In this document: one piece after another, positions 1 through 64,000 of the stretch
Numbering within the stretch: the stretch's first letter is position 1
Layout: each line of letters opens with the position of its first letter
Source: Armatimonadota bacterium
GTDB taxonomy: Bacteria; Armatimonadota; Zipacnadia; JAUWAU01
Length of the DNA stretch: 64,000 nt
Assembly (NCBI GenBank): GCA_030601885.1
Contig: JAUWAU010000033.1
Span: 1-64,000 of the forward strand
Direction: 5' to 3'
Translations under genes and position numbers: made by a program
Notes under the pieces: generated by a model
Seen by the model: the letters and a program-made list of their open reading frames with translations, nothing else
What the model was told of the DNA's origin: nothing
Databases searched by the model: none

Positions 1-347
1 TTCTTGGGAAACTCGCTCCCGTCCACGATCAGCACCCCGTCCCCATCGCCCAGGCTCGCGGCCACCAGCTCGGCGTGTCTGGCCAGGATCGCTCCATCAT
101 CCCATGCCCCCTCACCCAGGAAGCGCTGCATCTCGCGCACCTTCCCCTCCCCCACCGCCAACGCCAGCCCCTCGGCACATTTCCTGCGACCCGGCAGCAA
201 CAGCCCCTGAAGATACGTCAGCGCCCACTGGCGCTGTTCACGACGAAAGAACAACTCGGCAAACTCCCGGTGATAGGCCACCAGCTCATCGGCCAAGCCC
301 ACAACATCCGCCTCCGACAGCTCAAAGGCCGGAAAGCCCTCGCCCAC
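1..347 (-). CDS. IS701-family transposase, N-terminal part (cut by window edge)
   Basis: The visible 115 residues match the N-terminal part of IS701-type DDE transposases: a helical segment with FFRREQRQWALTYLQGLL, then GRRK, a MQRFLGEGAWDD segment, and LIVDGSEFPK holding the first catalytic Asp. The rest lies beyond base 1. In this frame the first possible start is GTG at 347, just after an in-frame TAA at 360-362. A better-looking start, ATG at 370-372 with an AGGAG about 8 nt upstream, is one frame off. Deleting one base near 359-361 would join it to the transposase frame. The copy may therefore be frameshifted, or it may really use GTG. The element's ends and target-site duplication are not visible. 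Confidence 0.72.
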   Translation of the reverse strand, partial: MGEGFPAFELSEADVVGLADELVAYHREFAELFFRREQRQWALTYLQGLLLPGRRKCAEGLALAVGEGKVREMQRFLGEGAWDDGAILARHAELVAASLGDGDGVLIVDGSEFPK

Positions 348-487
348 GGCCGCTTCCGATACTGCGCTCATAGCTCTGGCTCCTGCTGCGATGTATGGCT
401 GCGATTGCGAGTGTCTACGCCATTATATCATAAAGCGTCGTAGTAGTACTAACGACTATGGACTGGCTTTACGGAGGTGCGTTTCTG

Positions 488-1135
488 ATGGCAGCATGGC
501 TGGGCGAGTTCACCCTCGTCAGCTACTTCGCGCGGGGCGGGTTCTGGATGTATCCGCTGGCGCTTTGCTCGCTGGCGGGCCTGGCGGTGATCCTGTACAA
601 GCTGCACGAGTTCTGGCGGGCGAGCATCGTGGGCGAGGATTTGATGCTGAAGGTGGAGGGAAAGCTGACGGCGGGCGACACGAAGTCCGCTGTAGGCCTA
701 TGCGAGGAGTCGCCCGGGCCCCTGGGGTTGGTCATCGGGGCGGGCCTTCTCGCCAAGGATAAGCGCCGGGAGGGGATTCGCCAGGCGGGCCAGGAAGCCG
801 GCGTGCGCGCCATCGCCTCCCTGGAGGGCTACCTTCCGGCCCTCTCGACCGTGGCCAATATCGCGCCGCTGCTGGGCTTCCTCGGCACGGTCACCGGGAT
901 GATCAAGGCCTTCGCGGCAGTGGCCGCCGAGGGGCTGGGCGATCCGACGACCGTTGCCGCCGGCATCTCGGAGGCGCTCATCACGACAGCCACCGGTCTC
1001 ATCATCGCCATTCCGTGCCTCGCGGCGTACAACTACTTCGTCTCGCGCGTGAACCGCTTCGCGCTGCAGATGGAGGAGGCGTCCGCCAGCGTAGCCGACC
1101 TGGTGTCCGCAGGGGGTGCCACCGGTGCCGCTTAG
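488..1135 (+). CDS. MotA/TolQ/ExbB-type proton channel protein
   Basis: A 215-residue inner-membrane protein of the ExbB/TolQ family, the proton-driven motor subunit that energises TonB- or TolA-like partners. It has an N-terminal membrane helix (FWMYPLALCSLAGLAVILYK), a cytoplasmic loop, and two conserved C-terminal helices containing APLLGFLGTVTGMIKAF and ALITTATGLIIAIPCLAAY, both family hallmarks. ATG 488 was chosen because GGAGGT lies at 473-478 with a 9-nt spacer; the upstream ATG at 458 has no such site. The gene overlaps the ExbD-like gene by about 20 nt. Bases 348-487 upstream hold no gene I can support. Whether the motor serves transport or envelope integrity cannot be told from sequence. 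Confidence 0.92.
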   Translation: MAAWLGEFTLVSYFARGGFWMYPLALCSLAGLAVILYKLHEFWRASIVGEDLMLKVEGKLTAGDTKSAVGLCEESPGPLGLVIGAGLLAKDKRREGIRQAGQEAGVRAIASLEGYLPALSTVANIAPLLGFLGTVTGMIKAFAAVAAEGLGDPTTVAAGISEALITTATGLIIAIPCLAAYNYFVSRVNRFALQMEEASASVADLVSAGGATGAA

Positions 1136-1529
1136 GAGCAAGCTGCGACTCGAAAACACCATTCCGATGGCCTCCATGGCCGACATCGCCTTCCTGCTGA
1201 TCATCTTCTTTCTCCTGACGAGCACCTTCGCGCGAGACAGGGGACTGGACATCAAGCTGCCGAGGGCCGCGACCACGGAGCAGCTCCCCAAGAGGGCCAT
1301 CACGGTGCAGATAGGGCGCGATGGCGAGATCCGGCTGAACGGGCGGCCGGTGCAGGCCCATCAGTTTCAGCAGGCCCTGGCCGCGGCGCTCGCGGAGACG
1401 AGTCTGAAGAAGGTCACCGTACGCGCCGACGCGGACGTGGCCTACGGACGGGTGTTCTCCGTGGTGGACATCGCGCGGCTGGAGGGGGCCCGTGCCACCA
1501 CGCTGGCGGGCACCTTACGGGAGGAGTAG
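1116..1529 (+). CDS. ExbD/TolR-type biopolymer transport protein
   Basis: A 137-residue ExbD/TolR-family protein with a short cytoplasmic N-terminus, one membrane helix and a periplasmic domain. The helix region MADIAFLLIIFFLLTSTF carries the conserved Asp that takes part in proton translocation, and it is followed by the usual periplasmic RITVQI-like strand. The start is GTG 1116, overlapping the ExbB gene; GTG 1125 in the same frame is an alternative and would remove three residues. The neighbours are the ExbB-like protein upstream and, 4 nt downstream of the stop, a protein with a TonB-like N-terminus, so all three are likely one operon and one complex. Confidence 0.92.
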   Translation: MPPVPLRSKLRLENTIPMASMADIAFLLIIFFLLTSTFARDRGLDIKLPRAATTEQLPKRAITVQIGRDGEIRLNGRPVQAHQFQQALAAALAETSLKKVTVRADADVAYGRVFSVVDIARLEGARATTLAGTLREE

Positions 1530-1533
1530 GCGG

Positions 1534-4071
1534 ATGGGCATGCTGCCGAGATACACATTCCGTCGGTGCATCGTCGCCTCGGCGATCATCCACGCTCTGG
1601 CGCTGATCGCGATCCCCGTGCGCGGGCGCATGCAGCCCGCGCCGCCGCAGGAGATCTTCGTCATGGCCGAGGCGCCAGAGGAGCTGCCCGAGCCTGAGCT
1701 CGAGCAGCCCGAACCCGAGCCCCCGCAGGAACGGCAGCTCGTGAAGATCGCCAAGTTCCGCGCGCGACCTCAGCGCATTCCTCGCCGCGAGCCGACTCGA
1801 GCCGTGGAGCCCGAGCCTCTCGAGGAGCCGGAAGTGAAGGCGGTCGAGGTGGCACTTCTGCCGCCGCCGACGGCGCAAGAGTTGGCCGCTCCGCCCGAAC
1901 CGACGTTAGAGCGGGAGCAGCCGCTGCCGGAGATCGAGGCGGCGGAGCTGCCTGAAGCGCGGCCCGAACAGATGGCCGCACTCCCGGAGAAGCTCACGCC
2001 GGACATCGCCGAAGCACCGGAGGAGGAGGCGGGGACGCTTCCCGAGGCCGAGACGATCGCACAGGCGCCGCAGCCCGAGCCGCTGGAGACGCCAGAGCCG
2101 CCGGACATGGAAGTGCCCGGGCCGGAGCTCGAAGGGCCGGCCGAGACGCCGACTGAAGTGGCCGCGCTGCCGTCGCCGCCGGCGCCATCTCCGAAGAAGG
2201 AGGAGCTTGGCTCAGGCTCCATCGAGAAAGCGAAGCCGGAGCTGGGTCTTGCGATGGGTGAGGAAGAGGGAGCCGGGCCCGAGGGCGAGGTCATCACCGC
2301 CGGCGTGCCGCGCGAGGAAGCTGCGGCCGGGCCGCAGGACATCGGCTCCGCACCTCCGGCGAGCGTGGCCGCCGGGCCCGTGCCGGACTTTCCCGACCAG
2401 CCCGCCGGGCCGGTCCCGCGACTTGGCGTCGAGCTTGCGACCCTCGACGCGCCCGGTGCCGCCAAGGGCGATGGCATCCCCGCCGGTGGCTTTGCCAAGG
2501 CGACCCCCACTCTTGCCGCCGGCCTGCCAGAGGCCGAGCCAGGCGCGCTGGGCTTGGGCTCCGAGCTTGCACGGGGGCCCGGGCTGCAGCCGGAAGCGGG
2601 GGGTGAGCCGATCAATATTGCCCCCGGGCCGATGGGGGATGAACCGATAGTCATGGGCCCCGGCATCGGAGGCGGCGCTGGCCGACCCATGGGCGGCGGT
2701 GGTGGAGTTGCAGTGGCACTGGCGGGAGGCCTGGCCGGGCCTGGCGGAGGATACGGCGGATCCGGGCTCGCGCTCGGCAGCGGAGCCGGCAAGGGCGCGC
2801 CGCGGCTGGGCGTAGCCTTCGGCAAAGGTGAGGGTGACGCGTATGCGCGCCGCCCTGGCCTCGGTGGCGCCGGAGGCGGCGGCATGGGTGGCGGAGTTGG
2901 TGGCGGCCCCGGGGGCGTCGGCGAAGGCGGACGCGGTACAGGTGGTCCGCGCGGCGTGGCCGTGGGGCGTGCGGGAGGCGGCATTGGAACCGGGCCGGAG
3001 CCCTTCGGCATTCCTGGAGCGATGCGGTACGCCCAGGGGCGCCCGGGGGCTCGGGGACTGGCGCCTGGCATTGGACCGGGGGGTGGCTTCGGCGGCCCTG
3101 GGGCCGGCGGGCCGAACGTCGCGGGAACGGGCGGCGGGCGTGGCGCTCTGGTGGCAAAGGCAGTCCCCGGGGGCATCGGTGAGGCCGTGGGTGCGGACCG
3201 TGGTCCCGCCGTACGACTCGGAGGGGGCGGAGGCACCGGCGGGACGGGCCGACAGCCGGGCGGACCGGGGCGCAGAGGTCCGCTGCAAGTCGGCAGAGGC
3301 GCGGGCGGCGTCGGGGTCGCAGCGGGTGGCCCAAGCTTTGGCTTGCCGCCGCTGCCGCCAGTGCGGGGAGGGCGTGGTGTGGGCCTGGCAGACGCAGGAC
3401 ATGGAGCAGGGCCTGGACCGTCCCGAGGGACCAAGCGCACCATAGCATCGGCGAAGGCGCGACCAGGCGGGCTGTACGTGAACGTCAGCGGCATCTTCGA
3501 TATGCCGCTGGGCATCACCACCAGCGACTACAACGCCGACGCCTCCGGCATGCCGAATCTGCTCGCGGAGGTGCGCAAGCGGACCGATGTTGACGTTACG
3601 ATACGCGAGCGGTTCGTGCCGCTGCAACTGGACAAGATCGAGGATTCGCCCGTGATCCACCTGCGCGGCCACAAGGCCTTCAGGCTCACGCCCGCCGAGC
3701 GCGAGGTGCTGCGCAAGTACGTGCAGCAGGGGGGGACGATCTTCGGTGAGGACTCCCACGGCCCCTTCGGCGAATGCTTCCGGCGGGAGATGCGCAAGGT
3801 CTTCGGCGTCGAGCCGCGCGACCTGCCCAAGGGGCACGAGCTCTATAAGGCATTCTACGTTCTCGACGGTGTGCCGCGCGGCGACATGGGCGAGCAGCAC
3901 CCGCTGCAGGGCATCAGCGTCGGCAACCGTCTCGGCGTCATCTTCTCCCGCAACGACTACGGCGACCTCTGGGAGGGGACAGGGTGGTGGGTCCGGCAGG
4001 AGGACCGCGAGGCGGCCTACAAGATGGGCGTTAACATCTACGCCTACATCACCGCCCACTGGAGCAAGTGA
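1534..4071 (+). CDS. TonB-like N-terminus fused to Gly-rich linker and DUF4159
   Basis: An 845-residue protein. Residues about 10-28 form one membrane helix containing SAIIH, the Ser-x3-His pattern that TonB uses to contact ExbB/ExbD. Residues about 35-230 are Pro/Glu-rich, like the rigid periplasmic arm of TonB. Residues about 250-640 are very Gly-rich. The last 200 residues match DUF4159, recognisable from YNADASGMPNLLAEVRKRT, LRKYVQQGGTIF and FSRNDYGDLW. ATG 1534 follows the ExbD stop by 4 nt with GGGAGGAG just upstream; ATG 1540 is also possible. The order suggests a motor-driven envelope protein whose output domain is DUF4159 rather than a TonB C-terminal domain. DUF4159 has no established reaction. 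Confidence 0.85.
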   Translation: MGMLPRYTFRRCIVASAIIHALALIAIPVRGRMQPAPPQEIFVMAEAPEELPEPELEQPEPEPPQERQLVKIAKFRARPQRIPRREPTRAVEPEPLEEPEVKAVEVALLPPPTAQELAAPPEPTLEREQPLPEIEAAELPEARPEQMAALPEKLTPDIAEAPEEEAGTLPEAETIAQAPQPEPLETPEPPDMEVPGPELEGPAETPTEVAALPSPPAPSPKKEELGSGSIEKAKPELGLAMGEEEGAGPEGEVITAGVPREEAAAGPQDIGSAPPASVAAGPVPDFPDQPAGPVPRLGVELATLDAPGAAKGDGIPAGGFAKATPTLAAGLPEAEPGALGLGSELARGPGLQPEAGGEPINIAPGPMGDEPIVMGPGIGGGAGRPMGGGGGVAVALAGGLAGPGGGYGGSGLALGSGAGKGAPRLGVAFGKGEGDAYARRPGLGGAGGGGMGGGVGGGPGGVGEGGRGTGGPRGVAVGRAGGGIGTGPEPFGIPGAMRYAQGRPGARGLAPGIGPGGGFGGPGAGGPNVAGTGGGRGALVAKAVPGGIGEAVGADRGPAVRLGGGGGTGGTGRQPGGPGRRGPLQVGRGAGGVGVAAGGPSFGLPPLPPVRGGRGVGLADAGHGAGPGPSRGTKRTIASAKARPGGLYVNVSGIFDMPLGITTSDYNADASGMPNLLAEVRKRTDVDVTIRERFVPLQLDKIEDSPVIHLRGHKAFRLTPAEREVLRKYVQQGGTIFGEDSHGPFGECFRREMRKVFGVEPRDLPKGHELYKAFYVLDGVPRGDMGEQHPLQGISVGNRLGVIFSRNDYGDLWEGTGWWVRQEDREAAYKMGVNIYAYITAHWSK

Positions 4072-4088
4072 GCGGCTTCCCCAGGTCT

Positions 4089-4442
4089 CTATTCGCCCGA
4101 TCCGTTACTTCTTCGCCTTGGCCTTCCGACGACACACAGCACAACGCCCACGATGACTCCCAGCCCGCCCGCTACGGCGTAGGGCATCCACTCCGGGACA
4201 AGCAGCTCCTCGAGCCGTCTGAAGATGCCGAGCAGTAGCAGCGCGCTGCCGATCGCCGTCAGGACGGCACCGGCCCCCGTGGCGATGATGCTGAGGCGCG
4301 CCGCTCTGATGGCTTCACGGAAGCTGTCGTCGATCGTCTGGTGTATCTGATCGTTTATGAAGCGGCAGATCGTCTCAGCCAACTGGCGATCGCCGCCGGG
4401 GAGCGTCTCGTGCTCAGGTGATTGTCCTTGGTCCTCAGGCAT
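4089..4442 (-). CDS. Small membrane protein of unknown function
   Basis: About 117 residues that I do not recognise. The N-terminus is polar and acidic (PEDQGQSPEHE). It is followed by an amphipathic segment (TICRFINDQIHQTIDDSFREAIR) and two clear membrane helices, LSIIATGAGAVLTAIGSALL and MPYAVAGGLGVIVGVVLCVV, then a basic tail. Both termini are probably cytoplasmic. ATG 4442 has GGGAG only 2 nt upstream; ATG 4487 in the same frame would add 15 basic residues and lacks any ribosome site. It converges on the DUF4159 gene across 17 nt. There is no functional clue beyond membrane location. Confidence 0.6.
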   Translation of the reverse strand: MPEDQGQSPEHETLPGGDRQLAETICRFINDQIHQTIDDSFREAIRAARLSIIATGAGAVLTAIGSALLLLGIFRRLEELLVPEWMPYAVAGGLGVIVGVVLCVVGRPRRRSNGSGE

Positions 4443-4587
4443 GGCTCCCTGCACAGAACGCGTGGTGCGCACACGCACTCGTATCATTGGTGCGCGCGCG
4501 TATTGCGGGACTATTGCGGCATACTACTCCGTTCGCCTCTATTCTACAGTGGCGGCCATGACCCCTTGCTGGGGCAGCACAGTGCGG

Positions 4588-6678
4588 TCACCTGCGCAGG
4601 GCGGCCCGGACGCGCTTGGGCTTGTGGAAGATGTGCGCGTACCTTGCAGCCGGGTGTACGTTCCCATCTTGATCGCGAAAGCGGATGTACTTGTCCGCCG
4701 CCGGCGAGCAGTCGTAATACCCGTCGGGCGTCCAGACAACCCACTCGCCGGTGGGCACAAACGAGCTCTCGTGTTCGTCGCGCTTGGCGACGTGCCACAC
4801 CGTCGCCACGCGCTGACCGGTCGTCGGATCCCAAATGCTTGTGGTTCCCTGCGCGCTTGCGCCCGCCAAGAGCCGACTGTTGGGAGTGAAGGCAAGGGTA
4901 GAGCCCTCGAACCTCCGCAGTTCCCGCCCCGTGTGCGCATTCCAGAGGATGCCCGTCTCGTGCTCATCAGCCGATGCCAGCCATCGACCGTCCGGGCTGA
5001 AGGCGACGGAGCGTACGGCGCCGCCGTGTCCGGGCAGTTCGTGCGATTGCTGGCGGCTGGGGACGTGCCACAGTATCAGACGCCGCTCCTCGGTGCCGGC
5101 GGCCAGCGTCACCCCGTCTGGGCTGAAGGCCAACGATAGCACATCGCCGGGGCATTCGCTGAGCATCGGCACCACCTGGTGGCTGCGCAAGTTGCACAGG
5201 GTGACGCGGCCCCGTGACTCGCCGAGCGCGATGGTGTGGCCGTCTGGGGCGAAGGCAGCCGCCTTGACATCCTCATTGAAGGTCCTCAGGGGGTGTTCCT
5301 GATCTCCGACCTCCATGTCCCACAGCAACGCCCCGCCGTAGTAGCCCACGGCAGCCAGGAAGCGACCATCTGGGCTGAAGGCCACATGCGCGGCGCCGCC
5401 TGGCGCACGTCTGCCCAGCGTCCGGAGCTGCCTGCTCGTGCGGGCGTCCCACAGGACAACGCGGCCCTCGTCACTCCCCATGGCCAGCGTCTTACCATCG
5501 GGGCTGAGGGCGGCGCAGGCGACATGATAGCGATCTATTACGAGCCGCCGGATCATCTCCCCCGTGTGCCAGTTCCACACGACAGCGGCACGGCCGGAGC
5601 AGCTACACGCCAGCCCGAGGCCCGAGGCGCCGAAGGCAACGCTGCTGACGGGTGCGACGCGCCCGGGGAGCCTATGCAGGCGGTCGCCCGTGTGGGCGTC
5701 CCACATGATCACGGAGCCGTCCCCGCATCCTGCAGCCAGCCTTCCGCTGTCCGTGGTGAATGTCGAGCACCACGGGCCCCACGGCCGGGCATTGAACGTC
5801 CGCAACAAATCGCCGGTCGCTACATCGCGTATCGTCACGGTCCCATCCGAGTACACAGACGCCAGCACGAGGCCATTCGGCCCGAAGTGCAGCGCCGGGG
5901 CCCCGGGGGAGGGCGCAACCCGCTTGTGGACCTCCTTCCCCGTTTCGAGGTCCCACAACACCACTGTGTGCCGGGTAGCCGACATGTGCGGCGCTGCTGC
6001 GAGTGTGCGTCCGTCCGGGCTGAACGCGAGAGCTGCGCCACCCTCCTCGTACGTGAACCTGCGCGTCTCCTCCCCTGTGCGAGCGTCCCGGAGTACCAGG
6101 CCGTAACCCCACTCGGCGGAAGCCAGGGCGGCGCCGTCTGGACTGAATGCCAGGGCGCCAACGGGGCTCCGGGCGTCCTCAAGCGTCCACGCCACCTCGC
6201 CGGTTTCAGTATCCGACACGACCAGACCGCGGCCGCCGCCAAAACCGCTCGAGCCCGCGGCCAAAACGCGCCCCACTGGGTCAAAGGCCACACACATGAC
6301 GTCGTCGCCGAACCCCTCGATCCGGCGCACTTGACGTCCGCTGGGAACCGCCCAGAGCGTGACGGCCTTATCCGAGCCGCCCGAGGCCAGGAAGCGACCA
6401 TCTGGGCTGAAGGCCAAGCATAGCACCACGTCGTACGGCTTCAGGCCGCCCTGCAGCCTCTGCAACTGGTCACCTGTGCGAGCGTCCCACAGAACGATGG
6501 TCCCGTCGTCGCCGCCGGACGCTATCGTGCGACCGTCGGGGCCGAAGGCAACGCATCGCACGCCCTCCCAGTGCCCCGTCTGCGGCACGAGCGCGAGGCC
6601 GATCGGCGCTGCGATGCGTTCCAGCGCGTTGCCGGATGCGAACGACGCCAACGTCGCAACGAGGGCTAAACCGCCCAC
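4588..6678 (-). CDS. WD40 repeat protein, 14 repeats (two propellers)
   Basis: A 696-residue protein. After a hydrophobic N-terminal stretch (GGLALVATLASFASG, a possible signal peptide) it consists almost entirely of WD40 repeats. I count about 14 copies of the FSPDG-x-LASG...VVLWD pattern, enough for two seven-bladed propellers. The C-terminus has WVVWTPDGYYDCSPAADKYI, a segment that often ends such bacterial WD40 scaffolds, including ones linked to caspase-like or kinase domains; no catalytic domain is present here. GTG 6678 was chosen because GGAGG lies 8 nt upstream; GTG 6693 is also in frame. It is probably an exported or membrane-tethered binding scaffold with an unknown partner. Confidence 0.85.
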   Translation of the reverse strand: MGGLALVATLASFASGNALERIAAPIGLALVPQTGHWEGVRCVAFGPDGRTIASGGDDGTIVLWDARTGDQLQRLQGGLKPYDVVLCLAFSPDGRFLASGGSDKAVTLWAVPSGRQVRRIEGFGDDVMCVAFDPVGRVLAAGSSGFGGGRGLVVSDTETGEVAWTLEDARSPVGALAFSPDGAALASAEWGYGLVLRDARTGEETRRFTYEEGGAALAFSPDGRTLAAAPHMSATRHTVVLWDLETGKEVHKRVAPSPGAPALHFGPNGLVLASVYSDGTVTIRDVATGDLLRTFNARPWGPWCSTFTTDSGRLAAGCGDGSVIMWDAHTGDRLHRLPGRVAPVSSVAFGASGLGLACSCSGRAAVVWNWHTGEMIRRLVIDRYHVACAALSPDGKTLAMGSDEGRVVLWDARTSRQLRTLGRRAPGGAAHVAFSPDGRFLAAVGYYGGALLWDMEVGDQEHPLRTFNEDVKAAAFAPDGHTIALGESRGRVTLCNLRSHQVVPMLSECPGDVLSLAFSPDGVTLAAGTEERRLILWHVPSRQQSHELPGHGGAVRSVAFSPDGRWLASADEHETGILWNAHTGRELRRFEGSTLAFTPNSRLLAGASAQGTTSIWDPTTGQRVATVWHVAKRDEHESSFVPTGEWVVWTPDGYYDCSPAADKYIRFRDQDGNVHPAARYAHIFHKPKRVRAALRR

Positions 6679-6820
6679 ATCAGCCACCTCCACTCAGCCT
6701 GATAGGGCTCGTTCCCCAGGAGCCGTGGCAACATCGACATCTGCTGAGGCGGCACACCAGCACCGAAGGGACGCCAACATGCCCTCTTTATTGGTATGAG
6801 CGCGGGCAGACGCGAAGGTT

Positions 6821-7927
6821 TCAGCCTGGAGGCCCGGCTGGGCTTCCGGCAATAGGGGGCGGACGCCGTTTCGTGACCGGCGGCTTCCGAGCACTGCCAT
6901 CGTGCACGCCGCGGGTCACGTACTCGCGCCAGGTTCCCGTGATGGCCGCGACGACGGCGAGCTTGAGCAGCACGACGAAAGCGACGCCGAAAGTGGCGCC
7001 GGCAGATAACTCACCGCGGAAGAACCCGCTCACCGTCGGCTCATCCACCGGGATGAGAGCGGCGGGGATGGCAAAGAAGAAGGCCCCGATGGCGAGCGGC
7101 GGGCTCACCGCATGCTGCACCCGCGTCGTGAGGGCCACGCCCAGCACGATAACGAGCCCCCCGAGCACGTATCGCCATAGCGGAAGCGCCTCAAGCGGCG
7201 GCGCTCTGACGATTTCTGGGATGCCGAAGGCCGTCAGCCCAGTCTGCAGGGCCAGGTCGGGGAAGAGGGCAACGCCGACGCATGCTGCCACCAGCAGGCC
7301 ATCCCATCGGCGTGCTCGCGCCGGGCGCTTCGCCCGGTACGCCTCCAGCAATCCCGCATCCTCGCGCGCGACCTTGCCCTGCAGCACCTCGTGCAGCTTC
7401 TCCAACGCGCTTCCTGAGCCGTTGCAGAGCACCTCCAAAGGCCGAGATCCGTATCGGCCCAACACCTTGAAAGTCACCCGCGCCAGCCTCATCCCGTCTG
7501 CGCTTGAGGCGCGCCTGTCCGGCCGCCCTGCCGATGCTGCCGGCTCACTGCGCATCTGATAGCTGAGCACGTCGTCCCACGCCGTGAGCCACGTGTCCTC
7601 GCACCACGTAACGATGCTGAATATGGAGTAGTGATCGCGGCGCAGGATGCCATCCTCAGCGAGGATGATAGTACTATGGCGGGGTACGAGGATGCGTCCG
7701 GCGAGGGCAATGAGCATCACAGCGAGGATTACCTGGACGGCGACAACGCGCCAGGGCTCGGCGACCGACCCAACCAGCGGCCAGAGCAGCAGCCCGAAGG
7801 CGGCGAGGATACCCATGATGCCCGCGATTACCAGCACCTCCACCACAAGGGGCCGTCGGCACCATGGTCGTGCCTCGGGCGGCTGCGGGATCACTATGGG
7901 CCATGTTGGCGTCAGATCAACGAGCAT
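6821..7927 (-). CDS. Multi-pass membrane protein of unknown function
   Basis: A 368-residue protein. Residues about 28-80 hold two membrane helices. Next comes a soluble stretch (IILAEDGILRRDHYSIFSIVTWCEDTWLTAWDDVLSYQ...) that resembles the PH-like strands found in some bacterial membrane proteins. After it come four to five further helices and a basic, Pro-rich C-terminus. It is transcribed with the WD40 gene on the minus strand, 142 nt apart. The start is ATG 7927; no strong ribosome-binding site is visible. I cannot name a family, so the PH-like suggestion is inference only. Confidence 0.65.
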   Translation of the reverse strand: MLVDLTPTWPIVIPQPPEARPWCRRPLVVEVLVIAGIMGILAAFGLLLWPLVGSVAEPWRVVAVQVILAVMLIALAGRILVPRHSTIILAEDGILRRDHYSIFSIVTWCEDTWLTAWDDVLSYQMRSEPAASAGRPDRRASSADGMRLARVTFKVLGRYGSRPLEVLCNGSGSALEKLHEVLQGKVAREDAGLLEAYRAKRPARARRWDGLLVAACVGVALFPDLALQTGLTAFGIPEIVRAPPLEALPLWRYVLGGLVIVLGVALTTRVQHAVSPPLAIGAFFFAIPAALIPVDEPTVSGFFRGELSAGATFGVAFVVLLKLAVVAAITGTWREYVTRGVHDGSARKPPVTKRRPPPIAGSPAGPPG

Positions 7928-8169
7928 CGCTATGTAGACCTTCGGCGCCCTGTCACTGCTTCCTGCCGCCCGGATGCGGAGAATCCGCGCGGGCCCGGAG
8001 CAGCCGCAGGGGAATGCGCCCGCTACGGCGAACTAACGCCGGTCCGTTGCGGCATCGGAACGTCGGCTCTCCAGATTCTTTCGATCCGTGGGGGTTCAGA
8101 GAATCCGCATGGACGGAACGGGTCCGCGGAGCCAAGCCGGTTGTCCAAGAAGGGGCGGGTAATGCTCGT

Positions 8170-9936
8170 ATGAATGGCTCACACAGCCACTCAGGAGATA
8201 TGAGACAGCACACATTGGCCAGGCGCACCCTATGGCGCATCGGCGCCGCGGTCGCCGGTTGTCTTCTCGGCATGGCGACCGTGGCATGCTGGGCGCAGCG
8301 CGACGAGCTCAGCGTGCCGAACCCGGGTTTCGAGGAGATCGGGGGAACGGTGGCTCCGGAGTTCCTACGGCACGCGGCGATCACGGATCGCGTACCTGCA
8401 GCCTGGGTGGCGATGCAGTGGGCGCCCTTCGGCAGCAAGTTCGAGACCATTGTCGAGGACGGCGCGGGCCGTGCGGGCAGCCGGGCATGCGCTGCGCGGA
8501 ACCTCGACGCGACGGCCTGCCCCGGCATCTACACGCGCATATCCCTGCCACCGGGCCGATACGAGCTCACGTTCCACGTGCGCTGCCAGCCAGGCAAGCG
8601 AGGCTTCGTGCGCGCCTATCTGGGTGACGCCTATTCGCCCCTTGAGCTCGTGGGACCCGGGTGGCGGCGGGTGACCTACGAGCGAACAATTCGCAGCGCG
8701 CTCAGCGATGCCGAGATACGACTGCAGAACCACAGCCGGCGGGTGACGACGGTGTGGTTCGACGACGTCTCGCTCCGTCGCGTTGCCTCACGCTCCGTCA
8801 GCTTCGTGCCCGACAAGAGGCGCCGCCCCCCCAAGACGCTCCTGCTCTCCCCCTTGGCTCCGGCGGACCTGCAGCGTGACGCCGCCGCATGGGCCGAGCG
8901 AGGCTTCGGGGGCTTCCTGCTGCGGGACATCATGACTGACTGGTCGGTGGACATCTGGAGCGCGGATGGCGACCCCGTCACAACTGGCGAAGACGACGAG
9001 AAGCTTCAGGAGGTGCTGACCTGCAACGCCGCATGCCGCGCCCACGAGATCGACAATTTCATCTACGTGCCCTGGACGACGCCGATTCCCCTGTGGCTGG
9101 ACGATGAGGGCTGGGAGGACGCCATCGACGCCCTGCATCAGGCGGCGATCTTCGCCGCCCGCTCTCACTGCAAAGGCGTAGCCATCGACGTGGAGTCCAT
9201 CGCGGAGCAGTTCTGGCCGCAGTGGGAGGGCTACGACTACAGCTTGTACTCGAAGAGCGCACTGCGCCAGGCGGCCTACGCGCGCGGGACGCAGATCGCG
9301 ACGGCGATCTTTGGCGCACAGCCGGAGCTCGAGCTCCTGCTGCTTCCCGAGGGGCTGCTGGAATACGGGCCGTTCTACGAGTATCTCTTCCGTGGCATCA
9401 TGGAGCAGGCCGGCGAAGCACGCTACCGGGGCGGAGTGCACCTGCTGAGCAAAGGCACCTTCGATGTCACCAACGTCGAGGACCTACTCCAGTATCCCAG
9501 CTCAATTGACATCGCCGTAAGGACGCTGGTGAACAAGGCGGCGCAGCGGTATTGGCAAAAGCGCTGCAGCCTCGCTCTTGGCAGTTGGCCCCTTGGCTAC
9601 ACCCGGCCCATCACCGCTGCCGACGGCGACCTCGCCGGCTGGGGCGGGCGCGCGCAGATCTTCGGCGACGAGCAGATCGGCAAGTACGGCGATCGCGGCC
9701 CGCGCTTTCCCATCGAGCGGTTCAGCGAGCAGTTCGCGGGCATGATGATGGCCGGCAAGAAATACGCCTGGATCTATGCCCATGGACCGACATGGTGGCG
9801 CGGCGAGCCAATGCCCGATACCGCGGGCATGACTCCGCAGGAGATCGCGAAGCTGCGGGCGCGGCACACGGTTGAGAACATCGACGAATACTACAGCATC
9901 GTGCGCCGGCACGACGTGGTGAAGCTCCGCAAGTAG
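8170..9936 (+). CDS. Exported protein: carbohydrate-binding module plus putative TIM-barrel hydrolase
   Basis: About 588 residues. A basic N-terminus and hydrophobic core (IGAAVAGCLLGMATVACW) make a signal peptide. Residues about 45-195 look like a CBM4/9-type jelly roll: NPGFEE near the start, GRYELTFHVRCQ, WRRVTYERTI and a closing VWFDDVSLRR. The remaining 390 residues contain alternating strands and acidic segments (GVAIDVESIAEQFWPQWEG, YAWIYAHGPTWW) that suggest a glycoside-hydrolase-like barrel, but I cannot assign a family or catalytic pair. ATG 8170 is used; ATG 8200, after AGGAG with only 2 nt spacing, is an alternative. It is likely secreted and polysaccharide-directed, by inference. 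Confidence 0.7.
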   Translation: MNGSHSHSGDMRQHTLARRTLWRIGAAVAGCLLGMATVACWAQRDELSVPNPGFEEIGGTVAPEFLRHAAITDRVPAAWVAMQWAPFGSKFETIVEDGAGRAGSRACAARNLDATACPGIYTRISLPPGRYELTFHVRCQPGKRGFVRAYLGDAYSPLELVGPGWRRVTYERTIRSALSDAEIRLQNHSRRVTTVWFDDVSLRRVASRSVSFVPDKRRRPPKTLLLSPLAPADLQRDAAAWAERGFGGFLLRDIMTDWSVDIWSADGDPVTTGEDDEKLQEVLTCNAACRAHEIDNFIYVPWTTPIPLWLDDEGWEDAIDALHQAAIFAARSHCKGVAIDVESIAEQFWPQWEGYDYSLYSKSALRQAAYARGTQIATAIFGAQPELELLLLPEGLLEYGPFYEYLFRGIMEQAGEARYRGGVHLLSKGTFDVTNVEDLLQYPSSIDIAVRTLVNKAAQRYWQKRCSLALGSWPLGYTRPITAADGDLAGWGGRAQIFGDEQIGKYGDRGPRFPIERFSEQFAGMMMAGKKYAWIYAHGPTWWRGEPMPDTAGMTPQEIAKLRARHTVENIDEYYSIVRRHDVVKLRK

Positions 9937-9978
9937 CGCAGCTTCCGCCTCGACGCAGCCTCCCCAACAACCACACGC

Positions 9979-11043
9979 TCACGCCGATGGCCGGCCGCTG
10001 CCTGCGGCAATGATTCGTAGCATCACATCGCAGAGGGCAACCAGGTCGCGCGCATTGTGCCGGAAGATTGGCGCGAGGATGCCCGCGTTCGAGGTGGCGA
10101 CGAAGTCGTGGTAAGCCTGTGGGATGTCTTCGCCGGGGATGTCGTCCCGGCGCTCGGGGAAGCCGCATAGCCTGAGCTCAAGCGTCTGCAGCCTGCAATC
10201 GGGGAATACGCCGCGATACAGTCGCCGCGCGTGCGGCAGCAGATCGATATGCTCCCCGCTGAAGCTGTAGTCCAGCAGGTGGTACACCATGCGATCGTGG
10301 ATGAACGGCAGGTCGAAGGTCCGGCCGTTGTAGGTCACGAGCACGTCGGTCGCCTCGAGCACGCTCTGCACACGCCACAGCAGCGCCGGCTCCTCCGTGT
10401 AATCCCGCGCCAGCATCTGCTCTATCACGAGCGCATCGCCTGCATACCTCATGATCCCGCAGAGAAACAGCGGCACGCTGGCCAGGCCGGTGGTCTCGGT
10501 GTCCAGGAACACCACCTTCGCGGGATCTGCCTCTGACAGCACGGCAAACTCGTGGTGCACGGCCGCAAGATCGCTGCGCTGCCGTGTCTCGACGAAACGC
10601 TCGACCAGGCCCGGAACGGGCATCACGTCCGCGGCCCGAATGCGGGCCACATAGATCGGACCGAGCTGGTTCTCCACCACCTCGCCCGGCAGGACCTCCT
10701 CAATGCTCCGCGCCGGGCCAAAGCTGCGCTCACGCGCTTCGTCCTGCTCGGCTCCCAAGCTTTGCTGCAGGCGCTGCTTGAGACGTTGCCGACACATCGG
10801 ACCGAGCCGGCCCTTCGGCGCATCGGCCGAGGGCGCCGCCGGCGGGACGACACTTGCCCCGCGCCTGGTGGTGGGCTGCGGCGGCGCTTCCGGCTTCGTG
10901 TCCGGGGCGGCCGGCGACCGGTCCGCAGGGGCAGAATCCCGTTGCTCCTTGGCCTCGGCCGGAGTGTCGCTCGGTTCATCGGCCGCCTTCTTCGGCCGGC
11001 CGAGCTCGGAGAGCTTCCGACGGATGTCTTTGGGCAATGGCAC
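9979..11043 (-). CDS. YprB-type ribonuclease H-like 3'-5' exonuclease
   Basis: A 354-residue protein. The first 100 residues are a low-complexity Pro/Ala-rich tail. The C-terminal half is a DEDD exonuclease fold of the YprB type: FLDTETTG gives the Asp/Glu pair of motif I, LVTYNGRTFDLPFIHDR supplies motif II, and HNARDLVAL supplies motif III. The reaction expected from the fold is metal-dependent cleavage of single-stranded nucleic acid; the true substrate is unknown. The GTG start at 11043 has GGAGG 7 nt upstream. It lies 31 nt downstream of the small gene at 11075-11371 and is probably co-transcribed with it. Confidence 0.83.
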   Translation of the reverse strand: MPLPKDIRRKLSELGRPKKAADEPSDTPAEAKEQRDSAPADRSPAAPDTKPEAPPQPTTRRGASVVPPAAPSADAPKGRLGPMCRQRLKQRLQQSLGAEQDEARERSFGPARSIEEVLPGEVVENQLGPIYVARIRAADVMPVPGLVERFVETRQRSDLAAVHHEFAVLSEADPAKVVFLDTETTGLASVPLFLCGIMRYAGDALVIEQMLARDYTEEPALLWRVQSVLEATDVLVTYNGRTFDLPFIHDRMVYHLLDYSFSGEHIDLLPHARRLYRGVFPDCRLQTLELRLCGFPERRDDIPGEDIPQAYHDFVATSNAGILAPIFRHNARDLVALCDVMLRIIAAGSGRPSA

Positions 11044-11074
11044 GACGCCGCCTCCAGGTCGCTCTCGCGGTGCA

Positions 11075-11371
11075 CTACCTCTTCTTCCGCTGCGCTGCGA
11101 TCCGCTCGTCCTCGAACTGCTCGATCTGCTCCATGAGGTGATCGACGTTCTCGCGATCCTCGAGCATCTGCTGAAATGCCCGGTACTCGGGTACGGTGAG
11201 AAAGCTCTCGATGATGGGCTGCAGGAAAAGCAGCCCCTGACTGGCGACGAAGCTCAGCGGCCTCATGGTCTCGAGCACGAATACCGCCGGCGTCGCCAGG
11301 CGCATTTCGACCAGCCGTCTGGCCGTCTTCTCAATGATTTGCCGATCCTCGTCGCTTGGTTTGTCCGACAC
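11075..11371 (-). CDS. Conserved small protein of unknown function
   Basis: A 98-residue soluble or membrane-associated protein. It has a charged N-terminus, a central hydrophobic segment (TPAVFVLETMRPLSFVASQGLLFLQPIIESFL) and a C-terminal charged helix (DHLMEQIEQFEDERIAAQRKKR). The pattern, a hydrophobic Pro/Phe core followed by an acidic coiled tail, recalls short conserved proteins of unknown function in other environmental bacteria, but I cannot name a family. GTG 11371 was chosen because AGAGG lies about 8 nt upstream; the frame stays open to 11488 but that extension is low-complexity. It is the first gene of a likely operon with the YprB-like nuclease. Confidence 0.65.
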   Translation of the reverse strand: MSDKPSDEDRQIIEKTARRLVEMRLATPAVFVLETMRPLSFVASQGLLFLQPIIESFLTVPEYRAFQQMLEDRENVDHLMEQIEQFEDERIAAQRKKR

Positions 11372-11535
11372 GCTGACGCCTCTGTGGTGAAATTCGTCAT
11401 CGTGCCCTTCGCCGGGAGCCCCCGGTAACCCTCGCGGGCAGGGCAATGCCACCACCAGCACCATCCCAGGAATCCGCCGACCCAGCATCGAAGGTTAGTC
11501 CTGGCAGAGCTGTATAGGAAAGAGGGCAACGGGCG

Positions 11536-12681
11536 ATGGACAAGACGACCAAGACGATACTGATCGCTGCGGGTGCAGGCTTGCTTGTGCTTATTCTTCT
11601 CACAATCGTGGGTGGGGTGCTTGCCTACCGGTACTTCCGCGTCGTGTCGTCCGGAGTGAGCATGTCTTCCAACCTGCAGACCCCCGTCGTCGTAACCGAC
11701 TCGGGTTTGCTTTCGAAGAGCCTTTTTCTGGAGGATACGCAAATCGGAAGTGTTACGGACATTGCCATGGGAGAGTTCGATCCGAGTCCGGGCGTGGAGA
11801 TCGGCGTTGCAGGCTCTCAAGGCGCCCTGTTTGTGGACGACGAGGGCAATGTGCAATCATCAGTGACGTTTAGTGGCATGGCGAGCCACGTGGACATTAT
11901 TGATGCGGACGGCGATGGCGTGTGCGAGTTCATGGACCGAGGTGGCTGGGCAGTGGCTGCTTCACTGATCGACCACCAGGGGAACGCGCTCTGGACATAC
12001 GGCGCGGGCATGCCCGGCGTGGACGATATGGCCGCTGGTGACATCGACGGCGATGGCGCCCTGGAATTTGTGGTTGGCTTCAATGGAGGCGGAGGAGTGC
12101 ATCTGGTGGAGACAAACGGCACCCAGGTGTGGCGGCAGCCCGACGGCAACGTGTGGCACGTGGAGCTCGCAGATGCTGATGGTGACGGCACGCTTGAAAT
12201 CGTGCACAGCAACGCGGGCGGCGAGATGAAAGTGAGAGATCAACAGGGCGCCGTGGTCAGGCAGGCCCGGCCTGGATCCTACTTCTCGCATTATTTCTCG
12301 CTGTGCAAATGGCCGAGCAAAGAGGGCGGCGAGCACGCATTGCTTGCCGAGAACGGTACGATCTGGGTTTCCGACTTCACCGGCAAGACCGTGACCCAGT
12401 TCAACGCACCGCAATGCGGCAGGCTCGGGCATGCGCGGGGAGTACCCGTGAAGCTGAAGAGCGATCAGCCGGAATACTTCGCCGTGGCCGTTGACTTTTT
12501 CCCCCAAGATGCGGGCATTCTGTACGTGTATGATGCGGCCGGGGCCCTCGTGTATCAGGAGATTCTTGGTGAGTCGTGTCCATCGATTGCCGCGCTGTCG
12601 CTGGGTGAGTCAGAGACGGAAGCGTTGCTCGTCGGTGGGAACGGGAAAGTCTGGCGATATGAAGTCGCGAGTCCGGACTAA
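11536..12681 (+). CDS. Membrane-anchored FG-GAP/VCBS-repeat protein
   Basis: A 381-residue protein with a single N-terminal membrane helix (ILIAAGAGLLVLILLTIVGG), then an extracytoplasmic beta-propeller of FG-GAP/VCBS type. The calcium-loop-like repeats DADGDGVCEF, DIDGDGALEF and DADGDGTLEI, each preceding a beta strand, are diagnostic. Such propellers bind partners or ligands outside the membrane; no enzymatic motif is visible. The start is ATG 11536. The stop TAA (12679-12681) overlaps the stop TAG of the convergent phosphoesterase gene, so the two coding regions share 4 bp. Confidence 0.82.
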   Translation: MDKTTKTILIAAGAGLLVLILLTIVGGVLAYRYFRVVSSGVSMSSNLQTPVVVTDSGLLSKSLFLEDTQIGSVTDIAMGEFDPSPGVEIGVAGSQGALFVDDEGNVQSSVTFSGMASHVDIIDADGDGVCEFMDRGGWAVAASLIDHQGNALWTYGAGMPGVDDMAAGDIDGDGALEFVVGFNGGGGVHLVETNGTQVWRQPDGNVWHVELADADGDGTLEIVHSNAGGEMKVRDQQGAVVRQARPGSYFSHYFSLCKWPSKEGGEHALLAENGTIWVSDFTGKTVTQFNAPQCGRLGHARGVPVKLKSDQPEYFAVAVDFFPQDAGILYVYDAAGALVYQEILGESCPSIAALSLGESETEALLVGGNGKVWRYEVASPD

Positions 12682-15191
12682 GGCCGGCGCGGGTGGGTGC
12701 TGACGAAACACCACAGATTCCCGTCGTAATCGGCCACGTAGAGACAATTCCCCGAGATGATGGGCGAGGATTTGATGGGCAAGCCGATGTACAGCTTCCA
12801 GACGACCGCGCCGGTGCGCCGGTTCAGCGCATACAGGTGGCCGTCATCGGAGCCGAAGTAGAGCAGTTCGCCCGAGAGCACCGGCGTGGACATGCCGCCC
12901 AGGCTCTGGCGCCGGTTGTTGACGAAGAGCTCCTCGTCCTGCCCCGCCCGGAAGCTCCAGCGGCGCTCGCCAGTGCCTGCATCGAAGGCCACCACCTCCA
13001 CGCCCCCGGCGTACACCATGTCATCGGCCACCACCGGCGTCATGACCCCGAAGGAGCCCAGCGGCGATCCTTCCTTCCAGCGGATCTCGCCGGTAGCCGC
13101 GTCGAAGGCGTGGAACGTGCCGGCGTTCATAAAGACCGTGTCGCCGACGGTGATCGGCGTGGAGACCACGCGCGTGCCCTCCGTGGGCGTATCCCAGAGC
13201 TGCCGACCGGTGGGCAGGTCGAATGCCGCCGTGTGCTCTCTGGCGGCCACATACACCGTGCCATCGCGGACGAAGGGCGACGCATACTGTTTGCTCGCGG
13301 CGTCGATCGTGGCGATCTCTTGACCGGTGCGCTGATCGACGACGAATAGCGGCCCGCCATCGCCGAGGACGAGCACCTTGTCCTGCCACAAGGTGACCGC
13401 GGACTCGACGAAGCGATGGGTGCTTCCCGGCGGCGTGGGATAGAGGCCGTAGGTCCAGAGCGTTTCGCCGTCGTCGGCGTCGAAGCAGTAGAGCTTGCCC
13501 ATGCTGCTGAGCGCAAACACGCGGCCGTCAGCCGCGGCTACGCCGAAGCGGACGGACGAATCGGTATCGGCCTTCCAGAGGCGCTTGCCAGTGGCCGCCT
13601 CGAAGGCGGCGACGCCGACGCCGGGCCAGAAGGCTTCGTCGTTCTGGACGGCGATGAAGACGCGGGAGTCGAGGAGCACCGGCGACGGATACATTATGTT
13701 GGCCCCGCCAGTGGGCGCCGTCCAGGCGAGTGTCAGCGGCGGCTCGAGGGTCGTCTCGGCGATACGGGGCCTGTCCAGGCTGCCGAGGAACTGCGGCCAA
13801 TCGCTGCCCGGCGAGGGCTGCGGTGGGGTGCCGGCTGCTACCTCAAAAGCCGTCTCCGTCGTCCACGATTCACCGAGGTTGTTCGTCGCCGTCGCGGTCA
13901 ACGCGTATGTGCCGGGGGGGCGCTCGCCGGCGGGCCACTCGGCGCGCCACGTCCAGTCGCCGACGGGCCGGAGCGTCAGCTCCTCGGTCGGCCCGCCGCC
14001 CTGACGGGTGACCATCGCGGTCACGTCTGTCACCCACGTCGTGGTGTCGTACGCGCAGACGATCACGGGGATACTCTCGCCGCGCACCGTTCCCGCACGA
14101 GGCGGCCAGGGCACCTCGAGGCGCTTGTACTGGCCGGTGACCCGCTGCTCCGTGGTCATCCGCGGGCCTTCGAAGCGCACGATGCGATACCGGCGCGTGA
14201 AGGCGCCCCAATCGTGCCCGCGGATCGGCGCCGTGTCGATGTACGGGATGTCCTTGTACTCACAGATGCCCACCTCGTGGTAGTGAGCGTAGAACAGGGC
14301 GCGGATGGTGTGCCCCTGCGACCAGAGATCGACGCGGTCGTTGGCCGGCGGGATGTGGCAGGCGAGGATGATCTCGCGCTCGGGCGGCTGCGCGGCGATG
14401 TCGGCGTCGAGCCAGCGGTCCTGGCGGGCGCGGGCAGCCTCTGAGAAGTAATGCACCTCCGCGACGAAGACGACGAAGTGCCTCCCGCCGTAGTCCCAGG
14501 AGTAGTACGGCGGGCCGAGCATGGCGGAGTAGTTGTCAACGCTGCGGGTAGAGTTGCCGTCGTGGCCGCCGAAAATGTGGTAGCACGGCATCGTGAACGC
14601 CGACGCCGCCCAGCGATACATCCGCAGCTCCTCGAGCGTGCCGCTCATCGTCAGGTCGCCGACGCTGAAGAAGAAGGCCGGCAGCCCGAGGGCGGGGTTG
14701 AGATAGCTGGTCCGGGTGATCTGCTCGAACTCCTCGCGCAGCAGATCGGCCTCCGCCTGGGTGCGAAACTGGCTGTCGGAGGTGACCAGGAAGCTGAAGC
14801 TCGGGCTGCGGGATCGTGGATTGTCGGCCAGGCCGAACTGCGCATCGTACCGGCTCGGCCTCTCGGCCGGGTCGATCCGCACGAAGAAGGGCGTGCTGCA
14901 GCGGTAGCCGGTGGGCTGGGTGACGAACACGAACCGGCCCTCGTCCGCGTCGAAAGAGAGGGCGAACGCGCCATCGGCCGAGGTCGTCGAAACGCGCTCG
15001 CCGTCTGATACCATGACCCCGGGCATGCCCTTCTCGCGCGAGTCGTGTCGGCCATTTGCGTTCAGGTCGTGAAAGACGACTCCCGAGACGGTGACCGGAG
15101 CGGCGTGGGCGTCCGGTGCGGCCGTCGCAGCCAGGAACAGCGCTGCGGCTATCACAAATACGGATCTGGCTGGCATGTAGCCTTGCCTCAC
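12678..15191 (-). CDS. Exported calcineurin-like phosphoesterase fused to PQQ-type beta-propeller
   Basis: An 837-residue protein. The signal peptide ends near AAPDAHAAP. A short SdrD/Cna-B-like domain follows (VFHDLNANGRHD). Next is a metallophosphoesterase domain with weakened metal motifs: TSDSQF, SVGDLT, GGHDGN, ACHIPP and AHYHE stand where D-x-H, GD, GNHD, H and GHxH are usual. An Ig-like segment precedes a C-terminal propeller built of PQQ-type blades (AFEAATGKRLWK, CFDADDGETLWTY, ALNRRTGAVVWKLYIG). The GTG 15191 start has AAGGAG with an 8-nt spacer; ATG 15176 is an alternative. It is probably periplasmic or surface-located. Substrate unknown. Confidence 0.86.
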   Translation of the reverse strand: MRQGYMPARSVFVIAAALFLAATAAPDAHAAPVTVSGVVFHDLNANGRHDSREKGMPGVMVSDGERVSTTSADGAFALSFDADEGRFVFVTQPTGYRCSTPFFVRIDPAERPSRYDAQFGLADNPRSRSPSFSFLVTSDSQFRTQAEADLLREEFEQITRTSYLNPALGLPAFFFSVGDLTMSGTLEELRMYRWAASAFTMPCYHIFGGHDGNSTRSVDNYSAMLGPPYYSWDYGGRHFVVFVAEVHYFSEAARARQDRWLDADIAAQPPEREIILACHIPPANDRVDLWSQGHTIRALFYAHYHEVGICEYKDIPYIDTAPIRGHDWGAFTRRYRIVRFEGPRMTTEQRVTGQYKRLEVPWPPRAGTVRGESIPVIVCAYDTTTWVTDVTAMVTRQGGGPTEELTLRPVGDWTWRAEWPAGERPPGTYALTATATNNLGESWTTETAFEVAAGTPPQPSPGSDWPQFLGSLDRPRIAETTLEPPLTLAWTAPTGGANIMYPSPVLLDSRVFIAVQNDEAFWPGVGVAAFEAATGKRLWKADTDSSVRFGVAAADGRVFALSSMGKLYCFDADDGETLWTYGLYPTPPGSTHRFVESAVTLWQDKVLVLGDGGPLFVVDQRTGQEIATIDAASKQYASPFVRDGTVYVAAREHTAAFDLPTGRQLWDTPTEGTRVVSTPITVGDTVFMNAGTFHAFDAATGEIRWKEGSPLGSFGVMTPVVADDMVYAGGVEVVAFDAGTGERRWSFRAGQDEELFVNNRRQSLGGMSTPVLSGELLYFGSDDGHLYALNRRTGAVVWKLYIGLPIKSSPIISGNCLYVADYDGNLWCFVSTHPRRP

Positions 15192-15336
15192 TGGTTGACT
15201 CTCCTTCAATGGTCCAGAGCTTGTGCAGCGCCCTTTCGACGCGGCATACGGAGGAGTCCTCCCCCCACACTGTGAACCCTACCGTCCGGTCGTCGCCGAC
15301 CGGCCGCCTGGCGACCACCGCACGGAGTTGAAGCCA

Positions 15337-17262
15337 GTGACGTGGCGAGTGGTGCTTTTCTCCATCGGCATTATGGCCGCCACCAGCGTCTGGATACAGT
15401 ACGCGGCGCTGCTGACGCTGAGCGCCCAGGTGGCCATGGCCGTGCCCCCGGTACCGGCGCTTGTCGGCTTTCTCTGTCTGATAGCGTACTCAGCCCTAGC
15501 CCGCCGCTGGCCCGCGCCGCTGCGCCTGGGGCGCCGAGAGCTGCTGATCGTTTACGTGGTGCTGTGCCTCTCGGTGGCCATGTGCGGCGGGGGCGCGCTC
15601 CGGTTCTTTCTTCCCGCACTGCCGACGTTGCGCTACCATGCGCTGCCCGACAATGAGTTTGGCGCGATGGCCGAGGCGCTGCCCGCGTGGTACGCGCCGA
15701 CGGACGCTGAGGCGATCCGCACGTACTTCGAGGGCGCCGATACCGAGGCGGTGCCCTGGATACACTGGGCGCTGCCGCTGGCGGGCTGGTCCTGCTACTT
15801 CGTCCTGTTCATGACCGCCCTGCTCTGCATCTGCGTGCTCTTCTTTCGGCCATGGAACGAGGGCGAGCACTTACGCTTCCCTCTCGTGGCACTGCCGATG
15901 GAGCTGGTCTCGCCCGGCGAGCCGATTATACGCCGCCCGGCACTGCTGCGCGATCCGCTCACCTGGGTCGGCGTCGGGATCATCAGCATCTACAACCTGC
16001 TGAACATCCTGCGGAGCTTTAATCCCTCTGTCCCGGCCCTGCCCCAGTCTATCCCCCTGCAGCAGCTCTTCACCGAGGGCCCACTGCGGAACATCTGGTG
16101 GCTGCGCATCGACATCCACCCGGTGCTGTTCGGCTTCGGGTACCTCATGACGACCGACCTGCTCTTCTCCTCGTGGTTCTTCCTCGTTGTGCTGCTGGGC
16201 GAGTACGCCGTCATCAACTCCCTGGGCTATCAGATACCGGGGGCTCCCTTCGAGGTGGAGCAGTCTACCGGTGCGTATGTAGCTGTGGCGGTGTTTCTGG
16301 TCTGGATGGCGCGTAAACACATTGCCGAGGCGGCCCGGGGCGTCGTGCAACCGGAGAACAGCTCCGCTACGCGTCTCGAGCGCTGGGCCGTCGTGGGGCT
16401 TCCCATATGTCTCGCGGGCGTGGCCCTGTGGCACTATGCGGCCGGGATGCTGCCGCGCATGCTGCTGCCTTTCTATGGCCTCATCTTCACGTTCGCCATC
16501 GTCGCCATCCGCATTCGGTCCGAGGCCGGGCTGCCGACGCTGTGGCTGCAGCCGTTGGAGATGGCCGCAAACCTGCCCGTTATCGCCGTCGGGTCGGCAC
16601 CCTTCTCGCCGCGCGGCAGCATCAGGAATCTCACCATCCTGGGCTCCTGCCACTTCCTGCCGCGCGGCTACTTCGGGGGCCTCGGCTCGTACCAGATGGA
16701 GGGCCTCAAGATCGCCCAGGACGCCGGCATACGCTCGCGCCACATGGCGCAGGCGCTGACGTATGCGGTGGCGCTCGGGCTCGCCTTCGGCATCTGGCTG
16801 CACCTATCCGCGTACTATATGTATGGGGCGAATGTGCTCGAGGGGGGAACCACGGAGGGCGGCTATCGCATCGAGCTGTATCTGAAGCGGTACCGCACCA
16901 TCTCCGATTACGTACAGGCGCCGATCGGGCCGGATCGGATGCGCCTATTTGCCACGCTTGCGGGCTTTGTGCAGGCGGGAGTGCTGGTGCTGCTGCGGCG
17001 CGCCTTCCTGCGCTTTCCCCTGCACCCGCTGGGATTCGTTTTCGGCCTCACGTGGGGCCGGCAGAGCCAGGCGATGCTCTTCAGCCTGTGGCTGTGCAAG
17101 ACGCTCATCATCCGGCTGGGCAGCGTTCGGCTGTACCGGCGGCTTCTGCCTCTGTTCCTCGGCATCGCCTTCGGGCACCTGATCGTCGCCGGGCTCATCT
17201 GGGGACTGATCTCCACGTTCGGCGGCGAGGCGTTTCGGGGGTACGTGGTGTGGTTCCATTGA
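15337..17262 (+). CDS. DUF6785/DUF6784-like multi-pass membrane protein
   Basis: A 641-residue protein with about 14 predicted membrane helices. The first is VVLFSIGIMAATSVWIQYAA, and a distinctive soluble loop lies between helices 3 and 4 (residues about 95-145). Its layout, including FFRPWNEGEHLRFPLVALP and a long C-terminal helical set, matches the DUF6785/DUF6784 proteins common in Armatimonadota and planctomycete-like genomes, distantly similar to OPT-type transporters. Transport of an oligomeric or sugar-linked substrate is a guess from context. GTG 15337 follows GGAG with a 9-nt spacer; the frame is open upstream to 15223. It is divergent from the phosphoesterase/PQQ gene. Confidence 0.72.
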   Translation: MTWRVVLFSIGIMAATSVWIQYAALLTLSAQVAMAVPPVPALVGFLCLIAYSALARRWPAPLRLGRRELLIVYVVLCLSVAMCGGGALRFFLPALPTLRYHALPDNEFGAMAEALPAWYAPTDAEAIRTYFEGADTEAVPWIHWALPLAGWSCYFVLFMTALLCICVLFFRPWNEGEHLRFPLVALPMELVSPGEPIIRRPALLRDPLTWVGVGIISIYNLLNILRSFNPSVPALPQSIPLQQLFTEGPLRNIWWLRIDIHPVLFGFGYLMTTDLLFSSWFFLVVLLGEYAVINSLGYQIPGAPFEVEQSTGAYVAVAVFLVWMARKHIAEAARGVVQPENSSATRLERWAVVGLPICLAGVALWHYAAGMLPRMLLPFYGLIFTFAIVAIRIRSEAGLPTLWLQPLEMAANLPVIAVGSAPFSPRGSIRNLTILGSCHFLPRGYFGGLGSYQMEGLKIAQDAGIRSRHMAQALTYAVALGLAFGIWLHLSAYYMYGANVLEGGTTEGGYRIELYLKRYRTISDYVQAPIGPDRMRLFATLAGFVQAGVLVLLRRAFLRFPLHPLGFVFGLTWGRQSQAMLFSLWLCKTLIIRLGSVRLYRRLLPLFLGIAFGHLIVAGLIWGLISTFGGEAFRGYVVWFH

Positions 17263-17313
17263 GGCAAGGAGAAAGGGGAAAGGAAAAGGGAGAAGACGGC
17301 AATGGCGGGGCGC

Positions 17314-17343
17314 TTGCCAGCCGGTGAGGCGATGCTCTACAAT
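17314..17343 (+). promoter_or_regulatory. Putative sigma70 promoter before DUF433 gene
   Basis: TTGCCA at 17314-17319 and TACAAT at 17338-17343 are separated by 18 nt. They place a start site near 17350, just ahead of the GGAG (17366-17369) of the DUF433 gene. Confidence 0.45.
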
Positions 17344-17376
17344 ACGGGATAGGAGCTCGTCGAGCGGAGAGTGGAC

Positions 17377-17688
17377 ATGTCCGAAATAGTCGTACAGCAC
17401 ATCGAGATCACGCCTGGGGTGTGCGGGGGCCGGCCACGGATTGCTGGCCGTCGCATCCGGGTCCAAGACATTGCCGTCTGGCACGAGAAGCTCAGCATGA
17501 GTGTGGACGAGATCGTGTCGGCATATCCCACTATTACTCCAGCCGACGTGCACGCCGCACTTGCGTACTACTGGGATAACCGAGAGGCCATCGAGAAGAG
17601 CATCGCGCGCGAGCGGCGGTCGCTCGGCGCCTCCAAGCGTCATCATCCCTCGCGGATACTGGAGAAGTTGAGGGCCGCAGGCAAGTGA
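17377..17688 (+). CDS. DUF433 domain protein (antitoxin-like)
   Basis: A 103-residue DUF433 protein: the N-terminal half has HIEITPGVCGGRPRIAGRRI, the family signature, followed by a winged-helix-like segment (SVDEIVSAYPTITPADVHAAL) and a basic tail. DUF433 proteins are small DNA-binding proteins usually paired with a downstream DUF5615 PIN-like toxin; no such partner is present here, as the next gene is a radical SAM protein 124 nt away. ATG 17377 has GGAG with a 7-nt spacer. It may be an orphan antitoxin or a regulator of the following gene pair; the latter is inference. Confidence 0.82.
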   Translation: MSEIVVQHIEITPGVCGGRPRIAGRRIRVQDIAVWHEKLSMSVDEIVSAYPTITPADVHAALAYYWDNREAIEKSIARERRSLGASKRHHPSRILEKLRAAGK

Positions 17689-17812
17689 GAGTCCCGGCCC
17701 CGAGCCCGGACCCACTATGTGCGGTGGGGGGCAAGGCGATGACTCAAGGACGTTTCGATCTGGCCTCATGGATGATCAGCGGGTCAACTAGCCTCGAAAG
17801 GGGGGGCAACTG

Positions 17813-18643
17813 ATGGCGATCGTGCGCCGCCGCAAGAGCCCGTTCGTCAAGCTGTTCGACAAGACCCCCGAAGGCGTCGTCTGTCCCCACTTCTACGAAC
17901 TCGTGCTCTCGAATGGCTGCCCGTTTGACTGTCAGTACTGCTACCTCAAGCTGACGTTCCGTGGGAAGACCGAACCAACGCTATTCGACAACGACTGGAG
18001 TGAGGTAGAGAGACAGTTGGAGCGCATCCCCACCGGGGTGTTCTCGACCGGAGAACTCGCTGACAGCCTAGCGATCGAGCCGCCGTTGCTGGAGCCGGCT
18101 CTCGACTACTTCTCGGTGCAGCAGAGCCGCCATCTTCTGCTGCTGACGAAGAGCGCCAACACGAAGTGCCTCGAGCGCCGATCACCCTCGCCAAACATCA
18201 TTGTCTCCTTCTCCGTCAACAGCTCACCGGTGCACGCCCGGTGGGAGAAGGGGACTCCGCCACCCACGAAGCGGCTCGAGGCGGCCGCGCGGCTGAGAGA
18301 CCGCGGATGGCGGGTCCGCATCAGGATCGATCCGGTGGTCCTCGAGGACGGCTTTGGGGACTATCGGGGAATTTGCGAGGCCGTGCGCGATCTATCGCCG
18401 GAAATGGTCACCGTGGGGACGCTGCGCCACTTCCCTGGACTCTTGGGATTCGCCCCACGCGCACCCAGACGGGGTCTGGAGAAAGCCCCGGACGGCAGAC
18501 TGCGGTACGGTGTTACCGCGCGGGTTGCTGCCTACCAACGGATTGCCGAGTGGCTCGGTTTCCAGCCGGCTCTGTGCAAGGAGACACAGGAGATCTGGCG
18601 CAAGCTCGCATGGGAGTTCGCCGGATGCAATTGCACGCCATGA
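17813..18643 (+). CDS. Three-Cys radical SAM protein (spore photoproduct lyase-like)
   Basis: A 276-residue radical SAM protein. NGCPFDCQYCYL near residues 34-44 holds the CxxxCxxC that binds the 4Fe-4S cluster. Later segments (STGELADSLAI, VSFSVNSS, RIRIDPV) resemble the spore-photoproduct-lyase-like branch, in which an SxN/SVN strand and Arg/Asp contacts hold SAM. Such proteins occur beside TcmP, exactly as here: the next gene begins 9 nt after this stop. The C-terminus carries extra Cys (GCNC). The substrate is not known for this group; a DNA- or nucleotide-repair role is only suggested by the SPL resemblance. Confidence 0.82.
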   Translation: MAIVRRRKSPFVKLFDKTPEGVVCPHFYELVLSNGCPFDCQYCYLKLTFRGKTEPTLFDNDWSEVERQLERIPTGVFSTGELADSLAIEPPLLEPALDYFSVQQSRHLLLLTKSANTKCLERRSPSPNIIVSFSVNSSPVHARWEKGTPPPTKRLEAAARLRDRGWRVRIRIDPVVLEDGFGDYRGICEAVRDLSPEMVTVGTLRHFPGLLGFAPRAPRRGLEKAPDGRLRYGVTARVAAYQRIAEWLGFQPALCKETQEIWRKLAWEFAGCNCTP

Positions 18644-18652
18644 GGTGGCGAC

Positions 18653-19750
18653 ATGACACCGCGGGGAGAGACGACGTGGGCTCTAGAGCCCCACACGGTG
18701 GCGAAGCTACAGATACTGCATCGGTACCTCCAGGCCTGGTTCCCCATCATGGCGCGCTGGCACCGCCGAGTGCTATACATCGATGGCTTTGCTGGGCCGG
18801 GGCGGTACAGTGGCGGGGAGGAAGGTTCGCCCATCATCGCCTTGACGGCTGCTACCGACCGACGGCCGCCGATCACGAATGAGGTCGTGTTCCTGTTCAT
18901 CGAGCTGGATGAGGATCGATGCCACCATCTGCGTGAGCTCGTCTCAGCTTTCCCTTTGCCACCGAACATGCGCGCAGAGGTCAAGTGCGGTCGGTTTGAC
19001 GAAGCAATGCGGTCCGTTCTAGACGAGATCGACCGTCAGCGCAGATCGGCCAGTCCCACCTTCGCCTTCATCGACCCCTTCGGCTACAGCCACACGCCCT
19101 TCGAGATCGTCAAGCGTATCATGGGCCACGACAAGTGCGAGGTCCTGATCACGTTCATGTATCAGCCCATCAACAGGTTCGTACGTCATCCTGACCAGAC
19201 CGAGGCCGAGCATCGTGACGCACTCTTCGGGACCGCCAAGTGGCGTGCAGCCCGCGACATTGAGGAACCCGACCCCCGGAAGGAGTTCCTGCACAACCTG
19301 TATCGAGACCAACTACTGCACGAGGCCGGGGCCAAGTACGTGCGCTCCTTCGAGATGATTGATCGAGGTAACAGGACCGAGTACTTCCTGTTCTTCGGCA
19401 CCAACAACGTGCTCGGACTGAAGAAGATGAAGGAGGCAATGTGGAAGGTGGACCCCGGCACGGGGGTGGCCTTCTCCGACACAACAGACCTTCGGCAATG
19501 TGTGCTCTTCCAGACTCAGCCGGACTATGCGGCGCTGCGGCGGCTCATACTGGCGCAGTTTGCCGGGCGGGAGGCGAAGGTGGAGGACATCGAGACGTTC
19601 GTCATGGTGGAGACGCCCTTCCGCGAGACGCACTACAAGCGGCAGGTCCTGAAGCCCATGGAGGGCGATGGCTTGCTTGAGGTAGTGTCTGCTCGCCCGG
19701 GCAGGAGAACGGGAGACTTCCCCTCAGGGACGCGCATCCGCTTCGAGTAA
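18653..19750 (+). CDS. tcmP: Three-Cys-motif partner protein TcmP
   Basis: A 365-residue protein with the features of the TcmP family. Near residues 43-50 it has YIDGFAGPGRY, which looks like the SAM-binding motif of a Rossmann methyltransferase. Later it has FAFIDPFGYSH, in a position similar to a DPPY-type catalytic loop. TcmP members accompany proteins with a three-Cys motif; the radical SAM gene directly upstream fits. GAGGTGG sits 5 nt before ATG 18653. The biochemical activity is unestablished, and methyltransferase-like chemistry is my inference from motifs. The pair probably acts as one functional unit. Confidence 0.85.
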   Translation: MTPRGETTWALEPHTVAKLQILHRYLQAWFPIMARWHRRVLYIDGFAGPGRYSGGEEGSPIIALTAATDRRPPITNEVVFLFIELDEDRCHHLRELVSAFPLPPNMRAEVKCGRFDEAMRSVLDEIDRQRRSASPTFAFIDPFGYSHTPFEIVKRIMGHDKCEVLITFMYQPINRFVRHPDQTEAEHRDALFGTAKWRAARDIEEPDPRKEFLHNLYRDQLLHEAGAKYVRSFEMIDRGNRTEYFLFFGTNNVLGLKKMKEAMWKVDPGTGVAFSDTTDLRQCVLFQTQPDYAALRRLILAQFAGREAKVEDIETFVMVETPFRETHYKRQVLKPMEGDGLLEVVSARPGRRTGDFPSGTRIRFE

Positions 19751-20080
19751 GTGCGCCCGCCGATGACGGAGGAAGGTGCGAGGGGGTCCACCGTGAGTCG
19801 GGGGCACCGGGCTGGGCGTGCCGTGGGGCCGAACTGCGCCTCGGGGATTGGTACCCCGGATCGCCCGCACGGCGTGCTGCGCGCGCGGACTATTGGCCAC
19901 ATGGTGCACACCCTTGTGTCTCTTCACGAGTTTCTGACCGCCGAGGGAATGGCCGGACATGTCGAGGCTCTTGTGAGCGTGCGGTGGGGCCAGAGGCCGC
20001 CCAGGGAAGCTGCCTGGGCTACACCGAGGGGCAGTACCTCTTTAAGGCAGGGCGGGACCGCGTTGCGAGGGATCTACACC
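19751..20080. other. 330-bp gap, no gene seen
   Basis: This stretch between tcmP and the heparinase-like gene has a long open frame but no coding features that I recognise. It holds one hairpin at 19999-20019 (GCCCAGG / CCTGGGC) without a U-tract. It may carry the promoter of the downstream gene; no clear -35/-10 pair was found. Confidence 0.4.
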
Positions 20081-23000
20081 ATGTGGCTTCTGTGTGCGAT
20101 GTGTTTGCTGTCCGCTCTCGCGTCGTTGCCGACGGCTGCGGCGTTTGAGGTGGATATGTCGGAGCAGCCGGCGAGCCACCCGCCGCTGTCGCCGCCGGAG
20201 GGCGCGGTGGCCATCACCAATCCCCCCTCGATGGTCTGGCGTGTCGATGAGCGGGCCGCCACGTATGTCGTCGAGATGTGCCAGGGGCGCCGTTTCGATG
20301 GGGATGTCATTCGGGTGGACGGCATCGACATGCCGTTCTACAACCACTCAGCGACACTGGCCGACGGCACCTGGTACTGGCGATACTTCGTTATCGCCCC
20401 TGGAGGAGAGCGATCTGAGCCGAGTCCGGCCCGCAGCTTCGTCATCACCTCCCAGTCGATTCCACTGCCGGTACCCGCGACAGAGGACATCCTCGCCCAC
20501 ATGCCGCCGCACCCTCGCATCTTCGTCACGCCCGACGCACTGGCTGAGTTCCGCCGGCGCAGAGACGGGCCAGCCAAGCAGGCGTGGGAGCATCTCCGCT
20601 ATGGCGTAAGCTCCTACCTGGACGCTGAAGCGCCGAGGCTCAAATTGCAGCCGATGCCCGAGGAGCCGGGCAAAAGCCGCCAGCAGGTGCTCTACCTGAA
20701 AGACGGGCGGCCATTTGTGCCCGTCGGCTACAAGATCAACAACCTCAAGTCCGACGCCGGCAAAGCAAACGCGCTGTCCTTCGCCTACCTGATCACCGGC
20801 GAGCAGCGCTACGCCGAGGCCGCCAGGCGATGGGCGCTCTTCGTGTCGGACTTCCGGGTCGATTACCACCTGGCAGATCGCGCGCAGCACGATACCGTGG
20901 TGTACTGTTACGAGTACGGGCTCAAAGGCATGGCGCTCGCCTTCGACCGGCTGTACCATCTGCTCACCCCGGCGGAGCGGGCCAAGCTCATCGCCCACAT
21001 CGAGTACCACGGCGAGGCCGCGTACCAGTGGTGCCGCGATCGGCTGAAGCTGCACCTCAACTACCAGAACTCCCATGGCCAGCAGTGCATGCACGCTCTT
21101 TTCACCACGACGTTGGCCGTTGCGACCGACTCGCGCAAAGCCGCTGAGTGGGCCGACTATCTCATCCGGCAGTACGTGAACCGCGTCGCTTGGGGCAGCA
21201 ACGACGGGGGCTATTCCGAAGGGCAGAAGTACAGCCACAAGGTGCAGTTCATCCTGGAGGGTTTGGCAGCGCTGAAGACCGCCACCGGCATCGACCTGTT
21301 CAAGACGCCGCGTTGGCAGAACACCGGCGACTTCTGGATGTATTGCATGTCACTCAACTACTGGTGGAACCACTGGGGGGACTGCTACTCGCTGCTCGAC
21401 CCCGATTTCGGCAGCGGAGCCGATACGTACATCACGAGCTTCCTCGCCTCGATGAGCCAGAGCCGATACGTCAAGTGGTGGAGCGACACGCGGATCTGCA
21501 ACCCGGCGCATGTGCCGCTGTGGTACCTGTCCGGCAGTGGGGTGCGTCCCAAACCGCCAGTGGACGTACCTCAGGCGAGGCTTTTTCCCGAGGTCGGCCA
21601 GTTGGCTGCGTACGACCGCTTCTACGATCACCAGGGAAGTAGGATCTTCTTCCGCAGCAGCCAGTGGGGCGGGCATAGTCATGCCCATTGCGATCAGAAC
21701 AGCTTCATCCTGCACGCGGGCGGGGAGATCATGGCGTGCGACGCCGGGTACTACACCCACTCCGGCGACACGTACCACAGCAAGTGGAGTCGCACCACGG
21801 CGGCCCACAACTCGATTCTCGTCAACGGGGAGGGGCAGCCCAGGGGCATCCAATACAAGGGGCAAGTCTCGGCGTTCTTCAACACGCCAGAGTACTGCTT
21901 CTTCGTCGGCGACGCCTCGGGGGCCTACGGCGATCTGCTGCGCAAGTTCCACCGCGCGGTGCTGTTCGTGAGGCCGGATGTGTTCATCGTCTACGACGAG
22001 TTGAGCGCGTCGGAGCCGGCGGATTACGCGTGGGTGCTGAACGCGTTCGAGCCGGCGGAGACCGACGAGGCCGCGCGCGTCATGGTGGTCAAACAGCGCC
22101 ATCAGCGTCTCCTGGTTCGGCATCTCGCACCGCATGAGCTCACCTACTCGCAGACCAACGAGCGTCCCTATCCCATGAAGACGCGCGCATGGTCGCGCTA
22201 CACGGAGGCATTTCCGCAGCATTGGAACATCCGCGTCCGGACGGTTGAGAAAAAGGCCGACGAGCGCATCTTGGCCTTCATGCACGCGTACGATCAAACG
22301 ATGGGCCCACGGGTGAAGAACGTGGAGCGGATTGACGCGGAGAACGCACTGGGCGTGCGCTTCGGCGACGGCGACATGTCCGAGACAACGCTTTTTCGGC
22401 TCGCTCAGAAGGGCCGCCTGAGCGCCAACGCAGGCGACGTCGAGACGGACGGTCGCGCCGTGAGCGTCCGACAAGGCGCCACCGGTCGCGTGCAGCGGTG
22501 GCTGCTCCACGGGGGCACGAGGCTGACAGCAGGGGGCAAGGAGCTTCTGCAGGCCGAAGACGCCTGTGACGCAGCCGCCAACTTCGAACTCAGTAGCGCC
22601 GCCGCGCAGATATGCCTTCGGCATCCGTCGCCGCTGCGCATCCGAGTTTGGCTGCCCACCAGGCCGCGCACCGTGTTCGCTGCCCCACCCAACAAGCCTG
22701 CGGAGGCGAAACGGACGGAGTTCACCTGGACCGGAGAGGCCGCGGTCATCACGGTGGACGGCACTGGCGAAACGGTCTTGTGGGTTGACCCAGTCGTCGA
22801 TCTATCCAAGCCGCCGCCGCCCCACCGACTCACGATAACGGATAGCGCCGGCAGGCATCGGATCGAGCTTGAAACCGCCATTGCGGACAACGGCGATGTC
22901 ATCGCCTTCGCCGAGCTCTCTCCGCGGGAACCCGGTGTATACGAGCTGACATCCGATGACCCCGGCCTCGATCTGCTGATTCAGGATCGCTGGGATCCGA

Positions 23001-23578
23001 ACCTGAGCGCCCGAGCCAGCGGCAAGGTCGTCGGGCATCTACGAGATGGCGTGGAGGTCTTCGCACGGTATGCGCCGGACAAGACGCCCGACCTTCGAGC
23101 CGTTCTGCGAGAAAGCCACAAGGGTCGGATCGTCAATCTGCTCCGCAACGGAAACTTCGAAGAGGGCATCCCTGATTACCCGCCCCGTGGCTGGACGGTC
23201 CAGCACCCGCGCACCGGCGACCTGGGTTGGCCCGAGTGGAGTCAGGAGGACCCCGCCGAAGGCACGTCCTGCCTCAGGTTCGTGCGCCCACGAGACAGGA
23301 TCTCATTGACGGCCCAGCCCATGCGACTCCGCACGGCGGGGCGCTGTGTACTCCGGTTCAAGGCGAAAGGCACCGCCACGCACGCCAGTGTGTCGGTGTC
23401 TGGTCAGCAGGGCACCAGCGCGCAAGTACGGATCGAGCCAGGCTCCGATTGGAGAGAGTACCGCACCGAATTGGACGTGCATCCGGGGTACTGCAGGATC
23501 GCCATCCGTTTCACCAGCGGCGGAGAGCCCGATCAGGTGCTGTGGATTGACGATATGGAATTTGGGCGCGTTGGGTGA
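20081..23578 (+). CDS. Secreted DUF4962/heparinase II/III-like polysaccharide lyase with C-terminal CBM
   Basis: A 1165-residue exported protein. ATG 20081 begins a clear signal peptide (WLLCAMCLLSALASLPTAAA). The N-terminal domain is DUF4962-like, with a fibronectin-type segment (NPPSMVWRVDERAATY) followed by an alpha-toroid containing repeated helical pairs. It is followed by the heparinase II/III-type beta domain, with HAHCDQNSFILHAGGEIM and SRTTAAHNSILVNGEGQ as the typical His- and Asn-rich patches. The C-terminus (residues about 1020-1165) is a jelly-roll carbohydrate-binding module (LLRNGNFEEGIP...LWIDDMEFG). Expected role: beta-elimination of uronic-acid polysaccharides outside the cell. 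The exact substrate cannot be told. Confidence 0.87.
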   Translation: MWLLCAMCLLSALASLPTAAAFEVDMSEQPASHPPLSPPEGAVAITNPPSMVWRVDERAATYVVEMCQGRRFDGDVIRVDGIDMPFYNHSATLADGTWYWRYFVIAPGGERSEPSPARSFVITSQSIPLPVPATEDILAHMPPHPRIFVTPDALAEFRRRRDGPAKQAWEHLRYGVSSYLDAEAPRLKLQPMPEEPGKSRQQVLYLKDGRPFVPVGYKINNLKSDAGKANALSFAYLITGEQRYAEAARRWALFVSDFRVDYHLADRAQHDTVVYCYEYGLKGMALAFDRLYHLLTPAERAKLIAHIEYHGEAAYQWCRDRLKLHLNYQNSHGQQCMHALFTTTLAVATDSRKAAEWADYLIRQYVNRVAWGSNDGGYSEGQKYSHKVQFILEGLAALKTATGIDLFKTPRWQNTGDFWMYCMSLNYWWNHWGDCYSLLDPDFGSGADTYITSFLASMSQSRYVKWWSDTRICNPAHVPLWYLSGSGVRPKPPVDVPQARLFPEVGQLAAYDRFYDHQGSRIFFRSSQWGGHSHAHCDQNSFILHAGGEIMACDAGYYTHSGDTYHSKWSRTTAAHNSILVNGEGQPRGIQYKGQVSAFFNTPEYCFFVGDASGAYGDLLRKFHRAVLFVRPDVFIVYDELSASEPADYAWVLNAFEPAETDEAARVMVVKQRHQRLLVRHLAPHELTYSQTNERPYPMKTRAWSRYTEAFPQHWNIRVRTVEKKADERILAFMHAYDQTMGPRVKNVERIDAENALGVRFGDGDMSETTLFRLAQKGRLSANAGDVETDGRAVSVRQGATGRVQRWLLHGGTRLTAGGKELLQAEDACDAAANFELSSAAAQICLRHPSPLRIRVWLPTRPRTVFAAPPNKPAEAKRTEFTWTGEAAVITVDGTGETVLWVDPVVDLSKPPPPHRLTITDSAGRHRIELETAIADNGDVIAFAELSPREPGVYELTSDDPGLDLLIQDRWDPNLSARASGKVVGHLRDGVEVFARYAPDKTPDLRAVLRESHKGRIVNLLRNGNFEEGIPDYPPRGWTVQHPRTGDLGWPEWSQEDPAEGTSCLRFVRPRDRISLTAQPMRLRTAGRCVLRFKAKGTATHASVSVSGQQGTSAQVRIEPGSDWREYRTELDVHPGYCRIAIRFTSGGEPDQVLWIDDMEFGRVG

Positions 23579-23620
23579 TGAGGCTCCCGGCTTGAGAGCT
23601 TTGACCGTCAAGCATTAATC

Positions 23621-23759
23621 CTACAACCGTGCTTGTCCAGCCATGTCATTCTGAGCGCAGTGAAACGGAGCGAAGAATCTCGCTTTTGACACGAAAAGGG
23701 GCGCCGGAGGCCGAGATTCTTCGTCGCTTCGCTCCTCAGAATGACAAGCACGGTTGTAG
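23621..23759. repeat. MITE-like palindromic repeat, GATTCTTCG type
   Basis: A 139-bp near-complete palindrome. Outer arms at 23621-23636 and 23744-23759 are perfect 16-bp inverted copies (starting CTACAACC). Inner arms at 23645-23655 and 23735-23745 (GTCATTCTGAG) and at 23671-23682 and 23712-23723 also pair. The GTCATTCTGAG...GAAGAATCT text is a dispersed repeat family seen in many bacterial genomes. It lies between two convergent genes, so its transcript could also act as a bidirectional stop. There is no coding capacity. Confidence 0.8.
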
Positions 23760-23775
23760 TATTAACCATTGCCTT

Positions 23776-25569
23776 TCACGGGTACAGCGGCCATATCATG
23801 GGCAAGAAAACGAGCATGGCCACCAGGAGGACGATGTTCAGGAGCGCGCCCACGCGAGTGTAGTCGAAGAAGCGATATCCCCCCGGCCCAAAGACGAGTA
23901 TGTTGGCTTGGTGACCCACCGGGGTGAGAAAGCTGGTGGAGGCGCCGATGACGGTGGCCAGGACGAATGGCTGCGGATTGGCCCCCAGCCCCAGGGCCGT
24001 GTCGATGGCAATCGGGACGACGAGGACAGTGGCAGCCGCGTTCGACATGGGCTCAGTGAGCAGTGCCGCCAGGATGTAGATGCCGGCCAGAATGGCCAGC
24101 GGCCCGAAGCGGCCGAGCACGCCGGCAAGCAGGTCGGCCAGAAACGCGGCCGTGCCCGTCGTTCCCATGGCGATCCCCAGGGGCAACATGCCCGCGATGA
24201 GGAACACGCTGCGCCACTCGATGCTCTCGTACGCCTCGTCCATCGTGAGGCACTCCGTCAGCACCATCAGAACCGCTCCGATGACCATGGCCGTGGAGAC
24301 GTGAATGTCGGCGAAGGTGACCAGCCCGAGCACGAGGGCCATCACGCCGGCGGCGATGCCGGCCTTGTGCCGACGGCGCAGCTCATATTTCACCGGCTCC
24401 AGCACCAGGAACTCGCCCCCCTCCTGGAGCGAGGGCATCCGCCGGCGCGGGCCCTGCAGCAGCAGGGCGTCGCCGAATTGCAGCCGCACGTCGCGGAGGC
24501 GCTGGGTGATGAGCTCACCGTGGCGCCAGATGGCCAGGGCAGTGAAGCCGTAACGCTCACGGAAGCGGATCTCGCGCAGCGTGCGACCGATCATGCGGGA
24601 GCGGGGCGCCAGGGTGGCTTCGAGGATGTGCGCTCTATCAGATTCGAGCTGTGCCAGCTCCGTCTTGCGCTCCGCCTCGATCTCGAAGCCCAGCGCATCG
24701 CGGGCCCGCATGAGATCCTTGAGGGCGCCTTCCACGATCATCAGGTCGTCGGGCCGGATGCGCGTGTCGCGATCGAGCCAGGTCCGTATCTCCCCCTCGC
24801 GGATGATGCCGAGGACATTGAGATCGTAGTCTGCGCCCAGCCTCGACTCCACCAGGCTCTGCCCGGCCAGTTTGCTGTCTGACGGCACCCTGATCTCGCT
24901 GACGTACTCCCGCAGTCCGTACTCCTTCTCTGGGGCGTCGGGCGTGTCGCGCACAGGCAGCAGATATCGCCCCACGATCACCATGTACACGATACCGGCG
25001 GCGAAAACGATGACGCCGGTGGGGGTGAAGTCGAAGAAAGAGAAGATCGGAAGTCCACGCTCAGCCAGAATGCCGTTGGCCAGGATGTTTGGCGGCGTGC
25101 CGATGAGGGTCATATTGCCGCCCATCAGAGACGCGAAGGCGAGGGGGATCAAGAGCCGCGACACCGGGACCTTCGTCTGGCGGGACAGGCCTACCACTGC
25201 GGGGAGCAGCACGGCGGTGGCGCCGATGTTGTTCATGAATGCCGACATCAGCCCGCAGGTGAACATGAGGACGGCGATGAGCCGCCACTCGCTTGCCCCC
25301 GCAAGGCGTATGATCCGCTCGCCCAGGAAGTCGGCCACGCCGGTGCGGAACAGCCCGCCGGAGACCATGTACACGGCCCACACGGTAATGACGGCCGGGC
25401 TGGCGAAGCTCGCAAAGGCGTCCTCGGCCCTCACCAATCGAGTGAGCACCAGAGTCAGAAGCACCATGAGGGCGATCAGGTCAGGGCGCAGCTTCTCCGT
25501 GGCAAACAGCACGATGGCGACGCCCATGATGGCGAGGGTGAGGCCGATTTGGGGAGTGATGTGTCCCAT
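23776..25569 (-). CDS. SLC13-family permease with two TrkA-C (RCK-C) domains
   Basis: A 597-residue inner-membrane transporter of the SLC13/ion-transporter superfamily. About six N-terminal helices (ITPQIGLTLAIMGVAIVLF onward) include the conserved GANMTLIGTPPN-type loop (here GGNMTLIGTPPNI). A cytoplasmic insert then carries two TrkA-C/RCK-C modules (PSDSKLAGQSLVESRLGADYD and APRSRMIGRTLREIRFRERYG), and a second helical half ends the protein. Such proteins move di- or tricarboxylates, sulfate or similar anions with Na+ or H+. ATG 25569 (GHITPQ...) matches the family's usual N-terminus; the frame is open to 25605. No metabolic partner genes are adjacent. Confidence 0.88.
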   Translation of the reverse strand: MGHITPQIGLTLAIMGVAIVLFATEKLRPDLIALMVLLTLVLTRLVRAEDAFASFASPAVITVWAVYMVSGGLFRTGVADFLGERIIRLAGASEWRLIAVLMFTCGLMSAFMNNIGATAVLLPAVVGLSRQTKVPVSRLLIPLAFASLMGGNMTLIGTPPNILANGILAERGLPIFSFFDFTPTGVIVFAAGIVYMVIVGRYLLPVRDTPDAPEKEYGLREYVSEIRVPSDSKLAGQSLVESRLGADYDLNVLGIIREGEIRTWLDRDTRIRPDDLMIVEGALKDLMRARDALGFEIEAERKTELAQLESDRAHILEATLAPRSRMIGRTLREIRFRERYGFTALAIWRHGELITQRLRDVRLQFGDALLLQGPRRRMPSLQEGGEFLVLEPVKYELRRRHKAGIAAGVMALVLGLVTFADIHVSTAMVIGAVLMVLTECLTMDEAYESIEWRSVFLIAGMLPLGIAMGTTGTAAFLADLLAGVLGRFGPLAILAGIYILAALLTEPMSNAAATVLVVPIAIDTALGLGANPQPFVLATVIGASTSFLTPVGHQANILVFGPGGYRFFDYTRVGALLNIVLLVAMLVFLPMIWPLYP

Positions 25570-25773
25570 GCCTTCAGGCTTGCGCATGCGTGTGTTCATG
25601 CGCACGCAGGCGGTCAGCCGCTATGCTACTCGCCGGGGCGTGCCGCGTCAAACCCCCAACGAGTTCTCGCCCCTTGGGCAGAGGTCGAGGGCGGGGCAAA
25701 TGTCAATGGGCGACCGTGGATACCTGCGGCGCCACCAGGGCCCTGGAGCCAGTACCATCTGCCCGATATATAC

Positions 25774-25802
25774 TTGACGCCCCCAAACAAACGTGCTATT
25801 AT
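25774..25802 (+). promoter_or_regulatory. Strong sigma70-type promoter of the zinc-ribbon/methylase operon
   Basis: TTGACG at 25774-25779 and TATTAT at 25797-25802 are separated by exactly 17 nt. The predicted start site is only about 14 nt before the gene's GTG at 25824, preceded by GGGAGGAG (25811-25818), so the 5' leader is very short. Confidence 0.75.
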
Positions 25803-25823
25803 CCCTTGGCGGGAGGAGTCCGG

Positions 25824-26273
25824 GTGACCACATGGGAAGTCGCAGAGCGCTTTGGCACGGACGCGAGATGCCGAGAACACCTGGAGAAGCTGCGCTGGCC
25901 AGACGGCCTGGTGTGCGTGAGGTGCGCGTCACGGAGAGTATACCTCAAGAGAAAGCGGAAGCAATACGAATGCTATGACTGCAGACGTCGTTTCTCAGTC
26001 CTCTACAAGACGATCTTCCAGGACTCCAAGATTCCGCTTCCGGCGTGGTTCTTGGCCATCCACCGCGTTGTGGGCAGCGCGGGGAGCATGTCGGCCAAAG
26101 AACTGAGGCGCGAGCTTGGCATCAGCTACAAGACGGCGTGGTTCATGATCCAGCGCATCCGCAGGTTGACAGCCGCTCCCGACGGAATCGATGCCCTGCG
26201 CTGGATCTTGGGGGCAAGTACGGGTGAGGACTCGACCTACCGCAAACGCGTTTTTGGGGGCAAGGCGGAATGA
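25824..26273 (+). CDS. Truncated IS1595-type transposase: zinc ribbon and helix-turn-helix only
   Basis: A 149-residue protein. Residues about 18-60 form the transposase zinc ribbon (LVCVRCASRRVY...YECYDCRRRFS, a four-Cys CxxC...CxxC). A helical segment, MSAKELRRELGISYKTAWFM, reads like the IS1595 N-terminal HTH. The protein stops where the IS1595 DDE domain would begin, so no catalytic residues remain. GTG 25824 has an excellent Shine-Dalgarno and a strong promoter, so it is expressed, not a relic. Its stop overlaps the methyltransferase start by 4 nt (ATGA). It is plausibly a domesticated DNA-binding or regulatory protein; that role is inference. Confidence 0.78.
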   Translation: MTTWEVAERFGTDARCREHLEKLRWPDGLVCVRCASRRVYLKRKRKQYECYDCRRRFSVLYKTIFQDSKIPLPAWFLAIHRVVGSAGSMSAKELRRELGISYKTAWFMIQRIRRLTAAPDGIDALRWILGASTGEDSTYRKRVFGGKAE

Positions 26274-27247
26274 GCCCGGCCAGCGCAAGACCCGTCCAAG
26301 AGAAACAGTCTGAAATCGGCCGCAGTGTATGCACGGAATCTTACGAACTCGTCCACGGGGACTGCTTCGAGTGGCTTGAGGCCCGGCCGGAGCATAGCGT
26401 CCACGCAGTCGTGACTGACCCTCCCTACGGACTCAGGGAATACACAGACGAGGAGAAAAGGAAGTTACGCAAGGGGCGTGGCGGCGTGTGGCGGATACCC
26501 CCCACCTTCGATGGATGTACAAGGCGTCCCTTGCCCCGTTTCACGGTCCTCACGGAAGGCGACAAGCTGCGGCTGCGCCACTTCTTTTCGCGCTGGTCGG
26601 CGCTGGTGCTTAAAGCACTCGTCCCTGGCGGGCACGTGTTCATCGCCACCAATCCCTTGGTGTCACACCTGACCTATTTGGGGCTGATCGAGGCCGGGTT
26701 CGAAAAGCGCGGGGAGGTAGTCCGGCTGGTGCAAACCCTTCGCGGCGGCGACAGGCCAAAGAACGCGCACGAGGAGTTCCACGGTGTGACGGTCATGCCG
26801 CGGTCGTGCTGGGAACCGTGGGGGCTCTTTCGAAAGCCGTGTGAGGGTCGCGTGCAGGATAACCTGCGGAAGTGGAAGGCCGGAGGACTGAGGCGGATCT
26901 CAGACGACGAGCCCTTTCGGGACGTGATAAAGAGCGCACCAACTCGGAACACTGAGCGAGGCATCGTGCCACATCCTTCGCTGAAGCCCCAGGGATTCAT
27001 GCGCGAGATCGTGCGGGCCGCCCTTCCGCTGGGAGAGGGCGTCGTTCTGGACCCGTTCATGGGAGCAGGATCAACGATCGCGGCCGCCTGTGCCGTCGGT
27101 TATGAGAGCATAGGCATCGAGCTGGACTCTGTCTACTTCCAGATGGCCGTGCAGGCGATACCGCGGCTGGCTGACTTCGTTCCGAACGGTGACTCGGCGG
27201 CCAGAGATCGGAGAAAGGGCGCGGGACAACGGAAGCTCCAGCTATGA
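26270..27247 (+). CDS. DNA methyltransferase (beta-class, N4/N6-type)
   Basis: A 325-residue DNA amino-methyltransferase. The catalytic motif DPPYG lies near residue 47 and the SAM-binding motif DPFMGAGST lies near residue 260, so the catalytic motif comes first, as in beta-class enzymes. It is small and lacks a long target-recognition insert, which is expected of type II. It starts by ATGA overlap with the zinc-ribbon gene and converges, 18 nt apart, on the putative endonuclease at 27266-27910. Together they look like a restriction-modification set; recognition sequence unknown. N4-cytosine versus N6-adenine cannot be decided by DPPY alone. Confidence 0.88.
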   Translation: MSPASARPVQEKQSEIGRSVCTESYELVHGDCFEWLEARPEHSVHAVVTDPPYGLREYTDEEKRKLRKGRGGVWRIPPTFDGCTRRPLPRFTVLTEGDKLRLRHFFSRWSALVLKALVPGGHVFIATNPLVSHLTYLGLIEAGFEKRGEVVRLVQTLRGGDRPKNAHEEFHGVTVMPRSCWEPWGLFRKPCEGRVQDNLRKWKAGGLRRISDDEPFRDVIKSAPTRNTERGIVPHPSLKPQGFMREIVRAALPLGEGVVLDPFMGAGSTIAAACAVGYESIGIELDSVYFQMAVQAIPRLADFVPNGDSAARDRRKGAGQRKLQL

Positions 27248-27265
27248 CGAGGCGCGCGTGCGGCT

Positions 27266-27910
27266 CTATGGTTGATCCGCGATAATGTCCCGGTGCCGCC
27301 CCACGCCGACACCAGGCACTCGATATACGAAGCCGGCCCGGAGCTTCTCGACGCCTGAGGACGTGATCGAGGCTGTGGGGGTTCGGCGAGATGCTCCGCG
27401 TCGGCCCGAGAAGGACCAATCATCCTCCGCCAACTTGGCCGAGAGTATCTCCACGAATGTCATCGGACTGGATCCGCCGGTCGGTACGCGTCCTACCTGG
27501 TACCTAAACACCATGACCCAACCCTCCTCCGGATTGTGTCCCTGCCATCCCCCCTTCTGGATTGACGCTTTGACCTCGATCCCCTGGTCGCCCTTGAGTA
27601 TGGCGCTGCTTGTGTAGTGCCCCGCCGGGAGAAGATCGGGATGGCCGCCTACCTTCTCGTTGGCGATGAGGGTTGGGCAGACCCTCGCCATGTTCTTGAC
27701 AAGAAACTCCGAGATGATTCCCGACAGGGAGTTGCCAAGGAGGAGTTCCTCCAAGGGGCGGAATCCGTCCTCGACGAGGTACTCGTTGACCCCGTGAAAC
27801 AACCGGTAGGTCTCTGCCGTAGCCTCTGCGACGTGCCCCACTGTGACGCCATAGGGCAACTGGGCGTTCCAGTTGACGTAGCGCGCGTCCAAGCCCGACG
27901 GACGCTCCAT
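27266..27910 (-). CDS. Putative PD-(D/E)XK restriction endonuclease
   Basis: A 214-residue protein convergent with the methyltransferase. It contains a PD-(D/E)XK-like core: GGHPDLLP followed about 16 residues later by GIEVKAS, giving Asp, Glu and Lys in the right order and spacing. An N-terminal helical segment and a C-terminal FVYRVPGVGVGRHRD complete it. ATG 27910 was chosen because GGAGG lies 8 nt upstream; the upstream frame is low-complexity. No close restriction enzyme is recognised by eye, so specificity is unknown. The alternative is an unrelated PD-(D/E)XK nuclease with a repair role. Confidence 0.68.
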   Translation of the reverse strand: MERPSGLDARYVNWNAQLPYGVTVGHVAEATAETYRLFHGVNEYLVEDGFRPLEELLLGNSLSGIISEFLVKNMARVCPTLIANEKVGGHPDLLPAGHYTSSAILKGDQGIEVKASIQKGGWQGHNPEEGWVMVFRYQVGRVPTGGSSPMTFVEILSAKLAEDDWSFSGRRGASRRTPTASITSSGVEKLRAGFVYRVPGVGVGRHRDIIADQP

Positions 27911-28029
27911 GCCCGCAGCCTCCCGTGCCAGGCAAAGCGCTCTTCCTCGGCTTTCCTCCCGTGTCCTGCACGACCCAACAGGCCGCCCGGCCATCGGGGG
28001 CGCCACGCGCCTGGCGTGGCCCTCCGGGC

Positions 28030-28893
28030 CTACCCCTTCAACCCGGTCAACTGAATCCCCTGGATGAAGGTGCGCTGGGTGAAGAAGAAGACGATGATGA
28101 TCGGGAGCACGACGATGGTGGCTGCGGCCATGAGCATGTTCCACGGCGTGCCGCCGTGCTGGCTCTGGTACACCTGGAGCCCCAGAGAGAGCGTGAAAGT
28201 CTCCTGGTGCGTCAGGTAGATCAGCGGCCCGAGGAAGTCGTTCCACACATACATGAAGTGGAAGAGAGCCACAACGGCCAACGCGGGCTTCGACAGGGGC
28301 AGCACCACGTGGCGGAAGATGCCGAACTCCGAGCAGCCGTCAATGCGGGCCGCGTCACAGAGCTCCTGCGGTATCGTCAGAAAAAACTGCCGCAGCAGAA
28401 AGATGTTGAAGGCGCTGCCAAACCACGCCGGCACCCAGAGCGGCCGGAAGCTCCCGATCCAGCCCACGTGCTTGAATATGGAGAACATGGCCACCATGAG
28501 CACCGGGAACGGGATCATCATGGTGGCGAGCGTGACGGCGAAGAACGCATCGCGGCCCGGCCAGCGTATGCGGGCGAACCCGTACGCGATGAAGGCGTTG
28601 GCGATCACGGTCCCCGTCACGCCCAGGATGGCCAGATACACCGTGTTCATCCCGTAGCGCAGGAAAGGGATGTAGCCGAGCTTGTCGCTCTGATAGGTGA
28701 TGGCTCGCCAGTAGTTGTCCCACCTGAAGGTGGACGGAATCCACTGCGGCGGCAGCCGCATCGTCTCCTCGATGGGCTTCAGCGACGTCGAGATCATCCA
28801 CAGCAGCGGAAACAGGAACACTGCCGAGCCAATGATCAGCAGGCAGTAGACGAGCGCTCTGCTGGCGCGGCCCTTGACGGTCAGCTCTGCCAC
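28030..28893 (-). CDS. Carbohydrate ABC transporter permease, MalG-type
   Basis: A 287-residue permease of the MalG/UgpE family with six membrane helices. The conserved EAA loop, ELCDAARIDGCSEFGIFRHVVLPLSKP, contacts the ATPase, and the protein ends in FIQGIQLTGLKG, typical of the family. The GTG 28893 start follows a G-rich stretch; the upstream in-frame part is encoded by a REP-like hairpin and is unlikely to be translated. It is the last gene of the cluster FG-GAP protein, solute-binding lipoprotein, MalF-type permease, MalG-type permease. No ATPase gene is present, so a shared ATPase elsewhere is expected. Confidence 0.93.
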   Translation of the reverse strand: MAELTVKGRASRALVYCLLIIGSAVFLFPLLWMISTSLKPIEETMRLPPQWIPSTFRWDNYWRAITYQSDKLGYIPFLRYGMNTVYLAILGVTGTVIANAFIAYGFARIRWPGRDAFFAVTLATMMIPFPVLMVAMFSIFKHVGWIGSFRPLWVPAWFGSAFNIFLLRQFFLTIPQELCDAARIDGCSEFGIFRHVVLPLSKPALAVVALFHFMYVWNDFLGPLIYLTHQETFTLSLGLQVYQSQHGGTPWNMLMAAATIVVLPIIIVFFFTQRTFIQGIQLTGLKG

Positions 28894-28925
28894 CCCCTGC
28901 CGCCCGGACGCCGCGGGCTCGCCTG

Positions 28926-29100
28926 TGTAGGGGCGACCTGGCGGGTCGCCCCTACGGCCTTGTCGAGGCATGCACTAGTGCTTGCTTCCGTAGGTCCGCG
29001 TCGGAATTGTCGGGCTGGAAAGCCCGACCTACGCGGGGATGCGGGCCGCGAGCCGCGCGCTGAAGGCCGCAGCCGCGTAGGCGGGCCATTCTTGGCCCGC
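28926..29100. repeat. Cluster of REP-like GTAG hairpins
   Basis: Three hairpins lie in the gap between the two permease genes. 28926-28954 has GTAGGGGCGACC paired with GGTCGCCCCTAC. 29009-29028 has GTCGGGCT and AGCCCGAC around GGAA. 29081-29100 has GCGGGCCA and TGGCCCGC around TTCT, preceded by GTAG at 29077. All are GC-rich stems next to a GTAG or CTAC tetranucleotide, as in REP families mobilised by RAYT transposases; no RAYT gene is in the window. Confidence 0.72.
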
Positions 29101-29133
29101 TGCCTTTGACACGCGAACTTACCGAACGAAGCA

Positions 29134-30012
29134 CTAGCCATAGTGCACGTACCTCCGCGACAGCCGTAGGGCGAGCATCGTGAGCCCGAAGATGATGAGA
29201 AACAGTATCCAGGCCATGGCACAGGCGTAGCCCATGCGCAGGTACGGGAAGGCGTTGTCGTACAGGTACATGGTGATGAAGTAGATGGAGCGCGCCGGCG
29301 AGCCCTGCGGCGAGATAACGTACGGCACGGCGAAGAACTGCAGCGTGCCGATGATGCCCATGACGAGATTGAACAGTATCACCGGCGATATGACGGGCAG
29401 TGTAACGTGGCGCAGCTTGCGGAAGTACCCGGCGCCGTCGATCTCCGCCGCCTCGTAGAGCTGCTGGGGCACGTCCTGCAGGTGCGCCAGGTAGATGACC
29501 ATGGCATGCCCGACGCTCCAGGCGCTCATGAGCGTCAGGGCGGGCTTGGACCAGGAGGGATCGGTGAGCCACGGCGGGCCGGTGATGTGCAGCCACGACA
29601 GGCAGTGGTTCAGCACGCCGTTTTCGCCGTTAAACAGCCACAACCAGATGATGGCGAGCGCCACCATGGGGACGAGCGCCGGCAGAAAGAAGATGGTACG
29701 AAACAGGGCCATCCCGCGCACGCCGCTGTTCAGCAGAATGGCGAGGCTGAGCGAGACGAGGAGCCCAAGGGGAAGGGCGAAGGCTGCATACAGCAGCGTG
29801 TTGGCCAGCGCCTTCCAGAAGACCTCATCCGTCATCAGGTCGCGGTAGTTGTCGGGGCCGGTCCACTGCGCCGGCTGCAGCACCGAGTACTCGCAGAAGC
29901 TCCAGTGCAGCGACGCGCCGATGGGGTAGAGCAGGAAGCCGCCAAAGCCCACGATCCACGGCGAGACAAACAGCAGCCCATTGCGCATGTCGCGCTTCGC
30001 TCGTGGCGTCAT
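29134..30012 (-). CDS. Carbohydrate ABC transporter permease, MalF/UgpA-type
   Basis: A 292-residue membrane permease with six helices (first about RNGLLFVSPWIVGFGGFLLY). The EAA-type loop is QLYEAAEIDGAGYFRKLRHVTLPVISP. ATG 30012 begins just before the first helix; upstream in-frame sequence is basic and low-complexity, and ATG 30030 is also possible. It pairs with the MalG-type permease to form the membrane channel of a sugar importer whose binding protein is encoded upstream at 30083-31447. The substrate cannot be assigned; uronic-acid or plant-derived oligosaccharides fit the neighbouring lyases only by context. Confidence 0.92.
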   Translation of the reverse strand: MTPRAKRDMRNGLLFVSPWIVGFGGFLLYPIGASLHWSFCEYSVLQPAQWTGPDNYRDLMTDEVFWKALANTLLYAAFALPLGLLVSLSLAILLNSGVRGMALFRTIFFLPALVPMVALAIIWLWLFNGENGVLNHCLSWLHITGPPWLTDPSWSKPALTLMSAWSVGHAMVIYLAHLQDVPQQLYEAAEIDGAGYFRKLRHVTLPVISPVILFNLVMGIIGTLQFFAVPYVISPQGSPARSIYFITMYLYDNAFPYLRMGYACAMAWILFLIIFGLTMLALRLSRRYVHYG

Positions 30013-30082
30013 CCCACGTCGCCTACCCATTGACCGGCCGCGGGGCATTCGTGAGGCGTGTCGCGGCAGCCGGAGGCGGTTC

Positions 30083-31447
30083 TCACACGCGCTTTCTCCC
30101 GAGCCTCCGCTCCCGCCGCATTTCGCGATCCAGCTTCTCCTGCATGCGCGTCTGCACAGCTTCCAGCGCCTCGCGTGGAGTGGCCCGGCACAGCCATATC
30201 TCGTCAAAGGCGTTCGTCAGCTCGTCCCGGTACTCATCCCACACGCTGATTTTGGGCGTCGAGACAGCATTCGGACTGTGGGCGAGCTCGATGAACACAC
30301 GGATGTACGGATTCTCGTGCTCGGCGAGGAACCGGGGGCTGACGGCCCGCAGCGGCGTGTGCTTGCGCTGGCCCATGTTGAGCAGCTCCATGCCCTCTTG
30401 CGAGTTGACGAACTTGATGAACTCGAAGGCCTCCCGCGGACGGCGCGCGCCGCGAGGGATGACGAGCACATCCTCTTCCACAATGGTCACGTTCGCCAGG
30501 TCGGGTCTGTCGGCAGGATGGGGAAACGGCGCGGCACCCCACTGCAGGCCCGGGGCGTACTTGCTGATGAAGTTGTACATCCACACGCCCTGCAGCTCCA
30601 TGGCGACCTTGCCGGCGAGGAAGGCGTTCTGTGGCGACGAGAAGTTGCCGAATCCGCTCTGGAACACCTGAAGAGCCTTGGCTCCGTACTTCTTCGCGTA
30701 CGACTGCACCCATTCGTATGCCCGGATGTTCTCTGGCGAGGCGCACGTGATCCTGGACTTGCCGTCCCAGAGCCTTCCGCCGAAGAAGCAGCCCCAGCTC
30801 CAGTGCCACCAGCCCGGCTCGGCGGGCAAGAAGCCCATCTGCACGAGCCGCCCATTGCTGTCGCGCCTGGTGAGCCGGTCGGCGTAGGCGTCCAGCTCCT
30901 CGAGGGTTCTGGGCGGCCGATCCGGGTCGAGCCCCGCTTCCGCGAATAGCGTCTTGTTCCAGTGCAGCGCCACGGACGCGGGCGTGGTCGGCAGGGCCCA
31001 CATCTTGCCCCGATGCCTGCACATGTCCCAATAGCCGGGAATGTAGCGCTCGCGCGTTATGCCGGCCTCTGCCAGGTAGTCATCCAGGGGCGTGAGGGCG
31101 TTCTTGTCGGCAAACGCGTGCACGTTGAAGGACCACAGGCCGGCCACATCGGGGGGAACGCCGCCCGCGGTCGCCACCACTGTCTTTCGGTCAATCTGGC
31201 TGATGGTGAGCAGCTCGACGTAGATTCTATCCTGCGACGCGTTGAAGGCGTTCACCACATCGCGCATGGCATCGCCCTCAAAGCCCGTCCACTTCTCCCA
31301 GTACGTCACCACGGTGCGCCCCGCGGGCCGCTGCCGGTGCGGGCAGCCGCTGAGCAGCAGCGGCGCCATCAGCAGCAGCCAAAAGGGCGGACGCCGGCCG
31401 CCGGCCCTTTGCTTCCCCTTGTCCGCTCTCCCGCCTGGCTGCGTCAC
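30083..31447 (-). CDS. ABC sugar-binding lipoprotein
   Basis: A 454-residue solute-binding protein of the MalE/UgpB (family 1) type. The N-terminus has a lipobox (FWLLLMAPLLLSGC), so it is lipid-anchored. Recognisable features are VVTYWEKWTGFEGDAMRDVVNAFN, AALPTTP-like WALPTTPASVALHWN and the Gly/Trp-rich hinge. GTG 31447 overlaps the stop of the preceding FG-GAP gene by 4 nt (GTGA), which suggests translational coupling. It feeds the two permeases downstream. A second methionine-rich start is unlikely, since the upstream frame is Arg-rich and overlaps the other gene. Confidence 0.9.
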   Translation of the reverse strand: MTQPGGRADKGKQRAGGRRPPFWLLLMAPLLLSGCPHRQRPAGRTVVTYWEKWTGFEGDAMRDVVNAFNASQDRIYVELLTISQIDRKTVVATAGGVPPDVAGLWSFNVHAFADKNALTPLDDYLAEAGITRERYIPGYWDMCRHRGKMWALPTTPASVALHWNKTLFAEAGLDPDRPPRTLEELDAYADRLTRRDSNGRLVQMGFLPAEPGWWHWSWGCFFGGRLWDGKSRITCASPENIRAYEWVQSYAKKYGAKALQVFQSGFGNFSSPQNAFLAGKVAMELQGVWMYNFISKYAPGLQWGAAPFPHPADRPDLANVTIVEEDVLVIPRGARRPREAFEFIKFVNSQEGMELLNMGQRKHTPLRAVSPRFLAEHENPYIRVFIELAHSPNAVSTPKISVWDEYRDELTNAFDEIWLCRATPREALEAVQTRMQEKLDREMRRERRLGRKRV

Positions 31448-32610
31448 CGGCCAGCACCGCCCCTGAATTGCAGGCACTTGGCAGACGTTGGCGAGACCGC
31501 GACCAGCCACTCGGCGGCCCCCGCTCTGGTGCGCATTGGGTACACACCAATGACGGGCTCTCCGACGTTCTGCCTGCCGAGCAGCTCGCCATTCTTCCCA
31601 ATCAGGTGCACCGATCCGTCGCTGCCGACAGCAGCCCACTCGCGCACTCCGTCGCCGTTGATGTCAACGGCCGTGAGTGGACGAGCGAGGGCGCGGACCA
31701 GACCCGGTACGGGCCGGCGCCAGATGAATTGGCCTGAGGAGTCAACGCCGGCGACGAAGGCGTTCTCGGGTTCGCGGAAGGTGGCCGTTTTCACGGCGAT
31801 CTCCGCCCTGCCGTCCCCGTCGAGGTCGGCGGCGGCAACGTAGCACGCCGACGCCCATATATCCCACGTACGCAGCGCATGGCCCTGCCAGCTCACCACG
31901 GTCACAGGCGTATCGTGCCCAGCCACGAGGATCTCGGGGCGTCCGTCGCCGTCTATGTCACCCACGGCGAGGCTGGCAATGAGGCCGGGAAGCGGGAGTT
32001 CCCATCTGAGCCGGCCATCCGCATCCAGACAGGAGAGCCCCATGTCGCTCTGAGCGGCGATGGTCTCCTCCACGCCATCGCCATCGATGTCGGCAACGGC
32101 GCAGGCGGCGACATCGTAGCCACGGGGGAGGGGGTAGTACCACACGTCGTCGCCGGCGCGGTCATAGGCCGCTACCGACCTCTGCCCGTACCGCCGGCTC
32201 CCAAGAATCATGGCCGGAGGATTGCGTTGCTTTGCCACATCGAGAGAGCGGGCCGTTTGCCCGAGCAACACGCTGCGCTGCGGTCCGCCGTCTGCGTCGA
32301 AGATGACGACAACGTCATCGTCCTGGAGCACGAGCAGCTCGTCGTCGCCGTTCTCATCGATGTCCCACGTCGCGGCCGCAGTGTAATTCCGCCCGCCGGC
32401 ATCCCACAGCATCGTCAGCATCGAGTGCGTTCGCGTGCTCGCCGTCGGTGGTCCATGGGCGTGGGCCGCACCGGCCTCGTGTTCGCGCGAAGCGCTCGTG
32501 GCAGCCAGGATGAGCGCCACCGCGACAGCTCCAAGCAGCAGGCTGCACCCCCGCGCGATGGGCGCGCCCAAGTCAGGTGGATGGTGATCTCGATGGTCTG
32601 TCTGCTTCAT
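31444..32610 (-). CDS. Exported FG-GAP/VCBS-repeat protein at head of sugar ABC operon
   Basis: A 388-residue protein with an N-terminal signal or anchor helix (GCSLLLGAVAVALILAAT) and beta-propeller repeats carrying calcium-loop motifs: DIDENGDDELLVL, DIDGDGVEETIA, DIDGDGRPEILVA, DLDGDGRAEIAVK and DINGDGVREWAAV. No catalytic motif is visible. Its stop overlaps the start of the sugar-binding lipoprotein, so the propeller is made together with the importer. It may bind substrate or polymer at the surface, by inference. It is divergent from the FHA-GAF kinase gene over a 218-bp AT-rich gap. Confidence 0.8.
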   Translation of the reverse strand: MKQTDHRDHHPPDLGAPIARGCSLLLGAVAVALILAATSASREHEAGAAHAHGPPTASTRTHSMLTMLWDAGGRNYTAAATWDIDENGDDELLVLQDDDVVVIFDADGGPQRSVLLGQTARSLDVAKQRNPPAMILGSRRYGQRSVAAYDRAGDDVWYYPLPRGYDVAACAVADIDGDGVEETIAAQSDMGLSCLDADGRLRWELPLPGLIASLAVGDIDGDGRPEILVAGHDTPVTVVSWQGHALRTWDIWASACYVAAADLDGDGRAEIAVKTATFREPENAFVAGVDSSGQFIWRRPVPGLVRALARPLTAVDINGDGVREWAAVGSDGSVHLIGKNGELLGRQNVGEPVIGVYPMRTRAGAAEWLVAVSPTSAKCLQFRGGAGR

Positions 32611-32828
32611 AATTGTATGCCCGCTTACATGCTAATGTCTAGATCGCAACAAAAGGCAAGGGAGAATTGGTTGATAAGTATGTAACATCAGCAAGTCCTG
32701 CACGGCAACTTCGCCGCCCGCCGGCCGGGTTATCGTGACAACAAACGCGGTATAATGCCAGTAACGACACAGATTTGCCCTGCGCAAGACATGATGGCGT
32801 CATCGGACGAGGAGGCGTCGGAGGACGC

Positions 32829-34490
32829 ATGAAGGTCATCGTCCTGGACGGTCCACTCCGGAGCCGGGAGTTCCGGATCACCAAGCCAGCGTTCGCCATT
32901 GGGCGAAAGCAGGATGCGGACGTCTGCCTCGACGGCGATCCGCGCGTCTCGCGACTGCATTGCCGCCTCACCTACGAGAACGGTCGCTACTGGCTCGAAG
33001 ACACCAACAGCGCCAACGGCACATTCCTTCATAACCGCCGTATAGCCCAGAAGGTTCACTGGGGCACCGAGACCATCGTGCGCGTCGGCCGTACCCACCT
33101 GACCCTGCGCGAGGAGAGCGAGGCTGACCTGCAGGCAGTGGCCGAGCGGGCCGTTGCCATCGTGGCGGAGGAGCCCGAAGGGCAGCGCATGCAGGTGAGC
33201 CAGACCCTCGATCCGCAGACGATGCACTCGCAATGGGCGGTGGCGGTGGATAGTGCGGAGCTGGTCGAGACGCTCCAGCACAGGCTCGACGTCCTCCACC
33301 AGATCGCCGATACGCTCAGCGGCAAGCTCGACCGAGCCGCCCTGCTGAGGGCGATCATGGATAGCATCATGAAGGCCGTGCCGGCGGACCGCGGCATCCT
33401 GATGCTGGCGGATGAGGAAGCCAAGCGCCTCATCTCGAAAGTCGTCCGCACCCAAACGGACCAGCTTGACGAGCGCATCAGCGTCTCTCGCGCCATCATC
33501 TTCCAGGCACTCAACGAGCGTGTGTCCATCCTCAGCTCCGACGCCATGGCCGACGAGCGCTTCAAGTCCAGCGACAGCGTCATGGACTTCCGCATCCGCT
33601 CCGCCATGTGCGTGCCGCTGATTCACCGTGAGAACGTACTGGGCATCATCTATCTGGACACCACCTCGGCGGCCCACGTCTTCACGGAGGAAGACCTGGA
33701 GCTCATCACCGACATCGCCAAGCAAGCGGCCATTGCCCTGGCCAATACGGAACTGTATACTGATCTGCGCACCGCGTACGACGAGCTCCAGGCCACACAA
33801 CAGCGCCTCGTGCGATCCGAGAAGCTGTCCATCATCGGCACACTGTCGGCGAGCGTTGCGCATGACATCAGTAACGTCATCACACCCATCTCCACCATCG
33901 TTGAGCTCGCCGTCATGCGCGATGATATTGAGCCAGAGCTCCGCGACACGGTCGAGCGGCAGACGCAGCGCCTGCGGGCCCTCACGCATCAGCTTCTCTC
34001 GTTCTCGCGTCCCCAGAAGGTCAAGAAGGAGCCCCTTGACCTTGCCTCGGCCCTCGAAGCCACGCTCGACCTGGTCCGAACCGAGGCGCGTCGCAGCAAG
34101 GTGCGCATCAAGCCGAACTTGCCCAAGGACCTGCCGCCAATACTGGCCGACCCCAATCAACTCGAGCAGGTCTTCGTCAACCTCATCCTCAATGCCGTGC
34201 AGGCCATGGACCCCGACGGCGGCGACCTCGTGATAACCGCGGCGACCGATGACGGGGTCGTCGAGATGGAGTTCCGCGACACCGGCCCCGGCATCCCCGC
34301 TGAGCATATGCCACGGCTCTTTGAGGCCTTCTTCACCACCAAAGGAGAGGGCGGGACGGGACTGGGCCTGTTTAGCTGCAAGCGCATCATTGAAGAGGGA
34401 CACGGCGGCGAGATCGCCGTGGAAAGCGAACTGGGCGAGGGCACGACGTTCGTCATTCGCCTCCCCACAGCGGAGCAGCCCAGCGAGTAG
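32829..34490 (+). CDS. FHA-GAF sensor histidine kinase
   Basis: A 553-residue soluble histidine kinase with no membrane helix. Residues 1-95 are an FHA phosphothreonine-binding domain (FAIGRKQDADVCL, VSRLHC, ANGTFLHNRRI). Residues about 150-320 form a GAF sensor domain (VPADRGILML, MCVPLIH, LGIIYLD). The dimerisation helix has SASVAHDISNVITPIS with the phosphoacceptor His, and the HATPase part has NLILNAVQAM, DTGPGIP and GGTGLGLF. ATG 32829 has GGAGG about 4 nt upstream. No response regulator is adjacent. An FHA domain on a histidine kinase suggests input from Ser/Thr phosphorylation. Confidence 0.92.
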   Translation: MKVIVLDGPLRSREFRITKPAFAIGRKQDADVCLDGDPRVSRLHCRLTYENGRYWLEDTNSANGTFLHNRRIAQKVHWGTETIVRVGRTHLTLREESEADLQAVAERAVAIVAEEPEGQRMQVSQTLDPQTMHSQWAVAVDSAELVETLQHRLDVLHQIADTLSGKLDRAALLRAIMDSIMKAVPADRGILMLADEEAKRLISKVVRTQTDQLDERISVSRAIIFQALNERVSILSSDAMADERFKSSDSVMDFRIRSAMCVPLIHRENVLGIIYLDTTSAAHVFTEEDLELITDIAKQAAIALANTELYTDLRTAYDELQATQQRLVRSEKLSIIGTLSASVAHDISNVITPISTIVELAVMRDDIEPELRDTVERQTQRLRALTHQLLSFSRPQKVKKEPLDLASALEATLDLVRTEARRSKVRIKPNLPKDLPPILADPNQLEQVFVNLILNAVQAMDPDGGDLVITAATDDGVVEMEFRDTGPGIPAEHMPRLFEAFFTTKGEGGTGLGLFSCKRIIEEGHGGEIAVESELGEGTTFVIRLPTAEQPSE

Positions 34491-34589
34491 GCCCCGGGCG
34501 CCACGGGTAGTCCCTATCCGTGCTTTCACTGGCCAGGGGTGCCCGGGTTGACCAGCAGGCCGTGGCACACGAGCGGCGATGTCCGGGAC

Positions 34590-37241
34590 TCACAAATCCT
34601 CCAGGAGCCCAATGCGTTCCTCGAGCTTCGCCTTCCGCTCGCCCAAGTCCTGTCGCCTGGCGCGCTCTTTCTCCACGACCTCGGCCGGCGCGCGGTTGAC
34701 GAACTTCTCATTCGCCAGCTTCCTCTGGCTGGATTCCAGCTCCCGCGAGAGGCGGGCGAGCTGCGCGTTCAACTTGTCCATTTCCCTCGCGACATCGACG
34801 TCATCGGGCACCTTGACGAGCACGTGCACGCCCGCGGCCACTGTGGGAAGTGCACGTGACACGTCGGGCACCCCACCGACGGTGAGCTCAAGATCCGAGA
34901 GCCCCGCGAGGTTCCGTATCTGCGATTCTTCTCGCCGGAGCAGCTCGGCGCACTCATCGTCCGGGGCCGTCAGGATGGCCTCCACTCGCTGCGATGGCGG
35001 GAGGCCGACGGTGCTTCGGAGGTGTCGCGCCGCGCGGATGACCGCCTGAAGCGTGTTCATCGCCTCCTCGACTGCCTCTGCATCCGGCCTCTTCCCCGCC
35101 TCCGGCCACGGCTGCACCGCGAGGCTCTCTGTGCCATCATGCAGCGTCTGCCACAACTGCTCCGTTATGAAGGGCGTGAACGGGTGCAGGAGCTTGAGGA
35201 TGTCTCGCAGGGTCGCTGCCAGTACGGCGCGGACGGCGCTGCCGCGGGCGTCGTCGTCGCCGTACAGGGCCTGCTTGGCCATCTCGAGGTACCAGTCGCA
35301 AAACTCGTCCCAGACGAACTGGTAGATGCGCCGCGCGGCATCGGCGAGCTCGTAGTTCTCCAGATACTGCGTGACCTCAGCGACGGCAGCGTCGCGGCGC
35401 GCGAGGATCCAACGGTCGGCCAGCTCCAGAGCCGCGTCATCGAGGACCGTTTGCGGCGCCTCGGCGTCGAGGTTGGTGATCACCAGGCGCGATGCGTTCC
35501 AGAGCTTGTTGCAGAAGTTGCGCGCGCCGACGAACCTGTCGGGGCTGACCGCGATGTCCTGCCCGTGGCTGATGAGTGACATGAGGGCGAACCGGACGGC
35601 ATCGGTCCCGTATTGGTCCATCGCCGCGCGGGGGTCGATGACGTTGCCCTCGCTCTTGGACATCTTCCGGCCCCGGACGTCGCGCACCAACCCGTGGATA
35701 AAGACCGTGCCGAACGGTTCCTGGCCGGTGAGGTACAGGTCCATCATGATCATGCGCGCGACCCAGAAGGTGATGATGTCGTAGGCGGTGACGAGCACGG
35801 AGGTGGGGTGGAAGTACTCCAACTCGGAAGTGCTCTCGGGCCAGCCCATGGTGGAGATCGGCCACAGGCCGGAGCTGAACCAGGTGTCCAGCACGTCCGG
35901 GTCTTGCTTCAAGTCCGTGCCGCCGCACTCGGGGCACTTGTCCGGGTCCTCCCGAGCGGCGAACTCATGATCGCAGCCTTCACAGTAGAACACGGGTATC
36001 CGGTGGCCCCACCAGAGCTGGCGGGAGATGCACCAGTCGCGAATCCCCTCCATCCAATCCAGGTACACCTTCGCCCAGCGCTCCGGCACGAACCGGATGC
36101 GCCCGCTGCGCACCGCCTCGATGCCCGCCTTCGCCAGCTCCGAGGTCTTCACGAACCACTGCTCGGACACGAGCGGCTCGATTGCCGTGTGACATCGGGA
36201 GCACGTCCCCACCGCGTGCACGTGCGCCTCGGTTTTGACCAGCAGGCGCTCCTCCTGCAGCGCCTCGAGGACCTTCTCGCGGCAGTCCTCACGGCTCATG
36301 CAGGCAAAGCGCCCCGCCACTTCCGTCATCAGCCCGTCCAGACCGATGACGACCACCTGCTCGAGGTTGTGCCGAACGCCTATCTCGAAGTCGTTCGGGT
36401 CGTGGGCCGGCGTGATCTTCACCGCTCCCGTGCCGAACTCGGGATCCACCTGAGGGTCGGTGATCACGGGAATGGTGCGATCCATGAGCGGCAGGCGCAC
36501 CTTGTGGCCCACCAGCGCCTTGTAGCGCTCATCGTCGGGATGCACTGCCACGGCAGTGTCGCCCAACATCGTCTCGGGGCGCGTCGTGGCTACCATGACG
36601 CCCTCGCCGCCGTCGGCGCCGGGGTAGTGGATGTACCACAGATGCCCGGCGGCCTGGACGTGCTCCACCTCGATGTCCGAGATGCCCGTGTGGCACCGCG
36701 GGCACCAGTCCACCATTCGCACGCCGCGATAGATGAGGCGGGCGTCGTACATAGTCACGAATGCCTCGCGCACGGCGCGCGAGCATTGCTCATCGAGAGT
36801 GAAGCGCTCGCGCCGCCAGTCACAGCTCGCCCCCAGGCGTTTCAATTGGTCCACGATGCTGTCGCGGTGCCGGTCGGCTGCCTGCCAGACGCGCTTGACG
36901 AACTCCCCACGGCCGAGCTGGTGCCGCGACAGCCCTTCCTCGGCTAGCTCGCGCTCCACCACGTTCTGAGTCGCGATGCCCGCGTGGTCCATGCCGGGCA
37001 TCCACAGGCTCTCGCGGCCGCGCATGCGCTGCCAGCGGGTCAGCACGTCCTGGACCGTCAGGTCCAATGCGTGACCCAAGTGCAGCTTGCTGGTCACGTT
37101 CGGCGGGGGAATGAGGATGCAAAAGGGCTCTCGCTCCGGGCGCACCTCGGCATCGAAGACGCCCTGCTCGAGCCAGAGGGCGTATTGCTTCTCTTCGACA
37201 TCTCGCGGCACGTACGCCGTCGCTATTTCAGCACGGGGCAT
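34590..37241 (-). CDS. valS: Valyl-tRNA synthetase
   Basis: An 883-residue class I aminoacyl-tRNA synthetase that charges tRNA-Val with valine. The HIGH motif appears as HLGHAL near residue 55 and KMSKS as GRKMSKSEGN in the middle. The editing domain and anticodon-binding helices are complete, and the C-terminus is the long coiled coil (MDKLNAQLARLSRELESSQR) typical of ValRS. ATG 37241 has GGAGGG 9 nt upstream. A T-box leader with a valine specifier precedes it, so expression should rise when uncharged tRNA-Val accumulates. Length is normal for the family. Confidence 0.98.
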   Translation of the reverse strand: MPRAEIATAYVPRDVEEKQYALWLEQGVFDAEVRPEREPFCILIPPPNVTSKLHLGHALDLTVQDVLTRWQRMRGRESLWMPGMDHAGIATQNVVERELAEEGLSRHQLGRGEFVKRVWQAADRHRDSIVDQLKRLGASCDWRRERFTLDEQCSRAVREAFVTMYDARLIYRGVRMVDWCPRCHTGISDIEVEHVQAAGHLWYIHYPGADGGEGVMVATTRPETMLGDTAVAVHPDDERYKALVGHKVRLPLMDRTIPVITDPQVDPEFGTGAVKITPAHDPNDFEIGVRHNLEQVVVIGLDGLMTEVAGRFACMSREDCREKVLEALQEERLLVKTEAHVHAVGTCSRCHTAIEPLVSEQWFVKTSELAKAGIEAVRSGRIRFVPERWAKVYLDWMEGIRDWCISRQLWWGHRIPVFYCEGCDHEFAAREDPDKCPECGGTDLKQDPDVLDTWFSSGLWPISTMGWPESTSELEYFHPTSVLVTAYDIITFWVARMIMMDLYLTGQEPFGTVFIHGLVRDVRGRKMSKSEGNVIDPRAAMDQYGTDAVRFALMSLISHGQDIAVSPDRFVGARNFCNKLWNASRLVITNLDAEAPQTVLDDAALELADRWILARRDAAVAEVTQYLENYELADAARRIYQFVWDEFCDWYLEMAKQALYGDDDARGSAVRAVLAATLRDILKLLHPFTPFITEQLWQTLHDGTESLAVQPWPEAGKRPDAEAVEEAMNTLQAVIRAARHLRSTVGLPPSQRVEAILTAPDDECAELLRREESQIRNLAGLSDLELTVGGVPDVSRALPTVAAGVHVLVKVPDDVDVAREMDKLNAQLARLSRELESSQRKLANEKFVNRAPAEVVEKERARRQDLGERKAKLEERIGLLEDL

Positions 37242-37271
37242 TGTTCCGGCCCTCCGGTTCCGGCAAAATGC

Positions 37272-37303
37272 AAAAAACCTTCCGCCCAGGTAAAGGACGG
37301 AAG
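37272..37303 (-). terminator. T-box terminator hairpin before valS
   Basis: On the minus strand the arms CCTTCCG and CGGAAGG, closing around CCTTTACCTGGG-type loop sequence, are followed by six T residues. This is the intrinsic stop that the T-box antiterminator competes with. Confidence 0.85.
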
Positions 37304-37573
37304 GGCCTGTTCTTCCGCGGTACCACCCTTACTTCCCTCTCCAAGCGTGCCGTGCCTGCCAGACACACAGCCTCGCGCCACGCCTGAAGCGGGCACTCGA
37401 TGCGGAGATAACGATCCGCCGATCGGCCTGACCTACGAGCACGACCCACTGCATGGCGCGCGCTCGGCCAGGCGGCTCAGGGGCGACGTTCGCTCTCGTG
37501 CGCGTCCGGGAATCTCACCAGCTACTTCCCGGCTCTCTGGACGCCACGGCGGAGCTACTCCTCCCCGTCATTG
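37272..37573 (-). promoter_or_regulatory. T-box riboswitch controlling valS (valine specifier GUC)
   Basis: The 14-nt T-box core AGGGTGGTACCGCG lies at 37316-37329 on the minus strand. Upstream are Stem I elements, including AGAGAGCCGG, GGTGAGA, and GAACGTCGCCCCTGAG. In the last, GTC, a valine codon, stands where the specifier is expected, matching the downstream valS. The intrinsic terminator at 37272-37303 completes the leader. Uncharged tRNA-Val binding should favour the antiterminator and allow valS transcription. The 5' end near 37573 is approximate. Confidence 0.93.
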
Positions 37574-37630
37574 CCTGTTGAGTGTCTCTATTACTGAAGA
37601 TGCGTCCAGCCGCGTTCTCGTGCCCCCGGC

Positions 37631-40015
37631 TCAACGGCCGTCGGGTGCGAGAACGACGTCCAATACTTCCTCCATGCTCCCGACGAAGCGAAACTGCAAC
37701 TTGTCTCGCACGTTGAATGGTATCTCGTCGAGTTCTTTGAGGTCTTTCTCGTTCTCAGTGGGCAGAACAACGGTACTGATGTGCCCGCGGTAGGCCGCCA
37801 GGATCTTCTCGCGCACGCCGCCGACGGGGAGGACCTTGCCGCGGAGCGTGATCTCTCCCGTCATGGCCACGTCTTTGCGCACGGGCCGCTTGCACAGCGC
37901 CGACACGAGTGCGACGGCGATGGTGATGCCCGCCGAGGGCCCCTCCTTCGGAACGGCACCTTCAGGGACGTGGATGTGAACGTCGGTCTTTTCGAACAGC
38001 TTCGGGTCCACATCGAACTGCCGGGCGCGGGCCCGGGCGTAGGAAAGAGCCGCCTGCGCCGATTCCTTCATGACGTCGCCGAGGTTGCCCGTGAGCGCAA
38101 GCTCGCCGGTGCCCTCCACCAGGGATACCTCGACGTCAAGCACATCCCCGCCCATCTCCGTATAGGTGAGGCCCGTGGCCACGCCCACTTCATCCTCATC
38201 TCTCACCGCCCCGTAGCGGAAGCGGCGCGGGCCGAGGAAGGACTCGACGCGCCGCGGCGCTACCGTCGTTTTGCCCTTCTTGCCGCTCGCCACCTTCTTC
38301 GCCACCTTACGGCACACCGAGGCGATCTCGCGCTCCAGGTTGCGCACGCCGGATTCGCGAGTGTAATAGCGGCATATCTCCTGCAGGGCGCCCGCGGTGA
38401 AGTGTACGTTCTCCTCGGTCAGCCCGTTCTCTTTGAGCTGTTTCGGCATGAGGAAATGCCTTGCTATCTGCAGCTTCTCTTCCTCGACGTATCCGGGAAA
38501 GCGAATAACCTCCATGCGGTCATGCAGTGCCGGAGGCACGGGGTCGAGCAGATTGCCGGTGGCGATGAACATGACCTCGGAAAGGTCAAATGCCACCTCC
38601 AGATAGTGGTCGCTGAAGGAGTGATTCTGCTCCGGGTCCAGCACCTCCAGCAAGGCGGCCGCGGGATCCCCGCGGAAGTCGATGCCTATCTTGTCGATCT
38701 CGTCCAGCATGAACACCGGGTTGCGGGTGCCGACGGTGCGCAGCGTCTGCATGATGCGGCCGGGCATGGAGCCGATGTACGTGCGGCGATGCCCGCGGAC
38801 TTCAGCCTCATCGCGCACCCCGCCCAGTGAGATCCGGACGAACTTGCGACCCAGCGCGCGGGCGATGGAGCGCCCGATGGACGTTTTCCCCACCCCCGGC
38901 GGGCCGATGAAGCATAGAATGGGGCCCTTTACCCGCTTCACGAGCTTGCGCACGGCGAGAAACTCGAGCACCCGCTCCTTCACGTGCTTCAGGCCGTAGT
39001 GATCCTCTTCCAGGATGTCCTCGGCCGCGGTGATGTCGAGCTTGTCCTTGCTGCGCTTCCGCCACGGGAGCGATACGAGCCAGTCCAGATACGTGCGGAT
39101 TACCGTCACCTCGGGGGCCACCGGGGGCATTTTCTCGAGGCGATCCACTTCGCGCAGCGCCCTTTCCGTGGCCTCAGACGGCATGCCGCAGCTCGCTATC
39201 TTGTCCCGATACTCGTCCGCATCTTGGAGCGTCCCCTCGCGCTCACCCAGCTCGTCCTGGATTGCCCGGAGCTGTTCGCGCAGGTAGTACTCCTTCTGCG
39301 AATCTTGAACCTCGTCGCGTACCCGCGACTGGATTTTCTTCTCCAGCGTCAGGATCTCCAGTTCCTCGCTCAGGAGGGTGGTGAGCTTCTGGAGTCGCTC
39401 GGTGGCCACCAGCGTCTCGAGCAGATCCTGCTTCACCGGCACGGGAACGCTCAGATATGCCGCCACCAGATCGGCGAGCTTGCCGGAGTGCTCCACGTTC
39501 ATGGCGGTGACCAGCGCCTCGGGCGGGATGCTGCGACTCAGATTCACCGCTTGGTCGAATTGTGACACGACGTTGCGCATCATGGCCGCGACGTGGACGC
39601 CCTGCTCCTCTACCTCCTCCACCTCGGCCACGTCCGCCCTCATCATCCGTTCTGACTCCCTGATGCCCGCGACACGCCCTCGGTGCATCCCCTCCACCAC
39701 CACGCGCATTGTCCCGTCCGGCAGCTCCAGCATTTGCAGGACACGGGCCACCGTGCCCAGCGAGTACAGCTCTTCTGCACGCGGATCCTGTATCTGGGCG
39801 TCGCGCTGCGTCACCAGCAGTATATCCGAGCCCGTCTGTTTCGCTTCGTTCAATGCCCGAACCGACCTATCCCGCACCACGATGAGGGGAACTACCATGT
39901 GGGGAAACACGACCAAGTCTCGCACCGGCAGCACGGGCAATGTGAGCGGCTCGGAGCCTTCCGAGCCATCCGTGAGTTTCGTGTCCTCGTTCATCAAGCC
40001 AAGGCCTTCTTCCAC
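37631..40015 (-). CDS. lon: Lon ATP-dependent protease
   Basis: A 794-residue Lon protease, a hexameric ATP-dependent degrader of misfolded and regulatory proteins. The N-terminal substrate domain starts at [13 protein letters not shown]. The AAA+ module has Walker [10 protein letters not shown], and the Ser-Lys catalytic dyad is in [11 protein letters not shown] and [16 protein letters not shown] 40015 (GGAG 9 nt upstream) is used; ATG 39994 in frame is also plausible. The stop of clpX is 19 nt upstream, so lon belongs to the tig-clpP-clpX operon. Confidence 0.97.
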
Positions 40016-40034
40016 TGCGTGCGTCTCCGGGGGC

Positions 40035-41324
40035 TCAAGCCGTCTTTTGCTTGCGCGCGCGCGCGGGCTCTTTCCGCTTTCGAAGCCGGGGAGCGCGCCG
40101 CTCCGTCACCGTCTTGGCCAAGATGTTGCACTCCGCCACGTCCTCCGCCGACGGAACCTGGAACATCACGTCGAGCATGATCTCTTCGATGATGCTGCGC
40201 AGCCCCCTGGCGCCCATGTTGCGCTTGATGGCTTCTGCGCTGATGGCATCCAGCGCGCCCTCAGTGAATGTCAGTTCTACGTTATCCAACAGCTCCAGCG
40301 TTCGCTGATACTGCTTCACTATGGCGTTCTTCGGTTCGATGAGAATCCGCTTCAGATCCTGCTGGTCCAGCGAGCGGATGGTGGCTGTGATGGGAAGCCG
40401 GCCCACGAATTCGGGAATCAGGCCGAACTTGAGCAGGTCCTCGGGCAGCACCTGCCCCATGATCTCGTCGTACTGCGCCTGCCGGCTCCCTGAGCCGGGT
40501 GCGCCGAAACCGATGGAACGCTCATGTGTCCGCGCTCTGATGATCTCTTCCAGCCCATCGAACACGCCGCCGCAGATGAACAGGATGCTGGTGGTGTCGA
40601 TCTGGACATACTCCTGCTGCGGATGCTTGCGCCCGCCCTGCGGCGGCACGTTGGCCTTGGTCCCCTCCAGTATCTTCAGCAGCGCTTGCTGCACACCTTC
40701 GCCGGAGACATCCCGCGTGATGGACGGGCTGTCGGCCTTGCGGGTGATCTTGTCGATCTCGTCAATATACACGATGCCCGTCTGCGCCCGCTCCACATCG
40801 AAGTCCGCCGCCTGCAATAGCTGCAGCAGGATGTTCTCCACGTCCTCGCCGACGTATCCGGCCTCCGTTACGGCCGTGGCATCGGCGATGGTAAACGGCA
40901 CGTCGAGCATCCGCGCCAGGGTCCGCGCCAGGAGCGTCTTGCCGCACCCCGTCGGCCCGATGAGCAGTATGTTGCTCTTTTCCAGCTCCAGGTCTTGTGT
41001 CTCAATGGCGCTGGCGTGAATGCGCTTGTAGTGATTGTAGACGGCAACCGACAGGACCTTCTTGGCTGACTCCTGCCCGATAACGTAGCGGGCGAGGAAG
41101 TCGTATATCTCTTTAGGAGTCGGGACGCCGCTCGTTGTCAGTGAGGGTATCGAGCCCTGCGCCGCCTTGCTGCGGATGATCTGGTTGCACAGCCCGACGC
41201 AGTCGAAGCAGATGTAGGCGTTGGCCCCTGCGATGAGGTCGCGGACCTCGCGCGGCCGCTCCTTGCCGCAGAACGAACAGCGCAATCGCCGCGCGCCAGA
41301 GCGCGACTTTGAAGTGCTTGCCAA
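40035..41324 (-). CDS. clpX: ClpX ATPase subunit of ClpXP
   Basis: A 429-residue AAA+ unfoldase. The N-terminal C4 zinc finger CSFCGKERP...CFDCVGLC is the ClpX-specific dimerisation and adaptor domain. Walker A is [11 protein letters not shown], Walker B is VYIDEIDKI, and the pore loop GYVGEDV is intact. TTG 41324 is preferred because AAAGGAG (41333-41339) stands 8 nt upstream; TTG 41330 would leave only 2 nt. It follows clpP by 62 nt and precedes lon. It unfolds substrates and feeds them to ClpP. Confidence 0.97.
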
Positions 41325-41386
41325 GACCAACGCTCCTTTGCGTAGAGTCGTCTACGACCCGTCCCCGCCTGCCGGCTCTGCCCTCA

Positions 41387-42004
41387 CTACTCCTGTACCG
41401 GTGTCGGCATACCGATCGCTTCCGCGATGAAATCGACGATACCGTATTCGACCGCCTCTTCGGCGGTCATGAAGAAGTCGCGATCCGTGTCCTGCTCGAT
41501 CTTCTCCTGGGCCTGCCCCGTGTGCTTGGCCAGAATCTCGTTTATCTGCACGCGGGTGCGCGTGAGCTCCCGGGCGTGGATCTCCAGGTCGGAGGCCGCA
41601 CCACCGATGGACGGCACCCAGGGCTGGTGAATCACCACTTTGGCCGACGGCAGCGCCGCACGTTTCTCCGGTGTCCCGCCCGCGAGCACCACGGCCGCAA
41701 TGCTCGCCGCCTGCCCCACACACCAGGTGTGGATGTCGGGGCGCACGTACTGCATGGTGTCATAGATGGCCAGGCCGGCGTTCACGGCGCCTCCCCGGCT
41801 CATGATGTACATGTTGATGGGCTCCGTCTCGTCCTCCCCCTGCAGAAAGAGCAGTTGGGCGATCACGGAGCTGGCAAGGCCGTCGTCGATTTCAGCGCCT
41901 ACGAAGACGATGCGCTCCTCCAGGAGACGCGAGTAGATGTCAAAGGATCGCTCGCCTCGCGGCGTCTGTTTTACCACCATCGGTACCAGATAATCGTAGA
42001 TCAC
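41387..42004 (-). CDS. clpP: ClpP proteolytic subunit
   Basis: A 205-residue serine peptidase. The catalytic Ser is in CVGQAASIAA (AAS box), His in KVVIHQPW and Asp in DTDRDFFM, all in normal order. The hydrophobic N-terminal region and GGxV oxyanion strand (RGGAVNAG) are intact. GTG 42004 overlaps the trigger-factor stop by 4 nt (GTGA), indicating translational coupling. It forms a double heptamer that degrades proteins delivered by ClpX, encoded next. The length is standard. Confidence 0.96.
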   Translation of the reverse strand: MIYDYLVPMVVKQTPRGERSFDIYSRLLEERIVFVGAEIDDGLASSVIAQLLFLQGEDETEPINMYIMSRGGAVNAGLAIYDTMQYVRPDIHTWCVGQAASIAAVVLAGGTPEKRAALPSAKVVIHQPWVPSIGGAASDLEIHARELTRTRVQINEILAKHTGQAQEKIEQDTDRDFFMTAEEAVEYGIVDFIAEAIGMPTPVQE

Positions 42005-43506
42005 TGTGGTGCGTCCCCCCGGTCTGCGTCTGCGGCGTCGTCGGTCGCCGAGCTGTCGTGCTGAGTGTCAGCCTCCTGCGCGCCCGAGTCATCCGCCGCC
42101 GGCGCTTCCTCTTCCTTCGCCGCCTCCTGGGCCTCGGTCGCGTCCGCCGCCGGCGCGTCCGTTACCGTAGCTGCGTCCACGAGAAAGGCTGCCACCTTGT
42201 CCTCACGGAGCTGCAGGCGTAGCCCCTCGAGAGCATGCCCGGCGCTCAGCTCCTCGCGCACCGCGGCTGCCGGCCGACCCTCCTGCTCCGCAAGTCGTTG
42301 TATCTCGGCGTCCACCTCTTCATCTGATACCTCAACATTCTCCACCTCCGCAATGGCTTCGATCACGAAATAGCGTTTCAGCGTCTCCTCCGACGCTCTC
42401 TCGAAGCGCACCGTCATCTGCTCGTGGCTCGCCTTGCGCTCCCGAAGCAGGTCTTCGTATCTCATACCATACTGCCGAACGTCTGTGGCGAGCTGTTCGA
42501 GGCGGGATTCGGCCTGCTCCTTCGCCAGCCGTTTCGGGATCTCAACAACGGCACCCTCAACCGCCTTGGCCAGCGCCTGCTCCTTGAGCTCGTTCTCGGC
42601 ACGCTCGGCCGCTCCGGTCCCGAGACGCTGCCGAATATCGGCCCGCAGCTCATCGAGCGTCTCGAATCCGTAGTTCTCCCGGGCGAATTCATCGTTCAAT
42701 TCGGGCCGGAGGTACTCCTCCAGCCCCTTTATGGTGACGGTCGCGGTTGCCGGCTTTCCGGCCAGCTCCTCGTCGTCGAAGTCGTCGGGGTAGTTCGTCT
42801 CGATGTCGATCGTGCTCCCGACCTTGGCGCCGATCGTGCCCTCGTCTATCGGCGGCTGGATTCCCCCCTGTCCCACGTGCATCTCCACAGCCGTCTCCCG
42901 CATGGGCTCCTCGCCCTCGACCTCAATGGTGATATCGGCGAGCACCTTGTCGCCCTTACGCACCTCTTTGCGTTCGGGCTCAATCCAGGTCGATGCGGAC
43001 TCGCGCATCTGTTGCAGCTCGCGCTCCACCTGCTCGTCGGTCACCTCGATGCGTGGGCGTACGAGGCAGAGCCCCTTGTACTCTCCCAAACGGGGCTTTG
43101 GGCGCACATCCAGTGTGACGGTGAAGCGGAGAACGTCGCCCTCCTCGATCTGGACGTCCCGTATCGGCGACGCATCGATCGCCTCGACGCCGGACTGCTC
43201 GACCGCCTCCGTCACGGCATCGGGCGCGAGCTCGGCGACGGCGGCGTCCTTGATTGCCTCCTCGCTGAAGTACCGCTTCAGCACCGGCGGCGGCACTCGA
43301 CCGGCACGGAACCCGGGCACGCGCCCCGAGCGTGAGAGCTGCCGATATACGCGCTTGAATGCCCGGTCAACGTGGCCACTCCCCACCTCGACGTGCAGCT
43401 CCACCTTACTGGGCGAGAGCTCGCGCACGTCCACCGACGTGATCACGCTGTCTTGGCGCTCTTGCGCCGACGCTGCGTCGTTTGCTGCTTCTGGCTCACT
43501 GGACAT
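42001..43506 (-). CDS. tig: Trigger factor chaperone/peptidyl-prolyl isomerase
   Basis: A 501-residue ribosome-associated chaperone. The N-terminal domain has the ribosome-docking signature as GRVPGFRAGRVPPPVLKRYF. It is followed by an FKBP-type PPIase domain (KGDKVLADITIEVEGEEP) and the helical C-terminal arms. The final 50 residues are an acidic Ala/Glu tail, longer than usual. ATG 43506 is chosen at the point where conserved sequence begins; no strong Shine-Dalgarno is visible and the frame is open to 43641. It is the first protein gene after tRNA-Leu and starts the tig-clpP-clpX-lon order. Confidence 0.94.
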   Translation of the reverse strand: MSSEPEAANDAASAQERQDSVITSVDVRELSPSKVELHVEVGSGHVDRAFKRVYRQLSRSGRVPGFRAGRVPPPVLKRYFSEEAIKDAAVAELAPDAVTEAVEQSGVEAIDASPIRDVQIEEGDVLRFTVTLDVRPKPRLGEYKGLCLVRPRIEVTDEQVERELQQMRESASTWIEPERKEVRKGDKVLADITIEVEGEEPMRETAVEMHVGQGGIQPPIDEGTIGAKVGSTIDIETNYPDDFDDEELAGKPATATVTIKGLEEYLRPELNDEFARENYGFETLDELRADIRQRLGTGAAERAENELKEQALAKAVEGAVVEIPKRLAKEQAESRLEQLATDVRQYGMRYEDLLRERKASHEQMTVRFERASEETLKRYFVIEAIAEVENVEVSDEEVDAEIQRLAEQEGRPAAAVREELSAGHALEGLRLQLREDKVAAFLVDAATVTDAPAADATEAQEAAKEEEAPAADDSGAQEADTQHDSSATDDAADADRGDAPQ

Positions 43507-43624
43507 AGAAGACCCCGGCATCACTACGGGAGGTTGCCCCATCGCAGGCTGCGGTTGCCAGCGGTTGCTGGTCAGTAGCTTGCAGGGTGCCGCGCGGCAC
43601 GGCGGTGATGGGTGCTGGATGCCA

Positions 43625-43660
43625 TGCCATACGCTGACCACTGCCCACTGGTAACTAAGA
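43625..43660. repeat. Degenerate heptad repeat upstream of tig
   Basis: The text TGACCACTGCCCACTGGTAA and what follows shows ACCACTG / CCCACTG-like heptads, related to the repeats at 47.65, 49.6, 50.97, 51.39, 62.57 and 63.96 kb. Confidence 0.45.
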
Positions 43661-43669
43661 ACTGCGCTG

Positions 43670-43755
43670 TGGTGGGCGCGGAGAGATTCGAACTCTCATG
43701 GGTTCCCCCACAGGATCCTAAATCCTGCGCGTCTGCCAGATTCCGCCACGCGCCC
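43670..43755 (-). tRNA. tRNA-Leu (anticodon TAG)
   Basis: An 86-nt leucine tRNA read on the minus strand. The acceptor stem pairs GGGCGCG with CGCGCCC and the 3' CCA is encoded. The anticodon stem is CAGGA/TCCTG with loop TTTAGGA, giving anticodon TAG (reads CUA). A long variable arm (TGGGGGAACCCA) and the TTCGAAT T-loop confirm a class II tRNA. It precedes tig. Confidence 0.95.
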
Positions 43756-43832
43756 TGTCTGCGTACGGCGCACGCTCGGGTCGCACGCCTGCCCCTGCCC
43801 GCGCCGTCGAACCGCGGCAGTTCCGGACGGGT

Positions 43833-43861
43833 AGTATACTGGTCTCAAGAAGCACCGTCAA
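43833..43861 (-). promoter_or_regulatory. Strong sigma70-type promoter of tRNA-Leu
   Basis: On the minus strand TTGACG (43861-43856) and TATACT (43838-43833) are spaced by 17 nt. The tRNA 5' end is about 78 nt downstream, leaving a leader of about 70 nt. It may also serve tig-clpP-clpX-lon. Confidence 0.72.
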
Positions 43862-43984
43862 TCCCTGCGAAAGCCACCACTTGTAGGCCACGTCGCAGTG
43901 TGACGACCCTTACCAGAAGACTCCCAGGCCGCTCGCCACCACGCTGCGGCGCTCGTATCAACGGCGAAATGATGTGCGCGGGCA

Positions 43985-44013
43985 TTGACAACTCGTCCCA
44001 GTCCGGCTATGCT
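43985..44013 (+). promoter_or_regulatory. Consensus sigma70-type promoter of tiny transcription unit
   Basis: TTGACA at 43985-43990 and TATGCT at 44008-44013 with a 17-nt spacer, one of the best promoters in the window. The start site would be near 44020, directly before AAAGGAGG. Confidence 0.75.
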
Positions 44014-44039
44014 CTGGGCTGCGAAAGGAGGTGGTGAGA

Positions 44040-44072
44040 TTGCATAGTAAACCGAGGTGGCTGCGGAGGTGA
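44040..44072 (+). CDS. Ten-residue basic peptide ORF
   Basis: TTG 44040 opens ten codons ending in TGA at 44070-44072, giving MHSKPRWLRR. The ribosome site AAAGGAGG (44024-44031) is full-length and spaced 8 nt, stronger than that of most genes here, so translation is likely if the RNA is made. The peptide is basic and carries one Trp. The stop lies in the loop of a GCGGAGG/CCTCCGC hairpin, like a leader peptide, but no downstream gene is present. I do not recognise the peptide. GTG 44034 in the same frame is an alternative start, but it is too close to the ribosome site. Confidence 0.4.
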   Translation: MHSKPRWLRR

Positions 44073-44119
44073 CACCTCCGCGTCACGCCGGGTGACACCT
44101 CCGAATACCCAGTCACCCA

Positions 44120-44151
44120 AAAAGCGCCCCATCGTGAGGTGGGGCGCTTTT
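44120..44151. terminator. Bidirectional intrinsic terminator
   Basis: AAAAGCGCCCCA (44120-44131) and TGGGGCGCTTTT (44140-44151) are perfect complements around TCGTGAGG, with T-runs on both sides. It ends the short transcript above and could also stop transcripts from the minus strand. Confidence 0.9.
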
Positions 44152-44215
44152 GCTGGTGCCGACAGTACACCTGACGGCCACGAGGCACACCCCGTCGGTG
44201 GGCACGGTAAGGCAC

Positions 44216-44242
44216 AAAGCCTCCCGCGCGGCTTTCTTTTTG
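44216..44242 (+). terminator. Second intrinsic terminator
   Basis: AAAGCC (44216-44221) and GGCTTT (44230-44235) form a short stem followed by CTTTTT. It lies 65 nt after the first terminator; the sequence between them has no gene that I can support. Bases 44153-44418 otherwise hold nothing recognisable. Confidence 0.6.
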
Positions 44243-44418
44243 GCTCCTCGATGCACTATATGAAGTGATGGGCACAGCCGCGGCCGGCGCATCCCCTCGA
44301 GGCCCACGCTGAGGCCGATGCGCTCGAATCGGAGGAAGACCGAACCAGTCCGATCACCTCCTTCGAGGCGGGCGAGATCGGCAGGCGCGGGAGGTGCTGC
44401 CCCGGGCCAGCCTCTCCG

Positions 44419-46029
44419 CTACAGCTCCGGCGCCTCCTGCTCTGCGTCCATCCCCTCGTGCTGGACGTCGAGCCGGCCGACGAGGCTGTCGAGCGTGTCG
44501 GCGGAGATGATGCCGCGCTGGTAGGCATCCAGGAGCGCTCTTTTCTCGGCGTGGTACACGAGCCGGCGGGCTTCGGCGAGCTGCACTGCCTCAAGCGCCT
44601 GCTCCTCGCGGTGCATCTCGTCGAGCTGCTCCTCGAGCTCCTGCGTCTCCTCCTGATATGCCCGGGCGAGTCCGGTGTGCAGGCGCGAGGTGAGTACGTG
44701 TGTGCCTCGCAGGCCCTCGAGGGCAGCGAGAGCGGCGCGATTGGCGATGATCTGCCCGATGCAGCGCTCGAAGCGCGCGGCGGCCTCGGACCTGCGGGCG
44801 AGGCCGAGCCACTTCACGAGGCGGCCGATGCTCAGGCCCTGGAGGACGAGGCTGAGGAAGACCACGCCGAAGGTGGCCGGCAGTAGGAAGTCCGATCCGG
44901 CCCATCCGCGCAGGCCCTCAGGCACCCGCAGCACCATGATCATGGACAGCGCGCCCTTGAGCCCGCCCCATGTCAGCACGTGGCGCCACGCCACCGGCAC
45001 GGCCTCGGCCACCCTCGAAAGAATGTATCCCGCGCCGTGGCTGACCAAGGCGCGGCTGATGAGGTAGATGAGGTACACCGCGAAGACAAGCCCGATCAGC
45101 GTCCCGGGCTGCGTCACCCCCTCGAGGCGGCTCAGCTCGACGCCAATGAGCAGGAAGATCACGGAGTTGACCACGAAGGTCGCGTATTCCCAGAAGGTAT
45201 GGAGCGTCACCACCGTCTTGGGCGACATACCGGTCGCTCTGCCGTAGTTGCCCATCCAGAGCCCGGCGACGACCACAGCGATGACGCCGGAAAAATGGTG
45301 CCCGCCGATGTGCACCTGCTCGGCGGCCAGAAAGGCGCCGTAGGCCAGGATGGTGCTCAGCGTCACCTCGATGAGGTGGTCGTCAATGCTGCGAGTGAGG
45401 CGTGAGGCCACCAGTCCGAGGACAGCGCCCACAACGGTGCCCCCCACGCAGACCACGACGAAACTGGCCACTCCGGCGCTCACCGATATTGGGCCACCGG
45501 CTCGGGCCGCCTCCAGCAGCACTGAGAAGATCACCAGGCCGACGGCGTCGTTGAAGAGACTCTCGCCCCCCACCAGCACGGAGAGGCGCTTCGGGACGCC
45601 AAGCGTGCGGAACATCGAGAGCACCGAGATCGGATCGGTGGGTGAGATGATGGCGCCGAGCAACAGCGCCTGCAGCAGTGGCAGGCCCAGGAGCGCATGG
45701 CAGAGCAGGCCCACCAGGCCGATGCTCAAGATGGTGCCCGGGATGGCGAGGGTGAAGATGGCGCCGGCGTTGCGGCTGAAGTGTTCCCACTTCAGGTTGA
45801 GCGCCGCCTCGAACAGCAGGGGCGGAAGCAGCAGATAGAAGCAGATGGCCGCGTACTGCTCATCGGTGAAGCGCAGGCCGGGCAAAGCCCGCGTCACGGC
45901 GAGCGCCAGGCCGGCCAGCACCAGCACGACCGTGTACGGCAGCCGCAGGCGCCGGACGATGAGCGCGACGCCCATCGCCACGATCAGGAGGCCCAGCACG
46001 GCTTCCATCGCCTGATGCAGCTCTGTCAT
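44419..46029 (-). CDS. CPA1-family Na+/H+ antiporter (NhaP-type)
   Basis: A 536-residue cation/proton antiporter with 12-13 membrane helices. Family residues are visible: the SPTDPISVLS helix break, GGESLFNDAVGLV with the Asn-Asp pair that binds cation, and ALSMIMVLRVPEG. A cytoplasmic C-terminus of 130 residues has an acidic coiled segment (EETQELEEQLDEMHREEQ). It exports Na+ or K+ in exchange for H+ for pH and salt homeostasis. ATG 46029 follows a GGGG stretch. It is divergent from the R3H/AAA protein gene across about 110 bp. No regulator is adjacent. Confidence 0.9.
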   Translation of the reverse strand: MTELHQAMEAVLGLLIVAMGVALIVRRLRLPYTVVLVLAGLALAVTRALPGLRFTDEQYAAICFYLLLPPLLFEAALNLKWEHFSRNAGAIFTLAIPGTILSIGLVGLLCHALLGLPLLQALLLGAIISPTDPISVLSMFRTLGVPKRLSVLVGGESLFNDAVGLVIFSVLLEAARAGGPISVSAGVASFVVVCVGGTVVGAVLGLVASRLTRSIDDHLIEVTLSTILAYGAFLAAEQVHIGGHHFSGVIAVVVAGLWMGNYGRATGMSPKTVVTLHTFWEYATFVVNSVIFLLIGVELSRLEGVTQPGTLIGLVFAVYLIYLISRALVSHGAGYILSRVAEAVPVAWRHVLTWGGLKGALSMIMVLRVPEGLRGWAGSDFLLPATFGVVFLSLVLQGLSIGRLVKWLGLARRSEAAARFERCIGQIIANRAALAALEGLRGTHVLTSRLHTGLARAYQEETQELEEQLDEMHREEQALEAVQLAEARRLVYHAEKRALLDAYQRGIISADTLDSLVGRLDVQHEGMDAEQEAPEL

Positions 46030-46091
46030 GACCCCGTCCCTCGCGCCGCTGGGTTATCAGCAACACGCCCCAGTAGCTTTCGCGTACTTGC

Positions 46092-46121
46092 TTGACACCC
46101 CTTCTTGGGCGGCGCTATAAT
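46092..46121 (+). promoter_or_regulatory. Consensus sigma70-type promoter of R3H ATPase gene
   Basis: TTGACA at 46092-46097 and TATAAT at 46116-46121, 18-nt spacer. Both hexamers are perfect. The gene starts about 20 nt further on. Confidence 0.8.
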
Positions 46122-46141
46122 CCCGGACGGTGGTGAGGCAG

Positions 46142-47653
46142 ATGGGGCGAGAAGTGCGTATCACCCATGATATCGAGCGGCTCCTGGCGGCGCTCCCGGA
46201 GCATATGCAGCGCGTGCTGGAGGCGCGGCAGGACATCGACGAGCTTCTGGAGGTCGTCCTCGATCTCGGTCGGCCGCCCGAGGCGCGTTTCCCCGACGAC
46301 GGCTTCGTGTACCTGGACGAAGAGGAGTGCACGCCGGCCGATATTGAGCACGTGGTGGCGAGGGTGGGCGAATTCGGCCACGACAATCGGGCCGGCATAC
46401 GCCGCACGCTGCACCGCATTTCGGCCATCCGCAACCGCACCGGGGCCGTCGTCGGGCTCACGTGTCGTGTGGGCCGGGCCGTCTACGGTACGATAGACAT
46501 TGTCAGCGATGTGGTCGAGAGCGGGCGCAATCTGCTGCTTCTCGGACGGCCCGGCGTCGGCAAGACGACCATGCTGCGGGAAGTGGCTCGGGTGCTGAGT
46601 GACGAGTTTGACAAGCGCGTCATCGTGGTGGACACCTCGAACGAGATCGCCGGCGACGGCGACATTCCCCACCCGGCTATCGGGCGGGCCAGGCGGATGC
46701 AGGTGGAGCGTCCGGAGAAGCAGCACGACGTGATGATCGAGGCCGTGGAGAACCATATGCCTGAGGTCATCATCGTTGATGAGATCGGCACGGAGCAGGA
46801 TGCCTTTGCCGCCCGCACCATCGCCGAGCGCGGCGTGCAGCTCGTCGGCACTGCCCACGGCAACACGCTGACGAACTTGTACCAGAATCCGACGCTGTGC
46901 GACCTCGTCGGCGGCATCCAGGCAGTCACGCTCGGTGACGAGGAGGCCCGGCGCCGAGGCACACAGAAGACCGTGCTTGAGCGCAAGGCGCCGCCCACCT
47001 TCGATACGGTCGTCGAGATCATGGAGATCGATCGCCTGTCCATCCATCACGACGTTGCTGCCACCGTGGATGCCCTGCTGCGCGGACAGCCGGTCAAGGG
47101 CGAGACACGCGTGCGGGCGGCCGATGGGAGCGTGGAGGTCGTGCAGCGGGAGGAGCTCCCGTCGCCCGACGAGGTCGCCCGAGCGCCGATCGCTCAGGGC
47201 CCCGACTGGCTGCCGGCCGTGACGAAGATATACCCGTGGGGCGTCAGCCGTCGCCGCCTTGAGAAGGCTATCCGTGAACTTCGAGTACCGGCCAGCGTGA
47301 CCATGGACGCCAAGCAGGCTGATCTCGTCATCGCGCTGGGCTCCCCCCACGACAAGCGTCGCAAGACCGCCTCGAAAGGGCCGGAATTCACGGTCCACAG
47401 CAATACCTACGGCCAGATATACGCCTGCCTTCGCAGCGTATTCAATGTGAGTGAGACAGCGCGGGAGCAACTTGCCCTCAAGGAGGCCGAAGACGCGCTC
47501 AGCCGCGCGCTCGCCACGAACGAGTCCGTGGAGTTAACGCCGCAGAACGCGTACATCCGCCGCCTGCAACATGAGTACGTGAGCCGTCACAACCTCCGCT
47601 CCAGCAGCGTGGGCAGAGAGCCACACCGGCGCGTGCGCGTCATGCCGGCGTGA
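46142..47653 (+). CDS. SpoIIIAA/Ycf45-like R3H-domain AAA ATPase
   Basis: A 503-residue protein related to SpoIIIAA and cyanobacterial Ycf45. The P-loop is LLGRPGVGKTTMLREVARV, Walker B is VIIVDEIGTEQDA, and TAHGNTL is the sensor segment. The C-terminal region contains an R3H-like nucleic-acid-binding module around ANESVELTPQNAYIRRLQHE. Members bind single-stranded nucleic acid and ATP, with unclear roles outside sporulation. ATG 46142 follows a GAGG site; the GTG at 46130 is also in frame. Strong promoter at 46092-46121. No sporulation genes are nearby, so a housekeeping role is likely. Confidence 0.85.
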   Translation: MGREVRITHDIERLLAALPEHMQRVLEARQDIDELLEVVLDLGRPPEARFPDDGFVYLDEEECTPADIEHVVARVGEFGHDNRAGIRRTLHRISAIRNRTGAVVGLTCRVGRAVYGTIDIVSDVVESGRNLLLLGRPGVGKTTMLREVARVLSDEFDKRVIVVDTSNEIAGDGDIPHPAIGRARRMQVERPEKQHDVMIEAVENHMPEVIIVDEIGTEQDAFAARTIAERGVQLVGTAHGNTLTNLYQNPTLCDLVGGIQAVTLGDEEARRRGTQKTVLERKAPPTFDTVVEIMEIDRLSIHHDVAATVDALLRGQPVKGETRVRAADGSVEVVQREELPSPDEVARAPIAQGPDWLPAVTKIYPWGVSRRRLEKAIRELRVPASVTMDAKQADLVIALGSPHDKRRKTASKGPEFTVHSNTYGQIYACLRSVFNVSETAREQLALKEAEDALSRALATNESVELTPQNAYIRRLQHEYVSRHNLRSSSVGREPHRRVRVMPA

Positions 47654-47686
47654 CAGTTATCAGTGGTCGGTGGTCAGTGGCCAGTC
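47652..47686. repeat. Heptad repeat (GTCAGTG type)
   Basis: Four degenerate seven-base units, ATCAGTG, GTCGGTG, GTCAGTG and GCCAGTC, stand in tandem between the R3H gene and tmk, overlapping the end of the former. They belong to the dispersed family listed in the findings. Confidence 0.5.
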
Positions 47687-47754
47687 CGACGCTGCTAATA
47701 CGACCGTATGCCGGCAGCCACCAGCAACTAGCGAGTGCCCGCTGTCCCAACTCT

Positions 47755-48390
47755 ATGCGCGGAATCTTTCTGACCATCGAGGGCGTCGAAGGGTGCGGCA
47801 AGAGCACGCAAGTCGCGCTGCTGGACGAATTGCTGCGCGGCAAGGGCTTCAAAACACTGGTCGCCCGAGATCCCGGGGGGACGCGCATCGGAGAGGTGAT
47901 CAGGGAGCTGCTGCTCTCGCCGGACAGCAGCGAAATGACGTCCGTATGCGAGCTTCTCCTATTCGCCGCCGCACGCGCTCAGCTCGTACGGGAGCTCATC
48001 CGTCCGGCCGTGGCCGCCGGAACGATTGTGCTGTCGGACCGCTTCTCGGCATCCACCTACGCGTACCAGGGCATCGCGCTCGGCATCGGCGAAGCTGCAT
48101 TTGACGCCGCGGACGGGCTGGCCACCGAAGGCGAGGCGCCCGACCTGACCATCGTCCTGGATCTTCCCGCGGCGGAGGGCAGGCGACGCCAGGGCAGCGC
48201 TTTGCCGGGGGGAGGCGATCGGATCGAGCAGCGCAGCATGGAGTTTCACGAGCGCGTGCGGGAGGGGTATCTCGCGTACGCGCGGCGCCATCCGGATCGC
48301 GTGGTGGTCCTGGACGGCAGCCCCAGCGAGGACGCCGTGCATCAAGAGGTCATCGCCAAGGTCACACCAATCCTACCGGAAAGGACGTAG
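47755..48390 (+). CDS. tmk: Thymidylate kinase
   Basis: A 211-residue kinase that phosphorylates dTMP to dTDP. The P-loop is GVEGCGKSTQ near residue 10. ARDPGGTRIGE replaces the common REPGGT motif, keeping the Pro-Gly-Gly-Thr core. DRFSASTYAYQG is the DR(Y/H) motif that contacts dTMP. The LID region is QGSALPGGGDRIEQ. ATG 47755 was chosen because the family N-terminus starts here; no strong Shine-Dalgarno is visible. It is followed by holB, as is common for tmk. The gene sits between two stretches of repeat-like intergenic sequence. Confidence 0.96.
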   Translation: MRGIFLTIEGVEGCGKSTQVALLDELLRGKGFKTLVARDPGGTRIGEVIRELLLSPDSSEMTSVCELLLFAAARAQLVRELIRPAVAAGTIVLSDRFSASTYAYQGIALGIGEAAFDAADGLATEGEAPDLTIVLDLPAAEGRRRQGSALPGGGDRIEQRSMEFHERVREGYLAYARRHPDRVVVLDGSPSEDAVHQEVIAKVTPILPERT

Positions 48391-48479
48391 GCGCAAGGGT
48401 AACGGAAGAGATAGCCAATGTGTGCGTTCCGCAGTCCTTCTGGCTTGACCCTTTTCCCCTTACCCTTTGCCCTGCCTCA

Positions 48480-49616
48480 ATGGGTTTCAGCGACATCGTC
48501 GGTCACGAGCGCTGCATTGAGGTGCTGAGGCGCGCGATAGCTGCAGAGCGCGTGCCGCAGGCCTACTTGTTCTGTGGGCCGAACAACATCGGCAAGACGC
48601 TCGTGGCCACCACCTTCGCGAAAGCCGTCAATTGCGCTGCGCCACACGAGGGCTCGGAGTTGCCTGACGCGTGCGGCGCCTGTCCGTCCTGCACCAAGGT
48701 GAACGCGGGAGCGCACCCCGACGTCACCATCGTCGGGCCGGTGACGCAACTGCGCTCCGGGGAGCAGAGCGACGGCACCGAGATGTACGTGGAAGGCACG
48801 ATGATCCGCACCGAGCAGGTGGGCAATCTGATCGCCAGCGCCCATCTCACTCCGGTCGAGGCACGGCGCAAGGTATACATCATCCAGCATGCGGAGGCGA
48901 TGAACGAGGCGTCGGCGAATCGACTGCTGAAGACGCTGGAGGAGCCGCCAGGGATAACAACGTTCGTGCTCACGACGCCGAGCCCATCGCAACTCCTGCC
49001 AACCATCCAGTCGCGCTGTCAATGGCTCCGGTTCGGACCAGTGCCGGCACCGGTCGCGGCCGAGAGGCTGCAGGCGGAGCTGCCCGAGTTGCCCGGCGAC
49101 GTCATCTCCGCAGCCGTTGGGCTCTCGGACGGCCGCTTCGGCTGGGCGAAGACGGTGCTCTCGCATCCGCCCTTGCTCGAGATCCGTGATGCGGTGCTGG
49201 AGACGGCCCTATCATTGCCGTCGCTGGAGCTGATTCAGGCTCTGTGGTGCGCGGAGCGCCTGATCGACGCCGCGGAACGGTGGTGGATCACCGTGGCGGG
49301 CGAGGAGGTCGGCGCCGAGGCGCTCCGCCGGCATCGGGATCGAGTCCTCAGGGCCCAGGTCGGCGAGCTGCTCAGCGTGCTGCTCTCGTGGTTCCGCGAT
49401 CTGGCCCTGGCGTCGGCCGGGCCAGACGCCGGCGAGCTCGTCAACGCCGATCGGGCCGACGGCCTCCGTGCGGCCGCAGCCGGGGTGGATCCGGCGGCCG
49501 CGCACGAGGCCTGCCAGGTCATAGGCGATAGCCGCCGGTTCATTCAAATTGGCAATGCGAACCTCCGCCTCGCTCTCGAGGTTATGTTCATCAAGCTGAT
49601 CAGAGGCAGTCGTTAG
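48480..49616 (+). CDS. holB: DNA polymerase III delta' subunit
   Basis: A 378-residue clamp-loader subunit. It has the degenerate P-loop FCGPNNIGKTLVA, a four-Cys zinc module (CGACPSC and upstream Cys), ANRLLKTLEEPP, and TIQSRCQWLRF, the SRC motif of clamp loaders. Its job in the clamp loader is to help open the sliding clamp and place it on primed DNA. ATG 48480 begins the conserved region; the 90 bp before it hold pyrimidine-rich intergenic DNA (CCCTTTGCCCTG) and no ribosome site. It follows tmk. Confidence 0.94.
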   Translation: MGFSDIVGHERCIEVLRRAIAAERVPQAYLFCGPNNIGKTLVATTFAKAVNCAAPHEGSELPDACGACPSCTKVNAGAHPDVTIVGPVTQLRSGEQSDGTEMYVEGTMIRTEQVGNLIASAHLTPVEARRKVYIIQHAEAMNEASANRLLKTLEEPPGITTFVLTTPSPSQLLPTIQSRCQWLRFGPVPAPVAAERLQAELPELPGDVISAAVGLSDGRFGWAKTVLSHPPLLEIRDAVLETALSLPSLELIQALWCAERLIDAAERWWITVAGEEVGAEALRRHRDRVLRAQVGELLSVLLSWFRDLALASAGPDAGELVNADRADGLRAAAAGVDPAAAHEACQVIGDSRRFIQIGNANLRLALEVMFIKLIRGSR

Positions 49617-49662
49617 TCGTCAGTGGCCCCGTCAGTTCTTAGTTGCCAGTCTACGGCAACTG
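49612..49662. repeat. Heptad-type repeat downstream of holB
   Basis: AGTCGTTAGTCGTCAGTGGC and a further TTCTTAGTTGCCAGTC show the AGTCGTN/GTCAGTG units of the dispersed family. Confidence 0.5.
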
Positions 49663-49704
49663 CTGGGGCAGTGACCACAGACGCACTGGAGGCGATGCAA
49701 CCAG

Positions 49705-50952
49705 ATGATGAACGAAGCGCTCGCGCAAACTGACCCGGAAATGGCCGATGTCCTGACGAGGGAGCTCGATCGCCAGCAGAACACCCTCGTGCTGATACCC
49801 TCGGAGAACTACGCCAGCAAGGCGGTGCTGCTCGCCAGCGGCTGCATCATGACCAACAAGTACGCCGAGGGATCGCCGGGCAAGCGATACTACAACGGCT
49901 GCGAGCTCGTGGATCGTGCCGAGAGCCTCGCCATCGAGCGGGCCACGGAGCTATTCGGATGCGATCATGTAAACGTGCAGCCTCTCACCGGCGCAGTGGC
50001 CAACATGGCCGCGTACGACGCCCTGCTCGAGGACGGCGACACGATACTGGCGATGGAGCTGAACCACGGCGGGCACCTGACGCATGGGCATCCGCTCAAC
50101 TTCTCGGGCCGCTGGTACAACTGCATCTCGTACGGGGTGACGCGGGACGCGGAGGTCATCGACTATGACCAGCTCCGGTCGCTGGCCCGGGAGCACCAGC
50201 CGAAGCTTATCGTCGCCGGTGCCAGCGCCTATCCGCGCATCATGGAGTTCGAGCGCTTCCGTGAGGTTGCCGACGAAGTCGGCGCATACCTGATGGCCGA
50301 CATTGCCCACGTTGCCGGCCTCATCGTCGCCGACGAGCATCCGGATCCGATACCGCACTGCGATGTGGTCACCACCACCACGCACAAGACGCTGCGTGGG
50401 CCGCGGGCAGCGATCATCATGTGCCGGCAGGAGCACGCCCAGGCCATCGATCGGGCCGTTTTCCCCGGCATTCAGTCGGGGCCGCAGATGCATGTGGTCG
50501 CAGCCAAGGCGGTGGCGTTCAAGGAGGCGCTCTCGCCCGATTTCAAGGAGTATCAGCACCAGATCGTTCTGAATGCCAAGGCGATCGCCCAGTCGCTCAT
50601 GGACCAGGGCTTCCGCCTCGTGTCGGGGGGTACGGACAATCACCTCATGTTGGTGGACCTCAGCGACAAGGGCATCACCGGGCGCGACGCGGCCGATCGG
50701 CTCGAGCAAGCCGGCATCTGCGTCAACAAGAACCTCGTCCCCTTCGACACGCAGAGCCCCGTCGTCACCAGCGGGATCCGCCCCGGCTCACCGGCTGTTA
50801 CGACTCGGGGCATGAAGGAGCCGGAGATGACCCTCATCGGCGAGCTCATGGCGCGAGTGCTCGACGCCGGCGATGACGCCTTCGTGATCGCCGAAGTTCG
50901 CGAGAAGGTCCGAGAGCTGTGTGAGCGGTTCCCGATATACACGGACCTGTGA
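49705..50952 (+). CDS. glyA: Serine hydroxymethyltransferase
   Basis: A 415-residue PLP enzyme that interconverts serine and glycine with transfer of a one-carbon unit to tetrahydrofolate. The PLP-binding Lys is in [12 protein letters not shown], and the substrate-facing [18 protein letters not shown] and [11 protein letters not shown] segments are present. [10 protein letters not shown] is also typical. ATG 49705 was kept; a weak GGAGG lies about 12 nt upstream. The folC gene two genes downstream gives a folate theme. Length and motifs are normal. Confidence 0.97.
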
Positions 50953-50968
50953 GACAGTTGCGAGTCAT

Positions 50969-50990
50969 TAGTCAATAGTCATTAGTCAAA
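50969..50990 (+). repeat. Left inverted repeat of the 51-kb cassette
   Basis: A 22-bp sequence of TAGTCAN heptads, identical but inverted at 51383-51404 (pairing verified base by base). It sits 17 nt after the glyA stop, the start of the repeat tract being at 50963. Confidence 0.88.
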
Positions 50991-51015
50991 CGACATCGGG
51001 AACGGATGGCGACGC

Positions 51016-51387
51016 GTGAGCAGCTACAGGGACCTGCAAGTGTGGCGCAAGGCCATGGGCCTGGTGGTCATGGTGTACCGACACACACAGGCGTATCCGA
51101 GCGACGAACGATTCGGCCTCACCAGCCAGACACGCCGGGCCGCAACATCGATTCCGGCGAACATAGCGGAGGGACAGGCCCGGAAGAGCAATCCGTCGTT
51201 CCGGAACTTCCTGAGAATCGCCCTCGGGTCCATGGCCGAATTGGAGACCCACGTGGAGATAGCAAGACGCTTGAGCTATCTCGACCAACAAGCCGCACGA
51301 TCGCTCCTGCAGGCCGCCGACGAGGTCGGTCGGATGCTTCAAGGCCTGCTCAAGTCGCTCGGGGATGCAGCGGGAGCTCGCCTTTGA
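51016..51387 (+). CDS. Four-helix-bundle protein (23S rRNA intervening-sequence protein type)
   Basis: A 123-residue member of the four-helix-bundle family first noticed as ORFs inside 23S rRNA intervening sequences. The characteristic N-terminus is YRDLQVWRKAMGLVVMVY. ATSIPANIAEGQARKSNPSF, LRIALGSMAELETHVEIA and a final helix complete the bundle. It has no catalytic residues that I can see, and its molecular function is not established. GTG 51016 has a weak ribosome site. It is enclosed by perfect inverted 22-bp repeats, so the gene seems to travel with them. Confidence 0.9.
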   Translation: MSSYRDLQVWRKAMGLVVMVYRHTQAYPSDERFGLTSQTRRAATSIPANIAEGQARKSNPSFRNFLRIALGSMAELETHVEIARRLSYLDQQAARSLLQAADEVGRMLQGLLKSLGDAAGARL

Positions 51388-51404
51388 CTAATGACTATTG
51401 ACTA
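51383..51404 (-). repeat. Right inverted repeat of the 51-kb cassette
   Basis: Perfect inverted copy of 50969-50990, beginning inside the last codons of the four-helix-bundle gene. Further units (TTGACTG, ACGACTC) extend to 51418. Confidence 0.88.
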
Positions 51405-51430
51405 TTGACTGACGACTCCCTCCTGTCCAC

Positions 51431-52828
51431 ATGACCTACCACGAGGCAATCGCCTACCTCGAGTCCTTCGTTGACTACGAGAAGCTGATGGGATACGTGT
51501 ACGATCCCGTCCGCTTTAACCTCGCTCGCCCGCGCCGCCTCCTGGCAGCGCTCGGCAACCCCCAACAGCGCTTCGACGCGATACACATCGCCGGTACCAA
51601 GGGCAAGGGGTCGGCGGCGATCATGACGGATGCCATGCTGCGCGCTGCCGGCTACCGCAGCGGCCTATTCACCCAACCACATCTCGTCTCGTTCCGAGAG
51701 CGCATTGTTACCGACGGCGAACTCATCCCCGAACAGAACCTGGCGGCGCTCGTCGAGCGCGTGCAGCCGGCCATCGAAGAACACAAGGAGCATCCGGAGG
51801 AGGGCCGGCTGAGCTTCTTTGAGATATATACGGCCCTGGCCCTGCTGTACTTCGCCGAGCGCGGGGTCGATCTTGCCGTCATGGAGTGCGGCCTCGGCGG
51901 GCGCCTGGACGCCACCAACGTGCTCGCGCCGGTGGTATGCGCCATCACGCCTGTCGGCATTGAGCACACGGCGGAGCTGGGCGACACGCTCGCGGCCATC
52001 GCCGGCGAGAAGGCCGGCATCATAAAGACGCACACGCCGCTCGTCATGGCCCCGCAGGAGCCCGAGGCGGAGGAGGTGATCCTGCGGACCGCCACCGACA
52101 GGGAGGCCGAGGTATATCGGGTCATCGTCGCTGCCGCGGCGACAAGCGGCGAGGGCGCGGTGATGCCGGGCCAACTGCCCACTATCCGCGCTGTGCCCGG
52201 GCGAGTCCGGAACGGCGGCCAAACGTTCACGCTGAAGTGTCACTCGCCGCGTGAGCCCGACCTGCAGTTCTACGATCTCTATCTGCCGGTGATCGGGCGC
52301 CATCAGGTGGCCAACGCGGCTGTCGCCGTGGGCATCATCGCCGTCCTCCGGCAACACTGGCAGCCGAAGCGCGAGGGCGTGGATTGGCCCACGGCGATCC
52401 GCGAGGGGCTGTCGCAAGTGGAGCTGCCGGGTCGCCTCCAGATATGCGAGCGGAATCCATTCCTCATCGTGGACGGCGCTCACACCCGCGAATCGGGGGC
52501 TGCCAGCCGTGCTGCCATCGACGAGTTCATCCCGCACGACAAGCTCGTGCTGGTGCTGGGCTGCCTGCGCGGCAAGAACGTGCGGGCCGTCGCGGAGCAG
52601 TTAGCGGGCGCAGCCGACGAGGTGATCCTCACCGCACCCGAGAGCCCCCGCGCCCTGCCCGTGGAAGAGATGCGGCAGCAGGTACGCGACCTGTGGCCAA
52701 CGGCTCATCGGGCCCCCGATGCGCCTGCCGCCCTTGCGCTGGCGCGAAAGCTCGCCCGGCCCCAAGACGCCATCCTCGTCACCGGATCAATATACCTCGC
52801 CGGCGAAGTTCTGGCTCTGTTGCAATAG
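51431..52828 (+). CDS. folC: Bifunctional folylpolyglutamate/dihydrofolate synthase
   Basis: A 465-residue Mur-ligase-type enzyme that adds glutamate to folates. The P-loop is GTKGKGSAAIM near residue 57, the mid-domain is ECGLGGRLDATNV, which marks FolC, and the C-terminal domain holds DGAHTRESGAA, a variant of the family DGAHN motif. ATG 51431 lies 17 nt after the repeat tract and lacks a clear Shine-Dalgarno. It may have been separated from glyA by insertion of the four-helix-bundle cassette. Length is normal. Confidence 0.95.
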   Translation: MTYHEAIAYLESFVDYEKLMGYVYDPVRFNLARPRRLLAALGNPQQRFDAIHIAGTKGKGSAAIMTDAMLRAAGYRSGLFTQPHLVSFRERIVTDGELIPEQNLAALVERVQPAIEEHKEHPEEGRLSFFEIYTALALLYFAERGVDLAVMECGLGGRLDATNVLAPVVCAITPVGIEHTAELGDTLAAIAGEKAGIIKTHTPLVMAPQEPEAEEVILRTATDREAEVYRVIVAAAATSGEGAVMPGQLPTIRAVPGRVRNGGQTFTLKCHSPREPDLQFYDLYLPVIGRHQVANAAVAVGIIAVLRQHWQPKREGVDWPTAIREGLSQVELPGRLQICERNPFLIVDGAHTRESGAASRAAIDEFIPHDKLVLVLGCLRGKNVRAVAEQLAGAADEVILTAPESPRALPVEEMRQQVRDLWPTAHRAPDAPAALALARKLARPQDAILVTGSIYLAGEVLALLQ

Positions 52829-53181
52829 GGAGTGGTCGCACGGGACACAGGGGGCAAGTCACAGGCCGTGGCCCAATGTGGGGAGCCCTCAGGCCGAACC
52901 GCCGGGTGCCGTGTACCTGAAGCTGGCTGGACCATTCCATGAGAGCGAGTCGCGAGGAGCTGACCAGCGTGATCCTTCTGAAGGCTGCTATCGGGGTCGT
53001 GCTCACCTTCCGCTGCCTCCCCTCGGGTTAAACGGAAGTGTTAACTTGCGTTTACTTGGCCGTGTCACGCCGAGGGAATATGCCAGTTAAGAGTCGCCTG
53101 AGGCGACTAAACCTGATGGGTGCGTGGCGCAGTTCATCGCGCAATCACCACCCTCTCGTGACCAGGGAGCATTGTCGGAGC
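52829..53181. other. 353-bp gap with a hairpin, no gene seen
   Basis: Between folC and the MshEN gene. The one structure found is AGTCGCC-TGA-GGCGACT at 53092-53108, about 75 nt before the next start. No known riboswitch consensus fits, and no -35/-10 pair is convincing. The sequence from 53030 is more AT-rich than its surroundings and may hold the promoter of the next gene. Confidence 0.4.
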
Positions 53182-53646
53182 ATGAACCAATCAAGATCCG
53201 GTCCTCGGCTGGGCGAGATACTCGTCGCGTCGCGCGTCATCAGCACGGAGCAGCTTCAAGCGGCTCTCGAAGAGCAGATGCGGGTGAAAAGACCTCTCGG
53301 GGCGATCCTCATCGACCGGGACATGGCGGAGCCCTACGAGGTGGCGCAGGCAGTCGCCCGACAAGTCGGACTCTTAGCGGTGGATCTGCAGAGATTCAGC
53401 GTCGATCCCGATGCCCTTTCCCTCGTGTCAGCCGAGCTCTGCGAAGAGCACGAGATGCTCCCCATTCAGGTGCACGGTGACCTCGTACTCGTTGCCATGG
53501 CACACCCGCGCGACGATGAGGCCTACGCCGCTATCCGAGAGGCGCTCGCCCCGAAACGCGTGCGCTGCGTCGTGGCGAATGAGTCCCAGATTCAAGCTAC
53601 ATTGCGGGCGGCGCGCGCCGAGCAGCCGCAAGCCGCTGTAGCTTGA
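53182..53646 (+). CDS. Stand-alone MshEN (T2SSE N-terminal) domain protein
   Basis: A 154-residue protein equal to the N-terminal domain of type II secretion/type IV pilus ATPases (PRLGEILVASRVISTEQLQAAL, then LGAILIDRDM and VAQAVARQVGL). In this family two such half-motifs bind c-di-GMP. The rest continues the usual alpha/beta segment (LVLVAMAHPRDDEAYAA) but no ATPase domain follows, so this is a free regulatory module. ATG 53182 follows GGAG closely. No other pilus or secretion gene is nearby, so its partner is encoded elsewhere. Retained c-di-GMP binding is likely but unproven. Confidence 0.78.
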   Translation: MNQSRSGPRLGEILVASRVISTEQLQAALEEQMRVKRPLGAILIDRDMAEPYEVAQAVARQVGLLAVDLQRFSVDPDALSLVSAELCEEHEMLPIQVHGDLVLVAMAHPRDDEAYAAIREALAPKRVRCVVANESQIQATLRAARAEQPQAAVA

Positions 53647-53904
53647 CCCACCCCGTATCTGAGAGCCTTTGATCCCGTTGGCGTCGCTTCACCAGGCCCA
53701 CGTGTCTCCGGTACCCTCTCTTCTCTTCCCCTATGTCCTCCCTTCCGGGCGGCAGCGCCCGCAAGGGGATCGCGCGCCACAGCGCGAACAGGCAGGAACA
53801 GCGGAAAGCGGACAGGGCCGAGGGAAAGAGAGTCAGGACTCCGCTTCCACGCTCCACCCTTTCTCTTTTTCCCTTTGCCCTGTTGCTCGGGGAGGGACAC
53901 ACCC

Positions 53905-55086
<1,182 letters not shown>

Positions 55087-55098
55087 CCGTGCCACCCG

Positions 55099-56049
55099 CT
55101 ATTCTGCGACCACCCGCAGAAAGTCAGCGTAGGCCGCCGCCAGATCCGGCTTCTTCTCTGCCGGAGCGGCGTGCAGTAACACGCCGTAGCGCAAGCGGAG
55201 ATGTTCGCCCGGCTTGACCACGGCCTTGCTGGGATCGCCCTGGCGAAAGGCCTTGCGGCCAAAAGGGTTCGCCACCAGCAGACCGTAGTCCCGTGCATGG
55301 AGCCAACTGGGCCGGAAGTTGCCCGGGTGGGCCATCAGCGTAACGCCGACGTGCTGCCCGCCGCTGGTGCCGCTGTAGTCGCACCAGGCGGCCTGATTGC
55401 CCCATACCTCGCGCTCGTTCTTGCGTCCCGGGGCATCGAGGATGGTTCCACCCGCTTTGACCATGATGGGGCTCGCGACGCGTACGCCCAGCCCCATCTC
55501 CTCCTGGTCCCCGAAGTAGAACTCACCCTCGGCGGCCGAGAACGTGGAGTCCCAGATCAGAAGGTAGCCCGACGGTCGCACCACGATGGTGTAGCGACAC
55601 ACCTCGCGGCAGTTAGCCTTCTCAGCGTCCCCTTCAACGAGGTACGTGTTCCGTACCGCGAACGTCCCCTTGCCCGGGCCGCCGACGGGCTCCTCCACGA
55701 ACTCCCGATGCACCACCCGGGCTCTGTTGCGCCAGTAGTCCGAGCCGCTGATGTCGCCAAATGCCAGCCAGATCCCAGGGTGATAGGTGGCGTGATCGGT
55801 CGGGTCCTTGCCCTCGATGGGCGGGTGGTTCCGCGTCACCTGGACGCCGCCGGGAGCGCGGACGTGAGCGAAGTAGGGACGGGTTATCTCCTCGTCGGCG
55901 TACACGTACGTTGCCACCGGCTGCCCGGCGATGGTGACCAGCACCTTGCCCGGCTGCTGCGTGAACGCAACCTGAGGCACGTCGGCATTGGCACAGAGCG
56001 CGCCAGAGACGAGCGAGAGCGCGACGAGCGCCGTCCTCATCACCATCAC
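55099..56049 (-). CDS. DUF6807 (PmoA-like) exported protein
   Basis: A 316-residue protein with an N-terminal signal peptide (MRTALVALSLVSGALCANAD). The rest matches the DUF6807/PmoA-type family: YVYADEEITRPYFAHVRAP, VTRNHPPIEGKDPTDHATYH and GDISGSDYW. These all-beta proteins accompany sugar-catabolism genes; no function is established for the family. The start (GTG 56049, ATG 56046 or ATG 56040 in frame) overlaps the stop of the Gfo/Idh/MocA gene by 4 nt, so both are probably translated together. It converges with thrC 12 nt away. Confidence 0.84.
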   Translation of the reverse strand: MMVMRTALVALSLVSGALCANADVPQVAFTQQPGKVLVTIAGQPVATYVYADEEITRPYFAHVRAPGGVQVTRNHPPIEGKDPTDHATYHPGIWLAFGDISGSDYWRNRARVVHREFVEEPVGGPGKGTFAVRNTYLVEGDAEKANCREVCRYTIVVRPSGYLLIWDSTFSAAEGEFYFGDQEEMGLGVRVASPIMVKAGGTILDAPGRKNEREVWGNQAAWCDYSGTSGGQHVGVTLMAHPGNFRPSWLHARDYGLLVANPFGRKAFRQGDPSKAVVKPGEHLRLRYGVLLHAAPAEKKPDLAAAYADFLRVVAE

Positions 56050-57341
56050 ACTCCCCCCTCAGGGATGGCCCAGTGGCCACCTTCGCGGTACGTGCGCGAC
56101 AGCAGCCGGTTGGCCTCTTCATCGCCGACGATCTGCTCGGTCTTGGCATCGAACTCTAGCGACCGGCCCACGCGACAGGCGATGTTGCCCAGGTGGACCA
56201 CGGCCACTGCCCGGTGGCCGATCTCGATGTCGGCGTTCGGCTTGCGGCCGGTCTTGATGGCGTCGATGAAATCCTCCTGGTGCCCCAGCAGCTCCGGCGG
56301 ATTCTCCGCCCTTCCCTCGACCTTGCGGTTGCGCTCGTCGAAGATCTCGAGTCTGCCGCGCTTGCTGAAGAACATCTTCCCGTTGGTGCCGTAGAACTCG
56401 GCGCCATTGTCAATGTCGTACGGCGCGTTCTTCGACCAGATCCTCATCTCGAAGATCAAGTGCCGCCTGCTGCCGATCGTGCCGTCGCCGGCGTAGTCGA
56501 ACGCGAGGGTCATCGTGTCGGGGAACTGCTGGTCGTCGTCGTGGAAGTACTTGCCGCCGATGCCCGCAATCTTGGAGGGGAGCGCCTCGACGCCGAGGCC
56601 CCACAGGGCGTAGTCGATCTCGTGGGTGCCGTCGTTGCCGATGTCGCCGGTGCCGAAGTTGTACCACCAGTGCCACTGGTAGTGGAACCGGTTCTTTTGG
56701 AAGGGAACGAACTCGGCGGAGCCAACCCACATGTCGTAGTCCACATGCGGCGGCGGCTCGCTGGGCTGCGCATGTCCGATGTTCTTTCGTCTTTGGATGT
56801 TCCACGCCTTGGCGGCCAGCACGTCCCCGATGACGCCCTCGCGGAGCATCTGCACGGCGCCGGCCATCATGTTGCTGCTGCGGCTCTGCGTCCCGTGCTG
56901 CACGACGCGGTTATATCGCCGTGCGGCGTCCACCAGCAGCCGGCTTTCGCGGAGGTTGTGACTGGAGGGCTTCTCAACGTACACGTGCTTCCCCGCCTCA
57001 CAGGCCAGGATAGCCGCCGGGGCGTGCCAGTGGTCCGGTGTGGCGATGATGACGGCGTCCACCGACTTGTCGTCGAGAATGCGCCGCAAGTCCGTCACGG
57101 CGTTGGCGGGCTTCACGTCGAGCTTCTTTGCCGCATCAGCCAGGCGTTCTTCGTCCGGATCGGACACGTACGCCACGCCGCCCATCTGCTCGGCGACTTT
57201 CTTCCCCCGGCCGCCACAGCCGATGAGTCCGACGACGACCTTGCCGTTGGCGCCGATGACGTTCACCGCGCCGCTCCACTGCAGCGCCGCCGCACCGGCG
57301 CCGACCTTCCTGAGGAACGTTCTTCGTGAGTCCCTTGGCAT
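56046..57341 (-). CDS. Tat-exported Gfo/Idh/MocA-family oxidoreductase
   Basis: A 431-residue NAD(P)-dependent oxidoreductase. The N-terminus DSRRTFLRKVGAGAAAL is a twin-arginine signal, so the folded enzyme is exported. The Rossmann nucleotide-binding motif is VGLIGCGGRGKKVAEQM, and EKPSSHNLRESRLL holds the Lys of the EKP catalytic motif. GTGDIGNDGTHEIDYALW is typical of exported sugar-oxidoreductase members. The start is ATG 57341, at the Tat signal; the preceding 200 bp frame is low-complexity. It pairs with DUF6807, a common partner. Substrate, probably a sugar or inositol derivative, is unknown. Confidence 0.9.
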   Translation of the reverse strand: MPRDSRRTFLRKVGAGAAALQWSGAVNVIGANGKVVVGLIGCGGRGKKVAEQMGGVAYVSDPDEERLADAAKKLDVKPANAVTDLRRILDDKSVDAVIIATPDHWHAPAAILACEAGKHVYVEKPSSHNLRESRLLVDAARRYNRVVQHGTQSRSSNMMAGAVQMLREGVIGDVLAAKAWNIQRRKNIGHAQPSEPPPHVDYDMWVGSAEFVPFQKNRFHYQWHWWYNFGTGDIGNDGTHEIDYALWGLGVEALPSKIAGIGGKYFHDDDQQFPDTMTLAFDYAGDGTIGSRRHLIFEMRIWSKNAPYDIDNGAEFYGTNGKMFFSKRGRLEIFDERNRKVEGRAENPPELLGHQEDFIDAIKTGRKPNADIEIGHRAVAVVHLGNIACRVGRSLEFDAKTEQIVGDEEANRLLSRTYREGGHWAIPEGGV

Positions 57342-57607
57342 CGCTCGAGTCCCCCGTTTCACGTATCGGTGGGTTCGACGACCGGGCTCTGATCGCCTTC
57401 GACGCGGGGAGGAGGGGATGTGCGACCACCGGCAGCGCCAAGCAGACGGCGGTGGCGCGGCCGCACCGTTGCATGGAGACCGTACGGAGGGCGAAGGGCG
57501 AGCCGGAGGCGCGCGGTTCGCCCTCAGGCCACGAGCACTCACCTCCACGGCCAGAGCGCCGGCCCAGCCATCCAGGACTTCGTGTGCTCCCCGGGATGCG
57601 CAGCCCT

Positions 57608-58204
57608 CTACATCAGCTTCAGGTGCCCGGACAGTTCGTCAACGAAGTGCTTGAGGCTGCTTTCCGTCCTCCCTGCACGGAACAGGTCCATCGCTGCGAC
57701 CAGGTCCCTCGCGAATTCGATTCCGCCAAGCATCGGGGGATGGCCAGCGTCCACGACTGCCCGAGCGAGGATCTGCTTGTAGAGGTCCCTCTCGCACTTG
57801 TCCCGTGGCACGCGCGGCCTGATGCCCACGACCACGTAGAATGCTTCGAGGTCGGCAAGATACCATCGCTCGATGTGAGGGGCTGGGCAAGCGGGCACTG
57901 ACCGGTCGCGGAGCTTCTGCTCCACGGCTTCCATGATCTGGCTCCGAGCGGCAGTGAAGGGCTCGCAGTTGGCGTCGATGGCGACAACGAGCAGGTCTGG
58001 GATCCCTCCGCCCAGTCCGTTGAGTCTGGACCGCTGATAGAGCCTCAACTCCTCTAGCGCCCTACCATGTCCGCCCCGGGCAGAGCGGATGCGGAGCTCA
58101 ACTTCGCGGTCTACCTCCTGGGCGACCCTGAGAGTGAGCGGGACGAGGAACTCCTCGTGAGCCCTGTCCTCAGCGAATAGATCGATGGCCAGAGGCCTAC
58201 TCAT
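57608..58204 (-). CDS. DUF4276/TOPRIM-like protein, partner of AAA ATPase
   Basis: A 198-residue protein. LFAEDRAHEEFL near the N-terminus offers the first acidic residue and PDLLVVAIDAN the later acidic strand of a TOPRIM-like core. PHIERWYLADLEAFY corresponds to the ExWxLAD segment that marks DUF4276. It overlaps the ATPase gene by 8 nt, so both belong to one unit. In systems of this layout (for example AAA15 ATPase with a TOPRIM or DUF4435 partner, as in PARIS) the second protein is the effector nuclease. That role here is inference; catalytic Mg2+ residues need checking. Confidence 0.68.
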   Translation of the reverse strand: MSRPLAIDLFAEDRAHEEFLVPLTLRVAQEVDREVELRIRSARGGHGRALEELRLYQRSRLNGLGGGIPDLLVVAIDANCEPFTAARSQIMEAVEQKLRDRSVPACPAPHIERWYLADLEAFYVVVGIRPRVPRDKCERDLYKQILARAVVDAGHPPMLGGIEFARDLVAAMDLFRAGRTESSLKHFVDELSGHLKLM

Positions 58205-59435
58205 CGAGCAACCCCCGCAGCATCAGACCCTCGAAGACCCCATCCTCAGTGGGCGCCGAGAGGCCCGAAGCTAGCTCCGCGTCCTCGAAAAGGCCATTTG
58301 CGAACTCGAACGGTTGGACTTCAGTCCCCGCCCGGCCATGACTCACGTTCAGCATAGCCAACTTGTCTCGGCAGTCCTGCGTGGCCCGCAGCATTGCACC
58401 ACAGAACGCGGCCGAATGGGTCGTGACGATCACCTGGCGCTGCTGCTGCTCCACCGCCAATGAGGTCAACAAGTGCGCGATCAGCTCCAGCCTGCGGGCA
58501 TGGACGCCGTTCTCCGGCTCCTCGAACGCGATGAGGCCGCCAGCCCATGGATTGGCCGCGATCGCACACAGCGCAAGGACGCGGAGCGTGCCTTCGGAGA
58601 TGATGCGAGAGGAGACGCCATGTCCGTCCTGCTGGACCTCGATGTCGAGGGTTCCCCTTCTCTCGTCAAGATCGACATTGAGGTCCTCAACCGCCGGGAT
58701 GAGCGATCGCAGCGTACGCCTGACGGCGTCGAACCACTTGGTGCGTTCCGCCTTCAGCCGATACAGATACGGAGCCACGTCCTGACCCAGTACCCCGATG
58801 TCCCGAACCTCGGCGGGCGGCCTGGGAATGCGCATGGCAATGCGAGGGTCCAAGTAGTAGACGCGCCAGCCCTCAAACTGCTGTCGGCACCGGTCGATCC
58901 ATTCGTAGCCCGCGCCGCTCAGGCGGCGATCCGACAGAAGCGCGTAGTTGATGCCGAGCGGCTCGTGGCGTGGCCGCTCTTGCCGCGCACGCCGGACACG
59001 GAGCTGACGGCCGACACGCTCGATGACTGGGCTGTGCATTGGCTTGCCCGCCTTGCTCAGCCTGGTCAGGTACTCGTCAAAAACAGCGAGACTGCCGGAT
59101 CCCGGGCGGACTTGGACGCCAACGCGGTAGCGAAGCCCTTCGCTCTGGACGTCCAGATCGGCCTCTAGACTCATCCGCGCGGTGCGTTGCCCCAGCAACA
59201 GCGGCAGCCCGCCCTCGGGGAATCTGAAGGCCTCCAAGGGGTAGCCCCGGATCATCTGTGCACCGAAGGCGTCGGCGAGCGTCCGGCTCGTCCCGATCTG
59301 AGCCAGCATCTGAGCCGCTTCGAGTATGTTGCTCTTTCCAGCGGCGTTCGGGCCAAATAGGACGGTCAGACGCGGGAACTCGATGGTCAAGTCGGTGAGC
59401 GACTTGAAGCCCTTGACGTGTAGCTTGGTCAACAT
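58197..59435 (-). CDS. AAA15/21-type ATPase of a putative defence pair
   Basis: A 412-residue ATPase of the SMC/ABC-like AAA_15/21 group. Walker A is FGPNAAGKSNILEAAQML, the ABC signature-like segment is SEGTLRVLALCAI, and Walker B is GGLIAFEEPENGVHARRLE followed by VTTHSAAFC as the His-switch. ATG 59435 has a GGAGGTG ribosome site about 10 nt upstream. It is co-directional and overlaps the DUF4276-like gene. Similar ATPases sense phage or damage and release an effector; the trigger is not inferable. The location between sugar-catabolism genes suggests recent insertion. Confidence 0.86.
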   Translation of the reverse strand: MLTKLHVKGFKSLTDLTIEFPRLTVLFGPNAAGKSNILEAAQMLAQIGTSRTLADAFGAQMIRGYPLEAFRFPEGGLPLLLGQRTARMSLEADLDVQSEGLRYRVGVQVRPGSGSLAVFDEYLTRLSKAGKPMHSPVIERVGRQLRVRRARQERPRHEPLGINYALLSDRRLSGAGYEWIDRCRQQFEGWRVYYLDPRIAMRIPRPPAEVRDIGVLGQDVAPYLYRLKAERTKWFDAVRRTLRSLIPAVEDLNVDLDERRGTLDIEVQQDGHGVSSRIISEGTLRVLALCAIAANPWAGGLIAFEEPENGVHARRLELIAHLLTSLAVEQQQRQVIVTTHSAAFCGAMLRATQDCRDKLAMLNVSHGRAGTEVQPFEFANGLFEDAELASGLSAPTEDGVFEGLMLRGLLDE

Positions 59436-59840
59436 GGAACTCTCACCTCCACCTCCACACGGGCTCGAACACGCACGCCTGGGACAGCATGCTCAATCTC
59501 GCACGGCCCCAGCCGGCCCTCCTTGAGTGCCCGAGGTTGGACATTCGCTCCCTCAGGGCCGCGCCGCCCGCCTCGGACGAATCCCGCGGATAATCCCGGC
59601 GGCAGCATAGTTAATCCCTGCGGTCTCGAATTCCTGTCCCGCAATTGGGTCCCGCACTATTATACACCATCGCCTGCCTCTCGCGCATGCGCGTGCGGAG
59701 GCCGGGCGCGCGCGGCCGTCGTTCCGGCACTACATCCTGAATCACTGACTGGCGCGACTCCCTTACAGGTTCGCGACAGGCCGAGCGGGAACCGGCTGCA
59801 TAGCACATCCAGTTGTGCGAGATCACGGGAGGGTCTCACC
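59436..59840. other. 405-bp divergent gap, no gene seen
   Basis: Separates the ATPase operon (minus) from the phosphodiesterase gene (plus). It holds a TATTATAC/GTATAATA element at about 59656-59664 that could be a -10 for either direction but lacks a well-placed -35, and a G-rich GGGAGGG just before 59841. No coding region is supported. Confidence 0.45.
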
Positions 59841-61745
59841 ATGCCTGCCGCAAAGCGATTCATCCTCGTCGGCCTCGACGGGCTGCAGCTCCCGATGGTG
59901 AAGCGTTTCGTGGCTGAGGGCTGCCTGCCGAACTTCCAGAAGCTGCTGGAATCCGGCACGTGCGGCGAGCTGCTGCCGTGCTGGCCGGCCTGGACGCCGA
60001 CGAACTGGGGCACCATGGCCACCGGGGCCGAGCCGGGGAGGACGTGCCTCGGCGGCTGGTTCCGGCGCGCGTATGACGACCTCGAGGGCGAGCGCGACCT
60101 GAGCACCTTCGACAGCCGGGCCTGCGAGGCAGAGACCATCTGGGAGGCAGCGGAGCGGCAGGGCGTGCGCTCGCTGGCGATCTTTCATCCAATCACCTGG
60201 CCGCCGCGCGTCAAAGAGTCCATGGTCGCGGCGCCGCTGTACCAGGGCCCCGGCATTCAGCCCATGCAGATCTCGCACGGGGTCATCTGGGCCACACAGG
60301 AGGGCCCCGGGCCGCGACGGCTCATGGAGCTGGTGCAAGAGGGCGATCGCTGGCGCGCCGACGTGCAGCTCGACATCGAGCTGGTGAGCGCCGCCGCCGA
60401 CTTCATTGACGCCGCCCATGTACTGCCTGGCGCGACGGTCGAGACGAGCGAGGTCACCGTTCCGCTGCGGTTCTGGTTCGACCCGAGCGCAGGGAGCGCG
60501 ACCGTCGAGAGGCCCGATGGCACATCCGTGGCCTCGGCAAAGCTCGGGGAGTGGTCCGACTGGGCCTGGCTGCCCTTTGGCGAGCGCGGCGAGGGCAGCC
60601 TGCGGTTCCATCTGGTGCGGTGCAAGCCCGCCGAGAACGACGTCGTCCTCCTGCAGTCGGCGCCGTACCCCCGCTCCGGCTGGGCCCATCCTGCTGCCAT
60701 CGAGCAGCCGCTGCTCGACGCGTGCGGCCCATTCCTGCAATCGGCAACGGCAGTGACGTGTGAGGACGCGGGGCTGACCGACCTGTTCTTCGACGAGGAG
60801 AGCTATCACGGCCTGTGGATGCCCCGGGCGGCGCGGCACCTACTGGAGCAGGAGGGCTGGCAGCTCTACTATCAGCACTATCACATCCTCGACCACGTCT
60901 CGCATCAGCACCTGGCGCAGGCCGATCCGGCGCATCCGAACTACGATCCCGAGGTCGGCAAGTGGCACCTGGAGATGTTCCGCCGCGGGCATCAGGTGTG
61001 CGATGCCGTGCTGGGCGAGTTCATGGACATGGCTGACGACGACACCGTCGTGATGGCCATCTCGGACCACGGCAACGTGCCCAACTTCTTCCAGTCCGAC
61101 TATCTGGCGCGGCTCGAGGAGACGGGGCTGCTGGTGCGCGACAATGGCCGCATTGTGTGGGAGAAGACGAAGGCCTACATGCTGCCGATGCGCATCTTTG
61201 ACATCTTCATCAACCTGAAGGGACGCTCTCCGCGCGGTGTCGTTGATCCGGCCGACTACGAGACGGTGCAGGAGGAGATCATCGACGCGCTGCTCGACTG
61301 GCGCAATCCGCCCCTGAGCCCTGGCGGGCCGGGGCGGCCCGACTCGCAGAGGCCAGGGCCGCACAACGGGAAGCGCGTGGTGGCGTTCGCGGTGAAGAAG
61401 AAAGATGCGCCGATCTTCGGCTACCACGGCCCCGAGGCCGGGGACGTCGTGTTCGTGTTCAACTCCGGCTACGGTCGCGGCCGGGTGCCGGACGGGAGCG
61501 TGGCGCCGGCACAGCAGGGAGCAAACCACGGCCCGCAGATCCTCACGAGTCGCACCGAGTTCGCCTCGAACCTCTCGGCGGCCATCTGCGCGGGGCCGGG
61601 CATCCGGTCCGGCTACGAGCGCGATCCCGACGCCAACGGCTTCTGGCACCTCACGAGCATCGTCCCGACCATCTGCCACCTGCTCGGCATCCAGCCGCCG
61701 AAGGATGCTGTCGGAGGCGTGATGTGGGACATGCTCGAGGACTGA
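59841..61745 (+). CDS. Alkaline phosphatase/phosphodiesterase-superfamily protein
   Basis: A 634-residue protein of the alkaline phosphatase superfamily, type I phosphodiesterase/nucleotide pyrophosphatase branch. The N-terminal strand LVGLDGLQLPMV supplies a metal-binding Asp, and the nucleophile region is PAWTPTNWGTMATG, with Thr in place of Ser as is common. ILDHVSH and ISDHGNVPNFF give the other metal ligands, plus a final GANHGPQILT. A middle insert (residues about 150-300) is a beta-rich domain. ATG 59841 has GGGAGGG with an 8-nt spacer. The creatininase gene follows 48 nt later. Substrate unknown. Confidence 0.88.
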   Translation: MPAAKRFILVGLDGLQLPMVKRFVAEGCLPNFQKLLESGTCGELLPCWPAWTPTNWGTMATGAEPGRTCLGGWFRRAYDDLEGERDLSTFDSRACEAETIWEAAERQGVRSLAIFHPITWPPRVKESMVAAPLYQGPGIQPMQISHGVIWATQEGPGPRRLMELVQEGDRWRADVQLDIELVSAAADFIDAAHVLPGATVETSEVTVPLRFWFDPSAGSATVERPDGTSVASAKLGEWSDWAWLPFGERGEGSLRFHLVRCKPAENDVVLLQSAPYPRSGWAHPAAIEQPLLDACGPFLQSATAVTCEDAGLTDLFFDEESYHGLWMPRAARHLLEQEGWQLYYQHYHILDHVSHQHLAQADPAHPNYDPEVGKWHLEMFRRGHQVCDAVLGEFMDMADDDTVVMAISDHGNVPNFFQSDYLARLEETGLLVRDNGRIVWEKTKAYMLPMRIFDIFINLKGRSPRGVVDPADYETVQEEIIDALLDWRNPPLSPGGPGRPDSQRPGPHNGKRVVAFAVKKKDAPIFGYHGPEAGDVVFVFNSGYGRGRVPDGSVAPAQQGANHGPQILTSRTEFASNLSAAICAGPGIRSGYERDPDANGFWHLTSIVPTICHLLGIQPPKDAVGGVMWDMLED

Positions 61746-61793
61746 CTTGGCTGGCGTATCGCGGCGCTGGCTGATGATCCGGAGGTACGACTC

Positions 61794-62513
61794 ATGACCG
61801 AGAAGGTCCGGTACGAAGAGCTTCTGCCGCACGAATTCGAGGCGCGTCTGGCCAAGCGGCCGGTGGGTTATCTGCCCATCGGGACATTGGAATGGCACGG
61901 GGTGCAGAACGCGCTGGGGGCGGACTTCCTGCAGGCGCGGGGGCTGTTCGAGCAGGCGGCCAGGCGATTCGGCGGGATCGTGCTTCCGCCCCTCTGGCTG
62001 GGGCCGGATCGCATCACCGGGCAGGAGGACGGCCCCGACCTGGTGGGCATGGACACGGCAGACAGCACGACGCCGAACCGCCAGTTGCCAGGGAGCTGCT
62101 ACTGGATCCCGAGGGGCCTGTTCCTGATGCTGGTTGAGGCCGTTCTGGCACAGGCCAGGCGGGCGGGCTTTCGCTGCATCGTGGCCGACGGGCACGGTCC
62201 GTCGCGCCGTGCCTGGGCGGAGATGGTCGATGCGTGGGAGAAGCAGTTCGGCCTGGCGCTGGTGTCCGCCATGCGCGATTTCCCCGGGCAGTGGCGGACG
62301 CAGATGGACCATGCCGGGCGGAACGAGACGTCAATCATGATGGCCGTTGCGCCGGCGCTGGTGGATCTCTCGCAACTGCCGGCCGATCGGGATGTATGGC
62401 CCCAGGGAGTAGGCGGAGAAGATCCCCGCGACTCGACCGCCGAATTCGGTGAGGAGCTGATCGAAGCGACGCTGGCCCTCATCGGGACGAAGTTGGACGA
62501 GTTGGGGGTCTGA
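61794..62513 (+). CDS. Creatininase-family metal amidohydrolase
   Basis: A 239-residue protein of the creatininase superfamily, binuclear metal hydrolases acting on small cyclic amides or related sugar amides. Metal-ligand segments are present in order: LPIGTLEWHGVQNALGADF, with Glu, His and Asp, then ADGHGPSRRA (the usual NGHGGN is changed), and DHAGRNETSIM (usual HAGExETS). The ATG 61794 start lies 48 nt after the phosphatase-superfamily stop; the two are likely co-transcribed. The divergent GHG segment means substrate specificity differs from classical creatininase. Confidence 0.9.
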   Translation: MTEKVRYEELLPHEFEARLAKRPVGYLPIGTLEWHGVQNALGADFLQARGLFEQAARRFGGIVLPPLWLGPDRITGQEDGPDLVGMDTADSTTPNRQLPGSCYWIPRGLFLMLVEAVLAQARRAGFRCIVADGHGPSRRAWAEMVDAWEKQFGLALVSAMRDFPGQWRTQMDHAGRNETSIMMAVAPALVDLSQLPADRDVWPQGVGGEDPRDSTAEFGEELIEATLALIGTKLDELGV

Positions 62514-62559
62514 GGGCAGCAGGGAGCTGGCGCCGCGAGACGACCGGCCAGCAACCAAC

Positions 62560-62583
62560 AAGCTGAGAACTAACGACTAACAA
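62560..62583. repeat. Degenerate heptad repeat after creatininase gene
   Basis: The text AGAACTAACGACTAACAATC contains ACTAACG/ACTAACA units of the dispersed heptad family, overlapping the stop of the downstream minus-strand gene. Confidence 0.4.
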
Positions 62584-63892
62584 TCTCCGACACGTCCAGC
62601 ACGTAGAGCTGTCGAGAGCCCTCGTGGATCGAGTCGATGCACACCTGGGTGCCGTCGCGGTTCCAGCGCGGGTGCAGGTCGCAGCGGAACTCGCCCGTGA
62701 TCTCTTTGGCGGAGTAGAACCGGCCGATATCGATGCGCCGATTCTCGGCGGGCTGGTACAGGATGAGCGTCCGGTAGCTCTCGCGATCCGGGTAGCTGTC
62801 CGTCAGGATCCAGCGCCGATCGGGGGAGTAGCTGCAGTGCCCGTCGCGATCCAGCAGGCCCTCGCCGACGATCCCCACCTCTCTGCTCCCAGGATTTAGC
62901 TGCGGTGGCGTTGTAGCGCGGGTCGTCCCTGGCCCGCCTGGCCGCTGTGGCGGGGCGCCCTGATCCCTGAACAGGTAGTAGTAGTCGCCGCGTCCGTGCT
63001 GTCGGGCCCAGGCGAGGATGTGCCGCGGATCGCGCCAGTCGAAGTGGGACACCATCTCGTGGTCGGCGACGCACGCGATGTCGGAGCCGTCTGGATTGGC
63101 GGTGAACATCCGCGTCCGCCGGCCCTTCCCCACCTGCCACCGATGCAGGAAGATGAAGCGCGAGCTGTCGGGGCTGAAGAGCAGGTGGTTGAACCAGTGG
63201 CGCCCCTCGTCCATGGTCTCGTCGTGCTTGAAGGCCGCGATCTGCGCCAGCGAGATGATGAGCCGGCTCTCGCCGGTCTCGAGGTCCATCCGGTAGATGC
63301 CATCCTGCTCCGGCGCCGGCTCGTTCTCCCACTGGTCCGGTATTCCGACGTACCCGTAACCGGGCCGGGTGCGGTGGACGCGGGAGAAGTTGAGCGTCAC
63401 GGCCGACTCGCCGTCGCGGCTCACCGCGTACACGGGCCGCGGCAGCGTCCGGGTCTCGCCCGTGTGCACGTCGCGGATTCTGGATACGTAGCGGCCGTCC
63501 TCTCGGCCGTTGTGGATGATGAGCCGCTCGGGAGCCGTCTCCAGCCATTGCAGCATCGTGCCCTGCTGCCAGTTCCAGGCGCGCGTCTCGGCCAATGGCC
63601 GGAAGCGGTTGCCCTCCGCGAGATCAACCATGCCGACGACGCCGACGTCGTCCGGCGTATTCGGCCGATCCATGAACTCCAGCTCGAGCGCCAGCATGTA
63701 CCGCCCCGTGGCATCCCACGGCGTCTTATCGTAGTAGCCGAAGGAGTGATGCTTCGGGCCGGCAGTTACCGCTCGGGCGACGGGTCGTTCCACCTCGGAC
63801 ATCGCGCTTCTCCCTTTGGCGCAGGCGCCCAGCAAAGCGACTGCGCCGGCAGCGCTGCGGAGGAATGTGCGTCTGGTGAGTTCCGTAGACAT
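62570..63892 (-). CDS. Tat-exported beta-propeller protein (oligogalacturonide lyase-like)
   Basis: A 440-residue protein. The N-terminus TRRTFLRSAAGAVALLGAC has both a twin-arginine signal and a lipobox-like Cys. The rest is a TolB/oligogalacturonide-lyase-like propeller with repeated PDG/PDSSRF blades, HHSFGYYDKTPWD near the start and HPRWNRDGTQVCIDS near the end. Residues about 325-348 contain a Pro/Gly-rich insert encoded by a REP-like hairpin at 62919-62938. ATG 63892 opens the Tat signal. Activity is unproven; the family includes both enzymes and binding proteins. Confidence 0.8.
   Translation of the reverse strand: MSTELTRRTFLRSAAGAVALLGACAKGRSAMSEVERPVARAVTAGPKHHSFGYYDKTPWDATGRYMLALELEFMDRPNTPDDVGVVGMVDLAEGNRFRPLAETRAWNWQQGTMLQWLETAPERLIIHNGREDGRYVSRIRDVHTGETRTLPRPVYAVSRDGESAVTLNFSRVHRTRPGYGYVGIPDQWENEPAPEQDGIYRMDLETGESRLIISLAQIAAFKHDETMDEGRHWFNHLLFSPDSSRFIFLHRWQVGKGRRTRMFTANPDGSDIACVADHEMVSHFDWRDPRHILAWARQHGRGDYYYLFRDQGAPPQRPGGPGTTRATTPPQLNPGSREVGIVGEGLLDRDGHCSYSPDRRWILTDSYPDRESYRTLILYQPAENRRIDIGRFYSAKEITGEFRCDLHPRWNRDGTQVCIDSIHEGSRQLYVLDVSEIVSR
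62919..62938. repeat. REP-like hairpin inside a coding sequence
   Basis: GCGGGTC and GGCCCGC (one G-T pair) pair around GTCCCT, with GTAG five bases upstream, matching the hairpins at 28.9-29.1 kb. It keeps the frame of the minus-strand propeller gene. Confidence 0.5.
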
Positions 63893-63952
63893 GGTTCACA
63901 CGCCTGTCGTCGCTCTGTGCCCGCTGTGTTCTCTGTGGCCATGCCTTTTCTG

Positions 63953-63977
63953 GCCACTGACCACTAACGACTGCCTT
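63953..63977. repeat. Degenerate heptad repeat at the right edge
   Basis: CCACTGACCACTAACGACTG contains the ACCACTN/ACGACTG units of the dispersed heptad family. The last 100 bases of the window (63893-64000) carry no gene that I can support. Confidence 0.45.
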
Positions 63978-64000
63978 GTTCCCAGTGTGTCAAAACCGAC

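Follow-up and report, generated by a model that had tools for sequence, protein, structure and literature searches.

Genes and repeats between glyA and folC

A small gene enclosed by inverted arrays of short tandem repeats was located between glyA and folC in a window of 64,000 nucleotides (the whole stretch of DNA that was analysed) from contig JAUWAU010000033.1 of an Armatimonadota bacterium. The gene encodes a 23S rRNA-intervening sequence protein (IVP). The features of the locus and the basis of each are as follows.

49705 to 50952, + strand: glyA (serine hydroxymethyltransferase), upstream and co-directional; open reading frame (ORF).
50951 to 51422, + strand: the whole putative cassette, with arrays predicted to pair as a terminal stem of the RNA; comparison of the arms and RNA fold.
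50963 to 50990, + strand: left (5') array of TAGTCAN heptads, AGTCATTAGTCAATAGTCATTAGTCAAA; sequence, inverted-repeat comparison and shuffle test.
51016 to 51387, + strand: IVP gene (PF05635, 23S rRNA-intervening sequence protein / four helix bundle protein); ORF, profile matches and match to PDB 2gsc.
51383 to 51410, - strand: right (3') array, an inverted copy of the left, TTTGACTAATGACTATTGACTATTGACT; sequence, inverted-repeat comparison and shuffle test.
51431 to 52828, + strand: folC, downstream and co-directional; ORF.

A gap of 10 bases separates the glyA stop codon from the left array. Both arrays contain the perfect inverted arm TAGTCAATAGTCATTAGTCAAA of 22 bp (50969-50990 and 51383-51404), whereas the longest stretch common to shuffled arms was 11 bp in 2000 trials; the wider arms of 40 nt are 85% complementary. 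The original prediction had described 22-bp TAGTCAN inverted repeats framing the gene, a right repeat overlapping the end of the gene, and a sole accessory gene between glyA and folC, and these three claims were confirmed. The TGA stop codon (51385-51387) lies inside the right array, and the ORFs place the IVP gene alone between the end of glyA (50952) and the start of folC (51431), with all three genes co-directional. The IVP gene has a GTG start and encodes 123 amino acids.

The predicted fold of the cassette RNA has a long terminal stem in which the arrays pair with each other (z-score -5.5). An Rfam search of positions 50700-51700 returned no match. The locus has the layout of a 23S rRNA intervening sequence (IVS), namely an ORF in a loop closed by pairing terminal inverted repeats, and it is situated in the glyA-folC gap, outside any 23S rRNA helix. 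Cassette ends of the transposase type, also envisaged in the original prediction, were not borne out, the IVP gene being the sole ORF between the arms and no transposase being encoded there. CRISPR arrays have repeats of about 23-47 bp with unique spacers between them; the window repeats, with units of 7 bp and no spacers, were rejected as an array of this kind.

Across the whole genome of 6.8 Mb, the exact triple heptad is confined to these two positions, and the double heptad occurs at one further place, on contig C12, without an IVP gene. The genome contains a second IVP gene (C82:54308-54625), which is flanked by inverted heptad arrays of a different unit (GTCAGTG/TGACCAC). A cassette is a plausible reading of the window locus, and we infer its movement.

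Properties of the IVP protein

We know of no function for S23p/IVP proteins since they were first found in rRNA intervening sequences, nor, to our knowledge, does the family have a known catalytic activity. The window protein matches PF05635 over the full profile (positions 1-106 of 106, E 2.7e-39, 134.1 bits against a cut-off of 33.8), TIGR02436 (E 2.3e-37, 127.6 bits against a cut-off of 24) and PDB 2gsc (XCC0516) over residues 5-115 (E 8.6e-29). XCC0516, the solved four-helix bundle of the IVP family, is a pentamer (PMC4990558). A search of 369 genomes for an XCC0516-like protein found no close match, the best being 58% identical. The PADLOC defence models gave no match to the window protein up to E 0.1, and no match indicating phage carriage was found in 50,697 phage records. 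Among IVP genes at one Mesorhizobium junction (site 1, described below), the median dN/dS is 0.07 over 299 pairs; the purifying selection implies that the protein matters. IVP proteins are basic, with a pI of 10.3 in the window and a median of 8.9 in the family.

The window protein also has a weak but real likeness to Avd of diversity-generating retroelements (PF22296, 4.6e-06; NF033474, 9.7e-08; PHROG 3206, 3.8e-11), a distantly homologous four-helix bundle, and the accession PF05635 has been named in work on retroelements. Identity with Avd was rejected, as the scores for PF22296 (27.5) and NF033474 (32.3) fall below the cut-offs of 40 and 80, and unlike Avd the IVP gene has no reverse transcriptase (RT) beside it. 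This similarity would agree with a retroelement route, in which an Avd-like IVP binds the hairpin transcript and recruits an RT in trans for copying through RNA; a strand-fixed polarity of the arms and insertion after co-directional stop codons (see below) would also suit an RNA intermediate. However, 16 of the 21 IVP-positive genomes of the class contain no RVT_1 match, which led to the rejection of RT as an obligatory partner, and the counts of IVP and RT genes are uncorrelated (rho 0.12). In the window genome, RVT_1 was found only on contig C14 and at C82:277012, and none on the window contig. We regard this route as improbable.

From the basic pI, the 2gsc match, the weak Avd likeness, the RNA stem and the absence of RT from most IVP-positive genomes of the class, we infer that IVP would be a protein that binds nucleic acid, namely the arrays, and that leaves the chemistry to host enzymes.

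Array layout across the family

The layout of inverted arrays is general for stand-alone PF05635 genes. The loci sampled comprised 29 from relatives of the same class and 80 from many phyla, including a few archaeal ones, and arrays were counted in the 101 loci with enough flank. Other copies of the cassette layout, which the original prediction proposed to look for, were abundant: short-tandem arrays stand on both sides of the gene in 81 of the 101, and about 20% of loci are without a clear array on one side. Scored one side at a time, arrays were detected in 88% of cases, compared with 15-18% of control windows 0.9-1.5 kb further out. Each gene has arms that are reverse complementary to one another and a unit distinct from that of other genes. 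A locus's own downstream flank was the best partner of its upstream flank in 64 of 97 loci, and 73% of same-gene arm pairs scored above the 99th percentile of mixed pairs (0/79 for control flank pairs 1 kb out). The original prediction had treated the repeats as the ends of an element. They do frame most relatives of the gene across phyla, but as variable short-tandem arrays with a gene-specific unit they are unlike ordinary transposon ends.

In a set of 103 two-sided cases that still includes some genes fetched twice, the unit period is 7 in 75, 8 in 11 and 9 to 12 in some, and the left and right periods are equal in 95. Read in the direction of the gene, G predominates in the upstream array and C in the downstream one, with G exceeding C upstream in 103 of 112 informative arms. 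Arrays begin at a median of 0 bp from the upstream stop codon (quartiles -4 and 18), and in 49 of 67 loci the neighbour upstream is co-directional with the gene. Most genes of a second sample, 22 gammaproteobacterial genes picked by similarity to another family member, have the same inverted-array layout, as do most of the cyanobacterial plasmid copies examined. Where one genome carries several IVP genes, their units differ.

Some loci depart from this arrangement or add to it. The arms are direct instead of inverted at four loci (L062, L075, L090 and L128). At L041 and L043, repeats of period 10-12 lie upstream of the gene, directly behind an apparent tRNA 3' end (TTCGAATCCCACCCTCTCCGCCA), so that insertion after tRNA genes seems to occur too. 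A block of 3.6 kb containing an integrase, an IVP cassette and other small genes is doubled on plasmids 1 and 2 of Calothrix brevissima NIES-22 (L305 and L306), with 97.5% identity and equal array lengths.

Y1 transposases offer another possible source of the arrays. REPINs with their RAYT (Y1) genes, and MITEs, are likewise short dispersed intergenic hairpins with a possible trans-acting helper gene, and IVP cassettes might be passengers in REPIN-like hairpins whose REP-like ends are moved by a RAYT/Y1 transposase. In keeping with this, the counts of IVP and Y1_Tnp genes correlate (rho 0.55), the window genome has 12 Y1_Tnp matches, and array pairs without a gene look like REPINs. The Y1 count tracks genome size, however, and Y1_Tnp is absent from 3 of the 21 IVP-positive genomes. 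RAYT genes adjoin their own REPs, whereas none of 20 Y1_Tnp genes from the same and related genomes, taken as a matched control, is surrounded by an inverted array pair; the arrays were accordingly rejected as REPs of Y1 transposases. Unlike the hairpins of REPINs and MITEs, the arrays consist of variable, gene-specific tandem heptads, and the candidate helper is a four-helix protein without known catalysis. This origin is very improbable.

Presence and absence in Mesorhizobium

Congeners differ in whether an orthologous site contains the cassette. Cassette L074 lies at site 1, between an acyl-CoA dehydrogenase gene and an apparent 3-hydroxyisobutyrate dehydrogenase gene (names read from translations). 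About 27 of 120 Mesorhizobium species carry a cassette at this junction, whereas in most of the others the junction is bare, the two flanks lying within tens of bases of each other (for example, CGCTGACGGCAACAATTCGGGAGAAAACGATG). An occupied junction contains 1-13 GTAGGCA units, the gene and then 1-15 TGCCTAC units, and in some species a partly deleted gene is found between the arrays. The occupied and empty sites are too diverged for a target-site duplication to be read from their comparison. The Rhizobiales sites are common to many species; insertion is therefore rare, and most of the presence and absence may reflect loss. The same junction is a hot spot; array hairpins without a gene are present there at L204, L205, L211, L212 and L213.

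A search for the empty site in related strains, as the original prediction suggested, was informative at this Mesorhizobium junction, where bare equivalents were found; relatives of the window locus were too distant, the closest genomes found sharing only the class and belonging to other families, with a folC that reaches some 45% identity at most along its length.

In copy number the two arms vary freely and almost independently of each other (rho 0.30, p 0.14), while a change of unit (GGGGAGTA to GGGCAGTA) affects both arms at once, a pattern expected from slippage combined with template switching. Ordinary replication errors alone might therefore make the arms and keep them alike, with IVP as a passenger or host gene lying in such quasi-palindromes and no recognition of them by its protein. 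Errors of this kind do not account for arms at PF05635 genes but not at Y1_Tnp genes or regions 1 kb out. They also leave without account the change of site by protein and unit together, and the gene-less hairpins whose unit is that of an IVP gene far away in their own genome, both of which are described below. We consider replication errors alone an unlikely explanation.

Protein lineage, unit and site

Judged from the protein tree, a protein lineage and its unit stay together while the site changes. Rhizobiales cassettes occupy four operon junctions. At the apparent nuoC-nuoD junction (site 3), the unit is GTGAGTA, GTGAATG, GGCAGTC or CGAATAG, depending on the species. The nuoC-nuoD cassette with the CGAATAG unit (L255) nests in the protein tree among cassettes of the junction S4, which also have CGAATAG (support 95/79). 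A single clade of all nuoC-nuoD cassettes was rejected at p 0.038, a value just under 0.05 from a test picked after the tree was seen. At S4 itself, L250 has the unit GGCAGTC, as against CGAATAG in its sisters. The units of the sister cassettes at sites 1 and 2 are related, with lengths of 7 and 8 bases (GTAGGCA and GTAGGGCA/GTAGGGGA).

A Mantel test of protein against unit over all loci, in a set with about a dozen genes present twice, gave 0/500 permutations with a rho of only 0.10; unit similarity climbs once protein identity exceeds 60%. Periods of 9 and over cluster on the protein tree (8 changes against 12.4 when shuffled, 0/300). Beyond these, the period was rejected as a deep trait of the tree, period 8 being unclustered.

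The original prediction held that gene and repeats move as a unit. The empty sites in Mesorhizobium and the protein-unit pair found at a second junction speak for such movement, but the claim does not extend to the window's own cassette.

Arrays without a gene

Looser heptads of the TGAC/GTCA class are common in the intergenic DNA of the window genome; about 23 arrays lie in a 400-kb span of contig C82, and the window has six. Neighbouring arrays less than 700 bp apart form five convergent G-to-C pairs and one G-to-G pair, and no divergent pair. With tandem units of 7 nt between genes and several convergent pairs, this genome belongs with those that have intergenic heptamer arrays. The following arrays of the window have no IVP gene.

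43632 to 43666, + strand: heptad array, TGAC orientation; array scan.
47652 to 47686, - strand: heptad array, GTCA orientation, at the stop codon of an ORF ending at 47653 and before the thymidylate kinase gene.
49605 to 49632, - strand: heptad array, GTCA orientation, at the 3' end of a holB-like gene and upstream of glyA.
63948 to 63982, + strand: heptad array, TGAC orientation; array scan.

Two of these four lie at the 3' ends of earlier genes in the glyA-folC gene run. A degraded IVP gene between convergent arrays at C82:39285-39645 was considered and rejected, as no similarity was found. Identical repeats elsewhere with no cassette, which according to the original prediction would count against it, were closely approached, since arrays of related unit without a gene are dispersed in the genome; their form also fits non-autonomous copies.

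In all three testable Mesorhizobium genomes, the unit of the gene-less hairpin at site 1 is the unit of an IVP gene elsewhere in the same genome (GTGAATG in G158, the 8-mer GGGGAATA in G134 and GGCAGTC in G171). In two more Mesorhizobium genomes with arrays only, no IVP match passed the search threshold. The shared units suggest that the gene-less hairpins of Mesorhizobium were dispersed in trans.

Heptad arrays also surround a small gene resembling those of cold-shock proteins on contig C12 (L005:1498-1540 and 1825-1922), of the TGAC type before the gene and degenerate TGGTTNN followed by the TGAC type after it; the gene is possibly another cargo, or its position is due to chance. A G/A-rich repeat ending in AAGGGAGAAGACGGC, which differs from the heptads, is common to the window (17246-17301) and three Y1 transposase loci (L282:1223-1266, L283:1264-1307 and L290:997-1046). 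Two of its copies lie exactly at contig ends, so it probably marks a repeated element at which the assembly broke.

Many intergenic heptamer arrays in this genome, and in published ones (PMC4679880, PMC4692102), have no IVP gene. This abundance would agree with a role of the heptads in host regulation, as sites for a factor of translation or RNA decay like that proposed for TAACTGA; IVP would then be one of the genes regulated. A host code should span many genes, yet the IVP genes of one genome differ in unit, and whole arrays are missing from the same junction in congeners. A regulatory role of this sort is hardly credible as the explanation.

Relation to known systems

Intervening sequences of 23S rRNA are excised by RNase III without ligation. 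Those with an S23p/IVP ORF share with the cassette the protein family, the ORF in a loop and the pairing terminal inverted repeats (PMC4990558). In Coxiella burnetii, tandem heptamers (GACAGAT) precede the S23p start codon of the IVS, two or three according to the strain (PMC4990558). Unlike the IVS, the cassette lies between protein genes of an operon and has short-tandem arms of its own unit, and similar arrays without a gene are dispersed.

The intergenic heptamers of Xanthomonas (GGGAATC) and Nostoc consist of 2-26 units close behind the upstream gene, with 70-75 convergent inverted pairs per Xanthomonas genome (PMC4692102). They resemble the cassette arrays in their period of 7, their position behind the upstream gene and their convergent pairs; that work deals with G-quadruplexes, and the sections considered here mention neither PF05635 nor gene-specific units (PMC4692102). 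TAACTGA repeats are patchy direct heptamer repeats between genes of Beggiatoaceae, Cyanobacteria and Bacteroidetes, and their author surmised that the mobile element might be a protein that binds the repeats (PMC4679880). In contrast to the cassette arrays, they are mostly direct and not inverted, and no IVP gene has been linked to them. A figure legend of a CRISPR mining paper lists the 23S rRNA IVP (PMC10910872). A search outside the subscription journals found no literature linking PF05635 or IVP genes to heptamer arrays.

Proposed mechanism and significance

The reading that we favour, and hold to be somewhat probable, is a minimal mobile cassette consisting of one IVP gene between inverted short-tandem arrays, marked by IVP and moved by host chemistry, a mechanism deduced from the patterns above. 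The basic IVP, pentameric if it is like its solved relative, would bind the array of its own cassette, most likely in the form of an RNA or DNA hairpin that is single-stranded. Cassettes, and derivatives without the gene, would thereby be marked for copying into the junctions that directly follow host stop codons. Because the IVP family has no known catalytic activity, the chemistry would be performed by host replication and repair enzymes. Replication slippage would alter the copy number of the arrays, whereas template switching between the inverted arms would keep them alike, with the result that lineages drift apart in their units. The terminal stem of the transcript, as in the 23S rRNA IVS, might allow RNase III to remove the insert, which would make the cassette tolerable inside operons.

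A wider proposal is more tentative, and we put it at rather less than an even chance: IVP cassettes may form a separate class of mobile elements, spread over many bacterial phyla and some archaea, in which a non-catalytic pentameric four-helix protein recognises its own arrays and, by means of host enzymes, disperses both the cassette and the array hairpins that have no gene. Non-autonomous copies of such elements may make up the heptamer repeats known from Xanthomonas, Beggiatoa, cyanobacteria and other bacteria, and the rRNA IVS may be copies that came to lie in rRNA.

The array-framed IVP cassette has the look of a minimal mobile element that is widespread and has escaped recognition until now, its novelty being provisional. 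We know of no accepted origin for the heptamer repeats in the intergenic regions of many bacteria. The strict, gene-specific pairing of IVP and array across phyla joins this puzzle to that of the IVP proteins in a testable form, since every IVP gene thereby carries its own predicted binding sequence. If IVP proteins do move arrays, these cassettes would be among the smallest mobile elements known that consist of a gene plus its ends, with no need for a transposase of their own.
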